DNA of 64,000 nucleotides from Acidovorax sp. 69 (lineage in GTDB: Bacteria; Pseudomonadota; Gammaproteobacteria; Burkholderiales; Burkholderiaceae_C), in contig NZ_PGEP01000001.1 of NCBI RefSeq assembly GCF_002797445.1, forward strand, positions 2,356,501-2,420,500. Reading direction: 5' to 3'. Below are positions 1 to 64,000 of the stretch, in pieces (positions within the stretch are counted from its first letter, which is position 1; every line of letters starts with the position of its first letter). The translations under genes and the position numbers were made by a program. The notes below the pieces were generated by a model. It saw only the letters and a list, made by a program, of their open reading frames with translations. It ran no database searches and was not told the DNA's origin.

Positions 1-1
1 C

Positions 2-97
2 GCTGAAGAAGACGACGGCAAGTTTGAAACCAGCGACACGGACCGCGGCAAGGCCACGCCGGCTGCGCGCGCATCCGACGAAGAATCCGCTATCTGA
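2..97 (+). CDS. C-terminal end of an upstream gene (partial)
   Basis: Thirty-one codons and a TGA are visible; the gene starts before the window. The tail is hydrophilic and acidic (AEEDDGKFETSD..., ending ASDEESAI), which looks like a disordered C-terminal extension. The next gene starts four bases after this stop in the same direction, so the two are probably cotranscribed and translationally coupled. The visible part is too short to assign a family. Confidence 0.55.
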   Translation, partial: AEEDDGKFETSDTDRGKATPAARASDEESAI

Positions 98-101
98 CGC
101 A

Positions 102-1397
102 ATGAGTAGCAGTCCTAGCACCCCACAGGAGTTTGCTGAGCAGGCGCTTTCGTCAGCCTTGTCGCTGCACGACGCCCGTCCATTTTTAGAAAAGGCGTTG
201 GCCTATGGCGTGCAGCATGGCGTGCTGGGTGCGGACAAGATCGCGGCCATCAATGCCGATGCGCCCAAGGGGATCGTGCAGATTGCGCGGTACTTTGGCA
301 GCGAGTTTTTGCGCCCCGAGCTGGAAAAGGCACGAGACCGCATGGTCAACCTCATCAGCCTGTACCTGCTGGACACCACCGAAGGGGATCTGCACAAGGC
401 CGCCGTGTCGCTGCGGGACCATTCGTTCCTGTCGCGCTCCAAAGGCGGCTCGGACATGCTCAAGCGCCTGATTGCCCTGCCCGAAAGCAGCAACTTTGGC
501 ATGGCCGGGTATGCAGATGCCGAGACTCCGCTGCTTGCGATGTGGTCGCTGCGCAGCCATGCCGACTACCGCGCCGAGCTGGCCCGCCGCACGCAAATAG
601 CGCAGGCTATCTCCGCCGCCCAGTGGCTGGCAGAACAATACGACCTGGATACTGACGAGTTGGAAGCCGCAGGTGCTGATGCCGAGGCGGTGATTCGCAC
701 CGGGCTGTTGATGCAGGTCCTGGCCCCCAAGGCCATGGAGCTGGGTGAATGGCCCCATGCCACCGCGTTCGAAAAAAGGATCACCGAGCAGCGCAAGAAG
801 AAGCTGACCGTTTCGGCCCCATTGCGGCTGCCTGGGGGCGTGCCTCCAGATCTGCGCGATGCCATGCTGGCCCAGTGCGCCACTGTGCTGGCTGACCTGC
901 CCAAGCTGCTCGATGCCACGGCGCCCCTGCGTACGCTGCTGCGCGCCACGGGTGCTTTCCGCGCGCGGTACTTCCTGCTGGACGACCCTCTGGCAGAGGT
1001 GGACGACTACCACCGCAGCCTGGATGACCTGGAGCAGGGCGGGGATGAGCCTCCGCAGCCTGCCAGCAAGATCTGGATCAAGACCACCGGAGGCAACGAC
1101 GATGAGCATTCACTGCTCACGCTGTTCCTGTGTCTTGCAGCGGGTGCGCCCAAGAAGACGCTGTTGACCGAGAAGACTGCTGCCAGCCTGGTGCGCAAGA
1201 TTCGCAAAGCGGGTCTTCAGCCCGCACTGGCCAGCGACTTCATCCGGGGCCATGCACCCGGCGCCTACCACCAGGACTATCTGGCGCTATGGGCGGGTTT
1301 TGTGCAGGAAGCTGAAAAGACGTTGACCAGCGACATGGACTACCAAATGCACGATGCGCTGGCCTTGTTGCGCAGGGAGTGCCACGTCGCTGGATGA
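102..1397 (+). CDS. Unrecognised 431-residue protein
   Basis: I do not recognise the family. The protein is soluble and largely helical by composition, with no signal peptide and no membrane segment. It has a patch rich in Lys and Arg near the middle (ITEQRKKKLTV) and an acidic stretch (DDPLAEVDDYHRSLDDLEQGGDE). I chose the ATG at 102 because it follows the upstream stop by four bases. An in-frame start at 24 would overlap the upstream reading frame and would add an Arg-rich leader typical of out-of-frame translation. High-GC codon use matches the neighbours. It faces map convergently. Confidence 0.75.
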   Translation: MSSSPSTPQEFAEQALSSALSLHDARPFLEKALAYGVQHGVLGADKIAAINADAPKGIVQIARYFGSEFLRPELEKARDRMVNLISLYLLDTTEGDLHKAAVSLRDHSFLSRSKGGSDMLKRLIALPESSNFGMAGYADAETPLLAMWSLRSHADYRAELARRTQIAQAISAAQWLAEQYDLDTDELEAAGADAEAVIRTGLLMQVLAPKAMELGEWPHATAFEKRITEQRKKKLTVSAPLRLPGGVPPDLRDAMLAQCATVLADLPKLLDATAPLRTLLRATGAFRARYFLLDDPLAEVDDYHRSLDDLEQGGDEPPQPASKIWIKTTGGNDDEHSLLTLFLCLAAGAPKKTLLTEKTAASLVRKIRKAGLQPALASDFIRGHAPGAYHQDYLALWAGFVQEAEKTLTSDMDYQMHDALALLRRECHVAG

Positions 1398-1471
1398 GTG
1401 CAGTGGGGCGCCTCGGGCTGCCCCCTCTGGTACTGATGGGGCGGTGCAGCCCCTTCGGTCTCGGTTTTCTC

Positions 1472-2266
1472 TCAGGCGATGGCCGGATACGCCCCTGTGC
1501 CTTCGGGCCAGGGCGTGAGCACTTCGAAGCCGTCGGCCGTCACCGCCACCATGTGTTCCCACTGCGCAGACAGCGAGTGGTCGCGGGTGACCACGGTCCA
1601 GCCATCGGCCAATTCTTTGGTTTCACGCTTTCCGGCATTGATCATGGGCTCGATGGTGAAGACCATGCCTTCCTCCAGGCGCAGGCCCTGACCGCGGTGG
1701 CCGTAGTGCAGCACCTGTGGTTCGTCGTGGTAAACCTGCCCGATGCCGTGCCCGCAATATTCGCGCACCACACTGAAGCGCTCGCGGTGCGCCACCGTCT
1801 GAATAGCGTGCCCCACATCACCCAGCGTGGCGCCGGGCCGCACCTGCAAAATGCCCGCCCGCATGGCTTCGTAGGTGGTGTGGACCAGCCGACGCGCCAG
1901 AGGTGTGGGTTCGCCGACAAAATACATGCGGCTTGTGTCACCGAACCAGCCATCCTTGATGATCGCCACGTCGATGTTGATGATGTCGCCCGCCTTCAGC
2001 ACCTTGTCGGGCGCTGGGATGCCGTGGCAGATCACATGGTTCACGGAGGTGCACACCGTCTTGGGGAACCCCAGATAGCCCACGTTGGCGGGGATTACCT
2101 TTAATTCGTGCACGATGAAATCGTGACAGCGCTGGTCCAGTTCTTCCGTGCTCACGCCGGGCTTCACGTGGGGGCCGATCATGCGCAACACCTCGGCCGC
2201 CAGTTGCCCGGCATCTCGGGCCATGCTAATTTCTGCGGGCGACTTCAGCGAGATACGGGGCTTCAT
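1472..2266 (-). CDS. map: Type I methionine aminopeptidase
   Basis: This enzyme removes the initiator methionine from nascent cytosolic proteins and uses two metal ions. The 264-residue length is typical for bacterial MAP-I. The metal-binding and catalytic residues of the family can be followed: His in VICHGIPA, Asp in NIDVAIIKDGWFGDTSRM, His in CGHGIGQ and Glu in FTIEPM. The start at 2266 (MKPRISLKS) overlaps the stop of the ParD-like gene in an ATGA arrangement, so its translation is probably coupled to that gene. The longer upstream reading frame is only the antisense-like extension into the parD-like gene. Confidence 0.95.
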   Translation of the reverse strand: MKPRISLKSPAEISMARDAGQLAAEVLRMIGPHVKPGVSTEELDQRCHDFIVHELKVIPANVGYLGFPKTVCTSVNHVICHGIPAPDKVLKAGDIINIDVAIIKDGWFGDTSRMYFVGEPTPLARRLVHTTYEAMRAGILQVRPGATLGDVGHAIQTVAHRERFSVVREYCGHGIGQVYHDEPQVLHYGHRGQGLRLEEGMVFTIEPMINAGKRETKELADGWTVVTRDHSLSAQWEHMVAVTADGFEVLTPWPEGTGAYPAIA

Positions 2267-2520
2267 TGTGGAGCCCTTTGTGCGGAGAGACTGGACGGGG
2301 TGGCCAGTGACGCAGCCACCGTCGCCATGTCGAACCCCCCGGCCTGCTCGACCCGGATCAGCAGCTGACAGATTTCGCGATGATCGAGGTCTGGATGCAG
2401 TTCGGCGAGCATGCCGACACGCATCCAATGTTCAGCCTGCGCGTTGATGGAGCGAGACAGCGCATTGCTGGTCACCCGGAGGTTTTCATGCATTTGGTCG
2501 GAAATTTTGACGATACCCAT
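2263..2520 (-). CDS. ParD-like antitoxin-family protein
   Basis: This 85-residue protein resembles the ParD-like family (short ribbon-helix-helix-type regulators described as antitoxins of type II systems). It begins MGIVKISDQMHENLRVTSNALSRS, with an N-terminal strand followed by helices, and later has HPDLDHREICQLLI. No ParE-like toxin lies beside it. Its partner in the operon is map, whose start codon overlaps this stop (ATGA). The ATG at 2520 sits seven bases from a TATAAT box, so I prefer it to the upstream in-frame ATG. Family recognition is from memory; an autoregulatory role is inferred from the palindrome just upstream. Confidence 0.75.
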   Translation of the reverse strand: MGIVKISDQMHENLRVTSNALSRSINAQAEHWMRVGMLAELHPDLDHREICQLLIRVEQAGGFDMATVAASLATPSSLSAQRAPQ

Positions 2521-2526
2521 GGCTGA

Positions 2527-2560
2527 ATTATACAAAACATATGCGTTTCGTATGTTTTGT
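2527..2560 (-). promoter_or_regulatory. Promoter and palindromic operator of parD-like/map
   Basis: ACAAAACATA at 2532-2541 and TATGTTTTGT at 2551-2560 form a perfect 10-bp inverted repeat with a 9-bp spacer. On the minus strand a perfect TATAAT occupies 2532-2527 at the edge of the palindrome. The predicted +1 then falls on the A of the ATG at 2520, which would give a leaderless message. A regulator bound to the palindrome would cover the -10 and the region upstream, consistent with autorepression. This is read directly from sequence; binding is inferred. Confidence 0.6.
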
Positions 2561-2817
2561 GACAAAGATAGTCGCTTCGTGTGGCGGAGTGCGGCGATTT
2601 GGAGGGGCCGCTGCATGCGGTTGACGGTGGCTTTGGTGGTTGGCTTGTGGTGCAGGCCTTCAGCCCCTCAAAGAACACTCACGGAATCTGCGGTTTTGAT
2701 GCGGCGGCCGGTTACTATTTAGCCCGCTTTCCAGCCAGGTTTGTGAGGCCTGTGGTGCCCACAGATTTTTCGCTGTAGCCGCGCCTTTCAAACCGATTCT
2801 CCAGCCCACGCCCTTCA

Positions 2818-3993
2818 GTGCACAGCCCCACACTCATCATCGTTGCGGCCATTCTTTCGGCGCTGGTCACCGTCGTGCTCTATGCGGTCTGGTATTTCAA
2901 CCAGCACATACCCGGCCTGCGGCTGTGGATGCTGTCGTTTTCTTGTGCGTCGGTGGCCTGCATCAATCTCTTGGTGCGTGACCATTTTCCGCAAGCGCTG
3001 TCGGTAGTCCTGGCACAGGGCTCCATCGCGATGGGCGCCTACCTGTGTTTTTTAGGAAGCCGGGCGTACATGGGCAGGGCGCCTGTTCGGCACGCAATAG
3101 CAGCGTGCGCCCTGGCCATGCTGCTGCTGTTGTCTGTGTATTTCACGGTGGTGCAGCCTCACCTGGGGGCCCGTTTTGTGCTGTCGGGCCTGGTGTCGGG
3201 TGTTTGTTATCTTTTGACCGCACGCACCATGGCCCATGGTGGCTTTCACAAGGTACCCGCGAGGTATCTGTTTGCGGGCACGATAGGCTTTCACGGCATC
3301 TTTTTGCTGGTCAGGCCTGTGCTGTTTCGGTTGGCAGCACCCAATGGCGTGTTGGACTCCGAATCCAGCATGGTGGCAATGTTGTCGCAGTTTGTGGTGC
3401 TGGAAGCCACTTTGGCGCTGGTGTTGACAGCATTTGGTGCGCTGATGCTCATCAACGAGTTCATTGCCAGCGAGCTTCGCCACCTTGCCGAGGTAGACCC
3501 GCTTACCAACGTGTTCAACCGCCGGGCATTCCTCACGCTGCTGGACAAAGCCATTAGTAATGCGCAGCGCATGCAGACCGCGCTCCCGGTTCTGGTGATG
3601 GATCTGGACCATTTCAAGAAGGTCAACGACACCTGGGGGCACCGGGCGGGTGATGATGTGCTGCGCCATTTTGTGGTGCTGGCCAATTGCTGCCTGCGCA
3701 AGGAGGACGTGATCGGTCGCCTGGGGGGCGAGGAGTTCGCCATCTTTTTACCCAACGCCGGTGGGGGCGGCGCCATTGCCGTCGCGGAGCGACTGCGCGC
3801 CCTGGTCGAGGCGCACCCGGTGGTCACTGGCCAGCGCTCGATTGCGCTCACCGTGAGCGTCGGGGTCACCCTGTGCACCGGCGACGAATCGGCCGACGCA
3901 GCGTTGCAGCGAGCCGATGAGGCCATGTACCTGGCCAAGGAGCGGGGGCGCAACCGCGTGGAAATGTCACCCCGGATGTCGATGGCCGCCTGA
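2818..3993 (+). CDS. Membrane-anchored diguanylate cyclase (GGDEF)
   Basis: It makes cyclic di-GMP from two GTP. Residues 1-215 hold about six hydrophobic segments and form an integral membrane sensor. The GGDEF domain runs from about residue 222 to 385: DPLT at 227-230, the metal-binding DLDHFKKVND region near 262-271, and the active-site GGEEF at 303-307. RKED at 294-297 lies exactly five residues before it and matches the RxxD inhibitory I-site, so product inhibition is expected. The start is a GTG at 2818. No EAL domain is present. The input signal cannot be told from sequence, and the gene stands alone. Confidence 0.92.
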   Translation: MHSPTLIIVAAILSALVTVVLYAVWYFNQHIPGLRLWMLSFSCASVACINLLVRDHFPQALSVVLAQGSIAMGAYLCFLGSRAYMGRAPVRHAIAACALAMLLLLSVYFTVVQPHLGARFVLSGLVSGVCYLLTARTMAHGGFHKVPARYLFAGTIGFHGIFLLVRPVLFRLAAPNGVLDSESSMVAMLSQFVVLEATLALVLTAFGALMLINEFIASELRHLAEVDPLTNVFNRRAFLTLLDKAISNAQRMQTALPVLVMDLDHFKKVNDTWGHRAGDDVLRHFVVLANCCLRKEDVIGRLGGEEFAIFLPNAGGGGAIAVAERLRALVEAHPVVTGQRSIALTVSVGVTLCTGDESADAALQRADEAMYLAKERGRNRVEMSPRMSMAA

Positions 3994-4155
3994 CTTACCG
4001 AAGGTACGGGGCCGGGGCGGTGCTTGGCCAGCACTCAGGAACCATCCACGGCAAAAATGGGGGCAGTGTCGGCTGGCCGACCCTGCGCAGGATGTGGCGT
4101 GGCCTGGGCTCAGCCCCGTGTCGCAAAATGATTGTTTCCCCATTTTTCTTCACCC

Positions 4156-4812
4156 ATGGCTGTGACACCTCCTCGTGGCGCCCAGAGCGTCCCACCCCAT
4201 CCAGATACCTATGTCGCCCAGGGGCCCACGGCGTTGCCTGCAAACCCCGCGCGCAGGTCGTTTGTACGGTGGGGGGTGGGCTTGGCTACGGTGGGCGGGG
4301 TCGTGGCGGGGGCTGGCTACTTCCTGCATCGGCCCGGGAATGACCGGCAACTGGTTTTTGGCACGATCAGCGAGGCCTTGCGCGAGGTGGAGCGCTTGAA
4401 CGCAGCCTCGGTGCATGCACTCGTGCCCGCCACGGCGTGGAACTGGTCGCAGACGCTGGAGCACTGCGCGCAGAGCATCGAATACTCGCTGCAAGGGTTC
4501 CCGGAACCCAAGTCGGCACTGTTTCAGAACACCGTGGGCACCGCCGCGTTCAGCGTGTTTGCACAGCGCGGCCGTATGAGTCACAGCCTGGAAGAGCCTA
4601 TTCCGGGTGCGCCGGTGCTGGATGCATCGGCACCCGATGCTGCGGCTGCCCTGGCGCGCTTGCGCAAAGCTGCGCAGGATTTTGCGGCCTATTCAGGAAC
4701 CCTGCACCCGCACTTTGCCTATGGGGCGTTGAGCCGCGTGCAATACGAGCAGGCGCATGCCATGCACCTGGCCAATCACCTGTCCGCCTTCGACGGTCGC
4801 CCCCAGGGCTGA
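4156..4812 (+). CDS. DUF1569 (DinB-like) protein with Tat-type leader
   Basis: This 218-residue protein has an N-terminal RRSFVRWG motif followed by a glycine- and alanine-rich hydrophobic segment (about residues 38-58 from the ATG), which looks like a Tat signal or membrane anchor. The rest matches my memory of DUF1569, a DinB-superfamily helical fold, with histidines in a C-terminal HPHFAYGALSRVQYEQ stretch and in AMHLANHL that could bind metal. The ATG at 4156 was preferred to a TTG eight codons upstream; neither has a clear ribosome binding site. Its biochemical role is unknown. It lies singly between the cyclase and the export operon. Confidence 0.7.
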   Translation: MAVTPPRGAQSVPPHPDTYVAQGPTALPANPARRSFVRWGVGLATVGGVVAGAGYFLHRPGNDRQLVFGTISEALREVERLNAASVHALVPATAWNWSQTLEHCAQSIEYSLQGFPEPKSALFQNTVGTAAFSVFAQRGRMSHSLEEPIPGAPVLDASAPDAAAALARLRKAAQDFAAYSGTLHPHFAYGALSRVQYEQAHAMHLANHLSAFDGRPQG

Positions 4813-5028
4813 GGGGACCCACTCCCGCACTGGTGCCGTGTGGGTGCCGCTGCAGGGCGCCACAGTGCTCCTGGCAATTGTCAGCAGCTTGATGCAGGTC
4901 AAGCGTTGGCGCCTCGCAGCGCAATGTGAACAGGTGCGCCGCGCGTACCATGCCTCGGGGCGGGATGCTGCAATGGCAGGCGTGGCTTGGTGTGCCCTCC
5001 TGCCGCTACGCCAACAAGGATCTAAACC

Positions 5029-6099
5029 ATGGGCAGCAAGTGGAAAATTTACGCGACAGCGGCAGCGCTGCTCTTACTGGGTGCCGTGCTGGTAGTGCGG
5101 TGGGCGCCTTGGCGTGTGGACGGACCGGGCCCCGGCTTTGTGAGCGGCAATGGTCGCGTGGAGGCCACAGAGATCGCCGTAGCCACCAAGCTGGCGGGCA
5201 GGGTGCAGGACATTCTGGTGGCCGAAGGTGAGTTCGTGAAGGCCGGTCAGCCCGTGGCCCACATGCAGATTGACGGATTGCAGGCCCAGCGCGAAGAGGC
5301 TGTGGCGCGCCTGCAGCAGGCCCAGCTGGCCATCAGCAGCACCGAGGTACAGGTGGCGCAACGCGAAAGTGACCATCAGGCAGCCCTTGCAGTGGTGGCC
5401 CAGCGCGAGAGCGACCTGGATACCGCCCGTCGCCGCCTGCCGCGCTCCGAGCAGTTGGCGCGCGAGGGGTTTTTCTCCAGCCAGTTGCTCGATGATGACC
5501 GCGCCAAAGTGCACAGTCTGCAGGCCGCCGTGGTGGCTGCACGGGCACAGGCCAAGGCGGCGCAAGCAGGTATTGGAGCGGCCCGCACCCAGGTGACGAG
5601 TTCGCAGGCCAACGTGCGCGCGCTGGAGGCCACGCTGGCCCGCATCGATGTGGAGCTGGCCGACAGCGAGCTCAAGGCCCCGCGCGACGGCCGTGTGCAG
5701 TTCCGCGTGGTGCAACCCGGTGAGGTGGTGGGTGCCGGTGCACGCGTGCTGCAACTGGTGGACCTGACCGATGTGTACATGACTTTCTTTTTGCCCGAGA
5801 CCTTGGCGGGCCGCGTGGCGCTGGGCAGCGAGGTGCGCATCGTGCTCGATGCCGCGCCGGACTTCGTCATCCCTGCAGCCGTCTCGTTTGTTGCCAGCAC
5901 CGCGCAGTTCACGCCCAAAACGGTAGAGACTGTCAGTGAGCGGCAGAAGCTCATGTTCCGCGTGCGGGCGCAGATCGACAAGGCGCTGCTGCTGCGCCAC
6001 CAGGAGCAGGTCAAGACGGGCCTGCCAGGCGTGGCCTGGCTGCGCGTGGACCCCGCGGTGGAATGGCCTGCAGTGCTGGCCGTCAAGGCCGGGCAGTGA
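5029..6099 (+). CDS. HlyD-family membrane fusion protein
   Basis: This is the periplasmic adaptor of an ABC export system. The 356 residues start with a short cytoplasmic stretch and one membrane segment (residues 7-25). A biotinyl-lipoyl-like half ([19 protein letters not shown]) follows, then a long Ala/Gln-rich coiled-coil hairpin (about 85-200), the second lipoyl half ([20 protein letters not shown]) and a beta-barrel region. This is the YhiI/YbhG type. It is the first gene of an operon with an RbbA-like ATPase-permease, whose GTG start overlaps this stop (GTGA). Confidence 0.9.
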
Positions 6100-8870
6100 A
6101 TCTGCCGGACACCGACGCCGCCCCCGTGGCCCGCCTGCGTGGCGTGGGCCAGCGCTACGGGCGGACTGTGGCGCTCGATGGGATTGACCTGGAATTGGCC
6201 GCAGGCCGCATGGTGGGCCTGATCGGGCCGGATGGCGTGGGCAAGTCCAGCCTGCTGGCCCTGGTGGCGGGCGCACGCGCGGTGCAGCAGGGCACCGTGG
6301 AGGTTCTGGGCGGCGACATGGCCCAAAGCCGCCACCGCAGCCGGGTGTGCCCCCGCATCGCCTACATGCCGCAGGGGTTGGGCAAGAACCTGTACCCCAC
6401 GCTGTCGGTGGAAGAGAACCTGCAGTTCTTTGGCCGCCTGTTCGGGCACGACGCGCCCGAGCGGCGCCGCCGGATTGATGAACTCACGCGCAGTACCGGC
6501 CTGTATCCGTTTTTGGCGCGGCCCGCGGGCAAACTCTCGGGCGGCATGAAGCAAAAGCTGGCGCTGTGCTGCGCGCTGATCCACGACCCGGACCTGCTGA
6601 TCCTTGACGAGCCCACCACGGGCGTGGACCCGCTGGCGCGCGCCCAGTTCTGGGACCTGATCGGCCGCATCCGCGCCGCGCGGCCGGGCATGAGCGTCAT
6701 CGTGGCCACGGCCTACATGGAAGAGGCACAGCGCTTTGAATGGCTGGTGGCGATGGACGAAGGGCGCATCCTGGCCACCGGCACCCCCGCCGAGTTGATG
6801 GCCCGCACTGGGCACGATACGCTGGAGCAGGCCTTTGTAGCCCTGTTGCCCGAGGCCAAGCGCCGGGGCCACCAAGCGGTGCAGATCCCGCCGCTGGACC
6901 GTGCGCAGGCCCATGACGCCGCCAACGTCGCCATCGAGGCGCGCGACCTGACCATGCGCTTTGGCGATTTCGTGGCGGTGGACCATGTGAGCTTTCGCAT
7001 CCAGCGCGGCGAGATCTTTGGCTTTCTGGGCAGCAATGGTTGCGGCAAGTCCACCACCATGAAGATGCTCACCGGCCTGCTGCCCGCCAGCGACGGGCAG
7101 GCCTGGCTGTTCGGCCAGCCGGTGGACCCCAAGGACATGGCCACGCGGCGGCGTGTGGGCTACATGTCGCAGGCGTTTTCGCTGTACAGCGAGCTGTCGG
7201 TGGAGCAAAACCTGGTGCTGCATGCCCGGTTGTTCCATGTGCCTGAACCCGAGGTCCCAGCGCGCGTGTCTGCCATGCTGGAGCGCTTTGACCTGCAGGC
7301 CGCCTGCAGCGCACTGCCCATGAAGCTGCCCCTGGGCATGCGCCAGCGCCTGTCGCTGGCCGTGGCCATGGTGCACCAGCCCGAGCTGCTGATCCTGGAC
7401 GAGCCCACCTCGGGCGTGGACCCGATGGCGCGCGACAACTTCTGGCGCCTGATGGTGGAGCTGGCACGGCGCGACAAGGTCACCATTTTCATCTCCACCC
7501 ACTTCATGAACGAGGCTGAGCGCTGCGACCGCATCTCGCTGATGCACGCGGGGCGGGTGCTGGAGAGCGCTGCGCCGCAGGACATCGTGGCAAAGCGCGG
7601 CGCCGCCACGTTGGAAGAAGCCTTCATCGGCTATCTGGAGGATGCTGCGAGCACCTCACCGGTCCAGGCAGCCGTGGACGCTTCCGAGCACCCCGCGCCA
7701 CCCCCGGCGCCCATCCCCACCGCTCCCACCTGGCCCACCCGCCTGCGCCAAAGCCTGGCCCGCATCCACAGCACCCAGTGGCGCGAATCGCTGGAGCTGC
7801 GCCGCGACCCGGTGCGCGGCGCCATGGCGCTGCTGGGCTCCTTGATCCTGATGTTTGTGATGGGCTACGGCATCAGCATGGACGTGGAGAACCTGCGTTT
7901 TGCCGTGCTGGACCGCGACCAGACCGCGCTGAGCCGCGCCTACACGCTGAACCTGGCGGGCTCGCGCTACTTCACCGAGCAGCCCCCGCTGTCCACCTAC
8001 GCTGAGCTGGACCAGCGCATGCGCTCCGCCGAGATATCGCTGGCGCTGGAGATCCCGCCCGGCTTTGCGCGCGACGTGGCACGCGGCCAGCCGGTGCAGA
8101 TCGGCGCGTGGGTGGACGGCGCCATGCCCCAGCGCGCCGAAACCGTCATCGGCTACGCCCAGGGCCTGCACCAGCAGTGGCTGGTGGAACAAAGCCGCAG
8201 CCGCACGGGCGTGGTGCCCCGGGGCCTGCTGGAGGTGGAGCCGCGCTACCGCTACAACCCCGATGTGCGCAGCCTGCCGTCCATGGTGCCCGCCGTGATC
8301 CCGCTGCTGCTGCTGATGCTGCCCGCCATGCTCACGGCCCTGGCCGTGGTGCGCGAGAAGGAGTTGGGCTCCATCATCAACCTGTATGTCACGCCCACCA
8401 CGCGCACCGAATTCATGCTGGGCAAGCAGCTGCCCTATGTAGTGCTGGCCTTGTTCAATTTTGGCCTCATGTGCCTAGCCGCAGTGACGGTGTTTGGGGT
8501 GCCCATCACCGGCAGCTTTGCAACCCTGACGCTGGGCGCCGTGCTGTTCAGCCTGTGCTCCACGGGCATGGGCCTCTTGGCCTCTACCGTCACGCGCAGC
8601 CAGATTGCGGCGATGTTCTTTGCCATGGTGGGCACTCTCATCCCAGCGGTGCAGTTTGCGGGGCTCATCAACCCGGTGTCGTCCATGACGGGTTTTGCGC
8701 GCTGGGTGGGCGACGTGTACCCGGCCAGCCACATGTTCACCATCAGCCGGGGGGTGTTCAACAAGGCACTCGCTTTGCAAGACCTGCAGGCCGAGTTCTG
8801 GCCCATGCTGGTGGCGGTGCCGGTCATCGTCGGTGCTGCGATCGCACTCCTTAGAAAGCAGGAGAGCTGA
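6096..8870 (+). CDS. rbbA: RbbA-like ABC transporter: two ATPases fused to a permease
   Basis: This is a single 924-residue chain with two nucleotide-binding domains and an ABC-2 permease. The first ATPase has Walker [10 protein letters not shown] at 44-52, a signature LSGGMKQ near 148 and Walker [10 protein letters not shown] near 170. The second has GSNGCGKST at 311-319, a variant signature LPLGMRQ and LILDEPTSG near 433. From about residue 580 there is an ABC-2 domain with an extracytoplasmic loop and five to six membrane segments. This is the layout of RbbA/YhiH. A ribosome-linked activity is reported for the E. coli protein, but the operon context here says efflux. The GTG start at 6096 overlaps the hlyD stop; an earlier frame start lies inside hlyD. 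Confidence 0.88.
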
Positions 8871-8977
8871 GTGACGCACAACCTTGCTATAGCTGTCTTC
8901 GAGCCTTTGCCCGCAGAAACTGGCGCGGCACAGGCCAGTGGCTGCCGCGCAAGGGCCGCCCCGCCGCGCTGGCAGCG

Positions 8978-9034
8978 TCCCCCTTCCCGCGCAAAGCGCG
9001 AGAGAAGGGGGAAGGCGCGCAGCGCCACAGGGGG
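8978..9034. repeat. GC-rich palindromic repeat (REP-like family)
   Basis: The motif contains CCCCCTTCCCGCG, GCAAAGCGCGAGAGAAGGGG, then AAGGCGCGCAGCGCCACAGG. A close relative sits between kdpB and kdpC, and an inverted one between maf and rng. It lies inside an operon, between the RbbA-like gene and the permease gene, and its GGGGG end doubles as the purine-rich stretch before the next start codon. Confidence 0.6.
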
Positions 9035-9040
9035 ATGGGC

Positions 9041-10165
9041 ATGATTCACTGGTCGAACATTTTCAGGTTGGGCATCAAGGAGCTGTGGAGCCTGTGGCGC
9101 GACCCGGCCATGCTGTTCCTCATCGTCTACACCACCACGCTGGCGGTGTATTCGGCGGGCATGGCGCAGCCCGAGACGCTCTACCACGTGCCCATTGCCA
9201 TCGTGGACGAAGACGATTCGGCCCTGTCCCAGCGCATCGCCACCGCGTTCTATGCGCCCCAGTTCACGCGCCCGGCCATGATCAACATGCGCGAGGTGGA
9301 CCCGGGGCTGGACGCCGGCCGCTTCACGCTGGTGTTGCACATCCCCGCCCACTTCCAGCGCGAGGTGCTGGCGGGCCGGGTGCCGCAGGTGCAGCTCAAC
9401 ATCGACGCCACGCGCATGGGGCAGGCGTTTGCGGCCAACGGTGCCGTGCAGCAGATCGTGCAGCTGGAGGTGGCTGAGTTTGTACAACGCGACCGCACCG
9501 TGGCCGCCCAGCCCATCGAACTGACCGTGCGTTCGCGCTTCAACCCGGCGCTGAACCCCGCGTGGTTCGGCTCGCTCATGGAGCTGATCAACATCGTGAC
9601 CATGCTTTCCATCATCCTCACCGGTGCCGCGCTGATCCGCGAGCGCGAGCATGGCACGGTGGAGCACCTGCTGGTCATGCCTGTCACCCCCGGCGAGATC
9701 ATGCTGGCCAAGGTCTGGGCCATGGCGCTGGTGGTGCTGGTCGCCACCTGGGTGTCGCTCACGGCGGTGATTCGCTGGGCGATTGGTGTGCCCATCGAAG
9801 GCTCGGTGCCGCTGTTTCTGCTGGGGGCCACGCTGCACTTGTTTGCCACCACGTCCATGGGCATCTTCATGGCCACGGTGGCGCGCAGCATGCCGCAGTT
9901 TGGGCTGCTCATGGTGCTGGTGATGATGCCGCTGCAGATGCTGTCGGGCGGCGTCACCCCGCGCGAGAGCATGCCGCTGTGGGTGCAGTACGGCATGGCC
10001 CTGGCGCCCACCACGCACTTCACCGAACTGGCCCAGGCCATCCTCTATCGGGGCGCGGGCTGGGCGGTGGTGTGGCCGTCGCTGGTGTGGCTGCTGGGGA
10101 TTGGGGCTGTGCTATTCAGCCTGGCGCTGGCGCGGTTTCGCAAGACGATTGCACGCATGGCGTAA
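9041..10165 (+). CDS. ABC-2 type permease (YhhJ-like)
   Basis: This 374-residue membrane protein is the second permease of the exporter. It has one N-terminal membrane segment (about residues 22-42), a large extracytoplasmic domain (about 45-190), then five hydrophobic segments to the C-terminus. The DEDDSALSQRI stretch is typical of ABC-2 permeases of the YhhJ/YadH type. Two ATG codons are available, at 9035 and 9041. The GGGGG run at 9030-9034 abuts the first but is six bases from the second, so I chose 9041. With the adaptor and the ATPase-permease fusion it forms a complete tripartite inner-membrane exporter; an outer-membrane partner is not encoded nearby. Confidence 0.88.
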   Translation: MIHWSNIFRLGIKELWSLWRDPAMLFLIVYTTTLAVYSAGMAQPETLYHVPIAIVDEDDSALSQRIATAFYAPQFTRPAMINMREVDPGLDAGRFTLVLHIPAHFQREVLAGRVPQVQLNIDATRMGQAFAANGAVQQIVQLEVAEFVQRDRTVAAQPIELTVRSRFNPALNPAWFGSLMELINIVTMLSIILTGAALIREREHGTVEHLLVMPVTPGEIMLAKVWAMALVVLVATWVSLTAVIRWAIGVPIEGSVPLFLLGATLHLFATTSMGIFMATVARSMPQFGLLMVLVMMPLQMLSGGVTPRESMPLWVQYGMALAPTTHFTELAQAILYRGAGWAVVWPSLVWLLGIGAVLFSLALARFRKTIARMA

Positions 10166-10177
10166 AATGCGGGAAAT

Positions 10178-10240
10178 GCTATTGAATGTATAGCTGCTAG
10201 CGCTTGGTAGATAAGCGCTAGAGGCTAGTTTGACGTGAAA
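10178..10240 (+). repeat. Dispersed palindromic element, copy 1
   Basis: GCTATTGAATGTATAGC is followed by the hairpin AGCGCTT/AAGCGCT (10199-10219) and an AGGC trailer. It fills the space between two convergent genes and supplies the TAG stop and last codons of the cytosine-deaminase-like gene. See the finding on this family. Confidence 0.75.
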
Positions 10241-11499
10241 TTCACGCTGCCAGGCCGCCCGGGCAAGTGCAGCTCCGCCGTGGGGGCAGGCTGACTGGCC
10301 ACCCGCTGGCCGCGCCGCCATACCCCCAGGCGCGCTGCGCGCAGGCGAATGGCCTCCACGGGGTTGCGCGCATGCAGCAGCACCAAGTCGGCATGGCAGC
10401 CGGGCGCAATGCCGTAGCCCTCCAGCCCCAGCAGGCGCGCGGGGTTCACCGTCACCGCATCAAAACACTGCCGCATCGCCGTCTGGCTGGTCATCTGGCC
10501 CACGTGCAGGCCCATGTGCGCCGCCTCCAGCATGTCGGCGCTGCCGCCGCTGTACCAGGGGTCGAGCACGCAGTCGTGGCCAAACGCCACCGTCAGGCCT
10601 GCGGCCATCAGCTCGGGCACGCGGGTCATGCCCCGGCGCTTGGGGTAGGTGTCGTGGCGGCCCTGCAGCGTGATGTTGATGAGCGGGTTGGCCGCCACGC
10701 CCAGGTCGGCCTCGGCCATCAGGGGGATGAGTTTGCTCACGTAGTAGTTGTCCATGCTGTGCATGGAGGTGAGGTGCGAGCCCGTCACGCGGCCGTGCAG
10801 GCCCAGGCGCTGGGTTTCAAAGGCCAAAGTTTCCACATGGCGTGACAGCGGGTCGTCGGACTCGTCGCAGTGCATGTCCACGCGCTTGCCTCGCTCCGCG
10901 GCCAGTTCGCAGAGGATCTTCACGCTCTCGGCGCCCTGGGCCATGGTGCGCTCGAAGTGTGGGATGCCACCCACCACATCCACGCCCATGTCCAGCGCCC
11001 TCTTCAGGTTGTCGAGCCCGCCGGGCGCACGCAGCACGCCGTCTTGCGGGAAGGCCACGAGTTGCAGGTCCAGATACGGCGCCACGCGCTGTTTCACATC
11101 CAGCAGGGCCTGCACCGGCAGAAGGCTCGGGTGGCTGGTGTCAACGTGCGAACGGATCGCCAGCAGCCCGCGTGCCACAGCCATGTCGCAGTACCGCAGG
11201 GCGCGCTCTACGATGGCGTCGTGCGTCAGCGTGGGCTTGAGTTCGCCCCACAGCGCAATGCCTTCGAGCAGGGTGCCGCTTTCGTTCACGCGCGGCTGGC
11301 CGTAGCTCAGGGTCGAATCCATGTGGAAATGCGCGTCCACAAACGGGGGGCTGACCAGCAGGCCGCCCGCGTCCAAGGTTTCGTGCGCGGGGGCTTGCAG
11401 GCCCTCGGTCACTTCGGCAATGCGGCCGTCTTGCACGGCAATCGACATGTTCTGGCGACCGTCGGGCAGGGTGGCGTGGGTGATGAGCAGGTCAAGCAT
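10225..11499 (-). CDS. codA: Cytosine deaminase-like amidohydrolase
   Basis: It is predicted to deaminate cytosine (or a related cyclic amidine) to uracil in the cytoplasm. The 424 residues match CodA: metal ligands HFH in VDAHFHMDST, then SHVDTSH, HCDES and a FGHDCVLDPWY motif near the end, within a TIM-barrel amidohydrolase fold. I chose MLDLLITHATLPDG at 11499; 13 more in-frame codons upstream are unlikely. The region also encodes upp and a nucleoside importer, so it fits pyrimidine salvage. The C-terminal residues and stop codon come from a dispersed palindromic element. Exact substrate is not proven. Confidence 0.85.
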   Translation of the reverse strand: MLDLLITHATLPDGRQNMSIAVQDGRIAEVTEGLQAPAHETLDAGGLLVSPPFVDAHFHMDSTLSYGQPRVNESGTLLEGIALWGELKPTLTHDAIVERALRYCDMAVARGLLAIRSHVDTSHPSLLPVQALLDVKQRVAPYLDLQLVAFPQDGVLRAPGGLDNLKRALDMGVDVVGGIPHFERTMAQGAESVKILCELAAERGKRVDMHCDESDDPLSRHVETLAFETQRLGLHGRVTGSHLTSMHSMDNYYVSKLIPLMAEADLGVAANPLINITLQGRHDTYPKRRGMTRVPELMAAGLTVAFGHDCVLDPWYSGGSADMLEAAHMGLHVGQMTSQTAMRQCFDAVTVNPARLLGLEGYGIAPGCHADLVLLHARNPVEAIRLRAARLGVWRRGQRVASQPAPTAELHLPGRPGSVNFTSN

Positions 11500-11628
11500 G
11501 GGGTGGGCAGTTCGTATCGGGGTGTCGGGTTTTTTCAAGACCTGGGCAGGTTCTGTCCCTAAGCTCTGTGTCTTGTTTTGCGCATCAACGTGTCAGCGCA
11601 TCCATTCATTCTTACAAAGGCAGTTTTC

Positions 11629-12021
11629 ATGCAATTTGGCTACACGATTCTCTACGTCGAAGACGTCCCCAAAACCATCGCTTTCTACGAAGCCGCCTTT
11701 GGTTTTGTGCGCCGCTTCGTGCATGAGGCAGGCGACTTCGGCGAGCTGGAGACCGGTGCTACGGCGCTGGCTTTCTCGTCGCTGCGGTTGATGGCCGAGC
11801 TGGGCAAAAACCCGACGCGCGCGTCGGCCGATGCGCCCAGTTTCGAGATTGCTTTCACCACCGCCGACGTGGCCGCCGCCGTGCAACGCGCGGTGGACGC
11901 CGGTGCCCGGTTGGTGCAGGCGCCCGAGCAAATGTCCTGGGGCCAGACTGTGGCGTATGTGGCGGATATCAACGGTGCGCTGGTGGAGCTGTGCACGCCC
12001 ATGGGTGCCGCCGTTGCCTGA
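11629..12021 (+). CDS. VOC-family (glyoxalase-fold) protein
   Basis: This 130-residue single-domain protein has two beta-alpha-beta-beta-beta modules. It begins MQFGYTILYVEDVPKTIAFYEAAFGF, the standard start of VOC proteins, and ends with the DINGALVELCTP strand. The second half has the paired metal-ligand-like Glu but the usual first His is not evident, so I cannot say whether it is an enzyme or a ligand-binding (bleomycin-resistance type) protein. The ATG at 11629 has AAAGG eight bases upstream. It runs divergently from the deaminase gene and convergently to the secreted protein gene. Confidence 0.85.
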   Translation: MQFGYTILYVEDVPKTIAFYEAAFGFVRRFVHEAGDFGELETGATALAFSSLRLMAELGKNPTRASADAPSFEIAFTTADVAAAVQRAVDAGARLVQAPEQMSWGQTVAYVADINGALVELCTPMGAAVA

Positions 12022-12038
12022 GTGACGGGGCCCGCGCA

Positions 12039-12509
12039 TCAGCGCCTCTGACGGGTGCGAAAGCGCACCTCGCCCGGTTTGTGCCCTGCGTCGATGGTGA
12101 TGCGAAACACGCTGTTGTCATGGCCCGACTGCGCCCGCGCGGTCCAGCGGATGCCGTTGCGCGTGGGCTGGCAGTTCATCTGGCTCAGGGTGATTTCAGC
12201 GTGGTCGTTGTTGATGGCCTCAAAACTCTGGGTGTGCACTTCCCTCGCGCTGTCGTTGCCATCACGCACGATCCACTGCAGGTACACGAACGATTGCCCA
12301 TACCGCGTGGCGTGCACGATGCGGTACACGCCGCGGCCTTCGCTCGGCGGCTGCACGGGCCATTCGCCGCAGATTTTGATCCAGTCCACATCCGGGGCGG
12401 TGGCAAACGATTCAAAGGGAACGTCCATGCCCAGCGCATGGGCCTGGCCTGCGCAGGCCAGCAGTGCAGCCGCCAGCCAGCGGGCGACCAGGTGAGGCAC
12501 CGACCTCAT
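12039..12509 (-). CDS. Secreted protein of unknown function, last gene of the nucleoside-uptake operon
   Basis: This 156-residue protein starts with a Sec signal peptide (MRSVPHLVARWLAAALLACA, cleavage likely after AHA near residue 25). The mature part is predicted beta-rich, with two cysteines (KICGEW and MNCQP) that could pair. I do not recognise a family. The ATG at 12509 overlaps the permease stop (ATGA), so it belongs to the nup operon and may act in the periplasm with the importer. A longer in-frame start inside the permease gene is not credible. Confidence 0.75.
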   Translation of the reverse strand: MRSVPHLVARWLAAALLACAGQAHALGMDVPFESFATAPDVDWIKICGEWPVQPPSEGRGVYRIVHATRYGQSFVYLQWIVRDGNDSAREVHTQSFEAINNDHAEITLSQMNCQPTRNGIRWTARAQSGHDNSVFRITIDAGHKPGEVRFRTRQRR

Positions 12510-13429
12510 CGCTCCCCCTTGCGATACGGTTTCATCAGCGCCTGTGGATACGCCGCCTTGCGCGCCACCAGCACCAGCGCCAGGATAGACAGCAGGTAGG
12601 GCAGCATCAAATACACTTGGTAGGGCAACCACGCATCGCCCGCCTGCTGCAGCCGCAACTGCAGCGCATCGAAGAACGCAAACAGCAGCGCACCCAGCAG
12701 CGCCTTGCCCGGCCGCCACGATGCAAACACCACCAGCGCCACGCAGATCCAGCCGCGCCCGTTCACCATGTTGAAGAAGAACGCGTTGAACGCCGACAGC
12801 GTGAGAAACGATCCCGCCACCCCCATCAGCGCCGAGCCCGCGACGATGGCGCCGGTGCGCGTGGCTGCCACCGAGATGCCCTGGCCCTCGGCCGCCTGCG
12901 GGTTCTCACCCACCATGCGCACCGCCAGGCCCAGAGGTGTGCGCAGCAGTACCCAGGCCAGCAGCGGCACCAGCAGCAAGGCCAGCAGTGTGAGCGGGGT
13001 TTGCGCAGAGAGGATAGGAATGGGCAGCCAGTCCATCGCCGCAAACGGCTCAATGGTGGGCGGCGTGTTGACCTTCGGAAAGCTCACGCGGTAGCCGTAG
13101 TAGCTGAGCGCCGTGGCCAGCAGCGTGATGCCCAGGCCCGACACATGCTGCGACAGCGCCAGCCCCACAGTAAGCCAGGCGTGCAGCAGCCCAAACACTG
13201 CACCAGCCAGCGCTGCCACCAGCACCCCCGTCCACAGCCCGTAGCCTGCATACACCGCCAGCCAGCCGGTGAAGGCACCCGCCACCATGATCCCTTCAAT
13301 GCCCAGGTTGAGCACGCCTGCGCGCTCGCACAGCAAAACCCCTAGCGTGCCCAGGATGAGCGGCGTCGCCACGCGCAGGGTGGCGATCCAGAAAGCGGGG
13401 TTGGCCAGGATGTCGAGCAACTCGGTCAT
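12506..13429 (-). CDS. Nucleoside ABC importer permease (NupQ-like)
   Basis: This is a 307-residue inner-membrane permease of the BmpA/Nup type (BPD_transp_2). It has eight or more hydrophobic segments and the family motifs CERAGVLNLGIEG near residue 34 and VGENPQAAEGQGI near 188. It pairs with the permease gene upstream, the two-domain ATPase and the BmpA-type binding protein. The start MTELLDILANPAFW at 13429 is the conserved one; 24 upstream in-frame codons run into a palindromic element. Confidence 0.9.
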   Translation of the reverse strand: MTELLDILANPAFWIATLRVATPLILGTLGVLLCERAGVLNLGIEGIMVAGAFTGWLAVYAGYGLWTGVLVAALAGAVFGLLHAWLTVGLALSQHVSGLGITLLATALSYYGYRVSFPKVNTPPTIEPFAAMDWLPIPILSAQTPLTLLALLLVPLLAWVLLRTPLGLAVRMVGENPQAAEGQGISVAATRTGAIVAGSALMGVAGSFLTLSAFNAFFFNMVNGRGWICVALVVFASWRPGKALLGALLFAFFDALQLRLQQAGDAWLPYQVYLMLPYLLSILALVLVARKAAYPQALMKPYRKGER

Positions 13430-13457
13430 GTACCCGCCTCGATCTGAGTTACTTCTT

Positions 13458-13515
13458 TTTTGATAGCGGGTGGTGCTTGATAAATAAGCGCCAAAGGCCA
13501 ATTTTGCTTGAAATG
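13458..13515 (+). repeat. Dispersed palindromic element, copy 2
   Basis: TGATAGC, then a hairpin GGTGCTT/AAGCGCC, an AGGCC trailer and an AATTTTG end. It fills most of the 114-bp gap between the two permease genes, so it is carried in the polycistronic message. Confidence 0.7.
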
Positions 13516-13543
13516 TGGGTGCACGTGCTTGTTCATGGCGCCC

Positions 13544-14605
13544 TCACTTCCAGCGCACGCGGTACTGCGTCAGCAAGCCTGCCACCAGCACCGCAATCAG
13601 CGAAGTCGCCACGATCACATCGGCAATGTAGGTGGGCACGCCCACCGCGCGGCTCATGCTGTCCGCCCCCACCAGCACACCCGCTACAAAGGTGCCTGCC
13701 GCAATCACGCCCAGCGGGTGCAGCCCGGCCAGCATGGCAATCACGATGCCGCTGTAGCCATAGCCGGGCGACATGTCGAGCGTCACATAGCTGGTGCGGC
13801 CCGCCACCTCAATGGCACCGGCCAGCCCCGCCAGCCCGCCCGAGAGCAGCGCCACCAGCACGACAGTGCGCGTGATGGGCACGCCCGCAAACGCCGCAGC
13901 CCGCGCATTGGCCCCGGCGGCGCGGATATCAAAACCCGGCACCGTGCGTGCCAGCAGCGCCCACAACATCACGGCCAAAGAGACAGCCCACAGCAGCCCG
14001 GTGTGCAGCCGCGTCTGCGGCACCAGCTTGGACAACTCCATATCGCCTTGCAGCGCCACGCTCTGCGGCCAGCCCATGGAGAGCGGGTCTTTCATCGGCC
14101 CGTCGAGCAGGGCCGACACCAGCAGCAGCATGATGAAGTTGAGCAGCAGCGTGGTCACCACCTCGTCCACCCCCAGCCGCGCCTTCATCAGCGCCGGGCC
14201 CAGCAGCAGTGCCGCCCCGGCGAGGACTGCCGCCAACATCATGAGCGGGAAGAGCACGTAAGGCGACCACTCCAGCCCAGTGCCACCATGCATGCCGCCC
14301 ACGGCCACGGCGGCCAGCGCCCCGGCGTAGAGCTGCCCTTCAGCCCCGATGTTGAACAGCCGGGCACGAAACGCCACGGCAGCCGCCAGCCCGGTCAGGA
14401 TCAGCGGCGTGGCGCGGGTCAACGTTTCGGTCAGCGCAAACACGGAGCCGAACGCGCCTTGCAGCAGCAGCGCATAGGTCTGGCCCACGGGCGCGCCTGC
14501 CCACAGCACCAGCAGGCCGCTGATGAGCAGCGTGAACACCACAGCGCCCACCGGTGCCAGCACATAGGCGGCGGGGGAGGTGTGGTTGCGTTTTTCGAGT
14601 CTCAT
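13544..14605 (-). CDS. Nucleoside ABC importer permease (NupP-like)
   Basis: This 353-residue polytopic permease is the heterodimer partner of the NupQ-like protein. Family motifs include FNIGAEGQLYAGAL near residue 84, LGVDEVVTTLLLNF near 149 and RAAGANARAAAFAGV near 245. The first hydrophobic helix follows the basic MRLEKRNHTSP start, which is the start I chose at 14605. The ATPase gene ends 26 bases upstream. Confidence 0.9.
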   Translation of the reverse strand: MRLEKRNHTSPAAYVLAPVGAVVFTLLISGLLVLWAGAPVGQTYALLLQGAFGSVFALTETLTRATPLILTGLAAAVAFRARLFNIGAEGQLYAGALAAVAVGGMHGGTGLEWSPYVLFPLMMLAAVLAGAALLLGPALMKARLGVDEVVTTLLLNFIMLLLVSALLDGPMKDPLSMGWPQSVALQGDMELSKLVPQTRLHTGLLWAVSLAVMLWALLARTVPGFDIRAAGANARAAAFAGVPITRTVVLVALLSGGLAGLAGAIEVAGRTSYVTLDMSPGYGYSGIVIAMLAGLHPLGVIAAGTFVAGVLVGADSMSRAVGVPTYIADVIVATSLIAVLVAGLLTQYRVRWK

Positions 14606-14631
14606 GTTGGGTATTGTTCTTGTGTGTTCGG

Positions 14632-16188
14632 TCAGTGCGCGGCACCCGCCATCGCCAGCCCGATCGCCTCGCGCGTCCAAGCATCCACAGGCCGCGCGTC
14701 GCTCAGTTTTCCGTCATGCATCACCGCCACACGGTCGCCAAGGGCCAGCACCTCGTCCAGGTCGTCGGAGATGAGCAGCACCGCCGCGCCGGCGTCGCGG
14801 GCGTTGATGAGTTGCTGCTGCACAAACATCACGGCGCCAATGTCCAGCCCCCAGGTGGGCTGGTGGGCGACGATGAGCTGGGGTGCCGCAGCGGTGTGGC
14901 CTGCCGCGTCCTGCGGTGGCATCAGCGCCCGACCCAAAATGAGTTTCTGCATGTTGCCCCCTGACAGCGACCGGGCAGGGGCATCGGGCCCGCCGCCGCG
15001 CACATCGAAGGTTTGGGCCACCCTCTGGGCATGCTGGCGGGCTGCGCCGCGTTTGACCCAGAGGGCCTTGAACCATGGGTGCGCGAACCAGTGGCTGCGC
15101 AGGCGCTCAGAAACAGCGTTTTCCCACACCGGCAAATCGCCCACTACGCCCACGGCGTGGCGGTCTTCGGGGATGCGGGCCACGCCCTGGCTGACCAGCC
15201 ACGCGGGCCGGGCTTGCAGCGGTGCGCCGCGCAGCGTGACCTGGCCGGTGGTGGCGCTGCGCACGCCGGACAGCACATCGGCCAGTGCCACCTGGCCGTT
15301 GCCGCTCACACCGGCAATGGCCACGATCTCGCCCGCGCGCAAGGTGAGGGATACATCGTTCAACCGGTCTCGCCCCGGGGGGGATGTGCTGACGTTGGTC
15401 AGGGTGCAGATGGGATCGCCCACGTTCTGTGCCGGGCGGCGCTCTGCGGCCTCAATCGCGTGGCCCACCATCCATTGCGCCAGCTGCCCCTGCGTGGTGC
15501 CCTGCGCGGGGGCCTCCGCCACCAGTTGGCCCTGGCGCAGCACGGCCACGCGGTGCGAGACGCGCAGCACCTCGCCCAGTTTGTGGCTGATGAAGATGAT
15601 GGACAGGCCCTGCGCCACCATCTGCGCCAGGGTGTCGAACAAGGCCTCGCTCTCCTGCGGGGTGAGCACGGCGGTGGGCTCGTCCAGGATGAGGATGCGG
15701 GCGCCCCGGTAGAGCGCTTTGAGGATCTCGACCCGCTGGCGCTCACCCACCGAGAGGCTGCCGACCTTCGCATCGGGGCTGACCGGCAGGCCAAACTGCT
15801 GCGACACGGCCAGCAGCTTGGCACGCGCCTCGCTGCGGCGAGAGAAGGGTTGCCACAGCGGTTCGGTGCCCAGCAGCACGTTGTCCAGCACGGTGAGGTT
15901 GTCTGCCAGCGTGAAGTGCTGGTGCACCATGCCGATGCCCGCCGCCAGCGCCGCGCGCGGCTGGCCAGGCGGCAGGGGCTGGCCAAAGACTTCAATGCTG
16001 CCTTCGTCTGCCACGTAATGGCCGAACAGGATGGACATCAGCGTGGACTTGCCCGCGCCGTTCTCGCCCAGCAGCGCCAGCACCTCGCCACGTGCCAGAG
16101 TCAGGCTGATGCCAGCGTTGGCCACCAACTTGCCAAAACGCTTGGTAATGCCCGACAGGCGAAGAACGGGGGCAGCAGCTTCTGTCAT
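14632..16188 (-). CDS. Nucleoside ABC importer ATPase, duplicated domains (NupO-like)
   Basis: This 518-residue cytoplasmic ATPase has two fused nucleotide-binding domains, the arrangement found in sugar and nucleoside importers. The N-terminal domain has Walker A GENGAGKST near residue 39, signature LSVGERQR near 148 and Walker B ILILDEPTAVLTP near 168. The C-terminal domain has a degenerate loop GVSGNGQV in place of Walker A, as usual for this group, signature LSGGNMQK and a LIVAHQPTWGLDIGA Walker B. The gene starts directly after the stop of the lipoprotein gene (no gap), so expression is coupled. Confidence 0.92.
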   Translation of the reverse strand: MTEAAAPVLRLSGITKRFGKLVANAGISLTLARGEVLALLGENGAGKSTLMSILFGHYVADEGSIEVFGQPLPPGQPRAALAAGIGMVHQHFTLADNLTVLDNVLLGTEPLWQPFSRRSEARAKLLAVSQQFGLPVSPDAKVGSLSVGERQRVEILKALYRGARILILDEPTAVLTPQESEALFDTLAQMVAQGLSIIFISHKLGEVLRVSHRVAVLRQGQLVAEAPAQGTTQGQLAQWMVGHAIEAAERRPAQNVGDPICTLTNVSTSPPGRDRLNDVSLTLRAGEIVAIAGVSGNGQVALADVLSGVRSATTGQVTLRGAPLQARPAWLVSQGVARIPEDRHAVGVVGDLPVWENAVSERLRSHWFAHPWFKALWVKRGAARQHAQRVAQTFDVRGGGPDAPARSLSGGNMQKLILGRALMPPQDAAGHTAAAPQLIVAHQPTWGLDIGAVMFVQQQLINARDAGAAVLLISDDLDEVLALGDRVAVMHDGKLSDARPVDAWTREAIGLAMAGAAH

Positions 16189-17133
16189 TTATTTCCAGCT
16201 CGCCAAGAAGGCTTGCAGCACCTTGGCCGAGTTGGCCGCTGCCAGGCCCATGAAGGTGCCCATTTCGTTCTCGCCGTCGCCGCCACCGGCCAGGTCGCTC
16301 AGCGAGCGAAAGGCGATGTACGGCACGCCGTTGCTGTGCGCCACCATGGCAGTGGCGGCGGTTTCCATGTCGAGCACGTTGGCCTCGAAAGTTTTGAATG
16401 CGTATTCGCGGAAGGCCTTGTTGTCTACAAACGCCTGGCCAGACACGCCGCTGCCGCCCACCACCAGTTGTGGGCGCTGCTTCAGGCAGGTGGCGGCCAG
16501 GCAATGCTCCAGGCCCACGTTCTGCAGGCTGCGGGCGGTGGCCAGCATCTTCGGGTCGGCCTCGAACCAGAACTTCTTGTTGAGCTGGGGGTTGGCGGCA
16601 GACCGCACCTCCACGGGGCGTGGGTGCATCATGCCGAAGGCGGACATGGTCAGCTCGCTTTTCATCCAGACGGGGGCGCTGTACTGGCCGGGCGTGTCTT
16701 CACGCGCCATCAGCCATTCCATGTACTGGCCCCACTGCGCGGGCACGGTCACGTCGCCAATGTGCAGGCGGAGGTTCACGCCGCCGGCAATGCCGCTGAA
16801 AACAATGTGGCTCACATTGAACCGGTCCAGCACCAGCTGGGTGTTCATGGCCGCGTTGGTCATGCTGATGCCCGACAGGAAGACGACGACAGGCTTGCCT
16901 TCGAGCGTGCCCGTGGTGAAGTCCACACCGTTGACGCTGTGTTTGACGGGCTGTTGCACTTTGGGCAGCAGCACCGTCAGCTCGGGCGCAAAGGCGGAGA
17001 TGACGGCGATGCGGGGTGTGTCATCCAGCCGCACAGCAGTCTTGCTAGGCGCGGGCGGGGGCGGGGGCGCAGCGCAGCCTGCCACCACGGCGGCCAGGGC
17101 CATGGCGCCCAGCAGGCGGGTGTACCGGGTCAT
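16189..17133 (-). CDS. Lipoprotein of the nucleoside phosphorylase / MTA-SAH nucleosidase superfamily
   Basis: This 314-residue protein joins a bacterial lipoprotein signal (MTRYTRLLGAMALAAVVAGC, lipobox VAGC at residues 17-20) and a proline-rich linker to a PNP_UDP_1 fold. The fold shows FSGIAGGVN, a conserved glycine loop near residue 112, and VLDMETAATAMVA near 263, which matches the nucleoside-binding Met-Glu motif of the superfamily. The residue after Cys is Ala, suggesting outer-membrane anchoring. It lies between bmpA and the importer ATPase, so it could cleave nucleosides in the periplasm before uptake of base or sugar. Substrate and cleavage mode (phosphorolysis or hydrolysis) are not determined. 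Two longer in-frame starts are possible but spoil the signal. Confidence 0.85.
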   Translation of the reverse strand: MTRYTRLLGAMALAAVVAGCAAPPPPPAPSKTAVRLDDTPRIAVISAFAPELTVLLPKVQQPVKHSVNGVDFTTGTLEGKPVVVFLSGISMTNAAMNTQLVLDRFNVSHIVFSGIAGGVNLRLHIGDVTVPAQWGQYMEWLMAREDTPGQYSAPVWMKSELTMSAFGMMHPRPVEVRSAANPQLNKKFWFEADPKMLATARSLQNVGLEHCLAATCLKQRPQLVVGGSGVSGQAFVDNKAFREYAFKTFEANVLDMETAATAMVAHSNGVPYIAFRSLSDLAGGGDGENEMGTFMGLAAANSAKVLQAFLASWK

Positions 17134-17196
17134 CCGTGAAGGCTGGGGTTGGCAGGTTGTAAGCATGCGGCGGCGCTTTGAGAAGGAAACAGAGAA

Positions 17197-17239
17197 CAGG
17201 AAAAACAAACAGGCCACCGCGTTGTAGAGGTGGCCTGTT
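17197..17239 (-). terminator. Intrinsic terminator after bmpA
   Basis: AACAGGCCACC (17208-17218) pairs with GGTGGCCTGTT (17229-17239), an 11-bp perfect stem. On the minus strand it is followed by TTTGTTTTTCC. It lies between bmpA and the downstream operon genes and would make the binding protein more abundant than the membrane parts. Confidence 0.75.
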
Positions 17240-17278
17240 CGCAAGAAGAAAGCGGGCGGGGGCCCGCCACACCCAGTG

Positions 17279-18289
17279 TTACTTGGCCGTCGACTTGGGC
17301 TGGCTGTCGTCCACCTTCACGGTGAACTTGCCGGCCAGGATGTCGGCCTCTTTGGCCTTGACCTTGGCGACGATGTCGGCGGGCACTTTTTTCTCGAAGG
17401 TACCCAGCGGCGCCAGCTCAGAGCCCTTGTGCTTCATCATCGAATACGGGCCGTAGTCCTCGGGCGTGAACTTGCCTTCTTTGACCAGCTTCAATGCGCG
17501 TTCGATGCTGGGCTCCATGTGCCACAGGGCCGATGCCACCACGGTGTCGGGGTACTGCTCTTGCGTGTTGATCACGTTGCCGATGGCGAGCTTGCCTTTT
17601 TCCTTGGCGGCATCCGACACACCAAAACGCTCGGCGTAGAGCACGTCGGCGCCTTTGTCGATCATGGCAAAGGTAGCTTCCTTGGCTTTTGGTGGGTCGA
17701 ACCAGCTGTTGATGAAGGTGATGGTGAACTCGACCTTGGGATTCGTCTCTTTCGCGCCCGCCATGAAGGCGTGCATCAGGCGGTTGACCTCGGGGATGGG
17801 GAAGCCTCCCACCATGCCGATCTTGTTGGACTTGGTCATGCCGCCCGCAATCATGCCGGACAGGTAAGCGGGCTCCTGGATGTAGTTGTCGAACACGCTG
17901 AAGTTGGGCGCCTGCGGCTTGCCCGACGAGCCGAGCAGGAACGATGTTTTGGGGAAGTCTTTGGCCACCTTGCGGGCGGCGGCTTCTACCGCAAAGGCCT
18001 CGCCCACGATGAGCTGGTTGCCACCGGTGGCGTACTCGCGCATCACGCGTTCGTAGTCGGCGTTGCTGACGTTTTCGCTGGCCTTGTATTCGATCTCGCC
18101 ACGGGCTTCGGCGGCCTTCAGCGCCTTGTGGATGCGGCTGACCCATTGCTGCTCAAAGGGCACCGTGTAGATCGCCGCGACCTTGGTCTTGGACTGCGCT
18201 GTGGCCAAAGAGGGTGCCATTGCCATGGCGGCCGAGAGGGCCATGGAAGTGCAGAGCAGGCGTCCGGTGAAGATGCGGCGAGTGGTCAT
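17279..18289 (-). CDS. BmpA-family nucleoside-binding protein
   Basis: This 336-residue periplasmic solute-binding protein is of the BMP (PnrA-like) family, which binds purine and pyrimidine nucleosides. The signal peptide covers residues 1-32 (MTTRRIFTGRLLCTSMALS..., cleavage near ATAQ); a TTRRIF stretch makes Tat export possible. Family hallmarks are the AAIYTVPFEQQWVSRIHKAL start, YIQEPAYLSGMIAG near residue 140 and a conserved FINSWFDPPKAKEA segment. It heads the importer operon and is followed by a strong terminator hairpin. Confidence 0.92.
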   Translation of the reverse strand: MTTRRIFTGRLLCTSMALSAAMAMAPSLATAQSKTKVAAIYTVPFEQQWVSRIHKALKAAEARGEIEYKASENVSNADYERVMREYATGGNQLIVGEAFAVEAAARKVAKDFPKTSFLLGSSGKPQAPNFSVFDNYIQEPAYLSGMIAGGMTKSNKIGMVGGFPIPEVNRLMHAFMAGAKETNPKVEFTITFINSWFDPPKAKEATFAMIDKGADVLYAERFGVSDAAKEKGKLAIGNVINTQEQYPDTVVASALWHMEPSIERALKLVKEGKFTPEDYGPYSMMKHKGSELAPLGTFEKKVPADIVAKVKAKEADILAGKFTVKVDDSQPKSTAK

Positions 18290-18448
18290 GGTGGGGGTCC
18301 TTTAGACAAGCAAACAAGGAAGTGGGATTTGCCATTACCAAGCAAGGAGCGCGCCAGTGGGCCGGGGACTTGGGCAAACCGCAGGCAAGTCTGCCAGAGG
18401 AAAGCCACCAAGTGGTAAAAAATGTGACGGCTTGATGAGGCCCCATGC

Positions 18449-18486
18449 AAAAAGCCACCTCCAGGCGATGAGGCCTTGCGGTGGCT
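18449..18486 (-). terminator. Intrinsic terminator after upp
   Basis: AGCCACC (18453-18459) and GGTGGCT (18480-18486) form a stem that continues inward as AGGC/GCCT. On the minus strand it is followed by TTTTT. It ends the upp transcript before the bmpA promoter region. Confidence 0.7.
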
Positions 18487-18512
18487 GGTGTGGGTGGCGT
18501 GGCGCCGTGCGC

Positions 18513-19142
18513 TTATTTGGTGCCAAAAATGCGGTCGCCCGCATCGCCCAGGCCCGGCAGGATGTAGCCATGGTCGCTCAGCTCGCGGTCGATCGCGGCG
18601 GTGAAGATCGGCACATCGGGGTGGGCTTTTTGCATGGTGGCGATGCCTTCCGGTGCAGCCAGCAGGCACACGAACTTGATGGAGCGGGGGTTGAGCTTCT
18701 TGAGGCGGTCCACGCAGGCAGAGGCAGAGTTGCCGGTGGCCAGCATGGGGTCGACCACGATGATGTCGCGCTCGTCCATTTCGGCGGGCATCTTGAAGTA
18801 GTACTCCACGGGCTGCAGCGTGGCCGGGTCGCGGTACAGGCCGATGTGGCCCACACGGGCGCCGGGCACCACGTTGAGCATGCCGTCCAGAAACCCGTTG
18901 CCCGCGCGCAGGATGGACACCAGCACCAGCTTCTTGCCGTCGATCATCTGGCCGGTCATGGTCTCCAGCGGGGTCTCGATCTGCACGTCTTGCAGCGGCA
19001 TATCGCGCGTCACCTCGTAGGCCATCAGCGTGGACAGCTCGCCCAGCAGGCGGCGAAAGCTGTTGGTGCTGGCGTCCTTTTTGCGCATGAGCGTGAGCTT
19101 GTGCTGGACCAAGGGGTGGGTGATGACGGTGACGTTACTCAT
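18513..19142 (-). CDS. upp: Uracil phosphoribosyltransferase
   Basis: It converts uracil and PRPP to UMP in pyrimidine salvage. The 209-residue length is standard. The PRPP-binding motif is [17 protein letters not shown] near residue 124, and the family C-terminus [14 protein letters not shown] is intact. The start [16 protein letters not shown] at 19142 is the conserved one. The neighbouring BmpA-type importer and the cytosine-deaminase-like gene would feed it with nucleosides and uracil. A terminator follows it. Confidence 0.97.
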
Positions 19143-19220
19143 GGGAAACCTGAAATGAGGGCCGAGGGTCCTGCGCCTTGGCACAGCCAAACCTCTACCA
19201 GACAGTAAAAAAAGTGTGGG

Positions 19221-20195
19221 CTAGTCTGCCAGAAACCGGGCGTAGCGCGACAAATCCACGTTGCCGCCGCTGATGAGGATGCCCACACGCGCCCCATGCA
19301 CGTCCACATTGCCGTGCTGTGCCCCGGCAAACGCGAGCGCGCCTGTGGGTTCCACCACGATCTTCATGCGTTCGGCAAAAAACCGCAGGGCCTCGACCAG
19401 CTGCTCGTCGGTGGCGGTGACCATGTCGTCGGCCAGGCGCTGGATGATGGGGAAGGTGAGTTGGCCCAGCGCCTGGGTCTGCGCTCCATCGGCAATGGTG
19501 TGGGGTGTGGGGATCTGCACCACATGGCCTGCGCGTACCGACTGCTGCCCGTCGTTGCCCGCCTCGGGCTCAACGCCCACCACGCGGCAATGAGGGGCCA
19601 GTGCCTCGGCCGCCAGCAGGCTGCCCGCCAGCAGGCCACCACCGCCTACGCACACAAACAGGTAGTCCAGGTCGGGCACTTCCTCGAAGAGTTCTTTGGC
19701 CGCGGTACCCTGACCGGCAATGACCTGTGGGTGGTCGTAGGGCGGCACCAGGGTCATGCCGCGTTCCAGGGCCAGGTGGCGGCTGATGACCTCTCGGTCT
19801 TCGGTGTAGCGGTTGTAGGTAACGACCTGCGCGCCGTAGTCGCGTGTGGCGGCCATTTTGGAGGCGGGGGCGTCCTCGGGCATGACGATGACGGCTGGCA
19901 TGTCGAGCAGCCGGGCCGACAGTGCAATGGCCTGGGCGTGGTTACCCGCCGAGAAAGCCAGCACACCGCGCTCGCGCTGCTCGTCGGTGAACTGGGCCAA
20001 GGTATTGAACGCGCCCCGAAACTTGAAGGCGCCGGTGCGCTGCAGGTTCTCGCACTTGAAGAACAGTTGTGCGCCCAGAAGGGTGTCGGCGGTGGTGGAG
20101 CGCAGCACGGGCGTGTGGTGTGCCATGCCCTTGAGGCGGTGCGCGGCGACTGCCACGTCGTCGTAGGTGGGGGGGGTGAGGCTGAGCAAGGTCAT
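19221..20195 (-). CDS. Threonine/serine dehydratase-family PLP enzyme
   Basis: This 324-residue fold-type II PLP enzyme has the lysine motif KFRGAFNTL near residue 57, FSAGNHAQAIA near 82 for the amide-binding loop, and the phosphate-binding glycine loop VGGGGLLAGS near 181. There is no C-terminal ACT regulatory domain, so it is the short catabolic type and not the feedback-regulated IlvA. Proteins this similar are often assigned as threo-3-hydroxyaspartate ammonia-lyase or serine racemase-like, so the substrate is open. The start MTLLSLTPPTYDDV at 20195 is preferred; a longer frame upstream has no conserved sequence. Confidence 0.88.
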   Translation of the reverse strand: MTLLSLTPPTYDDVAVAAHRLKGMAHHTPVLRSTTADTLLGAQLFFKCENLQRTGAFKFRGAFNTLAQFTDEQRERGVLAFSAGNHAQAIALSARLLDMPAVIVMPEDAPASKMAATRDYGAQVVTYNRYTEDREVISRHLALERGMTLVPPYDHPQVIAGQGTAAKELFEEVPDLDYLFVCVGGGGLLAGSLLAAEALAPHCRVVGVEPEAGNDGQQSVRAGHVVQIPTPHTIADGAQTQALGQLTFPIIQRLADDMVTATDEQLVEALRFFAERMKIVVEPTGALAFAGAQHGNVDVHGARVGILISGGNVDLSRYARFLAD

Positions 20196-20310
20196 GGCGA
20201 CGGCATCCTTGTGGCTGGGGGCGGGCGGTGGCCTGCTCCCGTGTGCATCAGATGATAGCCCGTTGCCTTGCCATTTCAAGCAAAAAGACCCGCAAGCGCC
20301 GGTAGCGTTT

Positions 20311-20336
20311 GCCTGAGCAGCTATAGATTTTGATAC
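20311..20336 (-). repeat. Partial dispersed palindromic element
   Basis: Read on the minus strand, TATCAAAATCTATAGCTGCT matches the left half of the 50-60 bp element family; the AGCGCTT hairpin is missing. It lies in the gap between the dehydratase and crotonase genes. A short hairpin GATACCG/CGGTATC follows at 20333-20361. Confidence 0.5.
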
Positions 20337-20362
20337 CGCAGCAGCGTCAGGCCCGGTATCGT

Positions 20363-21208
20363 TCAGCCCAGTTCGCTGAACCGTTTCAGCGGTGTGAGCG
20401 CCGGGAACTCTCCCGCGCGCTTGTGCTTCATGGCTGTGACCGATTCGCGCACATGCTTGTTGCTCCAGATGGCGCCTTGCAGCCAGCCCATCTGGCGCAG
20501 GCTGTCTTCCACGCTGTGGTCGCGCGCGTAGTTCACGGCCTGTTTGGTGCCCCAGATCGCCACGGGGGGTTTGGACGCGATCTCCTTCGCGCATTGCAAG
20601 GCGGCGGCGACCATGGCTTCCTGGGTGTCGAACACTTCGTTGACCAGACCGTAGCCGAGGGCCTTGGCGGCACTCAGGCGGCGGCCGGTGTAGGCCAGCT
20701 CTTTGACCACGCCCAGCGGGATGAGCTTGGGCAGACGCTGCAGGGTGCCCACGTCGGCCACCATGCCGATGTTGATTTCCTGGATGCAGAAGAACGCGTC
20801 GGCCGTGGCGTAGCGGATGCAGCCTGCCGTGACCATGTCCACTGCGCCACCGATGCAGCCGCCATGGATGGCCATGATGACGGGGATGCGCAGGTTGTCG
20901 ATGCGGGTGAAGGTGGCCTGCATGTCGGTCAGCAGGTCAAAAATGGCGGCGCGGCCTTCGGGGCTCTGGTCGTCCATGGTGATGGCGCCGCCAAAGGTTT
21001 CGAGCGCCATGCCCGCGCTGAAGTGCTTGCCGGTGCTGCTGATGACCAGTGCCCGCGCCTCGCCCGCCTGGTGCAGTTGGGCCAGCACCGCGTCCAGCTC
21101 GCGCCAGAAGGTGGGGTGCATGGTGTTCATGGCCTCGGGTTTGTTCAGTACCAGATGGGCCACATGGTCAGTGATGCTGAGGGAAAAGCAGGTGAGGGTG
21201 GTGTTCAT
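20363..21208 (-). CDS. Enoyl-CoA hydratase/isomerase (crotonase) family protein
   Basis: This 281-residue protein has the crotonase fold. The oxyanion-hole region is seen as SSTGKHFSAGMAL near residue 57 and IHGGCIGGAVDMVTAGCIRYA near 118. In the second half the usual catalytic Glu region reads CIQEINIGMVADVGTLQRLP, with the Asp of VADVG matching dienoyl-CoA isomerase-type members, so isomerase activity is possible. The start MNTTLTCFSLSITDHV at 21208 is chosen because upstream in-frame codons overlap a palindromic element. It has no obvious functional partner here. Confidence 0.88.
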   Translation of the reverse strand: MNTTLTCFSLSITDHVAHLVLNKPEAMNTMHPTFWRELDAVLAQLHQAGEARALVISSTGKHFSAGMALETFGGAITMDDQSPEGRAAIFDLLTDMQATFTRIDNLRIPVIMAIHGGCIGGAVDMVTAGCIRYATADAFFCIQEINIGMVADVGTLQRLPKLIPLGVVKELAYTGRRLSAAKALGYGLVNEVFDTQEAMVAAALQCAKEIASKPPVAIWGTKQAVNYARDHSVEDSLRQMGWLQGAIWSNKHVRESVTAMKHKRAGEFPALTPLKRFSELG

Positions 21209-21275
21209 GGGCTGGCACTGTAGACCCGTCGGCGCACTGCGGGTCGTCACCTGGGTGACTTGAAGTGGATATGGG

Positions 21276-21335
21276 TGAAATGGGCCTCCAGCGCTTGTAA
21301 ATAAAGCGCTGACAGCTATCAAATCAGGAGTTTTT
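21276..21335 (-). repeat. Dispersed palindromic element, copy 3
   Basis: On the minus strand it reads TTGATAGCTGTC, then the perfect hairpin AGCGCTT/AAGCGCT around a seven-base loop, then GGAGGCCCATTT. It lies in the 174-bp gap between the crotonase and glycine-rich protein genes. Confidence 0.75.
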
Positions 21336-21382
21336 GTGGCAAGGGCCGTGGTTTTGAGGTGTTTCGCCGGGAGGCGTGCTGC

Positions 21383-22204
21383 TCAATCGCCGCCGCCCCC
21401 TCCGCAGCCACCGCCGCCATCTCCACCACCATCCCCGCCGCCGTCGCCACCTCCGCCGTCCGAACTTTCGGCGCCGCCGAAGTCGCCCGAGCTGCCGCTG
21501 TAGCTGCCGTCTGAGAAGCTGGTGCCGCAGTAGCTGTCACCACCACTGCCGCCCGCGTCGCTCTTGCGGGCGATGTCGGAGCAGTCGGGCACATAGGTGA
21601 AGCCTGCAGCGATGGCGAACTTGGCATCCAGCGCAAACAGCAGGGGCAAGCGGCTGGGAGCCTTGGGGTCGATGGATTCCTCCTTGCACACCCAGTACCA
21701 GCAGCGGCGCAGGCCATCGTTGTGGCGCGCCTTTTTGCCCAGCGCTTCGGCGGGGGTGTGGTGCAGAAAGAAACCCAGGGCGTTGTGGCACCAGGTTTTG
21801 TAGGCCTGGGTGTGCAGAATGAACTCATGCCACAGCGCATCGACCGCCTTGGAGGGCATGGCCACAAACTGTTGGTTGCCACGCAGGCAGGCCATGAAAA
21901 ACTGGCGCAAGCCGCGCTCGACCAGTTCGCAGTCGCGGGGGCTCAGGTGGGGGTAGGTTTCGCGCAGTTTGCGCTGTAGAAAACGGGGCAGGGGGGCTTC
22001 ACGGATGTAGCGCTCGCGGACTGCGGTGGTCCAGCGGATGACGAGTGCAGTGATCGCCACCGTGACAAATACATAGAGCACCCAGGTCCACTTCGGCCGC
22101 CATGCGCCGGCAAACACGCCGATGAACGCGAGGACCCAGAGGAGGATGGCCGCCTGGGCCGCTTTGTGGCCCCAGCGCACCAGGGCGTGTTCGACTCGTT
22201 GCAT
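21383..22204 (-). CDS. Membrane protein with glycine-rich domain and Gly/Cys-rich tail
   Basis: This 273-residue protein has two hydrophobic segments (about residues 17-34 and 40-57) and a cytosolic or periplasmic helical domain. That domain contains VDALWHEFILHTQAY and GFFLHHTP, a motif known from glycine-rich-domain (DUF1399-like) proteins. The C-terminal tail is low-complexity (about residue 220 onward), made of Gly, Ser and Asp and ending in GGGGCGGGGGD. Similar Gly/Cys tails occur in small bacterial membrane proteins of unknown role. No function is assigned. The tail has a repetitive GGDGGG code that could vary in length between strains. Confidence 0.75.
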   Translation of the reverse strand: MQRVEHALVRWGHKAAQAAILLWVLAFIGVFAGAWRPKWTWVLYVFVTVAITALVIRWTTAVRERYIREAPLPRFLQRKLRETYPHLSPRDCELVERGLRQFFMACLRGNQQFVAMPSKAVDALWHEFILHTQAYKTWCHNALGFFLHHTPAEALGKKARHNDGLRRCWYWVCKEESIDPKAPSRLPLLFALDAKFAIAAGFTYVPDCSDIARKSDAGGSGGDSYCGTSFSDGSYSGSSGDFGGAESSDGGGGDGGGDGGGDGGGGCGGGGGD

Positions 22205-22373
22205 CGTCCCTCCTTGTTGTTGTGATGTGGTTCAGCCATTGCACGGCGGCAATGTGACGAATGCATGACATTCGTGTGGCATTGTCGTCACGCTGTCATC
22301 TTTTGACACCACATCAAGGAGGGCCCGTGTGCGGGCGCAGGGGTGGTGCGCATCCCTGCGACGGCCGCAACGT

Positions 22374-23912
22374 TCAGCGCCGCTTGCTGTTACCCCCGAA
22401 GATGCCGCCCAGTACGCCGCGCAGAATCTCCTTGCCCAGCGAGGTGCCCATGGTACGCACGGCCGACTTGGCCATGGTTTGCGCCAGGCCGTCGCGTTTG
22501 CCGCCGCGTGGGCCGGTGGTGCCAAACAACACATCGTTCAGGCCGCCGAGCAGGCCACCGCCTTCTTCGGCAGGTACTCCGGTAGCGACGCTGCCATTTC
22601 CGCCGCCCGCAGCGTTGCCCGCCTGCTCGCCCGCTTCAGCGGCCCGGCCCTTGAGTTTTTCGTAGGCCGATTCGCGGTCCACCACCTTTTCATACACGCC
22701 GGCCACGAGCGAGCTGGCCATCAGCGCCTGGCGCTGCTGCGGGGTGATGGGGCCCAACTGGCTGCCGGGCGGCAGCACAAACACCCGCTCGGTGATGCTG
22801 GGGCGACCCTTGGCATCGAGAAAGCTCACCAGTGCCTCGCCCACGGCCAGTTCGGTGATGGCGGTTTCGATATCGAGGCCTGGCTTTTGCCGCATGGTGG
22901 TGGCGGTGGCCTTGACGGCCTTCTGGTCGCGTGGGGTGAAGGCGCGCAGCGCATGCTGCACGCGGTTGCCCAGCTGGGCCAGCACGCTGTCGGGGATGTC
23001 GAGCGGGTTCTGCGTGACGAAGTACACCCCCACGCCCTTGGAACGCACCAGGCGCACCACCAGTTCGATGCGCTCGACCAGCACCTTGGGCGCCTCGTTG
23101 AACAGCAGGTGGGCCTCGTCGAAGAAGAACACGAGCTTGGGTTGCTCGGGGTCGCCGATTTCGGGCAGCTGCTCGAACAGCTCGGACAGCATCCACAACA
23201 AAAACGTGGCATACAGGCGTGGCGAGTTCATGAGCTTGTCGGCGGCCAGGATGTTGACCACACCGTGGCCATCCACCGTCTGCATGAAGTCGTTGATGTT
23301 GAGCATGGGCTCGCCAAAGAACTGCGTGCCGCCCTGCTGCTCGATCTGCAGCAGCCCGCGCTGGATGGCGCCCACGCTGGCAGCGCTGACGTTGCCGTAT
23401 TCGGTGGTGAACTCCTTGGCGTTGTCGCCCACGTACTGGAGCATGGCGCGCAGATCCTTCAGGTCCAGCAGCAGCATGCCGTTGTCGTCGGCGATCTTGA
23501 ACACCAGGTTGAGCACGCCCAGCTGGGTCTCGTTGAGGTTGAGCATGCGGCCCAGCAGCAACGGCCCCATGTCCGACACCGTGGCGCGCACGGGGTGGCC
23601 CTGCTCGCCAAACACGTCCCACAGCGTGGTGGGGCAGGCCAAGGGGGCGGGCAGGTCCAGGCCGCGCTCCTTGAGCACAGCAGCCAGCTTGTCGCCAATC
23701 TTGCCGGGTTGGCTGGCGCCGGTCAGGTCGCCCTTCACGTCGGCCATGAACACTGGCACCCCGATGCGCGAGAAATTTTCGGCCAGGGTCTGCAGCGTCA
23801 CCGTCTTGCCGGTGCCGGTAGCGCCGGTGATGAGCCCGTGGCGGTTGGCCAGGCCCGGCAGGAGGTGGCATTCAATCGTGTCGTGCTTGGCAATCAGCAT
23901 GGGTTCGGCCAT
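22374..23912 (-). CDS. yjgR: YjgR/DUF853-type HerA-like ATPase
   Basis: This 512-residue P-loop ATPase belongs to the HerA/FtsK superfamily. Walker A is [11 protein letters not shown] near residues 29-39, Walker B is [13 protein letters not shown] near 268-280, and a sensor-like [10 protein letters not shown] follows near 318. The C-terminal part after about residue 425 is Ala/Gly-rich and flexible and ends in a basic NSKRR. The family is widespread, and its biological role is poorly defined; DNA or membrane translocation is assumed by homology to HerA. It is transcribed divergently from yebC with an 80-bp gap. Confidence 0.9.
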
Positions 23913-23992
23913 TTCAGGTTTCCTAGGAGGTGCGTGTCAGGCAAAAAGTAAAATCGCGCTCAGTAGATTAAATCAATACAAAAGGACTTCCC

Positions 23993-24712
23993 GTGGCAGG
24001 ACACAGTAAATGGGCGAATATCCAGCACCGCAAGGGGCGGCAGGATGAAAAACGCGGCAAGATCTGGACCCGCATCATTCGTGAAATCACTGTGGCAGCC
24101 CGTTCGGGCGGGGGCGATCTGTCGGCCAACCCCCGTTTGCGCCTGGCGGTGGACAAGGCCAAGGCGGCCAATATGCCCGCCGACCGCATCAAGTACAACA
24201 TCGACAAGGCCACCGGCAACGCCGAAGGCCTGACCTACGAAGAAATCCGCTACGAAGGCTATGGCATTGGTGGCGCGGCCATCATGATCGACACCATGAC
24301 CGACAACCGGGTGCGCACCGTGGCCGAAGTGCGGCACGCTTTCAGCAAACTCGGCGGCAACATGGGCACCGAGGGCTCGGTGGTGTTCCAGTTCAAGCAC
24401 TGTGGCCAGCTGATTTTTGCCCCCGGCACCAGCGAAGACAAGGTCATGGAGGTGGCGTTGGAGGCGGGCGCCGAAGACGTGGTGACCGATGACGACGGCG
24501 CACTGGAAGTGTTGACCGCCCCCGCCGACTTTGAGGCCGTGAAGAACGCTCTGGAGGCCGCAGGCCTGACCCCCGAACTGGCCAGCGTGACCATGCGGGC
24601 CGAAAACACCATCGAACTGACGGGTGACGACGCCGCTCGCATGCAAAAACTGCTGGATGTGCTGGAAGACCTGGATGACACCCAGGAGGTGTATCACAAC
24701 GCGGCGCTGTGA
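23993..24712 (+). CDS. yebC: YebC/PmpR-family protein (DUF28)
   Basis: This is a 239-residue member of the YebC/TACO1 family. It is described as a transcriptional regulator in some bacteria and more recently as a translation factor relieving stalling at proline-rich stretches. The conserved start [17 protein letters not shown] and the central [16 protein letters not shown] motif are intact. Translation starts at a GTG. It is upstream of purD with a 110-bp gap holding a fragment of the GC-rich repeat, so purD may have its own promoter. Confidence 0.95.
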
Positions 24713-24822
24713 GCTTGCGCGGGCGCACCGCTTTTTCTTGCGTTGACCTGGTTTCCGACTGATATTTCCCCGAACTCCTCCCCGTAGCGAAGCGTTGCGA
24801 GTGGGGTTCACCAAAGGCTCCT

Positions 24823-26103
24823 ATGAAAGTACTTGTGATTGGTGGCGGCGGCCGTGAACACGCGATGGCGTGGAAACTGAGCGAGTCCCCCAAGGTGACC
24901 AAGGTGTATGTGGCGCCCGGCAACGGGGGCACGGCCTTGAACTCCAAGCTCGAAAACGTCGCCATCTCCGATGTGCGTGATTTGCGCGTCTGGGCCCAGG
25001 CCGAGAAAATCGCGCTGACCGTGGTGGGCCCCGAGGCCCCGCTGGCAGCGGGTGTGGTGGATGAGTTTCGCGCCCACGGTATGCGCATCTTTGGCCCCAC
25101 CAAGGCGGCTGCACAACTCGAAAGCTCCAAGGCGTTCAGCAAAGCCTTCATGCGCCGTCATGGTATTCCCACGGCTGACTACGACACCTTTACCGACCCG
25201 GCAGCCGCCCACGCCTTTGTGGAACGGCTGGGCGCCCCCATCGTCATCAAGGCCGACGGCCTGGCTGCGGGCAAGGGTGTGGTGGTGGCCATGACGCTGC
25301 AAGAGGCCCACGACGCCGTGGACTTCATGCTGGTGGACAACAAATATGGGGTGACACACAACGAAGGCGGTGCGCGCGTGGTGATCGAAGCCTTCCTGGA
25401 AGGTGAAGAGGCGTCGTTCATCGTGTTGTGTGATGGCAAAAATGTGGTGGCCCTGGCCACCAGCCAGGACCACAAGCGCCTGAAAGACGGCGACGAAGGC
25501 CCCAACACCGGTGGCATGGGCGCGTACTCGCCCGCGCCCGTGGTCACGGCCGACGTACACGCCCGCGCCATGCGCGAAATCATCCTGCCCACCATCCGTG
25601 GCATGGAAAAAGACGGTATTCCGTACACGGGTTTCCTGTATGCGGGCCTGATGATCGACGCCAAGGGCCAGCCCAAGACGTTGGAATTCAACTGCCGCAT
25701 GGGCGACCCCGAGACGCAGCCCATCCTGATGCGCCTGAAAAGCGATTTCAGCGACGTGATGGGCGCTGCGGCCGATGGCAAGCTCGACCAGATGGAACTG
25801 CAATGGGACCGCCGCACCGCGCTGGGTGTGGTGATGGCAGCCCATGGATACCCTGAGAACCCGCGCAAGGGTGACGCCATCACCGGCCTGCCAGCAGACG
25901 CGGATGACGCCGTGGTGTTCCACGCAGGCACGCAGTTGAAAGACGGCGTGGTCAGCGTCACGGGCGGCCGTGTGTTGTGCGTGACGGTGCTGGCAGACAG
26001 CGTCAAGCAGGCGCAGCAACGCGCCTACGACGTCGCGCGGGGCATTCATTTTGATGGCGCGCAGTACCGCCGTGACATTGGCTTTCGCGCCCTGAAAAGC
26101 TGA
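24823..26103 (+). CDS. purD: Phosphoribosylamine-glycine ligase
   Basis: It catalyses the second step of purine biosynthesis, joining glycine to 5-phosphoribosylamine with ATP. The 426 residues include the N-terminal [17 protein letters not shown], the ATP-grasp region [20 protein letters not shown] near residue 140, the [13 protein letters not shown] motif near 227 and the metal-binding [12 protein letters not shown] near 288. Its stop overlaps the hemF start (TGATG), so the two genes are translationally coupled. Confidence 0.97.
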
Positions 26104-27074
26104 TGACAGGCGCTCAGACCTTGAATCCCGCCGATACGGTGGCCCAAGTGCGTGGCTATCTGCAGGGCTTGCAGGCGCGCATCACTGATGCGTTGGAGGC
26201 CGTGGAAGGCGAGGGCGGTGCACGTTTCCTGGCCGACGCCTGGAGCAAACCGCCCGGCGAGCCCCTGCAGGGCAACGGCATCACCAAGATCATGGAAGGT
26301 GGCCGCGTGTTCGAGCGCGCAGGCTGTGGCTTCAGTCATGTGCGCGGCCCGCAGTTGCCGCCATCGGCCACGCAGCACCGGCCCGAGTTGGCGGGCGCGC
26401 CGTTTGAGGCCATGGGCGTGTCATTGGTGTTCCACCCGCGCAACCCGTATGTGCCCACGGTGCACATGAATGTGCGCATGATCGCGGCGGGCCATCCGGG
26501 GCAGGCGCCGACCTGCTGGTTTGGCGGCGGCATGGACCTCACGCCGTACTACGGCTTTGAGGAAGATGCGGTGCACTTTCACCGCACCTGCCGCGATGCG
26601 CTGGCGCCGTTTGGCGGCGATAAATATCCGCGCTTCAAGCAGTGGTGCGATGAATACTTCTACCTCAAGCACCGCGCCGAGCAGCGTGGTGTGGGTGGCG
26701 TGTTTTACGACGACTTCTCGGAGCTGGGCTTTGAGCAGAGTCTGGCGATGACGCAGTCGGTGGGCGATGCTTTCCTGAAGGCCTACCTGCCCATCGTGGA
26801 AAAGCGCCAGAACCTGCCTTTTGGGGAACGTGAGCGTGACTTTCAGCTCTACCGCCGGGGCCGCTATGTCGAGTTCAACCTGGTGTGGGACCGGGGCACG
26901 CACTTTGGCCTTCAGTCGGGTGGGCGTACGGAGTCGATTTTGTTGTCCATGCCGCCACTGGTGTCGTGGTCGTACCAGCGTTCTGATGCCTCGGATTCGG
27001 CCGAAGCGGCGCTTTTGCAGCGCTTTTTGGTGCGCCGCGATTGGCTTGTGGATGGGGCTGCCGCTGCATCCTGA
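26103..27074 (+). CDS. hemF: Aerobic coproporphyrinogen III oxidase
   Basis: It performs the oxygen-dependent oxidative decarboxylation of coproporphyrinogen III to protoporphyrinogen IX in heme synthesis. The 323 residues carry the HemF signatures: [11 protein letters not shown] near residue 120, [18 protein letters not shown] near 139, FHRTCRDAL, and [33 protein letters not shown] near 257 (several motifs joined). The start ATG overlaps the purD stop. In related genomes nadD normally follows; here the next gene is rsfS after 193 bp. Confidence 0.97.
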
Positions 27075-27090
27075 AAGCCCTGAAAAGCGC

Positions 27091-27150
27091 AAAAGCTATA
27101 ATTTCAATAGCTGCCCGCGCTTTTCACACGAGCGCAAGAGGCCTAAAACA
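27091..27150 (+). repeat. Dispersed palindromic element, copy 4
   Basis: GCTATAATTTCAATAGCTGC is followed by an imperfect hairpin GCGCTT/AGCGC and AAGAGGCCTA. It lies just downstream of hemF, inside the stretch where nadD is expected. Confidence 0.7.
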
Positions 27151-27267
27151 CGTCAAACCGACGCAGCGTCCAAGCTCAACACCAGCGCAACACCCAAGGC
27201 GCAGCCCACTGGCTGCACGATGCGTTGCACGCTATATTGATTCCATTCTCTTTCTATTCACCGCCTG

Positions 27268-28161
27268 ATGACCACCTCCACCAAATCGGAAACCGCCGCC
27301 AAAAAAGACGTCACCAAACTCCAGCGCGCCATCGTTGATGGGCTGGAGGACGTCAAGGCGCAAGACATCCAGGTCTTCAACACCGAGCATCTCTCGCCGC
27401 TGTTTGAACGGGTGATCGTGGCATCGGGCACTTCCAACCGCCAGACCAAGGCCCTGGCCGCCAGCGTGCGCGACGCGGTCAAAGAAGCCGGCTTCAACAA
27501 GCCGCGCATCGAAGGTGAAGACAACGGCGAATGGATCATCGTGGACTGCGGCGCCGCCGTGGCGCACATCATGCAGCCCGCCATCCGCCAGTACTACCGC
27601 CTGGAAGAGCTGTGGGGCGACACCCCGGTGCGCCTGAAGCTTGGTGCCGCCAAGCCCGTCTCCAGCGCTGCCACCGCGTTGGCTGAAAAGAAGTCGGCCC
27701 AGAAAGCCGCCAAGTCAGACGCGAAGTCTGCTGGCAAGGCCCCTGCCAAGAAGGCAGCTGCACCTGCGGTAGCCGCCCGGTCGGGCAAGGCCACGGTCAA
27801 GGCTGTTGCCAAATCAGCCCCCAAGCCTGCAGCCACAACAGCGAAACCTGCAGCCAAATCTGCTGGCAAGACCACAGCCAAAGCGCCGGCCAAAACCATC
27901 GCCAAGGCGCCAGCCAAGGCCCCGGTCCAACGCAGCAGCACTGCCAAGGCCGCACCGGCCAAGGCCACCGCAAAGCCCACCACGGCCGCCAAGAAGCCTG
28001 CGGCCCCCAAGGCCCCGATCAAGACCGTGGTGGTCAAGCCATCGGCCCCCCGCAGCAAGACCGCTGCTGCCGCCAAAACAGGCGCCAAGCCCGCCCCAGC
28101 AGCGCGCGGTGGTGCTGCCGCCGCCAAGCCTGTTGCCAAGAGGGCACCGGGCCGCAAGTGA
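27268..28161 (+). CDS. rsfS: Ribosomal silencing factor RsfS with histone-H1-like tail
   Basis: RsfS binds ribosomal protein uL14 and blocks joining of the subunits in poor nutrient conditions. The conserved domain lies at about residues 12-125 (LQRAIVDGLEDVKAQDIQVF; GEWIIVDCGAAVAHIM; YYRLEELWGD). Family members are usually 105-140 residues long. This one has 297 because of a C-terminal tail of about 165 residues made almost only of Lys, Ala, Pro, Thr and Ser in AKPAAK-type units. Such a tail resembles bacterial histone-H1-like proteins and would bind RNA or DNA. Its start ATG shares a base with the stop of a short upstream frame (TGATG), which suggests a lost upstream partner. Confidence 0.93.
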   Translation: MTTSTKSETAAKKDVTKLQRAIVDGLEDVKAQDIQVFNTEHLSPLFERVIVASGTSNRQTKALAASVRDAVKEAGFNKPRIEGEDNGEWIIVDCGAAVAHIMQPAIRQYYRLEELWGDTPVRLKLGAAKPVSSAATALAEKKSAQKAAKSDAKSAGKAPAKKAAAPAVAARSGKATVKAVAKSAPKPAATTAKPAAKSAGKTTAKAPAKTIAKAPAKAPVQRSSTAKAAPAKATAKPTTAAKKPAAPKAPIKTVVVKPSAPRSKTAAAAKTGAKPAPAARGGAAAAKPVAKRAPGRK

Positions 28162-28214
28162 CCGGAGCCTTGGCCCGTCGCTATTGCCTTGCTGCGCACA
28201 GCGCCTGACCTGCC

Positions 28215-28682
28215 ATGAAGCTGCTGATCGTGGCCGTGGGCCAGCGTGTGCCCGACTGGGCGCAGACGGCGTACGACGACTATGCCAAGCGGTTTCCGCC
28301 GGAGCTCAAAGTCGAGCTGAAAGCCGTCAAGACCGAACCGCGCGGCTCCAAGACGCTGGAGACGCTGTTCGCTGCTGAACGCGAGCGCATTGAAGCCGCC
28401 ATCCCCCGTGGCACCCGCGTGGTGGCGCTGGACGAACGCGGCACCAACCTCACCACCAAGGCCCTGGCCGAGCGGCTCAAGGGCTGGCAACTGGGTGGTG
28501 ATGACGTGGCGCTGGTCATTGGCGGCCCGGATGGGCTCGACCCCGCGTTCCGCCAGGGCGCGCACGAACGCATTCGCCTGTCAGACCTGACCTTGCCCCA
28601 CGCCATGGTGCGCGTGTTGCTCATTGAGCAGCTGTACCGCGCCTGGTCGGTCAATGCTGGGCACCCTTACCACCGTGAGTGA
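28215..28682 (+). CDS. rlmH: 23S rRNA pseudouridine1915 N3-methyltransferase
   Basis: This SPOUT-class methyltransferase modifies pseudouridine 1915 in helix 69 of 23S rRNA on assembled 70S ribosomes. The 155-residue length is standard. The SAM-binding knot is visible as LVIGGPDGL near residue 100, and the C-terminal [14 protein letters not shown] is conserved. Gene order rsfS-rlmH is widely conserved. Confidence 0.97.
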
Positions 28683-28717
28683 GGTCGGTAGCGCGGTGTG
28701 GATGGTTTGCTCAGTTT

Positions 28718-28750
28718 TTTATAGCTACTAGCGCTTGATGGATAAGCGTC
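28718..28750 (+). repeat. Dispersed palindromic element, copy 5 (right end interrupted)
   Basis: TATAGCTACTAGCGCTTGAT then GGATAAGCG matches the family, but its right end meets the inverted end of a 165-bp element at 28751. This suggests insertion of that element into or beside the palindromic element. Confidence 0.65.
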
Positions 28751-28915
28751 AGGGAGCCTCTGAACGCATCACCGCGCCGTGTGCATCTGCGGACCCTGGC
28801 GGTCTGCGTTGTTGCAAATACTCGCAATAGCACCGGCTATTGCTGTGTTTTGCGCCTAGCAGCCCATCCCGAACCGCAGCGCACACTTGTCGCTCGATGC
28901 GTGCAGAGGCTCCCT
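28751..28915. mobile_element. MITE-like element with 20-bp inverted ends
   Basis: The left end AGGGAGCCTCTGAACGCATC (28751-28770) and the right end GATGCGTGCAGAGGCTCCCT (28896-28915) are inverted copies with 19 of 20 matches. The 165-bp element has no open frame of note. It holds an inner palindrome AATAGCACCGGCTATT near 28826-28841. Size, terminal symmetry and intergenic position fit a nonautonomous miniature transposable element. No target duplication is evident. Confidence 0.65.
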
Positions 28916-28942
28916 CCGCCGATTTAGATTCAAAATCCGTTC

Positions 28943-29557
28943 ATGCCCGACTTCATCTACCTTGCCTCCCAAAGCCCACGCCGTCGCCAACTGCTTGAAC
29001 AGCTGGGCGTGCGCCACGAACTGCTGTTGCCCAACGCAGACGGCGACGAGCCCGAAGACGCTGAAGCCATAGAGGTGATCTTGTCTGGCGAAGCGCCCAC
29101 GGCTTATGTCGAGCGCGTGACGGGCCTCAAGCTCGACGCTGCCGTGGCCCGGCGCGCTCGGCGCCAGTTGCCCGATGCGCCCATTCTTTGTTCTGACACC
29201 ACTGTGGCCCTGGGCCGCACCATCTACGGCAAGCCCGACGACACTGAACATGCAGCGCGCATGCTGGCCGAGCTGGCGGGGCACGAACACCGCGTGCTCA
29301 CGGCCGTGGCATTGCAGGTAGGCCCCAAGCGCCTGTCGGCGCTGTCGGTGTCGCGTGTGACCTTTGCCGCCATGACGCCTGCACAGATCGATGCGTACGT
29401 CGCCACCGGCGAGCCGCTCGGCAAGGCGGGGGCCTATGGAATACAAGGCCGGGCGGCGGCGTATGTCGAGCACCTGGCGGGCAGCTATTCGGGCATCATG
29501 GGGCTGCCCATGTACGAGACAGCGCAGCTGCTTCGTGCAGCGGGCTTTCAGATATGA
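28943..29557 (+). CDS. maf: Maf-family nucleotide pyrophosphatase
   Basis: This 204-residue house-cleaning enzyme hydrolyses modified or canonical nucleoside triphosphates. The N-terminal signature YLASQSPRRRQLLEQLG is intact. The catalytic Asp lies in ILCSDTTVALG, and GKPDDTEHAARMLAELAGHEHRVLTAV (two adjoining motifs) follows. KAGAYGIQGRAAAYVEHLAG near the C-terminus is typical. The substrate type (dTTP/UTP or 7-methyl-GTP) cannot be fixed with certainty. It lies between rlmH and rng as in other Burkholderiales. Confidence 0.95.
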   Translation: MPDFIYLASQSPRRRQLLEQLGVRHELLLPNADGDEPEDAEAIEVILSGEAPTAYVERVTGLKLDAAVARRARRQLPDAPILCSDTTVALGRTIYGKPDDTEHAARMLAELAGHEHRVLTAVALQVGPKRLSALSVSRVTFAAMTPAQIDAYVATGEPLGKAGAYGIQGRAAAYVEHLAGSYSGIMGLPMYETAQLLRAAGFQI

Positions 29558-29562
29558 ATCCC

Positions 29563-29625
29563 CCCTGAGTCGCCTGCGGCGCCTTCCCTCCCCAGGGGCC
29601 TGGCAAAGCCAGCTCCCCGGCGGCA
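29563..29625 (-). repeat. GC-rich palindromic repeat (REP-like), inverted copy
   Basis: On the minus strand GGGGAGGGAAGGCGCCGCAG, then GCGACTCAGGGGGG, resembles the copies at 8978-9034 and 37211-37275. It lies between maf and rng. Confidence 0.5.
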
Positions 29626-29691
29626 CTGGCCTGGCGCTGGGGTGTTTCGACAGGCAGCGAGAACGTTACCGATCCAAGAAAAGAAGAAGCC

Positions 29692-31182
29692 ATGCAACAA
29701 GACATCCTGATCAACTGGTCGCCCCAGGAAACCCGTGTGGCCGTGGTGGAGCATGGTGCGGTGCAAGAGCTGCACATCGAGCGCACGCTGGAGCGCGGCC
29801 TGGTGGGCAATGTCTACCTGGGCAAGGTGTCGCGGGTGCTGCCGGGCATGCAATCGGCCTTTATCGACATTGGCCTTGAGCGCGCGGCGTTTTTGCATGT
29901 GGCCGATGTCTGGCAGCGCCAGCCCGACGGCGAGCCGCCCGCATTTGCCCGCAAGAACGAGCCCCAGGTGCCCATTGAAAAGCAGGTGTTCGAGGGCCAG
30001 GCGCTCATGGTGCAGGTCATCAAGGACCCCATTGGCACCAAGGGCGCGCGCCTGTCCACGCAGATCAGCGTGGCGGGGCGGCTGCTGGTGTTTTTGCCGC
30101 AGGACGACCATGTGGGTGTGTCGCAGAAAATCCCGCCCGCCGAGCGCGACGCCCTGCGTGCGCGGCTCCAGGCGCTGGTGGGCGACAAGTCCACGGGCGG
30201 GGGCGGCGGCTTCATCCTGCGCACCAATGGCGAGGATTCGACCGACGCCGAGCTGGCCGAAGACATTGCCTACCTGCGCAAAACCTGGGCCCGCATCAAA
30301 GAGGCTTCGCTCAAGCTGCCCGCCATGTCGATCCTGCACCAGGACCTGGACCTGCTGCAGCGCGTGCTGCGCGACCTGGTGGGTGACCACACGCAGACCA
30401 TCCGCCTGGATTCGATGGAGCAGTTCCAGCGCCTGCGCGCCTTTGGGCAGGAATTCATGCCTGCCGCCTACGGCAAGCTGCAGCACTACAAGGGCGAGCG
30501 GCCCATTTTTGACCTCTACTCCATCGACGAAGAAGTGGCCAAGGCCCTGGGCCGCAGGGTGGACCTGAAATCGGGCGGCTACCTCATCGTGGACCAGACC
30601 GAGGCGCTCACCACCATCGACGTGAACACCGGCGGCTATGTGGGTGCGCGCAATTTCGACGACACCATCTTCAAGACCAACCTGGAGGCCGCGCAGGCCA
30701 TTGCCCGCCAACTGCGCTTGCGCAACCTGGGCGGGATCATCATTGTGGACTTCATCGACATGGTGCGCGACGACCACCAGCAGGCCGTGCTGGCGGAGTT
30801 CAAGAAGCAGCTGGCGCGCGACCGGGTCAAGACGATGTCGTCTGGCACGTTCTCGCAACTGGGCCTGGTGGAGATGACACGCAAGCGCACCCGCGAATCC
30901 CTGGCCCACATGCTGTGCGAGCCCTGCGAGGTGTGCCAGGGCAAGGGCAGCGTGAAGACCGCGCGCAGCGTCTGTTACGACGTCCTGCGCGAGATCCTGC
31001 GCGAAGCCCGCCAGTTCAACCCGCGCGAGTTCCGCGTGGTGGCCTCACCGCGGGTGGTGGAGCTGTTTCTCGATGAAGAAAGCCAGCACCTGGCGGGGCT
31101 CTCGGACTTCATCGGCAAACCGATCTCGCTGCAATCTGAAAGTGCGATGGGGCAAGAGCAGTACGACATCGTGCTGCTGTAG
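29692..31182 (+). CDS. rng: Ribonuclease G
   Basis: This endoribonuclease of the RNase E/G family matures the 5' end of 16S rRNA and takes part in mRNA decay. The 496 residues lack the long C-terminal scaffold of RNase E. The S1-like domain lies at about 35-125. The catalytic core has the metal-binding TIDVNTGGYVG near residue 308 and IVDFIDM near 352. The Zn-link cysteines are in CEPCEVCQGKG near residue 407. The start MQQDILINWSPQETRVAVV is conserved and has a purine-rich AAGAAGAAG upstream. Confidence 0.96.
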   Translation: MQQDILINWSPQETRVAVVEHGAVQELHIERTLERGLVGNVYLGKVSRVLPGMQSAFIDIGLERAAFLHVADVWQRQPDGEPPAFARKNEPQVPIEKQVFEGQALMVQVIKDPIGTKGARLSTQISVAGRLLVFLPQDDHVGVSQKIPPAERDALRARLQALVGDKSTGGGGGFILRTNGEDSTDAELAEDIAYLRKTWARIKEASLKLPAMSILHQDLDLLQRVLRDLVGDHTQTIRLDSMEQFQRLRAFGQEFMPAAYGKLQHYKGERPIFDLYSIDEEVAKALGRRVDLKSGGYLIVDQTEALTTIDVNTGGYVGARNFDDTIFKTNLEAAQAIARQLRLRNLGGIIIVDFIDMVRDDHQQAVLAEFKKQLARDRVKTMSSGTFSQLGLVEMTRKRTRESLAHMLCEPCEVCQGKGSVKTARSVCYDVLREILREARQFNPREFRVVASPRVVELFLDEESQHLAGLSDFIGKPISLQSESAMGQEQYDIVLL

Positions 31183-31213
31183 CTGGTTTCCCATCTGCAT
31201 GGCGAGTCAGGCG

Positions 31214-31822
31214 TCAGGCTTCGATCTGCATCGCCGGACGCGCCTGCACCCGTTCCAGCCAGGCCTGCACGTGCGGGTGCGCATTGACCGGCGCGCCCAG
31301 GTACACGCTGTAGCCCAGCACCGACCCCACGACCAGGTCCACCAGCGAATAGTCGGCACCCAGCATCCAGGGCTGCGCGGCCAGGCGAGCCTCCAGCACT
31401 TCCAACAGATCGTTCAGTCCGCGCATGGTGGCTTCCGCTTGGGCGGCGCTTCGCCAAACGGTCTCGCCCTGGGTCGCCACATGCAGGCGCCCCACCAACG
31501 CGCCGTAGGTCACATAGGACCAGGCGCACCACGACAGCGCCTGCAGTGCCTCGGGTGTGCCAGCGGCAGGCCACAGGCCCCGCTCCACGCCATACCGATG
31601 ACCCAGCCACAGATGGATGGCCAGGGCCTCGAACATGGGTGCGCCGTCCACCGTCAGGGTGGGCACCTTGCCGTTGGGGTTGAGGGCCAGATAGTCCGGG
31701 CGGTGTTGTTCGCCAGTGCGAATGTCGATCTTGACGCGTTCGTGGGGCACGCCCAGCTCGGCCAGGGCGCAGGCGATGGGGGTGGCGCTGGACATGGGGT
31801 GCCAGTAGAGGACGATGGACAT
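31214..31822 (-). CDS. Glutathione S-transferase family protein
   Basis: This 202-residue cytosolic protein has an N-terminal thioredoxin-like domain (IVLYWHPMSSATPIACALAE; cis-Pro in GKVPTLTVDG; glutathione-binding ALAIHLWL) and a helical C-terminal domain (MLGADYSLVDLVVGSVLGY). The Ser in the first motif could be the catalytic residue. The start at 31822 is the conserved MSIVLYWHP; the longer upstream frame would cross the promoter. It is divergent from a WYL-domain regulator 93 bases away, which probably controls it. Confidence 0.92.
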   Translation of the reverse strand: MSIVLYWHPMSSATPIACALAELGVPHERVKIDIRTGEQHRPDYLALNPNGKVPTLTVDGAPMFEALAIHLWLGHRYGVERGLWPAAGTPEALQALSWCAWSYVTYGALVGRLHVATQGETVWRSAAQAEATMRGLNDLLEVLEARLAAQPWMLGADYSLVDLVVGSVLGYSVYLGAPVNAHPHVQAWLERVQARPAMQIEA

Positions 31823-31860
31823 AAAAAGCTCCGAGGGGTGGTGGAAGAAAAGGTGGTGCC

Positions 31861-31909
31861 ACTGTAAGAACCATTGCGGACAGTTTTGGCCCTCAATGCG
31901 CATTACAGT
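31861..31909. promoter_or_regulatory. Inverted repeat between GST and regulator genes
   Basis: ACTGTAA (31861-31867) and TTACAGT (31903-31909) are a perfect 7-bp inverted pair centred 42 bp apart in the divergent promoter region; a further ACAGT lies at 31879. The four-turn spacing suits a dimeric or looping regulator such as the adjacent YafY-type protein. Confidence 0.45.
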
Positions 31910-31915
31910 CGCGCC

Positions 31916-32872
31916 ATGCTCACGTCATCGACCCGCCTGCTGCGTTTGCTCTCGTTGCTGCAGACCCGCAGCCACTGGATGGGGCCGGAACTGGCCGAGC
32001 GCTTGGAAGTGCACCCGCGCACCTTGCGGCGCGACATCGACCGCCTGCGCCAGCTGGGTTACCCCGTGCAGGCCAGCAGCGGGGTGGCGGGGGGTTATGC
32101 CTTCAGGGCCGGACAGGCGTTGCCGCCGTTGCTGCTGGATGACGACGAGGCGCTGGCCGTATCGATTGCGCTGCGCACCGCCACGGCGGGTGCGGTGGGC
32201 GGCATCGAAGAACCGGCCTTGCGCGCCTTGGTCAAGCTGGAGCAGGCCATGCCCGCCCGCCTGCGCCAGCAGGTAGATGCGCTGCGCTCCGCCATCTTGC
32301 CCATGGATCGTGCAGGGCCCGTGGTGGATGCCTCGCTGCTGGCCACACTCGCATCGGCCTGCCGTGACCAGGTGCGCCTGGCGTTCACATACGGCGACAG
32401 CCGGGGCCGCAGCGCCGAACGCAGCGTGGAACCTCAGGGTCTAGCCCACACCGGTCAACGCTGGTACTTGGTGGCGTGGGACTTGTTGCGGGAGGATTGG
32501 CGCACTTTCCGCATTGACCGCATCGTCGGAGCCCCCATGGTCGGCGCCCATTTCGCGCCCCGAATGTCGCCCGATGGTGGGGATCTGAAGGGGTATGTCT
32601 CGCGCTCGCTGGCCGTGGCCCCCTATGCAGAGCAGGCGCGCATTGTGTTGCACGCGCCCTTGTCAGAAGCGGTGCACCGCATTCCCCCGTCGGTCGGTGT
32701 CCTCAAGGCCTTGGATGCCGAGCGCTGTGTGCTGGAATGCGGCGCCCATTCGCTCGATACGCTGGTGTATTGGCTGGTGGTGTTGGACCTGGATTTTGAG
32801 GTGCTGGCCCCACAGGCGTTGAAGGACCGGCTGAAGGCGATTGGCGAGCGGGCCCTGCGCTGTGCACCCTGA
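31916..32872 (+). CDS. YafY-type transcriptional regulator (HTH-WYL)
   Basis: This 318-residue protein has an N-terminal winged helix (RLLRLLSLLQTRSHWMGPELAERL; EVHPRTLRRDIDRLRQLGYPV) and a WYL ligand-binding domain around residue 140-235 (VRLAFTYGD; GQRWYLVAWDLLREDWRTFRIDRI). A C-terminal WCX-like region follows. The start is taken at the ATG at 31916 because MLTSSTRLLRLL is the usual beginning. It is divergent from the GST gene, and the inverted repeat between them is the likely operator. Confidence 0.92.
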   Translation: MLTSSTRLLRLLSLLQTRSHWMGPELAERLEVHPRTLRRDIDRLRQLGYPVQASSGVAGGYAFRAGQALPPLLLDDDEALAVSIALRTATAGAVGGIEEPALRALVKLEQAMPARLRQQVDALRSAILPMDRAGPVVDASLLATLASACRDQVRLAFTYGDSRGRSAERSVEPQGLAHTGQRWYLVAWDLLREDWRTFRIDRIVGAPMVGAHFAPRMSPDGGDLKGYVSRSLAVAPYAEQARIVLHAPLSEAVHRIPPSVGVLKALDAERCVLECGAHSLDTLVYWLVVLDLDFEVLAPQALKDRLKAIGERALRCAP

Positions 32873-32893
32873 GAGAAAACAGGGCTTTCAGGC

Positions 32894-33604
32894 CTACGGC
32901 ACAAACCGATAGCCGATTCCCGCCTCGGTCACCAGGTGCCGGGGCATGGAGGCGTTCAACTCCACCTTCTTGCGCAGGTTGGCCAGGTGCACGCGCACGT
33001 AGTGGGTGTCCTCCGCGTGGCCCGGCCCCCACACGGCCTTGAGCAGTTGCTGGTGGGTGATCACGCGGTCGGGCTGGGACGCCAGGTGCGTGAGCAGCTT
33101 GTATTCGATGGGCGTGAGGTGCAGGGCCTCGCTGCCATGCCCTTCCGTGTGGCGCTCCACGGTGCGGCGAACCAGGTCCACGGTAATGGTGCCGAACTGG
33201 ATGACGGGAGTGGCTTCGGCGCCGGATGCCCGCTGGCTGCGCCGCAGCTGGGCGCGCACGCGGGCCATCAGCTCGCCCGATCCAAACGGCTTGACCAGGT
33301 AGTCGTCAGCCCCCGCATCCAGCGCCGCGATCTTGCTGGCCTCGGCGCTGCGGGCCGACAGCACGATGATAGGCATGGCCGACCAAGTGCGCAGGTCGCG
33401 GATCAAGTCAACGCCATCCCCATCGGGCAGCCCCAGGTCCAGCACCACCAGGTCGGGGCGGCGTGTGCCGGCTTCGATCAAGCCGCGCTGCAGGGTGGCG
33501 GCCTCGTGCACGGTGTGGCCTTCGGTCTCCAGCGTCAGGCGCACAAAGCGGCGGATGTCGGCTTCGTCTTCGACGATGAGGATGTGGGTGGGCAGATCGG
33601 TCAT
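32894..33604 (-). CDS. kdpE: Response regulator of potassium transport
   Basis: This OmpR-family DNA-binding response regulator activates the kdp operon when phosphorylated by KdpD. Of its 236 residues, the receiver domain (1-120) has acidic DEAD near 13, the phospho-acceptor Asp in LVVLDLGLPDG near 56, and Lys in DYLVKPF near 105. The winged-helix domain (about 135-236) has LTPIEYKLLTHLASQ and VRVHLANLRKKVE. It lies downstream of kdpD with a 120-bp gap holding an inverted repeat. Confidence 0.96.
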   Translation of the reverse strand: MTDLPTHILIVEDEADIRRFVRLTLETEGHTVHEAATLQRGLIEAGTRRPDLVVLDLGLPDGDGVDLIRDLRTWSAMPIIVLSARSAEASKIAALDAGADDYLVKPFGSGELMARVRAQLRRSQRASGAEATPVIQFGTITVDLVRRTVERHTEGHGSEALHLTPIEYKLLTHLASQPDRVITHQQLLKAVWGPGHAEDTHYVRVHLANLRKKVELNASMPRHLVTEAGIGYRFVP

Positions 33605-33624
33605 GGCATGGATGCTAGGGTGTC

Positions 33625-33725
33625 ATTCCGTTTCCAAATTCTCCGTGTCGTTGTTGCTTCGCCTTGCCGTGCTACAGCACTGTCTGCGGCTTCGCGCCTA
33701 GACAAGAATGATATGGAAACAGAAT
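33625..33725. repeat. 101-bp stretch bounded by imperfect inverted repeats
   Basis: ATTCCGTTTCCAAAT (33625-33639) and ATATGGAAACAGAAT (33711-33725) pair with 13 of 15 matches and bracket nearly the whole gap between kdpD and kdpE. The inner part is GC-rich with CGAAG units. It could be a small repeat element or an mRNA stem separating the two reading frames. Confidence 0.45.
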
Positions 33726-36457
33726 CAGGCGTCGGCGTCATCGCCCAGGTCGGTGGGTGGTGTGCCGCGTGGCAGCAGCAGCGTAAAGCGTGCACCTGAA
33801 GGATGTCCCTGTGCGTTGTGGATCGTATCGCCCCGGATGCTGCCGCCATGCGCCTGCACGATGGCGCGGCAAATCGCCAGCCCCAGGCCCACGCCGGGTG
33901 TGGCGCTCTCGCGGGCGCCGCGCTCGAACTTTTCAAACAGCAGCTCTTCGCGGCCTTTGGGCAGGCCGGGGCCTTCATCGGTGAGGGTCAGTGCCACCGC
34001 GTCGCTTTGTGGCTGCGCGCTGATGTGGATGGTGGTGTCTGCGGGGGTGTATTTGGCGGCGTTTTCCAGCAGGTTGACCAGCACGCGCTCCATCAGCACG
34101 GCATCGATCTGCAGCAGCGGCAGGTCGTCGGGCAGAGTCACTTCGACCCGGTGCGTTGCTATGGCCGGGGCGCTGGCGGCCAGCGCGCTGCCCACCACTT
34201 CTTCCAGTGGCTGCCAGGCCTTGTTGAGCTGCACGGCTCCGGCTTCCAGCCGGGCCATGTCCAGCAGGTTGTTGACCAGCGCGCTCATGCGCTGGGCCGA
34301 TTGCTGGATGGAGTCGGTCAGCCCTTGCTGCTGCGGGGGCAGGGGCGGCTGCACCATGGCCAGCGATTCGGCCAGGCCCACCAGTGAGGCCAGCGGCGTG
34401 CGCAGGTCGTGCGAGATGGCCGAGAGAAGTGAGTTGCGCAGGCGCTCGGATTCGATCTGCACCGTGCTCTTTTGCGCCACGTCGATGTAGTGGATGCGTT
34501 CGAGCGAGATGGCCAGCAGCGAGGCGCAGGTCTGCAGCAGGCGGCGCGGCTCCACGCCCGGCACTCCGCTCGGTGCCTGGCCCTGGGGCATGGCCACCAC
34601 TAGCACGCCACGGATGCGCATGGGCGCCTTCAGCGGCAGCACAAGCGTGGGGCTGGAGTGCAAGGTGTCCGTGCCCCGGCCTGCGGGCTCGCCGCGTTCA
34701 AATGCCCATTGCGCCACGGCCATGTCCACGGGGGCGGTGCCACCGGGCAGTATCTGAAGGCGGTTGTCGTCGTCGGCCACCACCAAGGTGCTGCCTGCGC
34801 CGAACTCGCCGGTCATGAAGCGCGCTCCGATCTCGGCCACCTGTTCGGGCAGCAGCGCGGCAGACAGGTCGCGCGCCATGTCGTACAGGCTGCGCACGCG
34901 GTGTTCGCGTTCGGTGGCGGACTCTGCCTGCACCTTGAGCCCGGCGGTGAGCTGGCCCACCACCAGGGCCACCACCAGCATCACGGCAAAGGTGACGAGG
35001 TACTGCGCGTCACTGACCGCAAAGGTGAAGCGCGGCGGCACAAAGAAAAGGTCGAAGAACGCCACCCCCAGAACGGCGGCCATCACGGCGGGGCCGCGTC
35101 CAAACCGCAAGGCCACGCCCACCACCACCAGCAAAAACAGCATGACGATGTTGGTCAGCTCCAGCACATCGGCCAGCGGCGTGGCCACCACGGCGGCAAT
35201 GCAGCAGGCCAGGGCCGCCGCCAGGTAGCCAGACCAGAAGGCAGCGCCCTTGCCAGTGGTTTTAGGCGATGCCTTGGAGGTTGAGGTGCGCGCGAGGTCT
35301 GCGCGGCCAGCCAGCGTGCCCACCTGAAGCAGATCCAGGTCGCTGGCGCGCTGCGCAATCTGCTCGGCAAGGGTGGTTTGCCAGGGCCAGCGGCGTGCAC
35401 TGCGCCCCATCACCACGCGCACCAGGTTGTGTTCGCGTGCATAGCGCACCAGGGCCTGTGCGGGCTGCGCGGCAGGCAGCACGGCGCAGGCGGCGGCGCC
35501 CAGTTGCTGGGCGATCTTCAGCGTGCGCTCCACCTGCGGGTGCAGGGTGGCCGACTGGCCTTGCTGCTCGGGCGTTTCCACATGCACGGCGTGCCACGGC
35601 AGGTCGAGCTGGGCGGCCAGGCGGGCGCAGCTGCGCACCACTTTTTCGGCGTTGTCGCCGGTGCCCACGCAGGCCAAAAGGGCCTCACGGTTGGGCCACA
35701 CGGCCTCGGCGGTGGTGGTGCTGGCGCGGCGGTAGGCGCGCATTTCGTCGTCCACGCGGTCGGCGGTGCGGCGCAGGGCCAGCTCACGCAGGGCCAGCAG
35801 GTTGCCTTTGCGGAAAAAGTTGGCGGCGGCGCGCTCGGCCTGCTGGGGCAGGTAGACCTTGCCAGCTTTGAGGCGCGCCAGCAGCTCGTCGGGCGGCAGA
35901 TCCACCACCACCACTTCGTCGGCGGCGTCAAAGAACTGGTCGGGCACCGTCTCCCACACGCGGATGCCGGTGATGCCGCTCACGATGTCGTTCAGGCTCT
36001 CCAGGTGCTGCACGTTCATGGTGGACCACACGTCGATGCCTGCGGCCAGCAGTTCTTCGGCGTCTTGCCAGCGCTTGGGGTGGCGCGAGCCTTGCACGTT
36101 GCTGTGGGCCAGTTCGTCCAGCAGCACCAGGCCCTCGGGGTGCTCTGCACCCCAGGCCAGGGCGGCGTCCAGGTCGAACTCGGGCAGGGTGCGGTCTTTG
36201 TAGGGCAGGGCGCGCAGCGGCAGGCGCGGCAGGTGTGCGGTCAGCGCCTCGGTGTCGGTGCGGCCATGCGTCTCGACCACGCCGATGGTGACGGGCAGGC
36301 CCTGCGCCTGTGCCGCCCGGGCGGCAGACAGCATGGCAAAGGTCTTGCCCACCCCCGCGCAGGCGCCAAAAAACACCTTGAGCCGCCCGCGCTGCTGCTG
36401 GGCCTGCTCTTGCTGGATGCGCTGCAGCAGCGCGTCGGGGTCGGGGCGATCCTGCAT
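33725..36457 (-). CDS. kdpD: Potassium-responsive sensor histidine kinase
   Basis: KdpD senses potassium limitation and phosphorylates KdpE. Domains in order are: KdpD N-terminal domain with Walker A GACAGVGKTFAM near residue 32; a UspA-like domain (about 240-370); four membrane helices (about 400-500); a GAF-like region; dimerisation helix with phospho-His in AISHDLRTPLASL near 670; and an ATPase domain with NLLENAAKYTP and DEGPGLPKG. The 910-residue length is typical. I chose the ATG at 36457; a GTG two codons upstream is also possible. Confidence 0.95.
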   Translation of the reverse strand: MQDRPDPDALLQRIQQEQAQQQRGRLKVFFGACAGVGKTFAMLSAARAAQAQGLPVTIGVVETHGRTDTEALTAHLPRLPLRALPYKDRTLPEFDLDAALAWGAEHPEGLVLLDELAHSNVQGSRHPKRWQDAEELLAAGIDVWSTMNVQHLESLNDIVSGITGIRVWETVPDQFFDAADEVVVVDLPPDELLARLKAGKVYLPQQAERAAANFFRKGNLLALRELALRRTADRVDDEMRAYRRASTTTAEAVWPNREALLACVGTGDNAEKVVRSCARLAAQLDLPWHAVHVETPEQQGQSATLHPQVERTLKIAQQLGAAACAVLPAAQPAQALVRYAREHNLVRVVMGRSARRWPWQTTLAEQIAQRASDLDLLQVGTLAGRADLARTSTSKASPKTTGKGAAFWSGYLAAALACCIAAVVATPLADVLELTNIVMLFLLVVVGVALRFGRGPAVMAAVLGVAFFDLFFVPPRFTFAVSDAQYLVTFAVMLVVALVVGQLTAGLKVQAESATEREHRVRSLYDMARDLSAALLPEQVAEIGARFMTGEFGAGSTLVVADDDNRLQILPGGTAPVDMAVAQWAFERGEPAGRGTDTLHSSPTLVLPLKAPMRIRGVLVVAMPQGQAPSGVPGVEPRRLLQTCASLLAISLERIHYIDVAQKSTVQIESERLRNSLLSAISHDLRTPLASLVGLAESLAMVQPPLPPQQQGLTDSIQQSAQRMSALVNNLLDMARLEAGAVQLNKAWQPLEEVVGSALAASAPAIATHRVEVTLPDDLPLLQIDAVLMERVLVNLLENAAKYTPADTTIHISAQPQSDAVALTLTDEGPGLPKGREELLFEKFERGARESATPGVGLGLAICRAIVQAHGGSIRGDTIHNAQGHPSGARFTLLLPRGTPPTDLGDDADA

Positions 36458-36487
36458 GGGCACAGTGTATCCGTCGAATTTGAGTCA

Positions 36488-36536
36488 CATTGGCCTCTGG
36501 CGCTTGTTCATCAAGCACAAGAAGCTATTGTTTTAG
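36488..36536 (-). repeat. Dispersed palindromic element, copy 6
   Basis: On the minus strand it reads CAATAGCTTCTTGTGCTTGA, then a loop, AAGCGCC and AGAGGCCAATG. The TAG within CAATAGC is the stop codon of kdpC. The element fills the kdpC-kdpD gap. Confidence 0.7.
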
Positions 36537-37142
36537 TAGCGAATCGAGTGCCAGGTTCAAGGCCAGAACGTTCACACGCGGCTCGCCCAGCAGTCCCAGC
36601 CAGGGGCTTTGGGTGTGCTGCTGCACCAGCTCCTGCACTTGCGCCAGGGGTAGGCCCCGGGCGCGGGCCACGCGCTCGGCTTGGTAGGCGGCGGCTGCAG
36701 GGCTGATGTGCGGATCGAGCCCGCTGGCCGATGCGGTGACAAGGTCCACGGGCACGGGGCGGGTGTTGCCGGGGTCGGCAGCGCGCAGGGCTTCGATGCG
36801 TGCCTTCACGGCATCTGTCAGCGCCGGGTTGGTGGGGCCTAGGTTCGATCCGCCTGATGCCGTCGCGTTGTAGGGCATGGCCGCCGTCGCCGAACGGCGG
36901 CCCCAGAAGTGGCCGGCCTCGGTGAACGACTGCCCGATCAATTCAGAGCCCACCACCTTGCCACCCTGGGTGATGAGGCTGCCGTTGGCCTGTTGCGGGA
37001 AGGCTGTTTGTGCCACGCCGGTGACGGCCAGCGGGTAGAGCAGGCCTGTGATGAGGGACAGCACGACAAACAGCGTGAGGGCAGGGCGCAGCAGGCCGCC
37101 TGGGCTGGCGGGCACGTCGTCGCGGGGGATACGGATAGGCAT
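36525..37142 (-). CDS. kdpC: Potassium-transporting ATPase subunit C
   Basis: KdpC is the single-span subunit that stabilises ATP binding in the KdpFABC pump. The 205 residues have one N-terminal membrane helix (about 20-42) and a periplasmic or cytoplasmic domain with the family motifs [27 protein letters not shown] and [16 protein letters not shown]. The last codons and the TAG stop lie in a dispersed palindromic element. Between kdpB and kdpC there is a GC-rich repeat of 65 bp. Confidence 0.96.
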
Positions 37143-37210
37143 ACGATTTTCCTTTCAATGAAATTCCGGGAGCTGCACATCAGACTGGCGCTGCTCAGGC
37201 GAGGGTGTCG

Positions 37211-37275
37211 TCCCCCTCCCCGCGTAGCGCAGCAAAGCGAGAGGAGGGGGAAGGCGCGAAGCGACACAGGGGGAG
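37211..37275. repeat. GC-rich palindromic repeat (REP-like family)
   Basis: CCCCCTCCCCGCGTAGCGCA, then GCAAAGCGAGAGGAGGGGGA, then AGGCGCGAAGCGACACAGGG. The arms CCCCCTC..GAGGGGG can fold into a long stem. It lies in the kdpB-kdpC gap and is the closest match to the copy at 8978. Confidence 0.6.
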
Positions 37276-37283
37276 GTCCTTAT

Positions 37284-39350
37284 TCAACTCAACCCGACTG
37301 CCGCCAGCACCATGTCAATCAACTTGATGCCAATGAACGGCACCACCATGCCCCCCAGCCCGTAAATGGCTAGGTTGCGGCGCAGCAGCGCGGCGGCGCC
37401 CACGGCGCGGTAGGCCACGCCCTTCAAGGCCAGCGGGATCAAAAAGATGATGATCAGCGCGTTGAACACCACGGCCGACAGGATGGCCGACGAGGGGCTG
37501 GCCAGGTGCATGAAGTTCAGCGCCGACAGCTGCGGGTAGGTGGTGACAAACGCCGCAGGGATGATGGCGAAGTACTTGGCGATGTCGTTGGCAATGCTGA
37601 AGGTGGTGAGCGAGCCACGTGTCATCAGCATCTGCTTGCCGGTCTCCACGATCTCGATGAGCTTGGTGGGGTTGCTGTCCAGGTCCACCATGTTGCCCGC
37701 CTCCTTGGCGGCCTGGGTGCCGGTGTTCATGGCCACGGCCACGTCGGCCTGGGCGAGGGCGGGCGCGTCGTTGGTGCCATCGCCCGTCATCGCCACCAAC
37801 TGCCCGGCGGCCTGGTAGCCGCGGATCAGCTGCAGCTTGGCCTCGGGTGTGGCCTCGGCCAGGAAGTCGTCCACACCCGCTTCGGCGGCAATGGCGGCGG
37901 CCGTCAGGCGGTTGTCGCCCGTCACCATCACGGTCTTGATGCCCATGCGGCGCAGCTCGGCAAAACGCTCCTTGATGCCGCCCTTGACCACGTCTTTGAG
38001 CTCCACCACGCCTAGCACATGGGCACCATCGGCCACCACCAGCGGGGTGCTGCCACGGCGCGATACATCGTCCACCGCCGTCTGCACGGCGGTAGGAAAG
38101 CGCCCGCCCAGTGCCTCCACATGTTTGCGGATGGCATCGGCCGCACCCTTGCGCAGCAGGCGTGGGCCGGGCAGGTCCACCCCGCTCATGCGGGTTTGGG
38201 CAGTGAACGGCACAAACACGGCTTGCAGGCTGGAGAGGTCGCGTTCGCGCAGGTTGAACTTGTGCTTGGCCAGCACCACGATGCTGCGGCCTTCGGGGGT
38301 TTCGTCGGCCAGCGATGCGAGCTGGGCGGCATCGGCCAATGCGGCATCGGTCACCCCGGGCGCAGACACGAACTGGCTGGCCTGGCGGTTACCCAGGGTG
38401 ATGGTGCCGGTTTTGTCCAGCAGCAGCACATCCACGTCGCCCGCAGCCTCCACCGCGCGGCCCGAGGTGGCAATCACATTGGCCTGCATCATGCGGCTCA
38501 TGCCTGCCACGCCGATGGCGCTGAGCAGGCCCGCAATGGTGGTGGGGATCAGGCACACCAGCAGGGCCACCAGCACCACCAGGCTCACGGGCTCGCCCGC
38601 GCCGCTGGCCTGCACGCTGAACAGCGAGAACGGCATCAGGGTGACCACCACGCCCAGGAACACGATGGTCAGCGCCACCAGCAGGATGGTCAGCGCGATC
38701 TCGTTGGGTGTCTTGTGGCGCTTGGCGTTTTCCACCATGGCGATCATGCGGTCCACAAAGGTCTCGCCGGGGTTCACCGCCACGCGCACCACCATCCAGT
38801 CGGACAGCACGCGGGTGCCGCCCGTCACGGCCGAGAAGTCGCCGCCCGATTCGCGGATCACCGGGGCCGATTCGCCGGTGATGGCGCTTTCGTCCACCGA
38901 GGCCACGCCATCGATCACCTCGCCATCAGCGGGGATAGTGTCGCCCGCTTCCACCAGTACCACGTCGCTCTTGCGCAGCTGGTCAGCCTCCAGCGGCAGC
39001 CAGGTCATGGCCGTGCGTGGGGTGGTGCGGTCAAACTGGCCGTCGAGCTTTTTCGCCCAGGTCTGCTTTTTCAGGCTGCGCAGTGAGGCTGCCTGGGCCT
39101 TGCTGCGGCCTTCGGCCATGGCCTCGGCAAAGTTGGCGAACAGCACGGTAAACCACAGCCACAGCGCTACGGCAGCGGTGAAGCCTTCGGGCTTGCTGGC
39201 GGCCAGCGCGGTGGTGAAGGCGCTGCCCACGTACACCACAAACATCACCGGGTTGCGCCATTGCACGCGCGGGTCCAGCTTCTTGAAAGTCTCCAGCAGC
39301 GCGGGGCGCACCAGGGCAGGGTCGAACAGGGTCAATGTTTTGCGAGTCAT
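37284..39350 (-). CDS. kdpB: Potassium-transporting ATPase ATP-binding subunit
   Basis: KdpB is the P-type ATPase subunit that energises K+ uptake. The 688 residues carry the phosphorylated Asp in [14 protein letters not shown] near residue 312, the TGES loop (AITGESAPV near 163), [11 protein letters not shown] near 400 in the nucleotide domain and [16 protein letters not shown] near 525. Six to seven membrane segments are visible. I chose the ATG at 39350 with GGAG six bases upstream and not the GTG one codon earlier. Confidence 0.97.
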
Positions 39351-39370
39351 CACAATCTCCCAGCCATTTA

Positions 39371-41164
39371 TTAACGGGGTGTGAGCACGAGATGCTCAAC
39401 CACCGGGCCCAGCGCCAGGGCGGGCACATAGTTCAGCAACCCCACCAGCAGCACGACGCCCGCCAGCAGCGCCACAAACAGCGGGCCGTGGGTGGGCAAG
39501 GTGCCGTCGGTGGCGGTGGCGCGCTTCTTGGCGGCCAGAGATCCGGCCATGGCCAGCACCGGCACGATCAGACCAAAGCGCCCCAGCCACATGGCCACGG
39601 CCAGCAGCACGTTGTAGAAGGGGGTGTTGGCCGACAGGCCCGCGAAGGCGCTGCCGTTGTTGTTGGCAGCCGATGACAGCGCATAAAGCACCTGGCTGAA
39701 GCCGTGTGCGCCAGGGTTGGAGAGGCCTGCGCGGCCTGCCTCGCTCATCACTGCGACGGCGGTGCCGAGCAATACGAGTAACGGCGTCACCAGGATGGCG
39801 ATGGAGACGAGCTTCATCTCATGCGTCTCGATCTTCTTGCCCAGGTATTCTGGCGTGCGGCCAATCATCAGCCCGGCGATGAACACCGCCATGATGGCGA
39901 ACACCAGCATGCCGTACAGGCCCGAGCCCACGCCGCCAAACACCACCTCGCCCATCTGCATCAGCACCATGGGCACCATGCCGCCCAGCGGGGTGAAGCT
40001 GTCGTGCATCGCAATCACCGCGCCGCAGCTGGCCGCCGTGGTGATGACGGCGAACAAGGCCGAGGTGGCAATCCCAAAGCGCGTTTCCTTGCCTTCCATG
40101 TTGCCGCCTGCCTGCAGGGCGCTGGCAGCCTGGTCTACGCCCAGCGATGCCAACAGCGGGTTGCCCTGCTGCTCAAAGGTGGTGGCTGCCACCACCGCGA
40201 TCACAAACAGCAGGCTCATCGTGGCCAAAATCGTCCAGCCCTGGCGCTCATCGCCCACCATGCGGCCAAACACCAGGCACAGCGCGGCTGGGATGAGGAA
40301 GATCGCCAGCATCTGCAACAGGTTGCTGGCGGCTGAGGGGTTCTCGAACGGGTGGGCCGAGTTGGCGTTGAAGAAGCCGCCACCGTTGGTGCCCAGCATC
40401 TTGATGGCCAACTGCGAGGCCACGGGGCCCATGGCCAGCGTCTGCGTGGCTTGCGTGGCGGGTTCCGTCACAGGGGCGCCCTGAGCGTCCAGCACCGGCT
40501 GGCCTGTGCCATCGAGCTTGGGCGCGTCGTAGTGCACAGGCTCCAGCGTCTGCACTTCGGTGTAGGGCGACAAGTTCTGGATCACGCCCTGGCCTGCAAA
40601 CACCACGGCCAGCACCAGCGACAGGGGCAGCAGCACCCAGAGCGTGGCGCGGGTCAGGTCGGCCCACACGTTGCCAATACTCTGCGCTGAATGCCGCGCA
40701 AACCCGCGCACCAGCGCAATGACAACGACCAGGCCCGTGGCGGCAGATAGAAAGTTCTGCACCGTCAGCGCCAGCATCTGCGTGAGGTAGCTCATGGTGC
40801 TCTCGCCGCCATAGCCTTGCCAGTTGGTGTTGGTGACAAAGCTGATGGCCGTGTTGAAAGCCGAATCGGGTGCCACGGCAGCCATCCCTTGCGGGTTGAG
40901 CGGCAGCACGCCCTGCCAGCGCTGCAGCGCATACACGGCCAGCACGCCCAGGCCGTTGAATACCAGCAGGCCCAGCGCGTAGCGTAGCCAGCCGGTCTCT
41001 TCGTCGGGCCGCACGCCGGCCAGTCGGAACAGCGGCCCTTCCAGCCGCCGCCCCAAGGCAAAGCGGCCTGCCATTACGGTGTCGATGTAACGCGCCAGCG
41101 GCCAAGCCAGCGCCAGCAGCAGTGCCAAAAACACTGCCAATTGCAGCCAGGCACCGGTGCTCAT
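39371..41164 (-). CDS. kdpA: Potassium-transporting ATPase subunit A (K+ channel-like)
   Basis: This 597-residue polytopic membrane protein forms the K+ selectivity path. It has ten or so hydrophobic segments and the four pore-loop regions with glycine signatures ([66 protein letters not shown]). The start [13 protein letters not shown] overlaps the kdpF stop (ATGA). All regular parts of KdpFABC are present and intact. Confidence 0.97.
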
Positions 41165-41256
41165 GAAAAGTCCTCCGGCCGCAACAGCACGGCGACCAGG
41201 TACACCAAAAGCGCAGCGGCGAGCACGGCCGCCAAAATCATCCAGCCGCTCGTCAT
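41161..41256 (-). CDS. kdpF: Potassium-transporting ATPase subunit F
   Basis: This 31-residue single-helix peptide stabilises the Kdp complex. It reads [20 protein letters not shown] followed by [11 protein letters not shown]; the YLxxxLLRPE(D/K)F ending is the KdpF hallmark. It overlaps both neighbours by ATGA junctions, so the small ORF upstream, kdpF and kdpA form one coupled chain. Confidence 0.93.
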
Positions 41257-41360
41257 GACCGCCCCCCTTGCGCCTGCCGTTGCAGCAGCGCGCACCCTGT
41301 TGCCAAGCCATAGACGGCCAGCCAGAGCAGGCCTCCAACCGCCATCAATATCCAGTCCAT
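41253..41360 (-). CDS. 35-residue membrane peptide heading the kdp operon
   Basis: The frame reads [20 protein letters not shown] and then [15 protein letters not shown]. It has one hydrophobic helix (residues 3-26) followed by a polar basic tail. A perfect AGGAGG Shine-Dalgarno (minus strand 41371-41366) lies six bases before the ATG. Its TGA overlaps the kdpF ATG. This is the best ribosome binding site of the operon, so the ORF is very likely translated. I do not know a named family; it could be an accessory Kdp subunit or a coupling leader. Confidence 0.72.
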
Positions 41361-41402
41361 AGCGTCCTCCTTGAGACATGGACCGATGCTAGGAACGGAC
41401 GC

Positions 41403-41453
41403 ATCAAGATGGGCGCAAGAGTGCGGTGTGGGGTATCAAGATCGCATCAAGAT
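41403..41453 (-). promoter_or_regulatory. Phased direct repeats, candidate KdpE operator
   Basis: ATCAAGAT occurs three times in the same direction, at 41403-41410, 41435-41442 and 41446-41453. Start-to-start distances are 32 and 11 bp, close to three and one helical turns. OmpR-family regulators bind such tandem direct repeats. The repeats begin 43 bp upstream of the small ORF that heads kdp, and the nearest one lies where a -35 would be for a TAGCAT -10 at 41391-41386. Confidence 0.5.
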
Positions 41454-41748
41454 GCGCGGGCGCCAGGCCTGGCTGGCAGAAAGGTTCATGGCAATTTGCT
41501 ATTGAATTTATAGCTTTATGCGCATGATATTCAAGCGCTACAGGCCATTTCTATTCAAAGTGTTGCCTTGTAGCGCGGGTTTGCCGGTTCTCGCACTGGT
41601 TTCGGGCGTCAGCACGCTCGGCAGGTGTGGCGCACCTTGATGTCTATCCGTTCTCCCAACGGGTCATTAGAGAACGCTCACATTGGCCTGCAGCAAAAGC
41701 GCTCGCAAGCTGCGATCATCCCCACCCTGCATCACGCTTCTGTTCTCC
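41454..41748. other. Intergenic stretch upstream of kdp and the EamA gene
   Basis: This completes the 388-bp gap between the kdp operon and the transporter gene. It contains a dispersed palindromic element (41491-41560) and otherwise about 190 bp in which I see no gene, no clear hairpin and no strong promoter match. It should hold the promoter of the EamA gene. Confidence 0.5.
41491..41560 (+). repeat. Dispersed palindromic element, copy 7
   Basis: GCTATTGAATTTATAGC is followed by TTTATGCGCATGATATTCAA, GCGCTACAGGCC and ATTT. The first hairpin is perfect; the second is degenerate on its left arm. It lies in the divergent region between kdp and the EamA gene. Confidence 0.75.
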
Positions 41749-42645
41749 ATGACCCAGGCCACACCGCTCCGTCCCAGCGCTTCCAGTCCGCTCGATTCCC
41801 TCGTCCCTCTGCTGTTTGTGGCGCTCTGGAGCACCGGCTTTATCGGCGCCAAGTTGGGGTTGCCGTATGTGGAGCCGCTGACCTTTCTGGCGCTGCGCTT
41901 TGCCATCGTCATCGTACTCATGCTCGCGGTGGTGGCCGTGGCGCGTGCACCGTGGCCGCCGTCAGGCAGGGCCTGGCTGCACATTGGGGTGTCGGGCCTG
42001 CTGGTGCACGGCGTGTACCTGGGCGGGGTGTTCATGGCCATCGGGCACGGGCTACCGTCGGGCATCACCGCGCTGGTGGTGGGCCTGCAGCCGCTGCTGA
42101 CAGCTCTGGTGGCCGGGGCTTTGCTGGGCGAGAAAGTGCGGCCTGCCCAGCGGGCGGGCCTGGCGCTGGGGTTTACCGGTGTGGCGCTGGTGGTGGCCGG
42201 CAAGGTGGCCACCGTGCCGGCGGGTGCTTTGCTGGGCATGCTGCTGCCCGCGGTGGTCGCGCTACTCGGCATCACGGCGGGCACGCTGTACCAGAAGCGG
42301 TTTTGCCCCTCGTTCGACTTGCGCACGGGCTCCGTCATTCAGTACCTGCCCTGTGCGGTGGCCATGGCCGCCGTCGCCTACGCCACCGAATCCATGGCCA
42401 TATCGTGGACGGGAGAGTTCGTGTTTGCGCTGGGCTGGCTGGTGCTTGTGCTCTCACTGGGGGCCGTGAGCCTGTTGAACCTGCTCATCCGCCGGGGCGG
42501 CGCCGTCAATGTGGCCAGCCTGTTCTACCTGACCCCTCCCACCACGGCGCTGATCGCTTGGGCGATGTTTGGTGAGACGCTCAGCGGCTGGGCGCTGGTG
42601 GGGATGGTGCTGGCGGTGGCGGGTGTGTGGCTGGCGCGTCGGTAG
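41749..42645 (+). CDS. EamA/DMT-family transporter
   Basis: This 298-residue inner-membrane protein has ten hydrophobic segments in two EamA repeats (about residues 15-145 and 155-297). Typical features are LFVALWSTGFIGAKLGL in the first helix, LPSGITALVVGLQPLLTALVAG and FYLTPPTTALIAWAMFGE. The family exports amino acids and other metabolites; the substrate cannot be inferred here. The start at the ATG at 41749 is preferred because upstream in-frame codons precede any hydrophobic sequence. Confidence 0.92.
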   Translation: MTQATPLRPSASSPLDSLVPLLFVALWSTGFIGAKLGLPYVEPLTFLALRFAIVIVLMLAVVAVARAPWPPSGRAWLHIGVSGLLVHGVYLGGVFMAIGHGLPSGITALVVGLQPLLTALVAGALLGEKVRPAQRAGLALGFTGVALVVAGKVATVPAGALLGMLLPAVVALLGITAGTLYQKRFCPSFDLRTGSVIQYLPCAVAMAAVAYATESMAISWTGEFVFALGWLVLVLSLGAVSLLNLLIRRGGAVNVASLFYLTPPTTALIAWAMFGETLSGWALVGMVLAVAGVWLARR

Positions 42646-42770
42646 AGAGCGCTGATGCACTCAAATAGGTAACGCTGACTCATGTTGCAAATGGCTCATA
42701 ACCAAGCTGTTTACAGCTTGCTTGAGCCCTCCAAGCGCCCGTCTGTACCCCATGTAGTCTGCATATATTT

Positions 42771-43439
42771 TTATGCCAGATTTACCTCTTTTTGCCGCCC
42801 GAAATGATGATTGGGCGTGTAGATGAATGGGTGGGAGACATCCAGCATGTGGACCACGGTGTAGAGGGCTTGAATATGGACAGCACAGCGCCTGATAGCC
42901 GTATACAGCTGAAAAAGTGATGGTGCTTCACCTATAGCGTTATGTATGTTTGCTAGTGCTTCTCGCTTTTGGTGCTCCGAGTGAAAAAACTCAGAGTTGA
43001 ACCAAAGATCGATGATGTCCTTATTGGATGTCGCATGGCCAAGATCTCTTGTAACTTGGGCGTCGTTCTCTGCATCGTGATACAGACTGCGCAGCTTGGC
43101 CAAGTAACCTTGGGCCCAATCGTCGTTAACTCGACGCCCCACAGAATTCAAAATTCTCTTGAAGTGCGTTGGCTCTTTTTGCGCATATATGAGCCGGAAC
43201 CTCGTTGCTAGAACGAGCACTTCATCCACTTCCGGAGTGTTGGCCTCAAATGCGATAACTTCGCCTGTGTTGCGGTCAATCGTTTTCTTGGCGATGGGCG
43301 GGCTTGTACTTTTTGTTAGCGATCGTGCAAATTGTTCAACGCGCTGCCGAAATAGAAAAATGTCTGCGAACTCGCTGGTCTCCATTCCAACTACAGCACT
43401 TTGATGTGTAGTCATATGTGGCCAGATGACTATAGTCAT
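42771..43439 (-). CDS. Low-GC orphan gene, unknown function
   Basis: This 222-residue soluble, helix-rich protein is of no family I recognise. GC content is visibly lower than both neighbours and codon use is different (many AT-ending codons), which suggests horizontal transfer. AAGGAG (minus strand 43450-43445) lies five bases before the ATG at 43439, and the ATG sits inside a perfect 14-bp palindrome. Near the C-terminus RRCAVH fits the R-x4-6-H pattern of HEPN ribonucleases, but that motif is short and proves little. The gene stands alone between the transporter and aminotransferase genes. Confidence 0.7.
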   Translation of the reverse strand: MTIVIWPHMTTHQSAVVGMETSEFADIFLFRQRVEQFARSLTKSTSPPIAKKTIDRNTGEVIAFEANTPEVDEVLVLATRFRLIYAQKEPTHFKRILNSVGRRVNDDWAQGYLAKLRSLYHDAENDAQVTRDLGHATSNKDIIDLWFNSEFFHSEHQKREALANIHNAIGEAPSLFQLYTAIRRCAVHIQALYTVVHMLDVSHPFIYTPNHHFGRQKEVNLA

Positions 43440-43450
43440 GTGAGCTCCTT
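43426..43450 (-). promoter_or_regulatory. Palindrome over the start codon and strong RBS of the orphan gene
   Basis: ATGACTATAGTCAT (43426-43439) is a perfect palindrome whose first three minus-strand bases are the start codon. The Shine-Dalgarno AAGGAG (43450-43445) lies in a short CTCCTT-ATG-AAGGAG hairpin (43445-43459) that could hide it. Both suggest control at this site. Confidence 0.5.
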
Positions 43451-43482
43451 ATGAAGGAGTGTTGCAAATTCCCGCTTATCTC

Positions 43483-44655
43483 TCACAGCTTGCGCAGCCG
43501 CTCCAGCGCCGCCCGCAGCGTCTCATCCTTCTTGGCAAAGCAGAACCGCACCACGCGCTGGTCAAACCCATCACCATAAAAAGCCGACAGCGGAATCGCC
43601 GCCACGCCCACTTCACGGGTCAGCCACTGGCAGAAGTCGGCCTCGTTCAGATCACTGATGGCCGAAATGTCCACGCACTGGAAGTAGCTGCCGGTGCTGG
43701 GCAGCAGCTTGAAGCGCGAGCCCGCAAGGCCCTGGCGGAACAGGTCGCGCTTGGCCTGGTAGAACGCGGGCAGCTGCAGATAGGGTGTGGGGTCTTGCAG
43801 ATAGGCGGTCAGGCCGTGCTGCATGGGCGTGTTCACCGTGAACACGTTGAACTGGTGCACCTTGCGGAACTCAGCCGTCAGGGCGGCTGGGGCCGCGACG
43901 GTGCCGACTTTCCAGCCGGTGACGTGGAAGGTCTTGCCAAAGCTCGACACGATGAACGCGCGGGCGGCCAGGCCCGGAAAGCGTGCGGCGCTCTGGTGCT
44001 CGGCGCCGTCGAAAACCATGTGTTCGTACACCTCGTCGCTGATGAGCAGGATGTCGGTGGGGGCGAGCAGGTCTTCGAGCTGGCGCATTTCCTCGGCGGT
44101 CCAGATGGTGGCGCTGGGGTTGTGCGGGCTGTTGATGAGGATGGCGCGGGTGCGCGGCGTGATGGCGGCGCTGATCTTGGCGAAGTCGGGGCGGAAGGTG
44201 CCGGGTGTGAGCGGCACGCGCACGGCTTTGCCACCGGCCAGGTCGATGTTGGGCACGTAGCTGTCGTAGCACGGGTCGAGCACGATCACCTCATCGCCCG
44301 GGTGCACGATGGCCAGGATGGCGGTGATGATGGCCTGCGTGGCGCCAGCGGTGATGGTGATTTCGGTGTTGGGGTTGTAGGCCCGGTCGTGCAGCGCCTC
44401 GATCTTGCGGGCCACGGCCTCGCGCAGCGCGGGGATTCCGGGCATCGGCGGGTACTGGTTGTGGCCCGCTTGCATGGCCTGCGTGACGGCGTTCACCAGC
44501 TCGGGGGCACATTCAAAGTCCGGGAAACCCTGGCCCAGGTTGACGGCCTTGTGCTCTGCGGCCAGGGCCGACATCACAGTGAAGATGGTGGTGCCGACGT
44601 GGGGCAGCTTGCTGGGAAATGTGGGCGTGCGGGCGGGGCTGGTGGCTTGGGTCAT
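43483..44655 (-). CDS. PLP-dependent aminotransferase (YbdL/methionine aminotransferase type)
   Basis: This 390-residue fold-type I aminotransferase is of the class I/II kind. Motifs are NLGQGFPDFECAPEL near residue 39, TITAGATQAIITAI near 98, NSPHNPSATIW near 172, DEVYEHMVFDG near 204 and the PLP lysine in SSFGKTFHVTGWKVG near 236. The overall pattern matches YbdL, which favours methionine and aromatic amino acids. It lies downstream of cysB, which is consistent with sulfur metabolism, but a terminator-like hairpin separates them. Confidence 0.9.
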   Translation of the reverse strand: MTQATSPARTPTFPSKLPHVGTTIFTVMSALAAEHKAVNLGQGFPDFECAPELVNAVTQAMQAGHNQYPPMPGIPALREAVARKIEALHDRAYNPNTEITITAGATQAIITAILAIVHPGDEVIVLDPCYDSYVPNIDLAGGKAVRVPLTPGTFRPDFAKISAAITPRTRAILINSPHNPSATIWTAEEMRQLEDLLAPTDILLISDEVYEHMVFDGAEHQSAARFPGLAARAFIVSSFGKTFHVTGWKVGTVAAPAALTAEFRKVHQFNVFTVNTPMQHGLTAYLQDPTPYLQLPAFYQAKRDLFRQGLAGSRFKLLPSTGSYFQCVDISAISDLNEADFCQWLTREVGVAAIPLSAFYGDGFDQRVVRFCFAKKDETLRAALERLRKL

Positions 44656-44683
44656 GGCGCAACAACGATGAATGCGGGGTGTT

Positions 44684-44712
44684 GAAAAAAAGTAAAGATC
44701 GCGTGCGCGATC
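44684..44712 (-). terminator. Intrinsic terminator after cysB
   Basis: GATCGC/GCGATC around a four-base loop (44697-44712), followed on the minus strand by TTTACTTTTTTTC. It ends the cysB message upstream of the aminotransferase gene. Confidence 0.65.
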
Positions 44713-44775
44713 AAACAGGCGTGCTTGAATACGGCGCGCGTTGGGATGGAGCTTGGCGGGCGACGGATCACCCCC

Positions 44776-45717
44776 TCACAGTTCGTAGTCGTTGACATGG
44801 CCTGTCATGGCGCGGGCGATGAGTTCTCGGCTGAGGCGGTCGCTGAGCAACTCGGCAAATTTGTACACGAAGTTGCGCAGGTAGGCGCCGCGTTTGAAGG
44901 CCACGCGTGCCACGCTCTGGCCAAACAGGTGGCCGACAGGCCGCACCACGAGGTCGCCCAATGGGTCGTCGCGCATGGCCATTTCGGCCACGATGCCGAT
45001 GCCCAGGCCCAGGCGCACATAGGTCTTGATCACGTCCGAGTCAATGGCTTCGAGCACGATGCGGGGTTGCAGTTTGCGGGCGGCAAATGCCTGATCGATC
45101 TTGCCGCGCCCGGTGAAAGACGGGTGGTAAGTAATGAGTGCTTCGTGGGCCAGGTCGTCAATGCCTATGCGCTCTTTCTGGGCCAGCGGGTGGTCATTGG
45201 GCACCACCAGCACATGTTGCCATTCGTAGCAGGGCAGGGTGACGAGTTCGGGGTAGTCGGCCAGCGACTCCGTGGCCATGCCGATTTCGGCCACTTCGTC
45301 GATGATCATGCGGGCCACTTCGTGCGGCGTGGCTTGGTGCAGGCTGATATTGACCTTGGGGTAAGCCTCGCGCAGGCGGGCCACGGGCACGGGCAGTACG
45401 TAGCGGGCCTGGGTGTGGGTGGTAGCAATGCTGAGGGTGCCGCTGTCTTGCGCGCTGAACTGCTCGCCAATGCGCTTCAAGTTGCCCACCTCGCGCATGA
45501 TGACTTCGATGCTTTTGAGTACGTGCTGGCCCGGCTCGGTGATGCGTTTGAGGCGTTTGCCATGACGGGCAAAGATATCAACACCCAGTTCTTCTTCCAG
45601 CTCGATGATGGCTTTGGAGACGCCGGGCTGCGAGGTGTGCAGGGCCTTGGCGGCTTCGGTCAGATTCAGGCCCCGCCTGGCGGCCTCCTGAACAAAGCGG
45701 AATTGGTGCAGGTTCAT
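44776..45717 (-). CDS. cysB: LysR-family regulator of sulfur assimilation (CysB-like)
   Basis: This 313-residue activator has an N-terminal winged helix (MNLHQFRFVQEAARRGLNLT; ALHTSQPGVSKAIIELEEEL) and an effector domain for an acetylserine-type inducer from about residue 90 (TLSIATTHTQARYVLP is the CysB/Cbl hallmark). Length and motifs match CysB of betaproteobacteria. The neighbouring gene for a sirohydrochlorin chelatase, which serves siroheme for sulfite reductase, supports the assignment. Confidence 0.9.
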   Translation of the reverse strand: MNLHQFRFVQEAARRGLNLTEAAKALHTSQPGVSKAIIELEEELGVDIFARHGKRLKRITEPGQHVLKSIEVIMREVGNLKRIGEQFSAQDSGTLSIATTHTQARYVLPVPVARLREAYPKVNISLHQATPHEVARMIIDEVAEIGMATESLADYPELVTLPCYEWQHVLVVPNDHPLAQKERIGIDDLAHEALITYHPSFTGRGKIDQAFAARKLQPRIVLEAIDSDVIKTYVRLGLGIGIVAEMAMRDDPLGDLVVRPVGHLFGQSVARVAFKRGAYLRNFVYKFAELLSDRLSRELIARAMTGHVNDYEL

Positions 45718-45789
45718 ATCCGATATCGCCTAAAGAATTGCATTATTATGATGCAATTGTCTAAGTGGTGCGCCAACTCGATAGAAGTT

Positions 45790-46161
45790 TCAGGCCTGTG
45801 GTGCCTCGCAGGCGATTTCGGCCATGAGGGCGGTCATGCGTGGGTCTTCGCCAATAGCGGCTTGAACATGCAGTGGTACGCCGGGGTGGGTGGTGCGCAA
45901 GGTTTTCACCAGCAAGGGGAGATCTTCGCGGGCGTGTTTGCCAGTGCCCAGGAACATGGGGACCACGGTCACGTTGGTGGCGCCCTCTGCAATCAGCTGA
46001 CTGACTGCATCTTCGAGCGATGGAGAGCACAGTTCCAGGTAGGCACAGCGAACACGGCGATCAGGGTTCTGGGCGGAAATGTGTGCCGCTACGGCCTCCA
46101 TGGGGGCGCGCCACAGGGGGTCGCGGGACCCATGAGAAAACAGGACGATGGCGTTGCTCAT
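45790..46161 (-). CDS. cbiX: CbiX/SirB-type sirohydrochlorin chelatase
   Basis: This 123-residue single-domain chelatase (short CbiX) inserts metal into sirohydrochlorin. The N-terminal VLFSHGSRDPLW carries the first metal-binding His, and MFLGTGKHAREDLP near residue 72 the second. The start at 46161 is preferred over a longer frame that would overlap the lptG end. It lies upstream of cysB in the same direction; siroheme is needed by sulfite reductase, so cobalamin or siroheme supply are both possible roles. Confidence 0.88.
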   Translation of the reverse strand: MSNAIVLFSHGSRDPLWRAPMEAVAAHISAQNPDRRVRCAYLELCSPSLEDAVSQLIAEGATNVTVVPMFLGTGKHAREDLPLLVKTLRTTHPGVPLHVQAAIGEDPRMTALMAEIACEAPQA

Positions 46162-46183
46162 ATTTTGTGCAGGCTCCAACAAA

Positions 46184-47293
46184 TCAACGGCGAAGCACCA
46201 GCCAACCAAAGGCCGCCAGCGACAGCACCGAATAGATCAGCCCGGGTGCTGCAGCGGTAAGCCAAGGTGACCAGTTCTGCAGGTTGCCGGCATAGCCGAA
46301 CACGTTGTTGAGCAGGAAGAAGCTGATGCCCGCCATGACGCCGCCAAATACGTAGCCTGCGATGCCGCCCGACCGAAAATGCAGGTAAGCAAAGGGCAGG
46401 GCCAGTACCACCATCACCAGGCAACTCAAGGGGTAGAACACTTTGCGCCAGAACTCGATTTCGTACTTCTGGGCTGACTGGCCATTGGCGTTCAGGTGCC
46501 GGATGAACTGAAACAGGTCCAGCGTCGCCATGCGATCAGGTTTGAGCAGGGAAGCAGCCACCATGTCCGCACTGATGCGGGTAGGCCACTGCAACGTGGG
46601 GGCGTCGAGGTGCTCCACACGGGCCTCATCCTTGTCGCCTTTTTGTTCGAAGCGGCTGCGTTGTACTTTTTCCAGGGCCCAGGCTCCGTCCGATCCGAAC
46701 TGGCCCGACGCCGCTTGCGTTTGCGAAGCCAGGCGCCCCTTTTCGTCAAACTCAAAGATGCGCACGTCGAGCATTCCGCCGTTGGGCGTGAGTGCACGCA
46801 CATTGACCGCGAAGGAGTGGTCTTCCTGGCGCTCCTTGAGCCAGGCCCCCGTGGCGCCTGTGGTCAGCCGCCCAAGGTAGCGGACCTTGATGAGTTGCGC
46901 TGTGCGGTCAGTGAGGGGGGCCAGGTAGTCACCCACGGCAAAGGTCAGCAACACAAAAAAACCGCCGAGCGTGAGCAAGGTGCGCAGCGCGCGCCACGGG
47001 CCCATACCACTGGTGCGCATGATGGTGAATTCCGAGCTTTGGGCCAGGCGGGCCATCACGAAGATGGTGCCAATCAGCACGGTGATGGGAAGCAGCTCAT
47101 AGAGATGGCTGGGAATACTCAAGACCACGAACAGGAGCGCGTGTGACAGTTGATAGCCCTCGGCCCCAGTACGACCGACCCAGCGCAGTTCATCGACCAG
47201 GTCGAAGAAAAAGAACAAGGCGAGAAAGCCCACAGTGACGAAGGCGACGGCAGACAGGGCTTCGCGGTGGATGAGGCGGCGAATCGTTTTCAT
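46184..47293 (-). CDS. lptG: LPS export permease LptG
   Basis: This 369-residue inner-membrane permease of LptB2FG extracts lipopolysaccharide from the inner membrane. It has three N-terminal membrane helices, a large periplasmic beta-jellyroll (about 130-265) and three C-terminal helices (about 275-365). The motif SSEFTIMRTSGMGPWRALR near residue 86 is the coupling-helix region. Its ATG overlaps the lptF stop (ATGA). Confidence 0.94.
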   Translation of the reverse strand: MKTIRRLIHREALSAVAFVTVGFLALFFFFDLVDELRWVGRTGAEGYQLSHALLFVVLSIPSHLYELLPITVLIGTIFVMARLAQSSEFTIMRTSGMGPWRALRTLLTLGGFFVLLTFAVGDYLAPLTDRTAQLIKVRYLGRLTTGATGAWLKERQEDHSFAVNVRALTPNGGMLDVRIFEFDEKGRLASQTQAASGQFGSDGAWALEKVQRSRFEQKGDKDEARVEHLDAPTLQWPTRISADMVAASLLKPDRMATLDLFQFIRHLNANGQSAQKYEIEFWRKVFYPLSCLVMVVLALPFAYLHFRSGGIAGYVFGGVMAGISFFLLNNVFGYAGNLQNWSPWLTAAAPGLIYSVLSLAAFGWLVLRR

Positions 47294-48396
47294 GCGGGGT
47301 AACCTTCAGCGCGCCGCAGCTGCCACAGGCGCCGGACAGTCCATTGGTTGTGGCGCACCGCCAGTACCAGCAGCGAGATGGCCAGCATGCCACCATGCAG
47401 CAGCACCATGAAGCTCAGCAGGCCAAGCCGACCTGCGCCGACCCAGCTTTGACCGAGGGTCATGAGGTTGTAATAAACGATGAAACCGAAGAGAGCAAAC
47501 ACCATGCTGGTGCTGCGCGCTGCACGTGGGTTGACGCTGGCCACAGCCAGCCCGAGGAGCACAAAATTAAGTGCTGCAAAGGCCAAGCCAAGCCGCCAGC
47601 CCAGTTCGGCCTGGTAGGCGGGCAGGGGCTGCATCAGCAGGTCGTAGGTGGTGCGCGTCTTGACGGCGAGTTCTTCGGCGGAGCCCGTAGGGGCAGAGCC
47701 GATGCGGGTTCCATACTCAGAAAACTCGCTGATCTTGACGCCGGGTTTGTCTCGCGCAGTCTCCAGCCGTTGCCCGTCGGTGAGCATGGCCATGCGCTCG
47801 CCGCCCTGGGTCTCCAGGCGTGCGCTGCGGGCTGAGGTGACGGATTCGCGCTTGCCATCGTTGGCTGCAATGAACACGTTGTTGCCCGCCTGGGTGTCGG
47901 GGCTGTCCTTGTCGATGAAGAACACCCGGCTGCCATTGGAGGATTCCTGGAATTCACCGGGCGCAACGCGATCGATGTCACTGCGCTGCTCATACCGGGT
48001 TTTGAGTTCCTGAATCTGCGAATTGGCCCAGGGCCACACGAGCAGAGACAGCACGGCAATCACCACCATCACCGGCCAGGCAAACCGGATCAGGGGCTTG
48101 ACGAGGCTCAGGAGGCCTCGACCGCTGGCAAACCAGATCACCATTTCGCTGTCGCGATACATGCGTGACAACGTGCCGACCACGGCAATGAAAAGGCTCA
48201 GACTGAGAATGGTGGGCAATTGCCCCAGAACGGTGAAGCCCATGACCAGCATCACGTCAGAAGGGCTGACGCTGCCTTTGGAGGCTTGGCCCAGGGTACG
48301 GATGAGCATCATGGTCATGACCACGGTCACCAGCACCACAAGTGTCGCTCCGAAGCTGCGCGCCAGCTCCTTGCGGATGGATGAATCGAATAACAT
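47290..48396 (-). CDS. lptF: LPS export permease LptF
   Basis: This is the partner of LptG, 368 residues, with six membrane helices and a periplasmic jellyroll. The start [20 protein letters not shown] is the conserved beginning, so I chose 48396. [20 protein letters not shown] near residue 84 is the coupling helix. It is divergent from pepA with only 23 bases between start codons, so promoter elements must lie partly within the coding sequences. Confidence 0.94.
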
Positions 48397-48419
48397 TGGC
48401 TCGAAGGAAAACACCGATT

Positions 48420-49933
48420 ATGAACTTTGATCTCAAGACCCTTGACCTCGCGGCAGCTGTTTCGGAGAAATGTGACCTGCTGATCGTGTTGATCCCTGAG
48501 GGCTTCAAGCCGGGCAAGGATGCACTGTCTGCACTGGCCGCGCTGGCGCTCAAGAATGGAGATCTGAGTCTCAAAGCGGGCAAACACCTGGCCATGTACC
48601 AGGCGCCTGCGGTCGCTGCGCGCCGGGTGGTCCTGGTCGGGGCCGGTGATGGTTCTGCCCGCGCATGTCGCCAGGCGTTGCTGGCCTTGGGAGGCGCGAT
48701 CAAGGCTCCCCAAACCAAGCGTGTGGTGCTGTGTTTTGCCGCGGGGGTGGCGGGCGATGTGGTGGGCGCAGCCGTGCAGGCAGTGGCTGAAACGAGTTAT
48801 GTGTACACCACCACCAAGTCCAAGGCCGAGGTGCGTAGCCTGAGCCGCTGTGTGGTGGGTGTCACCAATGTGGCCGAGGTCCGCGACGGCTTTGACGGCG
48901 GCGTGGCGCTGGTAGCGGGCGTGGAGTTTGCCCGCGAATGGGGTAACCGCCCGGCCAACCATGCGACCCCCAGCCTATTGGCCGACGCTGCCAAGACGCT
49001 GGCCAAGCTGCCGCGCATTCAGTGCAAGGTCCATGGCCCGGCCGAAGTGAGCCGCCTCGGAATGGGGGCTTTTTTGGCGGTGGCGCGTGGCTCCGAAGAG
49101 CCATTGCGCTTTATCGAGCTGCGTTACAACGGTGCGGCGAAGGACAAAGCGCCGGTGGTGCTGGTGGGCAAAGGCATTACCTTTGACACCGGCGGCATTT
49201 CAATCAAGCCTGCGCCCGAGATGGACGAGATGAAGTTCGACATGTGCGGTGCAGCGAGTGTGCTGGGCACTTTCCGTGCTTTGGGCGAATTGCAGCCCGC
49301 GATCAATGTGGTCGGATTGATACCCGCTTGCGAGAACATGCCGGACGGGCGCGCTGTAAAGCCCGGCGACGTGGTCACCAGCATGAGCGGGCAGACCATC
49401 GAGATACTGAACACCGATGCCGAAGGGCGCCTGGTGCTGTGCGATGCGTTGACCTATGCCGCCCGCTTCAAGCCCGCCGCTGTGGTGGATATCGCCACGC
49501 TGACCGGCGCCTGCGTGATCGCGCTCGGGGGGTGCGCAGTGGCTTGTTCGCCAACAATGATGGCTTGGCCTCTGCCCTTCAGGCCGCTGGCGAGGTGGCC
49601 CAGGACCCTTGCTGGCGCATGCCTTTGGATGACGACTATGCGGACGGCCTCAAGAGCAATTTTGCCGACATGGGCAATGTGGCCGGTCGTGCGGGTGGTT
49701 CCATCACCGCCGCCAAGTTCTTGCAGAAGTTTGTGGGCGACATGCCATGGGCGCATCTGGATATCGCCGGTACCGCGTGGCGGGGGGGCGCTGCCAAAGG
49801 GTCTACAGGGCGACCTGTGGGCCTTCTCGTGCATTTCCTGTTGGGGCAGGTCCACGCCAAGTCGGCTCCGCTGGCAACCCGCGTGGCTGCCAAGCCAGCC
49901 GCAAAGCGCGCACCGCGCGTCAAGGCTGTTTGA
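48420..49933 (+). pseudogene. pepA: Leucyl aminopeptidase with a one-base frameshift
   Basis: PepA is a two-metal leucine aminopeptidase (M17). Metal and catalytic residues are clear in [16 protein letters not shown] and in [14 protein letters not shown]. The reading frame is normal up to [14 protein letters not shown] and breaks in a run of six G at 49527-49532. The normal sequence ([20 protein letters not shown] and so on) continues in another frame to a TAA-region stop at 49933. Adding one G restores the protein. The unshifted frame runs open through holC. A homopolymer read error is the likeliest cause; a real lesion or slippage control cannot be ruled out. Confidence 0.88.
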
Positions 49934-49940
49934 GTACGCC

Positions 49941-50375
49941 ATGACGGAGGTCGCTTTCCACTTCAACGCGCCAGACAAACTGGCCTATGCCTGCCGCTTC
50001 GCGCGCAAGGTGCAGCGCAGTGGGGCTCGCCTGGTTATTGCCGCGCCTGCTGATGCGTTGGATGCCCTGGATCGCATGCTTTGGGCGATGGCTCCGCAAG
50101 ACTTCGTGGCACATTGCCGCAGTGATTCAGATGAGGAACTGGTTCATGCGTCTCCGATACTGCTGACGCTGGATGCGCGGTCTGCACCGCACCACGAAGT
50201 GCTGCTGAATCTGACGGCGCAAGTTCCTGAGGGTTTCGGACAGTTCGACCGATTGATCGAAGTGGTGAGCGCCCAAAATGAAGCGGACCGCACCGAAGCC
50301 CGCACACGCTGGCGCCACTATGCCTCCAGGGGCTATGCCATCACGCGCCATGATCTGGTGCTGAAGGCCGATTGA
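49941..50375 (+). CDS. holC: DNA polymerase III subunit chi
   Basis: This 144-residue clamp-loader accessory protein links psi to single-strand binding protein. The start [20 protein letters not shown] is typical, and [18 protein letters not shown] plus [20 protein letters not shown] are family segments. It follows pepA by seven bases, an order shared by many proteobacteria. Its stop overlaps the start of the next gene (TGATG). Confidence 0.93.
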
Positions 50376-50941
50376 TGGCGCTGCCCCCCAAAACACCGCC
50401 GCGCTTTGTACCAACACTCACCGAAGTGGTGCAGGTGCCCGATGCGCTTTTGGCTCAGAGCCCGCTGCCCCCTTCCGGGCGCACCACCGTGATGTCATCT
50501 CCGATGCCAGCGGGGGTTCCTCGGCCCGTTGCCGGCGCTCCATCACCTGCTGCAATGTCTCGGCCCGTGTCATCACCGTCGGCTTGGAGTTCTGCAAAAG
50601 CGCCGGCCCCCGTAGCTCCAGGGTTTGCGAATTCGCTGCGCGCATCTGGCACCGGCGTGCCGCCCCGCAACAACCCGACGTTCGACACCGTTGCGGTTCC
50701 TTCCGTGCCCCGTCCCTTGCCTGACGGCATGGAGGAATACATGGTGCACCGTGTCATGCAGCGTGTGGACGTTGTGCTGGATCAGCGCCTTCGTGAAGCG
50801 ATCGCCACCGTGGTGCAGGAGCAGACCCGATCCGTGCTGCCCAGGTTGCGCGAAGAGATCGAATCAGTGGTTCGCCATGCGGTTTATGAGGCTGTCGCCG
50901 ATGAGTTGGCCAGTGGTGGGCCGCCCGTGACCAAGGGATGA
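50375..50941 (+). CDS. Proline-rich protein after holC (DUF2486-like position)
   Basis: This 188-residue protein has a disordered N-terminal two-thirds rich in Pro, Ala and Ser and a C-terminal helical segment from about residue 118 (EEYMVHRVMQRVDVVLDQRL; AIATVVQEQTRSVLPRL) that could form a coiled coil. In Burkholderiales a DUF2486 protein commonly follows holC, and this gene is in that place. That family call rests on position and shape, not on a search. The role is unknown. Its ATG overlaps the holC stop. Confidence 0.75.
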   Translation: MALPPKTPPRFVPTLTEVVQVPDALLAQSPLPPSGRTTVMSSPMPAGVPRPVAGAPSPAAMSRPVSSPSAWSSAKAPAPVAPGFANSLRASGTGVPPRNNPTFDTVAVPSVPRPLPDGMEEYMVHRVMQRVDVVLDQRLREAIATVVQEQTRSVLPRLREEIESVVRHAVYEAVADELASGGPPVTKG

Positions 50942-51071
50942 CAGGGTATTCCCCTGTGGTTTCTCTCGCGTTTAATCGTGTTCCCTAATGATCTGGCCCG
51001 TAAATTGCGATATGTTCGCCTGCGTTGAGACACAAGAACATTCTCAGCGTTTATCTTTACTGGAGATTGAT

Positions 51072-52199
51072 ATGCAATTGAAGTTGAAACTGACCGTGGT
51101 TGCTGCTATCGCGGCTGCTGCTGGTGTGGCCTCTGCACAAGAGCAGGTGGTCAAGATCGGCCATGTGGCTCCGGTTTCCGGCGCCCAAGCCCACTACGGC
51201 AAGGACAACGAAAATGGCGCCCGCATGGCCATTGAAGAGCTGAACGCCCAAGGCATCACCATCGGCGGCAAGAAGATCAAGTTCGAGCTGCAGGCTGAAG
51301 ATGACGCTGCTGATCCAAAGCAGGGCACGGCTGCCGCACAGAAGCTGTGCGATTCCAAGGTTGCTGGCGTTGTGGGCCACCTTAACTCCGGTACCACCAT
51401 CCCCGCATCCAAGGTCTACAACGACTGCGGTATCCCCATGGTGACGGGCGCTGCGACCAACCCCAACCTGACAAAGCCTGGCTACAAGACCACGTTCCGT
51501 ATCATCGCCAACGACAACGCCCTGGGCGCTGGTCTGGCGTTCTACGCTGTGGACACGCTCAAGCTGAAGACGGTTGCCATCATCGATGACCGTACCGCTT
51601 ACGGCCAAGGCGTGGCAGACGTGTTCAAGAAGACGGCCACAGCCAAGGGCATGAAGGTGGTGGACGAGCAGTTCACGACCGACAAGGCCACCGATTTCAT
51701 GGCCATCCTGACCGCCATCAAGTCCAAGAACCCTGATGCTGTGTTCTACGGCGGCATGGACCCCCAAGGCGGCCCGATGCTGCGCCAGATGGAACAACTG
51801 GGCATGGGCAACGTGAAGTATTTTGGTGGTGACGGTATCTGCACATCGGAAATCGCCAAGCTGGCCGCTGGCGCCAAGACCCTGGGCAACGTGATCTGCG
51901 CGGAAGGCGGTTCTTCGCTGGCCAAGATGCCTGGCGGTACGGCCTGGAAGGCCAAGTATGATGCCAAGTACCCCAACCAGTTCCAGGTTTATAGCCCTTA
52001 CACCTACGACGCTACGTTCTTGCTGGTTGACGCCATGAAGCGCGCCAACTCCGTGGATCCCAAGGTGTATGTGAACGAACTGGCCAAGTCCAGCTTCAAG
52101 GGCGTGACTTCCACGATCGCCTTCGAACCCAATGGCGAAATGAAGAACCCCGCCATCACGCTGTACGTCTACAAGGACGGTAAGAAGACCCCTCTGTAA
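51072..52199 (+). CDS. Branched-chain amino acid-binding protein (LivJ-like)
   Basis: This 375-residue periplasmic binding protein belongs to the HAAT importers. The signal peptide covers residues 1-23 (MQLKLKLTVVAAIAAAAGVA, cleavage near ASAQ). The mature start VVKIGHVAPVSGAQAHYGKDNENGARMA (two joined segments) and GVVGHLNSGTTIPAS near residue 100 are hallmarks. No permease or ATPase gene is adjacent, so the transporter is encoded elsewhere or this is an orphan copy. The ATG at 51072 has GGAG seven bases upstream. An insertion sequence separates it from its terminator. Confidence 0.93.
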   Translation: MQLKLKLTVVAAIAAAAGVASAQEQVVKIGHVAPVSGAQAHYGKDNENGARMAIEELNAQGITIGGKKIKFELQAEDDAADPKQGTAAAQKLCDSKVAGVVGHLNSGTTIPASKVYNDCGIPMVTGAATNPNLTKPGYKTTFRIIANDNALGAGLAFYAVDTLKLKTVAIIDDRTAYGQGVADVFKKTATAKGMKVVDEQFTTDKATDFMAILTAIKSKNPDAVFYGGMDPQGGPMLRQMEQLGMGNVKYFGGDGICTSEIAKLAAGAKTLGNVICAEGGSSLAKMPGGTAWKAKYDAKYPNQFQVYSPYTYDATFLLVDAMKRANSVDPKVYVNELAKSSFKGVTSTIAFEPNGEMKNPAITLYVYKDGKKTPL

Positions 52200-52283
52200 A
52201 TGGAGTGGTTGGCCCCGGATTTTGCTGGGGTTGACCCGTCCTGAATAGCGTTGACACCCGGACCGGTTAAATCTCCAGCCAAA

Positions 52284-53120
52284 CTACCCGGCCAAGGACG
52301 CCCGATGCACCGCATCGGGCGTTTTCATTTTCAGCGACAGATGGGGCCTCTCGCAGTTGTAGATCCCTACCGACTGCTCGACCATGCGTCTGGCCTGGGC
52401 AAGATCCGCAGGACGCTGCAGCAGCAACTCTGTCTTCAGTATGCCGTTGACCCGCTCGGCCAGTGCATTCTGGTAGCAGTCATAGCCATCTGTCATCGAG
52501 CAGGTCACGCCGTGCCGCTGGTGCAGCGCCTGGTAGTACGCCGAGCAGTACTGGATGCCACGGTCTGAATGGTGCACGAGTTGCTGACGACTGCTCCGCC
52601 CTGACAGCGCCATCTTCATGGCTTGCGCCACCTCTTCGGTCTGCAGGCTCTCATGCACGTGCCAGCCCACGATCTTTCTGGAGTATGCATCCGTGACTAG
52701 GCTCAGGTACACGAACTTGCCTTGCGTGGGCAGGTAGGTGATATCAGCCACCCAGACCTGTTCACTGGCGCTGGCGCGTACTTGTTGCGGCCCGGCCTTG
52801 AGCAGATTGGGGTGGCGCCTGAAACGATGGTGGCTGTCTGTGGTCTTGTGGTACGCCCGACGAGGCGCCACCAGCAGCTTGGCATTGCGCAGTACGTCGA
52901 ACATCGCATCGCGGCCCAGGGCGATCCCTTGGCGCTGCAGTGGCTCGTGCAGCAGATGGTGTAGCTTGCGCGTGCCGATTCGCGGCTGGCGCATACGCAG
53001 CTCACGAACCAATCCCACCACCGCCTGCGACGTAGCCAGGCGACCGGCCTCGCGGCGCCTGCTTTGGTAATACGCCTGCCGGCTGTGGCCCATGTACTGG
53101 CAAGCCCTCTTCACGCTCAA
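52284..53120 (-). CDS. IS3-family transposase OrfB
   Basis: This is the integrase-like catalytic part. The DDE triad is visible: Asp in QVWVADITYLP, Asp in VHHSDRGIQYCS and Glu in NALAERVNGILKTEL. An HTH_21-like segment (GLVRELRMRQPRIGTRKLHHLL) precedes it. The frame is open upstream of the first ATG as far as the A AAA AAG site near 53164, so the active protein is most likely OrfAB made by -1 frameshifting; the ATG at 53120 is only the first possible independent start. Confidence 0.92.
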   Translation of the reverse strand: MSVKRACQYMGHSRQAYYQSRRREAGRLATSQAVVGLVRELRMRQPRIGTRKLHHLLHEPLQRQGIALGRDAMFDVLRNAKLLVAPRRAYHKTTDSHHRFRRHPNLLKAGPQQVRASASEQVWVADITYLPTQGKFVYLSLVTDAYSRKIVGWHVHESLQTEEVAQAMKMALSGRSSRQQLVHHSDRGIQYCSAYYQALHQRHGVTCSMTDGYDCYQNALAERVNGILKTELLLQRPADLAQARRMVEQSVGIYNCERPHLSLKMKTPDAVHRASLAG

Positions 53121-53509
53121 CCCCTGGATGAGGTCTTGCGAGAGGACTTGCCCGAAGGCTTTTTTACGACACGCACCCCGTAGTCCTTGCGCAGCACGTC
53201 GATGATGGACTCGAACAGCTGGGCCTTCTGCTGCGCCTGCTCAAGCTGTACCTTCAGCGCCTTGATCTGCTGCTCGGGGGTGAACGTCTCTTCGCTCTTG
53301 TCTATTGGCATGGCTGCAGATGATGCCCCAGCCGTCCAGCCCAGGCGGCCGTGCTTGCGAAGCCACGCCAACACCGTCGAGTTACCCTGGATGCCGTACT
53401 TGCGCTGCGCCCCTTTGCAAGTGAGTTGGCCTTTTTCTACTTGCTCGACCACCGCCAATTTAAAGGCGAGCGTGTAGTCGCGCTGTGTGCGTTTGATCCC
53501 CGATTCCAT
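53117..53509 (-). CDS. IS3-family OrfA (helix-turn-helix)
   Basis: This 130-residue protein binds the IS ends. It has an N-terminal HTH (AFKLAVVEQVEKGQLTCKGA; YGIQGNSTVLAWLRKHG) and a C-terminal leucine-zipper-like coiled coil (EQQIKALKVQLEQAQQKAQL). Near its end, codons GTA AAA AAG (about 53166-53158) form the A AAA AAG slippery heptamer. The -1 frame after it leads into OrfB (..LSVKRACQYMGHSRQ). Confidence 0.9.
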   Translation of the reverse strand: MESGIKRTQRDYTLAFKLAVVEQVEKGQLTCKGAQRKYGIQGNSTVLAWLRKHGRLGWTAGASSAAMPIDKSEETFTPEQQIKALKVQLEQAQQKAQLFESIIDVLRKDYGVRVVKKPSGKSSRKTSSRG

Positions 53510-53569
53510 GACACATCTCCCTTTTGAAAGGTCCACGTGTCAACGCTGGGTAGGACGGGTCAGGTGCAA

Positions 53570-53607
53570 GCAAAAAGGCTTCCTGCGGGAAGCCTTTTTG
53601 CTTTTTT
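53570..53607. terminator. Strong bidirectional intrinsic terminator
   Basis: GCAAAAAGGCTTCC (53570-53583) and GGAAGCCTTTTTGC (53588-53601) form a 14-bp perfect stem with a TGCG loop and are followed by six T. A-rich flanks make it work in both directions. It probably was the terminator of the LivJ-like gene before the insertion sequence separated the two, and also ends the dehydrogenase gene from the other side. Confidence 0.85.
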
Positions 53608-53669
53608 GGGGTCCGTCTGCCCGCGCAGCGAATGGCGGTGCCTGTAGAGGCTTTTGCTTGACTGGCTGA

Positions 53670-54677
53670 CTAGCGGCGCACCTGGAGTGAGCCTGGGTTC
53701 ACGATGTTGGTTGGGGTGCCTTTGATGAAGTTCACCACGTTGTCAAAGGCAGCACCAAAGTACAGCTCGTAGCTGTCCTGTTCGACATAGCCAATGTGAG
53801 GCGTGCAGATGCAGTTTTCCAGCCGCAGCAAAGCATGGCCTTGCAGGATAGGCTCGCTCTCGAACACGTCGATGGCCGCCATGCCAGGGCGTCCCCGGTT
53901 GAGGGCCGCGATCAGAGCATCGGGTTCGATCAACTCTGCGCGCGATGTATTGACGAGCAATGAGGTTGGTTTCATGCACGAAAGGTCTTCAAGCGAGATG
54001 ATTCCGCGTGTTTCGTCATTCAGTCGAAGGTGCAACGAAATGACATCGCACTGCGAGAAAAATTCTTCGCGTGTGGTCGCTGCCTGGTAGCCGTCTGTCA
54101 GTGCCTGCGCACGAGAGCCTTCACGGCCCCAGATACGTACATTCATGCCGAAGGCCCGGCCGTAGCTCGCAACCAGTTGTCCGATGCGCCCATAACCCCA
54201 GATGCCCAACGTTTTGCCGCGCAATACATTGCCAAGACCGAAGTTGGCAGGCATGGATGCCGTCTTCAGTCCAGACTGTTGCCAGGCTCCATGCTTGAGA
54301 TTGGAGATGTACTGGGGCAGCCTGCGCATGGATGCCATGACCAGCGCCCATGTCAGCTCTGCAGGGGCCACCGGGGAGCCCACGCCTTCAGCCACGGCAA
54401 TCCCACGTTCTGTGCAGGCGGCCACATCAATGTGGCTCCCTATCTTGCCCGTCTGCGCAATGAGCTTGAGTCGCGGGAGCTTCTCGACCAGTTGCCGTGT
54501 GATTTGGGTGCGTTCTCTGACCAGCACGATGATGTCGGCATCTTTGAGTCGCACAGAGAGCTGGCCCAGTCCCTTGACCGTGTTGGTGTAAACCTTCGCG
54601 GTGTATGCGTCGAGCCGAGATGCGCAATGCAGTTTGCGCACTGCATCCTGGTAATCGTCGAGAATCACAATGTTCAT
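53670..54677 (-). CDS. D-2-hydroxyacid dehydrogenase family protein
   Basis: This 335-residue NAD-dependent dehydrogenase is of the 2-hydroxyacid / phosphoglycerate dehydrogenase type. The nucleotide-binding motif GIWGYGRIGQLVASYGRAFG is near residue 154. The catalytic Arg lies in LLVNTSRAELIEPDAL, Glu in FESEPI and His in CTPHIGYVEQDSYE. The start MNIVILDDYQDAV at 54677 is conserved; 11 upstream in-frame codons are dropped. The substrate is not known. An 8-bp palindrome 79 bases upstream may be its operator. Confidence 0.9.
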   Translation of the reverse strand: MNIVILDDYQDAVRKLHCASRLDAYTAKVYTNTVKGLGQLSVRLKDADIIVLVRERTQITRQLVEKLPRLKLIAQTGKIGSHIDVAACTERGIAVAEGVGSPVAPAELTWALVMASMRRLPQYISNLKHGAWQQSGLKTASMPANFGLGNVLRGKTLGIWGYGRIGQLVASYGRAFGMNVRIWGREGSRAQALTDGYQAATTREEFFSQCDVISLHLRLNDETRGIISLEDLSCMKPTSLLVNTSRAELIEPDALIAALNRGRPGMAAIDVFESEPILQGHALLRLENCICTPHIGYVEQDSYELYFGAAFDNVVNFIKGTPTNIVNPGSLQVRR

Positions 54678-54755
54678 CCCGACATTGTGCCTTGGCAGGG
54701 AAAGCCGCACCGCGTCCGGTGGCTGCCTTGCTCATCAAAATCCACAGCTTTTGGT

Positions 54756-54774
54756 GACCGAGTGTTGACTCGGT
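54756..54774. promoter_or_regulatory. Palindrome upstream of the hydroxyacid dehydrogenase gene
   Basis: GACCGAGT (54756-54763) and ACTCGGTC (54767-54774) around a short spacer form an 8-bp inverted repeat in the 197-bp gap. No T-run follows on either strand, so an operator is more likely than a terminator. Confidence 0.4.
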
Positions 54775-54874
54775 CAAAGCAATTCCTGCCAGGCACAGCG
54801 TGGCTGGCAATGCGCGCTGCATAACGGCGCCAAGAGGCTGCCGCCCGCGCCCCGGCAAGACTTGGGGATGGGTT

Positions 54875-55402
54875 CTATGCCTGAATGGCCTCTGAAGCGG
54901 CGATGCGGTCCAGTTCTGCGCACACATCGGCCATCCGCCCTGCGATCACCAATCGGCCTGTGCCGGAGTCTGATTTTCGCCGCAGGACCCGGGTGGTTTG
55001 GTGCGTGCTTGCATCCGCTGTCAGAGACGCAAGAAAGGTGTGGCGATTACTGCCCATCGATGGGATGGAAAGAAAAGACCGACTGGCAGCGGCTGGTGGC
55101 CGGATGGGGGCTTCGGGACTGCGAACTGGCGGTTTGACTGTGAATGGCCAATTGCCACGCATGGGGCGTGTGCCTTGTGCATCCGCCGGGCGCTGGGGAG
55201 ACGGGGAGATGCGGCTGTCCTCACCGCTGCGGCTGCTGAGACCGGCTTCGTTGCTCCATTGCGGCCGGTCGAGGATAGCCGATGCCGTTGTTGGACGATG
55301 ACCCGTTGGCGCGACGCCAGTCGGCACTTGGAGTGAAAGCCGGCGCATCAGGTCGCGCAGCGGGTTGCGAAATACAGGAAGGGTGAACAATGCAATTCCC
55401 AT
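54875..55402 (-). CDS. Conserved-looking hypothetical protein near lexA
   Basis: This 175-residue protein is of unknown family. The N-terminal MGIALFTLPVFRNPLRDLMR and the C-terminal GRLVIAGRMADVCAELDRIA segment look ordered. The middle is rich in Pro, Ser and Arg and is probably disordered, which is why the gene boundaries are less sure. I chose the ATG at 55402. A shorter translated form covering only the C-terminal part is possible. It lies 174 bases downstream of lexA in the same direction. Confidence 0.55.
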   Translation of the reverse strand: MGIALFTLPVFRNPLRDLMRRLSLQVPTGVAPTGHRPTTASAILDRPQWSNEAGLSSRSGEDSRISPSPQRPADAQGTRPMRGNWPFTVKPPVRSPEAPIRPPAAASRSFLSIPSMGSNRHTFLASLTADASTHQTTRVLRRKSDSGTGRLVIAGRMADVCAELDRIAASEAIQA

Positions 55403-55576
55403 GTGAAAACTCCGAAGGTCGGGGGTTGGACATAGGCAGGATTGCAAAGTGATTTCATGCCTGGTACTTACTTACTGACTGGCATGAAACGAGCCTGGCA
55501 CCGCAGGGCTGGCGTGCCGTTGCCAGCACACCAAACGCCCGCCACCTGCGGTGTGGCCCTGACAGGAGGCTGGGGC

Positions 55577-56251
55577 CTACATCAACATGGTGTTGCGGAT
55601 CAAACCGACCGCAAGGCCTTCGATTTCGAAGGGCTCGCCGGGCTGCACGACGATGACCGGATAGTCGGGGTTTTCGGGCAGGAGTTCGATGGCCGTGGCG
55701 GTGCGGCGCAGGCGTTTGACGGTGACATCATCGCCCAGGCGAGCCACGATGATCTGACCATTGCGTGCTTCACGCGTGGACTGCACGGCCAGTAGATCGC
55801 CGTCCATGATGCCGGCATCGCGCATGGACATGCCGCGCACCTTGAGCAGGTAGTCGGGTTTGTGCTGGAAAAGGCTGTTTTCCACGCTGTAGGTTTGGTC
55901 TACATGTTCCTGCGCGAGAATGGGCGAACCCGCTGCGACGCGCCCCACCAAGGGTAGCACCAGTTGCGACAAACCGGGAATGGGCAGGTTGAACTGGCTG
56001 CCGCGCGCCGCGTTGATGGAGCGAACAGTGTCGCTGCGCAGACGGATGCCGCGCGAGGTGCCGCTCACCAGTTCGATCACGCCTTTGCGGGCGAGGGCCT
56101 GCAGATGCTCTTCGGCGGCGTTGGCCGACTTGAATCCCAGCTCGGTCGCGATTTCTGCACGGGTGGGGGGCGCGCCAGTGCGTGCAATGGCGGTCTGGAT
56201 CAGATCCAGGATCTGCTGCTGGCGGGCGGTGAGTTTCGGGTTGTCGAGCAT
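55577..56251 (-). CDS. lexA: LexA repressor
   Basis: LexA represses SOS genes and cleaves itself when RecA filaments form. The 224 residues have a winged-helix domain ([40 protein letters not shown]), the Ala-Gly cleavage site in GRVAAGSP near residue 105, the catalytic Ser in [13 protein letters not shown] near 142 and Lys in VTVKRL near 179. Two LexA-like boxes lie 38-72 bases upstream of its start, so it is probably autoregulated. Confidence 0.97.
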
Positions 56252-56288
56252 GGTGGTTTCCGGTGCAGGCGGTTACAGTGGCGAACAA

Positions 56289-56323
56289 CTGTTTTTTAAT
56301 CCAGTAACTGTATTTTTCACCAG
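56289..56323. promoter_or_regulatory. Tandem LexA-like boxes
   Basis: Two 16-bp sites of form CTGT-N8-CCAG lie at 56289-56304 and 56308-56323, three bases apart. Each differs from the proteobacterial consensus CTGT-N8-ACAG at one base. They sit in the divergent region between lexA and the asparaginase gene and could repress both. Confidence 0.65.
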
Positions 56324-56340
56324 TTTTTCGGAGTACGCAA

Positions 56341-57294
56341 GTGAGTGGGCAAAAAATTGTGGTTTTGGGCACCGGAGGCACGATTGCGGGCACCTCGGCA
56401 CAAGCGGGGGACAACATTGGCTATACCGCTGCCCAGGTGGGTGTGGACGAGTTGCTGGCCGCAGTGCCCGGCCTTCAGGTGTTGGCGGGCGGTGCATTGG
56501 TGGCGGAGCAGGTGGCACAGATTGACAGCAAGGACATGGACTACGCGGTGTGGCGTGCGCTTGCCTTGCGTTGCGCGCACCATTTGAAGGACCCGCAGGT
56601 GCGGGGGCTGGTCATCACCCATGGCACAGACACCTTGGAGGAGACGGCGTGGTTTCTGCAGGAAGTGCTGGATACACCCAAGCCCGTAGTGCTGACCTGC
56701 GCGATGCGCCCTGCGTCAGCCCTCACCCCCGATGGCCCACAAAACATGCTGGACGCTGTGGCAGTGGTGCTGGCACCGGGGGCTGCGGGGGTGATGGTGG
56801 TTGCTGCTGGCGAGGTGCATGGCGCGCGGCATGTGCAGAAGATCCATCCCTATCGGGTGCATGCATTCAACTCAGGCGATGCAGGCCCCCTGGGCTGGGT
56901 GGAGGAAGGACGCGTGCGTTTGGTGCAAAACTGGCCTCTGGCGCAAGTGAAGTATGTTCATGATGCTATTGAAAATATAGCAAATCCTGGCGAATGGCCC
57001 TGGGTTGAGGTGGTTATGAGCCACGCGGCGGCTTCGGGTAAAGCCGTAGATGCGCTGGTGCGAGAAGGGGTGCAGGGATTGGTCGTGGCATGCACTGGCA
57101 ACGGAACCATTCACCATAGCCTGGAGGCTGCCTTGTCGCGTGCACAAAACACGGGGGTGAGGGTGGTGCGCTCCACCCGATGTACAGAGGGGCAGGTGCT
57201 TCCCAAGCCGGGGGATCTGCTGCCAGACTCCCAGGGGCTGTCGCCTGTCAAGGCACGTGTGACTTTGATGCTCGATCTGCTTCGGGCTGATTGA
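56341..57294 (+). CDS. Asparaginase
   Basis: It hydrolyses asparagine to aspartate and ammonia. Of its 317 residues, the nucleophile Thr is in VLGTGGTIAGT near residue 12 and the second catalytic Thr-Asp in VITHGTDTLEETAW near 88. MRPASALTPDGPQN is also typical. There is no signal peptide, so it is cytosolic. It starts with GTG, with CGGAG seven bases upstream. Around residue 210 the AT-rich codons of HDAIENIANPGE match the left part of the dispersed palindromic element. Divergent lexA and shared LexA boxes suggest SOS-linked expression. Confidence 0.9.
   Translation: MSGQKIVVLGTGGTIAGTSAQAGDNIGYTAAQVGVDELLAAVPGLQVLAGGALVAEQVAQIDSKDMDYAVWRALALRCAHHLKDPQVRGLVITHGTDTLEETAWFLQEVLDTPKPVVLTCAMRPASALTPDGPQNMLDAVAVVLAPGAAGVMVVAAGEVHGARHVQKIHPYRVHAFNSGDAGPLGWVEEGRVRLVQNWPLAQVKYVHDAIENIANPGEWPWVEVVMSHAAASGKAVDALVREGVQGLVVACTGNGTIHHSLEAALSRAQNTGVRVVRSTRCTEGQVLPKPGDLLPDSQGLSPVKARVTLMLDLLRAD
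56963..56992 (+). repeat. Probable left half of the dispersed element inside the asparaginase gene
   Basis: GCTATTGAAAATATAGC (a GCTAT..ATAGC hairpin) followed by AAATCCTGGCG lies in frame and encodes AIENIANPG. It is strikingly AT-rich against the surrounding code. Confidence 0.45.
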
Positions 57295-57307
57295 AGGGGC
57301 TGCACCG

Positions 57308-57727
57308 ATGTTTGCCGTGCTCAAGACACATGCCTGGGCCTATCCGGCCCTGGAGGTTGCGCACATTGTGGGCATAGCGCTGCTGCTCGGCAATTTGGTC
57401 TTGCTGGAGCTGCGGGTGTTTGGGTGGGGTGCCGCCTTGCCGGTGAAAGATCTGGCCCGGCTCAGCCTTTCGCTGGCGCTGTGCGGGTTTGGATTGGCAG
57501 CGGCGTCGGGCTTGCTGATGTTTGCCACCCAGCCTGCCGAGTTGCTCAGCAGCCGGGCATTCACCTTGAAGATGCTGTTGTTAATGCTGGCGGGCTGCAA
57601 TGCCGCATGGTTTCATGCGCGGGGATCGCTCACGCTGCTGGACGGCTTGGCCCGCTTTCAGATGCTGGCATCCACCATGGTTTGGTTGGCGATGGTCGTG
57701 TGTGGCCGCTGGATAGCCTATCTGTGA
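57308..57727 (+). CDS. Small membrane protein (DUF6644/DUF2214-like)
   Basis: This 139-residue protein has four hydrophobic helices (about residues 12-35, 48-70, 78-98 and 115-138). The HAWAYPALEVAHIVGIALLLG start, with His in the first two helices, resembles small membrane proteins assigned to DUF6644 or related families. No function is known. It starts 13 bases after the asparaginase stop and is followed by an exported DUF6152-like protein gene, so the three may be one operon. Confidence 0.75.
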   Translation: MFAVLKTHAWAYPALEVAHIVGIALLLGNLVLLELRVFGWGAALPVKDLARLSLSLALCGFGLAAASGLLMFATQPAELLSSRAFTLKMLLLMLAGCNAAWFHARGSLTLLDGLARFQMLASTMVWLAMVVCGRWIAYL

Positions 57728-57776
57728 TGGTGGCAGTCGCGCGACCCGTCTCATCTTCATTGCTTCAGGAGCCCCT

Positions 57777-58250
57777 ATGACATTGCAACGCCGCCATGTG
57801 CTCGCCGCCGCCGCCACCGCCTTGCCGCTGGGGGTTCATGCACACCATGGCTGGAGCAGCTTTGATCCCGACCGCCCCATTTATCTGGAGGGCACGGTGC
57901 GCAAAGTGCGCTGGCAAAACCCGCATGCCGAATTGGAACTGGAACTGCCCGACCTTTTGAAGTTGCCGACGGATTTGGCACAGCGGCCGATACCCGCTCA
58001 GACGGCACCGGTGGACGGGCGGGTGCTGCTGGCCAAGGTGGTGTTGCCTACCCGCAAAGACCGGCTATGGGCGGTCGAATTGGCGCCGCTGACGCGTATG
58101 CAGGCCTGGCAGGTGCAGGAGATCAAACCGGGCACTCTGTTGTCGGTGGTGGGGTTTACCTTGCGGGGCGAAAAGGGCGAGGCGGTGCTGCGCGCAGAGT
58201 ACCTTTTCGTGGATGGCAAAGCGTATGGGCTGCGGTCCGGCCCTGCTTGA
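57777..58250 (+). CDS. DUF6152-like exported protein with Tat-type leader
   Basis: This 157-residue protein has an N-terminal QRRHVLAAAATALPLGVHA leader of Tat type, cleaved near residue 22. The mature protein opens with HHGWSSFDPDRPIYLEGTV, which recalls DUF6152, a small periplasmic family with an OB-like beta fold. The leading His-His pair could bind metal. It is 49 bases downstream of the small membrane protein gene and may be its partner. The role is unknown. Confidence 0.8.
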   Translation: MTLQRRHVLAAAATALPLGVHAHHGWSSFDPDRPIYLEGTVRKVRWQNPHAELELELPDLLKLPTDLAQRPIPAQTAPVDGRVLLAKVVLPTRKDRLWAVELAPLTRMQAWQVQEIKPGTLLSVVGFTLRGEKGEAVLRAEYLFVDGKAYGLRSGPA

Positions 58251-58353
58251 ACAAGAGGACCTGGGGGGCTGCCCTATAGCCTGCATTGTTGAGTGCTTCG
58301 CTCGCCCTGCCGGTTGGATACCGCACCCGCAAGTGGCGCTATGGCACTGCATG

Positions 58354-58385
58354 AAAAAAGCGACGCTTCTTTGCAGGGCGCCGCT
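58354..58385 (-). terminator. Intrinsic terminator after adk
   Basis: AGCGACGC (58359-58366) and GCGCCGCT (58378-58385) form an 8-bp stem with one G-U pair, followed on the minus strand by a run of T (58358-58354). It ends the adk end of the operon. Confidence 0.65.
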
Positions 58386-58442
58386 TCTATTCAATCTGAA
58401 TCATGGGCTGGTTGACCGGCCGGGGCCGACCCAGGCCGCGTA

Positions 58443-59114
<672 letters not shown>

Positions 59115-59304
59115 TTAGAAATCGGTTGGCGCCGCTGGCGGGGACGCTCGAAAGGCGCCTGAAGCCGTTCTTTGCGCCCGGGATGCGGTGCTCTCGTTAC
59201 AGTTGAGGATAGCATGTGACCACCTTGCGCTGACTTACATGAGCGACCGCTTCCCCATAGGTGCCCCGCAAGGGGGTAACGTCAAGCGCTGAGGGGCGGG
59301 GCGC

Positions 59305-60123
59305 TCAGCGAAACAGGCTGCGCACCCGCTCCAGGTCTTGCGGGGTATCTACCCCTGGCCCGGGGGCCGTGGCAGCCAGATGCACGGCGATGCGGTGTCC
59401 ATGCCAAAGCGCACGCAATTGCTCCAATGCCTCGACCGCTTCGGTCGGTGCAGGGGCCAGTTGCGGAAACTGCCGCAAAAATCCCGCGCGATAGCTGTAA
59501 ATGCCCACATGTCGCAGCGGCGCAAATCCCGACAGGGCGGCCACACCGGGGGCGGCGGCCTGTGCGGCGCCATGCCACCAGGCAGAGTCTGTGTGGTCGC
59601 GCGCAAAAGGAATGGGTGCACGGCTGAAATAATGCGCCAGGCCCCGCGCATCCAGGACCACCTTCACCACGTTGGGATTGGCGTAGTCGCCCAATGACGC
59701 AATGGTGTGTGCGGCTGTGCCCATGCTGGCTTCCGGCCGGGCAGGCAGCAGGGCGGCCACGGCGTTGATGAGACCAGGGTCTATCAACGGCTCGTCGCCT
59801 TGTACGTTGACGACAATGTCGTCACCATCCAGATCAAGTTGTGTGCAGGCCTCAGCCAGCCGGTCGCTACCGCTGGGGTGGTCAGCGCGGGTCATGATGG
59901 CTGTCACGCCATGGGCAGCGCAGGCTTGCAAGATGCGGGCGTCGTCTGCCGCCACCACCACGCGGGTTGCAGCGCTTTGGGCAGCACGCTGGGCCACCCG
60001 CACCACCATGGGCAGACCGGCGATATCGGCCAGGGGCTTGTCCGGCAGGCGGCTTGACGCGAGGCGGGCCGGGATCAGCACCGTGAACGGGCTGTCAACT
60101 GCCGCAGCGGCCGTGGCGCTCAC
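59305..60123 (-). CDS. kdsB: 3-deoxy-manno-octulosonate cytidylyltransferase
   Basis: It activates Kdo as CMP-Kdo for lipid A core synthesis. The 272 residues have the CTP-binding [20 protein letters not shown] near residue 14, [16 protein letters not shown] near 80, [12 protein letters not shown] near 105 and the conserved [15 protein letters not shown] near 205. Its start overlaps the Trm112 gene stop (ATGA). The operon (exbB, exbD, lpxK, Trm112, kdsB) links envelope functions. Confidence 0.96.
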
Positions 60124-60302
60124 TGCTCCAGTTCCTCGTCGGTCAGTGTGCGGGCTTCGTTTTCGAGCAACACAGGAATGCCGTCGCGCACCGGGTAGGC
60201 CAGCCGAGCGCTGCGGGAGACCAGTTCCTGGGCCTCGCGGTCATAGGTCAGGGGGCCTTTGGTGACGGGGCAGACCAGCAGTTCAAGCAATTTGGGGTCC
60301 AT
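60120..60302 (-). CDS. Trm112-family protein (YcaR-like)
   Basis: This is a 60-residue small protein of the Trm112/UPF0434 family. It begins [20 protein letters not shown] and has [20 protein letters not shown]. Only one cysteine of the usual four zinc ligands remains, as in many bacterial members. It commonly lies between lpxK and kdsB. Eukaryotic relatives activate methyltransferases; the bacterial role is not settled. Confidence 0.92.
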
Positions 60303-60340
60303 GGAGTGGGGAGCTTTCCGGGAGGGTACGGCGGGTTCGT

Positions 60341-61449
60341 TCAGGCAGGGGGGGATGATAGCGGCGCCCCGGGGGCTGCGATCCTTGGCACCAAGGCAGA
60401 CAGGCTGCCATCCAGGGCATCAAAAAATCGGGGTTCGATCTGCACCACCAAGGGCACGGCCAGCGCATCGGGGTGATGAGCCCACAGCTTGACAGCATCT
60501 TTTTCGGTGCAAACTACGGTCAAGCGCTTGTCTGATAAGCGCTGCCAGCTATTGAAATCATAGTGATCTGGCAAGGCCTCCGCGTGTTGCAGCACCAAGC
60601 CCTCCGCCCTCAGCATGTCAAAGAAGTCCTCCGGCCGTGCCACCGCCGCCAGCGCATGCAGGGGTTGGCCTCGCAGGTCGGCCAGTGGCACCTGGCGCCC
60701 ATCCGATCGCAGGGCATGGGGCGCCAGACCGCGTTGCAGGCCAAATGCGGGTGCGGGTGAACCGTGGGGGGGGCACCGCCTGCATGCAGCACAAAATCGA
60801 CAGGGCGTGGCCACGCCTCCCGCAGCGGACCTGCAGGCAGCAGCAAGCCGTTGCCGATGCCCTGGTCGTTGAAGATGCAGATCTCCAGATCCCGCTGCAG
60901 TGCGAGGTGCTGCAAGCCGTCGTCGCAGATGAGTACGTCGGTATCGGGGTGGGCGGCCAGCAGGGCGCGCGCGGCAGCGATGCGGTGCTGGGCCACGAAG
61001 ACTGGCACGGCAGCTTTGCCCGTGCCACTGCGTGCAATCAACAGGGGCTCGTCACCCACCTCGCTGGCCAGGCTGTCCGGCTGCACCGCACGGCAGTCCC
61101 GGGTGCTGCGGCCATAGCCGCGCGAGATCACGCCAACACGCAGGCCACGGGCCTGCAGGTGCCTGACGAGTGCGATGACCACCGGGGTCTTGCCCGCCCC
61201 GCCGGCAATCACATTGCCGACCACTATCACGGGGCGGCCCGGATGCTCGGCCTGGAGCAGGCCGCTGCGATACAACGCCCGGCGCACTGCCACCAGGGCG
61301 GCATACAGCATTGACACTGGCCATAAGGCCCAGGCAGCTGGACCCCGTGTTTGCCAGATGGCGTGCAGACGCCGCTCGGCGGTGGCTCGGTGTGGGCGCG
61401 CGGCAGGGGGCGGCGAGGGCGGCGGCAGCTGCGGCCCGGAGGCAGCCAT
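60341..61449 (-). pseudogene. lpxK: Tetraacyldisaccharide 4'-kinase with a one-base frameshift
   Basis: LpxK phosphorylates the lipid A disaccharide at the inner membrane. The first part shows a membrane anchor (about residues 38-60), the P-loop [19 protein letters not shown] near 75 and [14 protein letters not shown]. The frame breaks in a run of eight C (minus strand, 60773-60766) after [10 protein letters not shown]. The rest ([16 protein letters not shown] to VCTEKDAVKLW) continues in the -1 frame to 60341. One more C restores the protein. LpxK is normally essential, so a sequence error or slippage is likelier than real loss. A palindromic element lies in frame near LPDHYDFNSWQRLSDKRL. 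Confidence 0.88.
60519..60566 (-). repeat. Dispersed palindromic element inside lpxK, in frame
   Basis: On the coding strand CTATGATTTCAATAGC is followed by TGGC and the perfect hairpin AGCGCTT/AAGCGCT around ATCAGAC. It encodes YDFNSWQRLSDKRL. The structure is the same as in intergenic copies. Confidence 0.65.
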
Positions 61450-61457
61450 GATGCCCG

Positions 61458-61895
61458 TCAGCGGCTGGCCGCGCGTGCCGCCGTGGACGACGACTGCGTG
61501 GCAAACGTGATCTGTGTGAGGCCGACGCGGCGCGCGGCTTCCATCACCGTGACCACGGACTGGTGGGGCGACATCGCGTCGGCGCTGATGATGACCACAC
61601 TGTCACGGCCCGCCTTGGCTTCGTTGCGCAGCGCCTGGGCGATAGCGTCCACACTTTTGCCGTCCACACCGGTTTTGTTGACGGCATAGCGGCCATCGGC
61701 CGCCACGGAGACGATCACTTCTTTGGGGTGGTCGCGCTGCTGCTCGGCATCGGCCACGGGCAGGGTGAGCTGCAGTTCCGTGAACTTGCTGTAGGTGGTG
61801 GTCAGCATCAGGAAGATGAGGATCACCAGCAGCACGTCGATGAACGGGATCAGGTTGATCTCGGGCTCATCCTTGGCGCGGGGGCGGAAATTCAT
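61458..61895 (-). CDS. exbD: ExbD/TolR-family biopolymer transport protein
   Basis: This 145-residue protein couples proton flow to TonB- or Tol-type work. A short cytoplasmic N-terminus ([20 protein letters not shown]) is followed by one membrane helix with the key Asp in [16 protein letters not shown] near residue 20. A periplasmic domain with a swap motif then follows ([16 protein letters not shown]). Its ATG overlaps the exbB stop (TAATG). Confidence 0.93.
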
Positions 61896-62542
61896 TATTT
61901 GATCTTGCGCAGGCGCAGGATGTGGCGGACGAACTGCTCGGAAGCCAGCTCCAGTGTGAGCAGGTAGGCGTCCACGCGGGCGCGAAAGTAGCGCCAGAAG
62001 ATCAGCGAGGGGATGGCCACGATCAGGCCAAAGGCCGTGTTGTACAGGGCGATGGAGATACCGTGTGCCAGCTGGGCCGGGTTACCGCCGCCCATGGCCT
62101 GACCCACGCCACCGCCGCCCGCCTGCGAGCCGAAGATCTCGATCATGCCGATGACGGTGCCCAAAAGACCCAGCAGCGGAGCGGCCGATGCGATGGTGGC
62201 CAGGGCCGGAAGGTATTTTTCCAGCCGGTGTGCCACGGCGCGCCCAGTGCCTTCCATGGCGGCGCGCAGGTCGGTTTCGCTGCACTGCGGGTTGCTGTTG
62301 AGGGTGCGCAGGCCGCTGGCCAGCACTTCGCCCAAGGCGGAGTTTTGCGCGAGCTGGTTGACCACGTCGGGGGTAGGAAGCGCTTTGGACGAGACCGTGA
62401 TGGCCTCGTCGAGCAATTTGGGGGGGGCGACGCGGGCCGTTTTCAGGGCCAGAAAACGTTCAAAAATCAGTGCCAGTCCCAGGACGGAACACGCGATCAG
62501 GGGCCAGATGGGCCAGCCTGCGGCTTGTATGATGGACAGCAA
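61895..62542 (-). CDS. exbB: ExbB/TolQ/MotA-family proton channel
   Basis: This 215-residue membrane protein forms the proton channel with ExbD. It has three membrane helices (about 10-30, 112-135 and 160-180). GLLGTVIGMIEIF near residue 125 and the following PAQLAHGISIALYNTAFGLIVAIPSLIF region (two adjoining motifs) are the ExbB/TolQ hallmarks. It starts with TTG, with GGAGAG upstream; no better ATG is in frame. An upstream 352-bp gap separates it from divergent xseA. Confidence 0.92.
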   Translation of the reverse strand: MLSIIQAAGWPIWPLIACSVLGLALIFERFLALKTARVAPPKLLDEAITVSSKALPTPDVVNQLAQNSALGEVLASGLRTLNSNPQCSETDLRAAMEGTGRAVAHRLEKYLPALATIASAAPLLGLLGTVIGMIEIFGSQAGGGGVGQAMGGGNPAQLAHGISIALYNTAFGLIVAIPSLIFWRYFRARVDAYLLTLELASEQFVRHILRLRKIK

Positions 62543-62894
62543 ATCTCTCTCCGCGCAGATGAAAGCAATCGGCGATTATGGCCTAGCTTGTGGGTGCCGC
62601 TGCGTCACAAACCGTTACCTTGTTGTGCGCGCGATCCGCCGCACCGTTCACCCACAAAATCTGTGGATAACTTTGTGGGCAACCCATGTCGAGAACCCCG
62701 CAAAGTGGCGCCACACCGTGCTTGCAACAGATTGATGAAAAATTGCGCAATGAAAAATACATATAAATCAATGACTTGCACGTGTACTGGTGTTTTGCGG
62801 CCGATTTTTGTTGCTTTGAAAATGACCTTTGCTGCTTCTCCTTTGCTGTGGAGTACTCGCAGGGTGTGTGCGCCGCAAACGCGCGCCGTTTCTC
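62543..62894. other. Divergent intergenic region exbB-xseA with a DnaA-box-like site
   Basis: I see no gene in these 352 bp. TGTGGATAA at 62662-62670 is a perfect DnaA box (TTATCCACA on the other strand). It is flanked by CCCACAAA (62651-62658) and TTTGTGGG (62672-62679), which pair. An AT-rich stretch (62730-62770) follows and probably holds the xseA promoter. Confidence 0.5.
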
Positions 62895-64000
62895 ATGTTT
62901 GAGCGCACAGGCCCAGCAGTGGCGCCGCGTGTATGGGAAGTTGGCGCGCTATGCCGCGCCATTGCTGATGCCCTGGAGGCGCGCTTCAATCCTGTGGCCG
63001 TGCGCGGCGAGATCACCGGCTTCTCACGCGCATCCAGCGGACATTGCTATTTTTCGATCAAGGATGCGACCGGGCAGTTGCGCTGTGCCATGTTTCGCCG
63101 CGCAGCCAGCCTGCTTGACTTTTCGCCGCGCGATGGCGAATTGGTGGAAGTGCGGGGCCGTCTTGGGGTGTATGAGGCACGCGGGGATTTGCAGTTCATT
63201 GTGGAAAGCATGCAGCGCGCCGGACAAGGGGCGCTGTTCGAGCAGTTTCTTCGCCTGAAGGCCCAACTCGATGCCGAAGGCCTTTTCGATACCGCCCGCA
63301 AGCGCCCCTTGCCCCTGCAGCCCCGGGCCATCGGTCTGGTCACATCGACCGGTGCAGCGGCGCTGCACGACGTGGTCACGGCGCTCAGGCGCCGGGTGCC
63401 GCACATCCCCGTGGTGCTGGTGCCCGCCCAGGTGCAGGGCGTGGCGGCTCCGTCGTCCCTCGTTGCCGCGCTATCAAAACTGTATCTGCTAGCGCAAGAG
63501 AGTCGTGCGCCAGGGGCAGATGGAGCCCTGATTCCGCCCATTGACGTGATTTTGCTGGTGCGCGGAGGTGGCTCCATCGAAGACCTGTGGGCCTTCAACG
63601 ACGAGCGCCTGGCGCGCATGATCGTACAAAGCCCGGTGCCGCTGGTCAGCGGTGTGGGGCACGAGACAGACTTCACCATCGCCGACTTTTGCTCCGACCT
63701 GCGCGCCCCGACGCCCACGGCGGCGGCCGAATTGGTGGCCCAGCCCCGCGATGTGTGGCTGGGTGCGCTGGGCCTGCTGGCCGGCCGCATTGGCGACGGT
63801 GTGCAGCGCCAGCTCGACATACGCCACCAGCGGGTGGATCAGGCCGCCGCGCGCCTGGGCCGCCCTTCGGGTCTGGTGGCCCGCCAACAGATGCAACTGG
63901 CCCGCCTGGCGCAGCGTATGCGCCACGGCGTGCTCCTGAAAATGCAGCGGCTAGCGCAATATCAACAAGCGCTGGAGGCCAATTTGCCTCAAAAATTGCA
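62895..64000 (+). CDS. xseA: Exodeoxyribonuclease VII large subunit (partial)
   Basis: It degrades single-stranded DNA into acid-soluble pieces with XseB. The visible 368 codons include the OB-fold domain (ALEARFNPVAVRGEITGFSR; GHCYFSIKDATGQLRCAMFR) and the catalytic core (AIGLVTSTGAAALHDVVTAL; LLVRGGGSIEDLWAFNDERL; SGVGHETDFTIADFCSDLRA). The start of the C-terminal coiled coil follows. The gene runs off the window. Two segments carry the dispersed palindromic element in frame, one just before the RGGGS motif and one in the coiled coil. The ATG at 62895 gives the usual N-terminus. Confidence 0.94.
   Translation, partial: MFERTGPAVAPRVWEVGALCRAIADALEARFNPVAVRGEITGFSRASSGHCYFSIKDATGQLRCAMFRRAASLLDFSPRDGELVEVRGRLGVYEARGDLQFIVESMQRAGQGALFEQFLRLKAQLDAEGLFDTARKRPLPLQPRAIGLVTSTGAAALHDVVTALRRRVPHIPVVLVPAQVQGVAAPSSLVAALSKLYLLAQESRAPGADGALIPPIDVILLVRGGGSIEDLWAFNDERLARMIVQSPVPLVSGVGHETDFTIADFCSDLRAPTPTAAAELVAQPRDVWLGALGLLAGRIGDGVQRQLDIRHQRVDQAAARLGRPSGLVARQQMQLARLAQRMRHGVLLKMQRLAQYQQALEANLPQKL
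63468..63520 (+). repeat. Dispersed palindromic element inside xseA, first copy
   Basis: GCTATCAAAACTGTATCTGC then TAGCGCAAGAG matches the left and central parts of the family; the right arm is degenerate. It encodes LSKLYLLAQES in a loop that I recall as shorter in other XseA proteins. Confidence 0.55.
63941..64000 (+). repeat. Dispersed palindromic element inside xseA, second copy
   Basis: GGCTAGCGCAATATCAACAA is followed by GCGCTGGAGGCCAATTTGCC. It has the AGCGC/AAGCGCT hairpin, the AGGCC trailer and the AATTT end, and encodes RLAQYQQALEANLPQKL within the predicted coiled coil. Confidence 0.65.

Follow-up and report, generated by a model that had tools for sequence, protein, structure and literature searches.

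The palindromic repeat dispersed through the genome of Acidovorax sp. 69 is a single ungapped motif of 65 bp and fixed length, which is kept at the nucleotide level, is found at the same places in related genera and lies in gaps between genes and, at the gene sites checked, over native codons. At these gene sites, comparison of protein lengths indicates that the motif overlies codons that were already there and would have arisen by substitution. Since at the sites checked it overlies ordinary codons and is not inserted, the motif is best read as a recognition tag on DNA rather than as a jumping element or an RNA hairpin. It would be read in duplex form by a machine that is specific for the sequence and accepts substitutions but no changes in spacing, and either selection or biased recombination (molecular drive) presumably maintains it. 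The chance that this machine is a DNA-uptake apparatus, with the motif as its uptake-type signal, is considered to fall somewhat short of even.

Geometry, number and placement of the motif

An ungapped profile was iterated on 40 evenly spaced 20-kb stretches of the genome, a single contig of 4.97 Mb, in which 127 copies were found in 800 kb, and 20 further stretches were later added together with the window, that is, the whole stretch of 64,000 nucleotides analysed here. The 60 stretches and the window make up 1.264 Mb and contain 186 copies that scored above 20 bits, corresponding to about 730 per genome or one per 6.8 kb. The density of more than one per 10 kb proposed in the sequence-only reading is thus borne out, and the outcome of few or no further copies genome-wide is excluded. 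On 0.8 Mb of control sequence simulated with an order-5 Markov model, the profile scored -1.2 at best and nothing exceeded the threshold. A covariance model built from ten window copies gave at least 150 scored matches in the genome, with 2513 first-look candidates.

The consensus of the motif, TTGCTACTAAATTAATAGCTGCTAGCGCTT-N7-AAGCGCTAGAGGCCAATTTGACTCAAAA, contains 55.6 bits of information and has 38% GC, the copies averaging 43%. Among the 175 copies above 35 bits, mean identity was 0.67 to the consensus and 0.545 from copy to copy, and a neighbour more than 85% identical existed for only two, so that young copies were not seen. The exact core AGCGCTT-N(4..12)-AAGCGCT occurs 107 times in the genome, with a centre of exactly 7 bases in 106 (the reversed pattern gives 1 and 0), and the loop of 6-7 bases described earlier is therefore not borne out. 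When gaps were allowed, a profile HMM returned 223 matches, and a net indel was present in 1 of the 171 that covered at least 55 of the 76 columns, the 52 shorter matches being uninformative on indels and able to hide some. Cross-validated scores placed 191 sites above 15 bits and five between 0 and 15 (one in the control). Weak matches to the whole motif, between -20 and 0 bits, were in excess (307 versus 156 in the control), and therefore some intermediates may exist. Taken alone and above 16 bits, left modules (11 versus 0) and tails (14 versus 2) exceeded the control, while central modules were not above chance. As the sequence-only reading had supposed in naming no family, the window gave no Rfam match (0 at E<=1); a description of the motif was not found in the open-access literature, in which one may still exist.

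The window holds 12 copies, 11 of them detected by the profile. The type copy (10176..10240, plus strand) scores 77 bits with the profile and 78.5 bits with the covariance model, and consists of a left module, a central palindrome, AGGC and an A/T-rich right end. Its left module (10178..10194, plus), of the form (G/A)CTAT-N7-ATAGC, is conserved as sequence, with arms that do not covary, and its central palindrome (10197..10221, plus) has 9-base arms and a 7-base centre, the length being constant. The A-tract position (10228..10231, plus) reads GTTT here, the family being of the AAAA or TTTT type with TpA avoided, and a second A run (10238-10240, plus) follows about one helical turn past it.

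All seven copies listed previously were recovered within 11 bases of their reported positions, two of them on the minus strand, the strand having been absent from that list. Besides the type copy, these are the full copies at 13449..13513 (plus, 69 bits by profile), 21269..21333 (minus, 69.9 bits), 27093..27157 (plus, 60.1 bits, in the hemF-rsfS gap), 36478..36542 (minus, 73.8 bits) and 41496..41560 (plus, 73 bits by profile), and the copy at 28707..28771 (plus, 39.6 bits) in the rlmH/maf gap, whose right end is unlike that of most orthologues. One of two suspected partial copies, near 20311, corresponds to a weak full-length copy (20274..20338, minus, 29.7 bits), and the other, near 8884, has no profile match above 20 bits. 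Four copies had been missed: an antisense copy (56919..56983, minus, 44.4 bits) within an asparaginase-like gene (56341-57294, plus), a full copy at 60502..60566 (minus, 54.4 bits by profile), a weak copy within a predicted ORF (63468..63532, plus, 24 bits by profile), and a full copy at the window end (63930..63994, plus), which matches the covariance model and is cut off for the 101-column profile. The window also contains a pair of 40-bp inverted repeats (52232-52271 and 53523-53562), 78% complementary and 1.25 kb apart around two ORFs, which is probably an insertion sequence.

Placement was assessed against genes predicted by our own gene caller without annotation cross-check, according to which 83% of the genome is coding. 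Of the 186 copies, 134 lie in gaps, 46 within predicted genes and 6 at stretch ends; hence the intergenic location first described holds for the 134 and fails for the 46. Among gap copies, 52 lie in convergent gaps (27 +- 5 expected from gap length), 72 in co-directional gaps (74 +- 6) and 10 in divergent gaps (33 +- 5), those in co-directional gaps being located at a median of 21 bp downstream of the stop codon. Orientation is unbiased with respect to co-directional genes (36/36) and replichore (99/76, p=0.10). Forty copies are found deep within predicted genes, 26 sense and 14 antisense, mostly in four of the six frames and as variants that avoid stops. Host genes include those for MutS, GlmU, MnmE, RpoN, EarP, UvrA, DnaX, MetG, aconitase, a DUF3418 helicase and an AddA-like protein. 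The DNA-repair genes with copies (MutS, UvrA, AddA-like, SbcC-like) are too few for enrichment statistics. A promoter role, considered because one site has TATAAT in its left module, was rejected in view of the shortage of copies in divergent gaps.

Copies number 2.92 per 20 kb on average, with a dispersion index of 0.82 over the 60 stretches (p=0.16) and of 0.49 over the 54 copy-bearing ones (p=0.004 versus a truncated Poisson). Spacings below 2 kb are scarce (31 versus 41-44 expected; p=0.02 and 0.0025), and the shortage of those below 1 kb is not significant. Six 20-kb stretches (L038, L041, L171, L172, L183 and L184) carry no copies, and Pfam matches of 28 chosen proteins relate them to metal resistance and efflux, secretion, nitrate respiration, and catabolic transport and regions, a resemblance which suggests that acquired DNA lacks the motif.

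Native codons and orthologous sites

The part of MutS between fixed anchors is 47 residues long in 11 of the 13 members of the family (49 and 58 in the other two). In outgroups from other families it measures 46-55 residues, with 48 in eight of the 12 genomes compared, two of the 14 outgroups having been dropped for split matches. In comparison with solved structures from outside the family, carriers are 7 residues longer at the GlmU site, 7 and 3 longer at the two EarP sites and 4 longer at the MnmE site. Over these five gene-borne sites in four genes, the difference between carriers and outside proteins is about -1 to +7 residues, and because 65 bp would add about 22, none is an insertion of the motif's own length. 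The UvrA site, which falls between the protein's two halves, was left out of this comparison. The near-equal lengths of the MutS outgroups and of the solved GlmU, EarP and MnmE also speak against an in-frame insertion like that of the Rickettsia palindromic elements (RPE). At the MutS site, motif scores of seven carriers range from 34 to 75 bits, and none of the other 18 genomes scores above -17. In one genome without exact cores (G005), the motif is absent at all five traced sites and the MutS length is unchanged, which indicates loss by substitution, not by excision. Spans within the family (GlmU, 27 residues in 29 of 30 genomes and 25 in G005; EarP-1, 16-29; EarP-2, 31-45) are no test of insertion, since a motif lost by substitution keeps the length. 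No clean empty site was found among 12 copies examined, most of which were lineage-restricted, many targets having changed gaps or no match. In the UvrA linker of G043, a different, longer in-frame sequence (LSRVRERAGVR..PHPSPLPEGEG) occupies the place where relatives have the motif.

Constraint at synonymous sites was evaluated by comparing the motif score with that expected given the protein and the gene's own codon usage outside the site (p<0.05), with a profile trained on 175 copies that included the five tested sites, and with most other genera picked for exact cores. Synonymous codons follow the motif in other-genus orthologues of EarP-1 (5/6), EarP-2 (6/6), UvrA (4/6) and GlmU (8/8). 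In MutS they do so in 4 of the 8 family members from other genera and in none of the 12 outgroups. When the motif was placed 60 or 90 nt away, mean z ranged from -0.5 to 0.25, and z exceeded 2 in 10 of 552 control rows (EarP-1 0/108, EarP-2 1/108, UvrA 8/116, GlmU 0/120, MutS 1/100). In UvrA, CTA accounts for 0.5% of leucine codons outside the site, and at one codon of the site it is used by all but two of the 23 genus members (21) and by 3 of the 6 genomes from elsewhere. In EarP-1, one isoleucine codon is ATA in 24 of 27 genomes, ATA making up 31 of all 283 isoleucine codons there. Because the motif is kept at synonymous positions, its maintenance does not act through the protein.

Orthologous gaps, defined by both neighbour genes in order, were sought in 80 named records with rlmH, the rest having no gene pair or synteny; the same gap is occupied in 42 records at hemF-rsfS and in 44 at rlmH-maf. 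A copy is present in 18 of 22 orthologous gaps for the site at 20274, 9 of 11 for 21269, 29 of 61 for 27093, 44 of 74 for 28707 and 5 of 6 for 36478, and the strand is identical in all 105 orthologous intergenic copies of these five window sites. The hemF-rsfS and rlmH-maf loci without a copy include Limnohabitans, Hydrogenophaga and Curvibacter. Identity was 0.646 between orthologous copies (93 above 35 bits), 0.542 between non-orthologous copies of different genomes and 0.255 after shuffling; with 0.577 within genomes, the excess is small and concerted evolution was rejected. At four sites, gapped identity was 0.68-0.77 in the copies, 0.60-0.66 in flanks of up to 30 bp and 0.56-0.61 in shuffled flanks, whereas at 36478 the flanks (0.81) are no less conserved than the copy (0.74 ungapped, 0.79 gapped). 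In the hemF-rsfS gap (27093-27113 and its orthologues), most of the 42 loci have GCTATAATTTC or a similar sequence as their left module, which in some Paracidovorax and Comamonas remains with little else, perhaps as a -10 box.

Beyond this genome, where a search had been proposed, family members were found in other genera, three of which show the same layout of copies. Of the 23 other genomes in the genus, 21 contain exact cores, between 5 and 325 each, and two contain none; they also occur in 1 of 16 genomes from other families of the order. Within the family, at least one is present in 84 of 399 genomes and 42 of 141 genera, none being found in 99 genera, and at least five are present in 43 of the 399 genomes, representing 17 genera, our own genome included; single matches can be chance, since the backward control also yields some. 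One genome (G041) has no exact cores, yet keeps copies, and a lack of exact cores need not mean a lack of the motif.

A blastn search with a consensus, which would miss most diverged copies, matched none of 50,697 phage records and 3 of 72,556 plasmid records. A 242-kb Diaphorobacter plasmid (NZ_CP049911.1, piece L345:1502-1566) has a near-consensus copy of 89.8 bits, flanked by cobN and a gene for a TonB receptor; no copy is present at the rlmH loci of two Diaphorobacter genomes. On an E. coli plasmid (NZ_MZ513635.1, piece L344:1494-1558), a class 1 integron has a 65.5-bit copy between its dfrA12 and aadA2 genes, in the DUF1010 reading frame of the cassette usually named gcuF. The presence of the motif there suggests a Comamonadaceae-type genome as the source from which the cassette was captured. 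Pfam DUF1010 has three matches in our genome, of which two (profile positions 1-30, one below the cut-off) fall on motif copies, and the best (positions 30-66) is about 1.3 kb from a copy; the start of this Pfam family may be a translation of the motif.

Duplex DNA, RNA hairpin or mobile element

The paired arms had been taken as a sign that the element is selected or copied as a folded nucleic acid. This was not supported, the arms being conserved mainly as sequence. In 128 intergenic copies, the central palindrome has 808 Watson-Crick cells of 1152, versus 769 +- 8.5 with one side shuffled (z 4.5), and the left module shows no excess (455 of 640 versus 459 +- 3.3). Pair changes on both sides, counted in 118 copies, numbered 40 versus 32.5 +- 4.5 in the main palindrome and 10 versus 11 in the left module. 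Compensatory change, the check suggested earlier, thus gives a modest excess in the central palindrome, which is weak by that standard since shuffles reach 48, and none in the left module. Columns depend on one another most strongly as neighbours in the A-tract, where they read T-T or A-A and hardly T-A, with one TpA observed versus 35 expected, and this is a feature of duplex DNA. Additionally, the constant geometry argues for a duplex, because a change in length would be tolerated in a hairpin loop but not in a duplex whose contacts fall on fixed faces of the helix.

It is very unlikely that the motif is an RNA element, a hairpin at 3' ends that terminates transcription or protects mRNA. Copies do lie close to stop codons and the central palindrome shows its modest pairing excess, but the left module shows none, the exact cores hold their 7-base centre almost without exception, and on the transcribed strand of co-directional gaps mismatches readable as G-U (51) are no more frequent than A-C (47). 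The T run is an A run in one third of copies (TT 76, AA 35 of 118), orientations are equal, and gene-borne copies are sense as well as antisense; with the tests of wobble asymmetry, U-tract and orientation negative and covariation weak, this explanation was rejected. A palindromic mobile element of the REP, MITE or RPE kind, spread in an ancestor and now decaying, is also improbable, though marginally less so. Such an origin would suit a palindrome in gaps near stop codons, numbers of exact cores that vary from 0 to 325 within the genus and in-frame gene copies that recall those of Rickettsia, and an old insertion with later loss could leave carriers 3-7 residues longer at four of the five sites. 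However, a motif-length insertion is seen at none of the five, and the lack of young copies, the near absence of indels and the synonymous constraint speak against it. The single Y1_Tnp (RAYT-type) gene of the genome has no copy within about 1.5 kb; in other genomes 9 of 29 Y1_Tnp loci have one within about that distance, at varying positions and roughly as density predicts, and the gene also occurs in genomes without exact cores (G002, G041, G044, G052 and G057). A REP/RAYT system was rejected, the transposase gene not being flanked by repeats and no link being seen.

Possible uptake signal or docking site, and known systems

The duplex-recognition reading that is put forward here, more tentatively than the link to an uptake apparatus itself, is that of a self-recognition DNA signal of many Comamonadaceae-type genera, which at 65 bp would be the longest uptake-type signal known. 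Biased uptake and recombination would have written it into gaps and genes in opposition to codon usage, and substitutions would have erased it where recognition was dropped. DNA fragments of the cell's own kind that carry the motif would be preferentially bound and recombined, biased uptake and recombination would pull each site towards the consensus, and the signal would spread over the core genome in both orientations, while unrelated DNA would stay without it. In favour of an uptake signal are the roughly 730 copies, the strong consensus, the fixed geometry, the origin by substitution, the synonymous constraint, the constant strand of orthologous copies, the counts that are more even than chance in the 54 copy-bearing stretches (not over all 60) and the absence of orientation bias. 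A ComEC-type gene is present (PF03772, one match, E 2.3e-61), but the domain occurs in 381 of 399 family genomes and, being nearly universal, does not separate carriers from others. On the other hand, the enrichment in convergent gaps and depletion in divergent ones point to transcription, and the stepwise build-up of a 65-bp site is hard to account for, isolated central modules not being above chance.

The main rival to uptake is intracellular docking, which remains below even probability and ranks just under the self-recognition signal. In this case, a nucleoid protein, topoisomerase or similar factor would bind or wrap the 65-bp duplex at about 700 places, serving supercoil relief between convergent genes or chromosome organisation, and weak purifying selection would maintain the sites; gyrase acts at the BIMEs of E. 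coli. The strict spacing, the TpA-poor A-tracts and the dyad symmetry fit a wrapped duplex, copies occupy 45 of 109 convergent, 71 of 393 co-directional and 10 of 141 divergent gaps of at least 50 bp, and persistence is explained without uptake. Docking gives no obvious reason, however, for the retention across genera, against codon usage, of sites that lie well inside glmU, mutS and earP, and 55.6 bits are far beyond what a binding protein needs for locating 730 sites. Additionally, 99 of the 141 sampled genera have no exact core, though the motif may persist without exact cores, and a candidate protein was not found.

Uptake signals have a short core of about 10 bp (about 9-12 bp), accompanied by flanks, and the motif is far larger than any uptake signal that we know of. 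According to PMC1626085, such signals are numerous, at about one per kb, have a strong consensus and arise by substitution, an alignment test having shown that USS were not inserted. Their orientation is unbiased and their spacing somewhat regular, some lie in coding sequence, and their A/T segments are separated by roughly a turn of the helix. PMC1939737 describes no bias of uptake sequences to positions downstream of genes and questions their evenness. The motif resembles the USS of Pasteurellaceae and the DUS of Neisseriaceae in its hundreds of copies, its preference for gaps together with many gene copies, its non-insertion origin, its strong consensus, its lack of orientation bias and the spacing of its A/T segments, and in being common to a clade and lost in some members. 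Moreover, its columns 52-60, ACAAGCGCT, are one base off the Apl-type USS ACAAGCGGT given in PMC1626085, a likeness that chance could produce. It differs in being 65 bp long, of about 56 bits, dyad-symmetric and present once per 6.8 kb. Since size, density, symmetry and convergent-gap bias disagree, the motif is not classed as an uptake signal.

Among other repeats, REP/BIME elements with RAYT are likewise palindromic, intergenic, near gene 3' ends and present in hundreds of copies; unlike them, the motif has a fixed geometry, no recent copies, gene copies that are not inserted and no link to a Y1 transposase. RPEs are also read through in frame within housekeeping genes, but they are insertions of about 150 bp according to PMC10969869, whereas here the native protein length is nearly kept. 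The BRE of Bordetella and Comamonadaceae is, like the motif, a short repeat in gaps and some genes; as described in PMC3110155, it measures 75-91 bp with 69% GC, includes variable-number tandem repeats and reaches at most 29 per genome, and it is set apart by that length and GC (motif 65 bp, consensus 38% GC).

A sequence of 65 bp and about 56 bits that is kept at synonymous sites across genera and was not inserted is hard to fit to these systems. To our knowledge, no bacterial repeat readily explains such a motif. It raises the testable question of whether an environmental betaproteobacterium recognises its own DNA by a long duplex signal, and it cautions that some of what lies between genes and in loops of these genomes owes its sequence to a constraint other than that of protein. 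Pfam DUF1010 seems to be partly a translation of the motif, and the motif offers a marker by which DNA from genomes of this kind can be recognised in mobile pools, e.g., integron cassettes.
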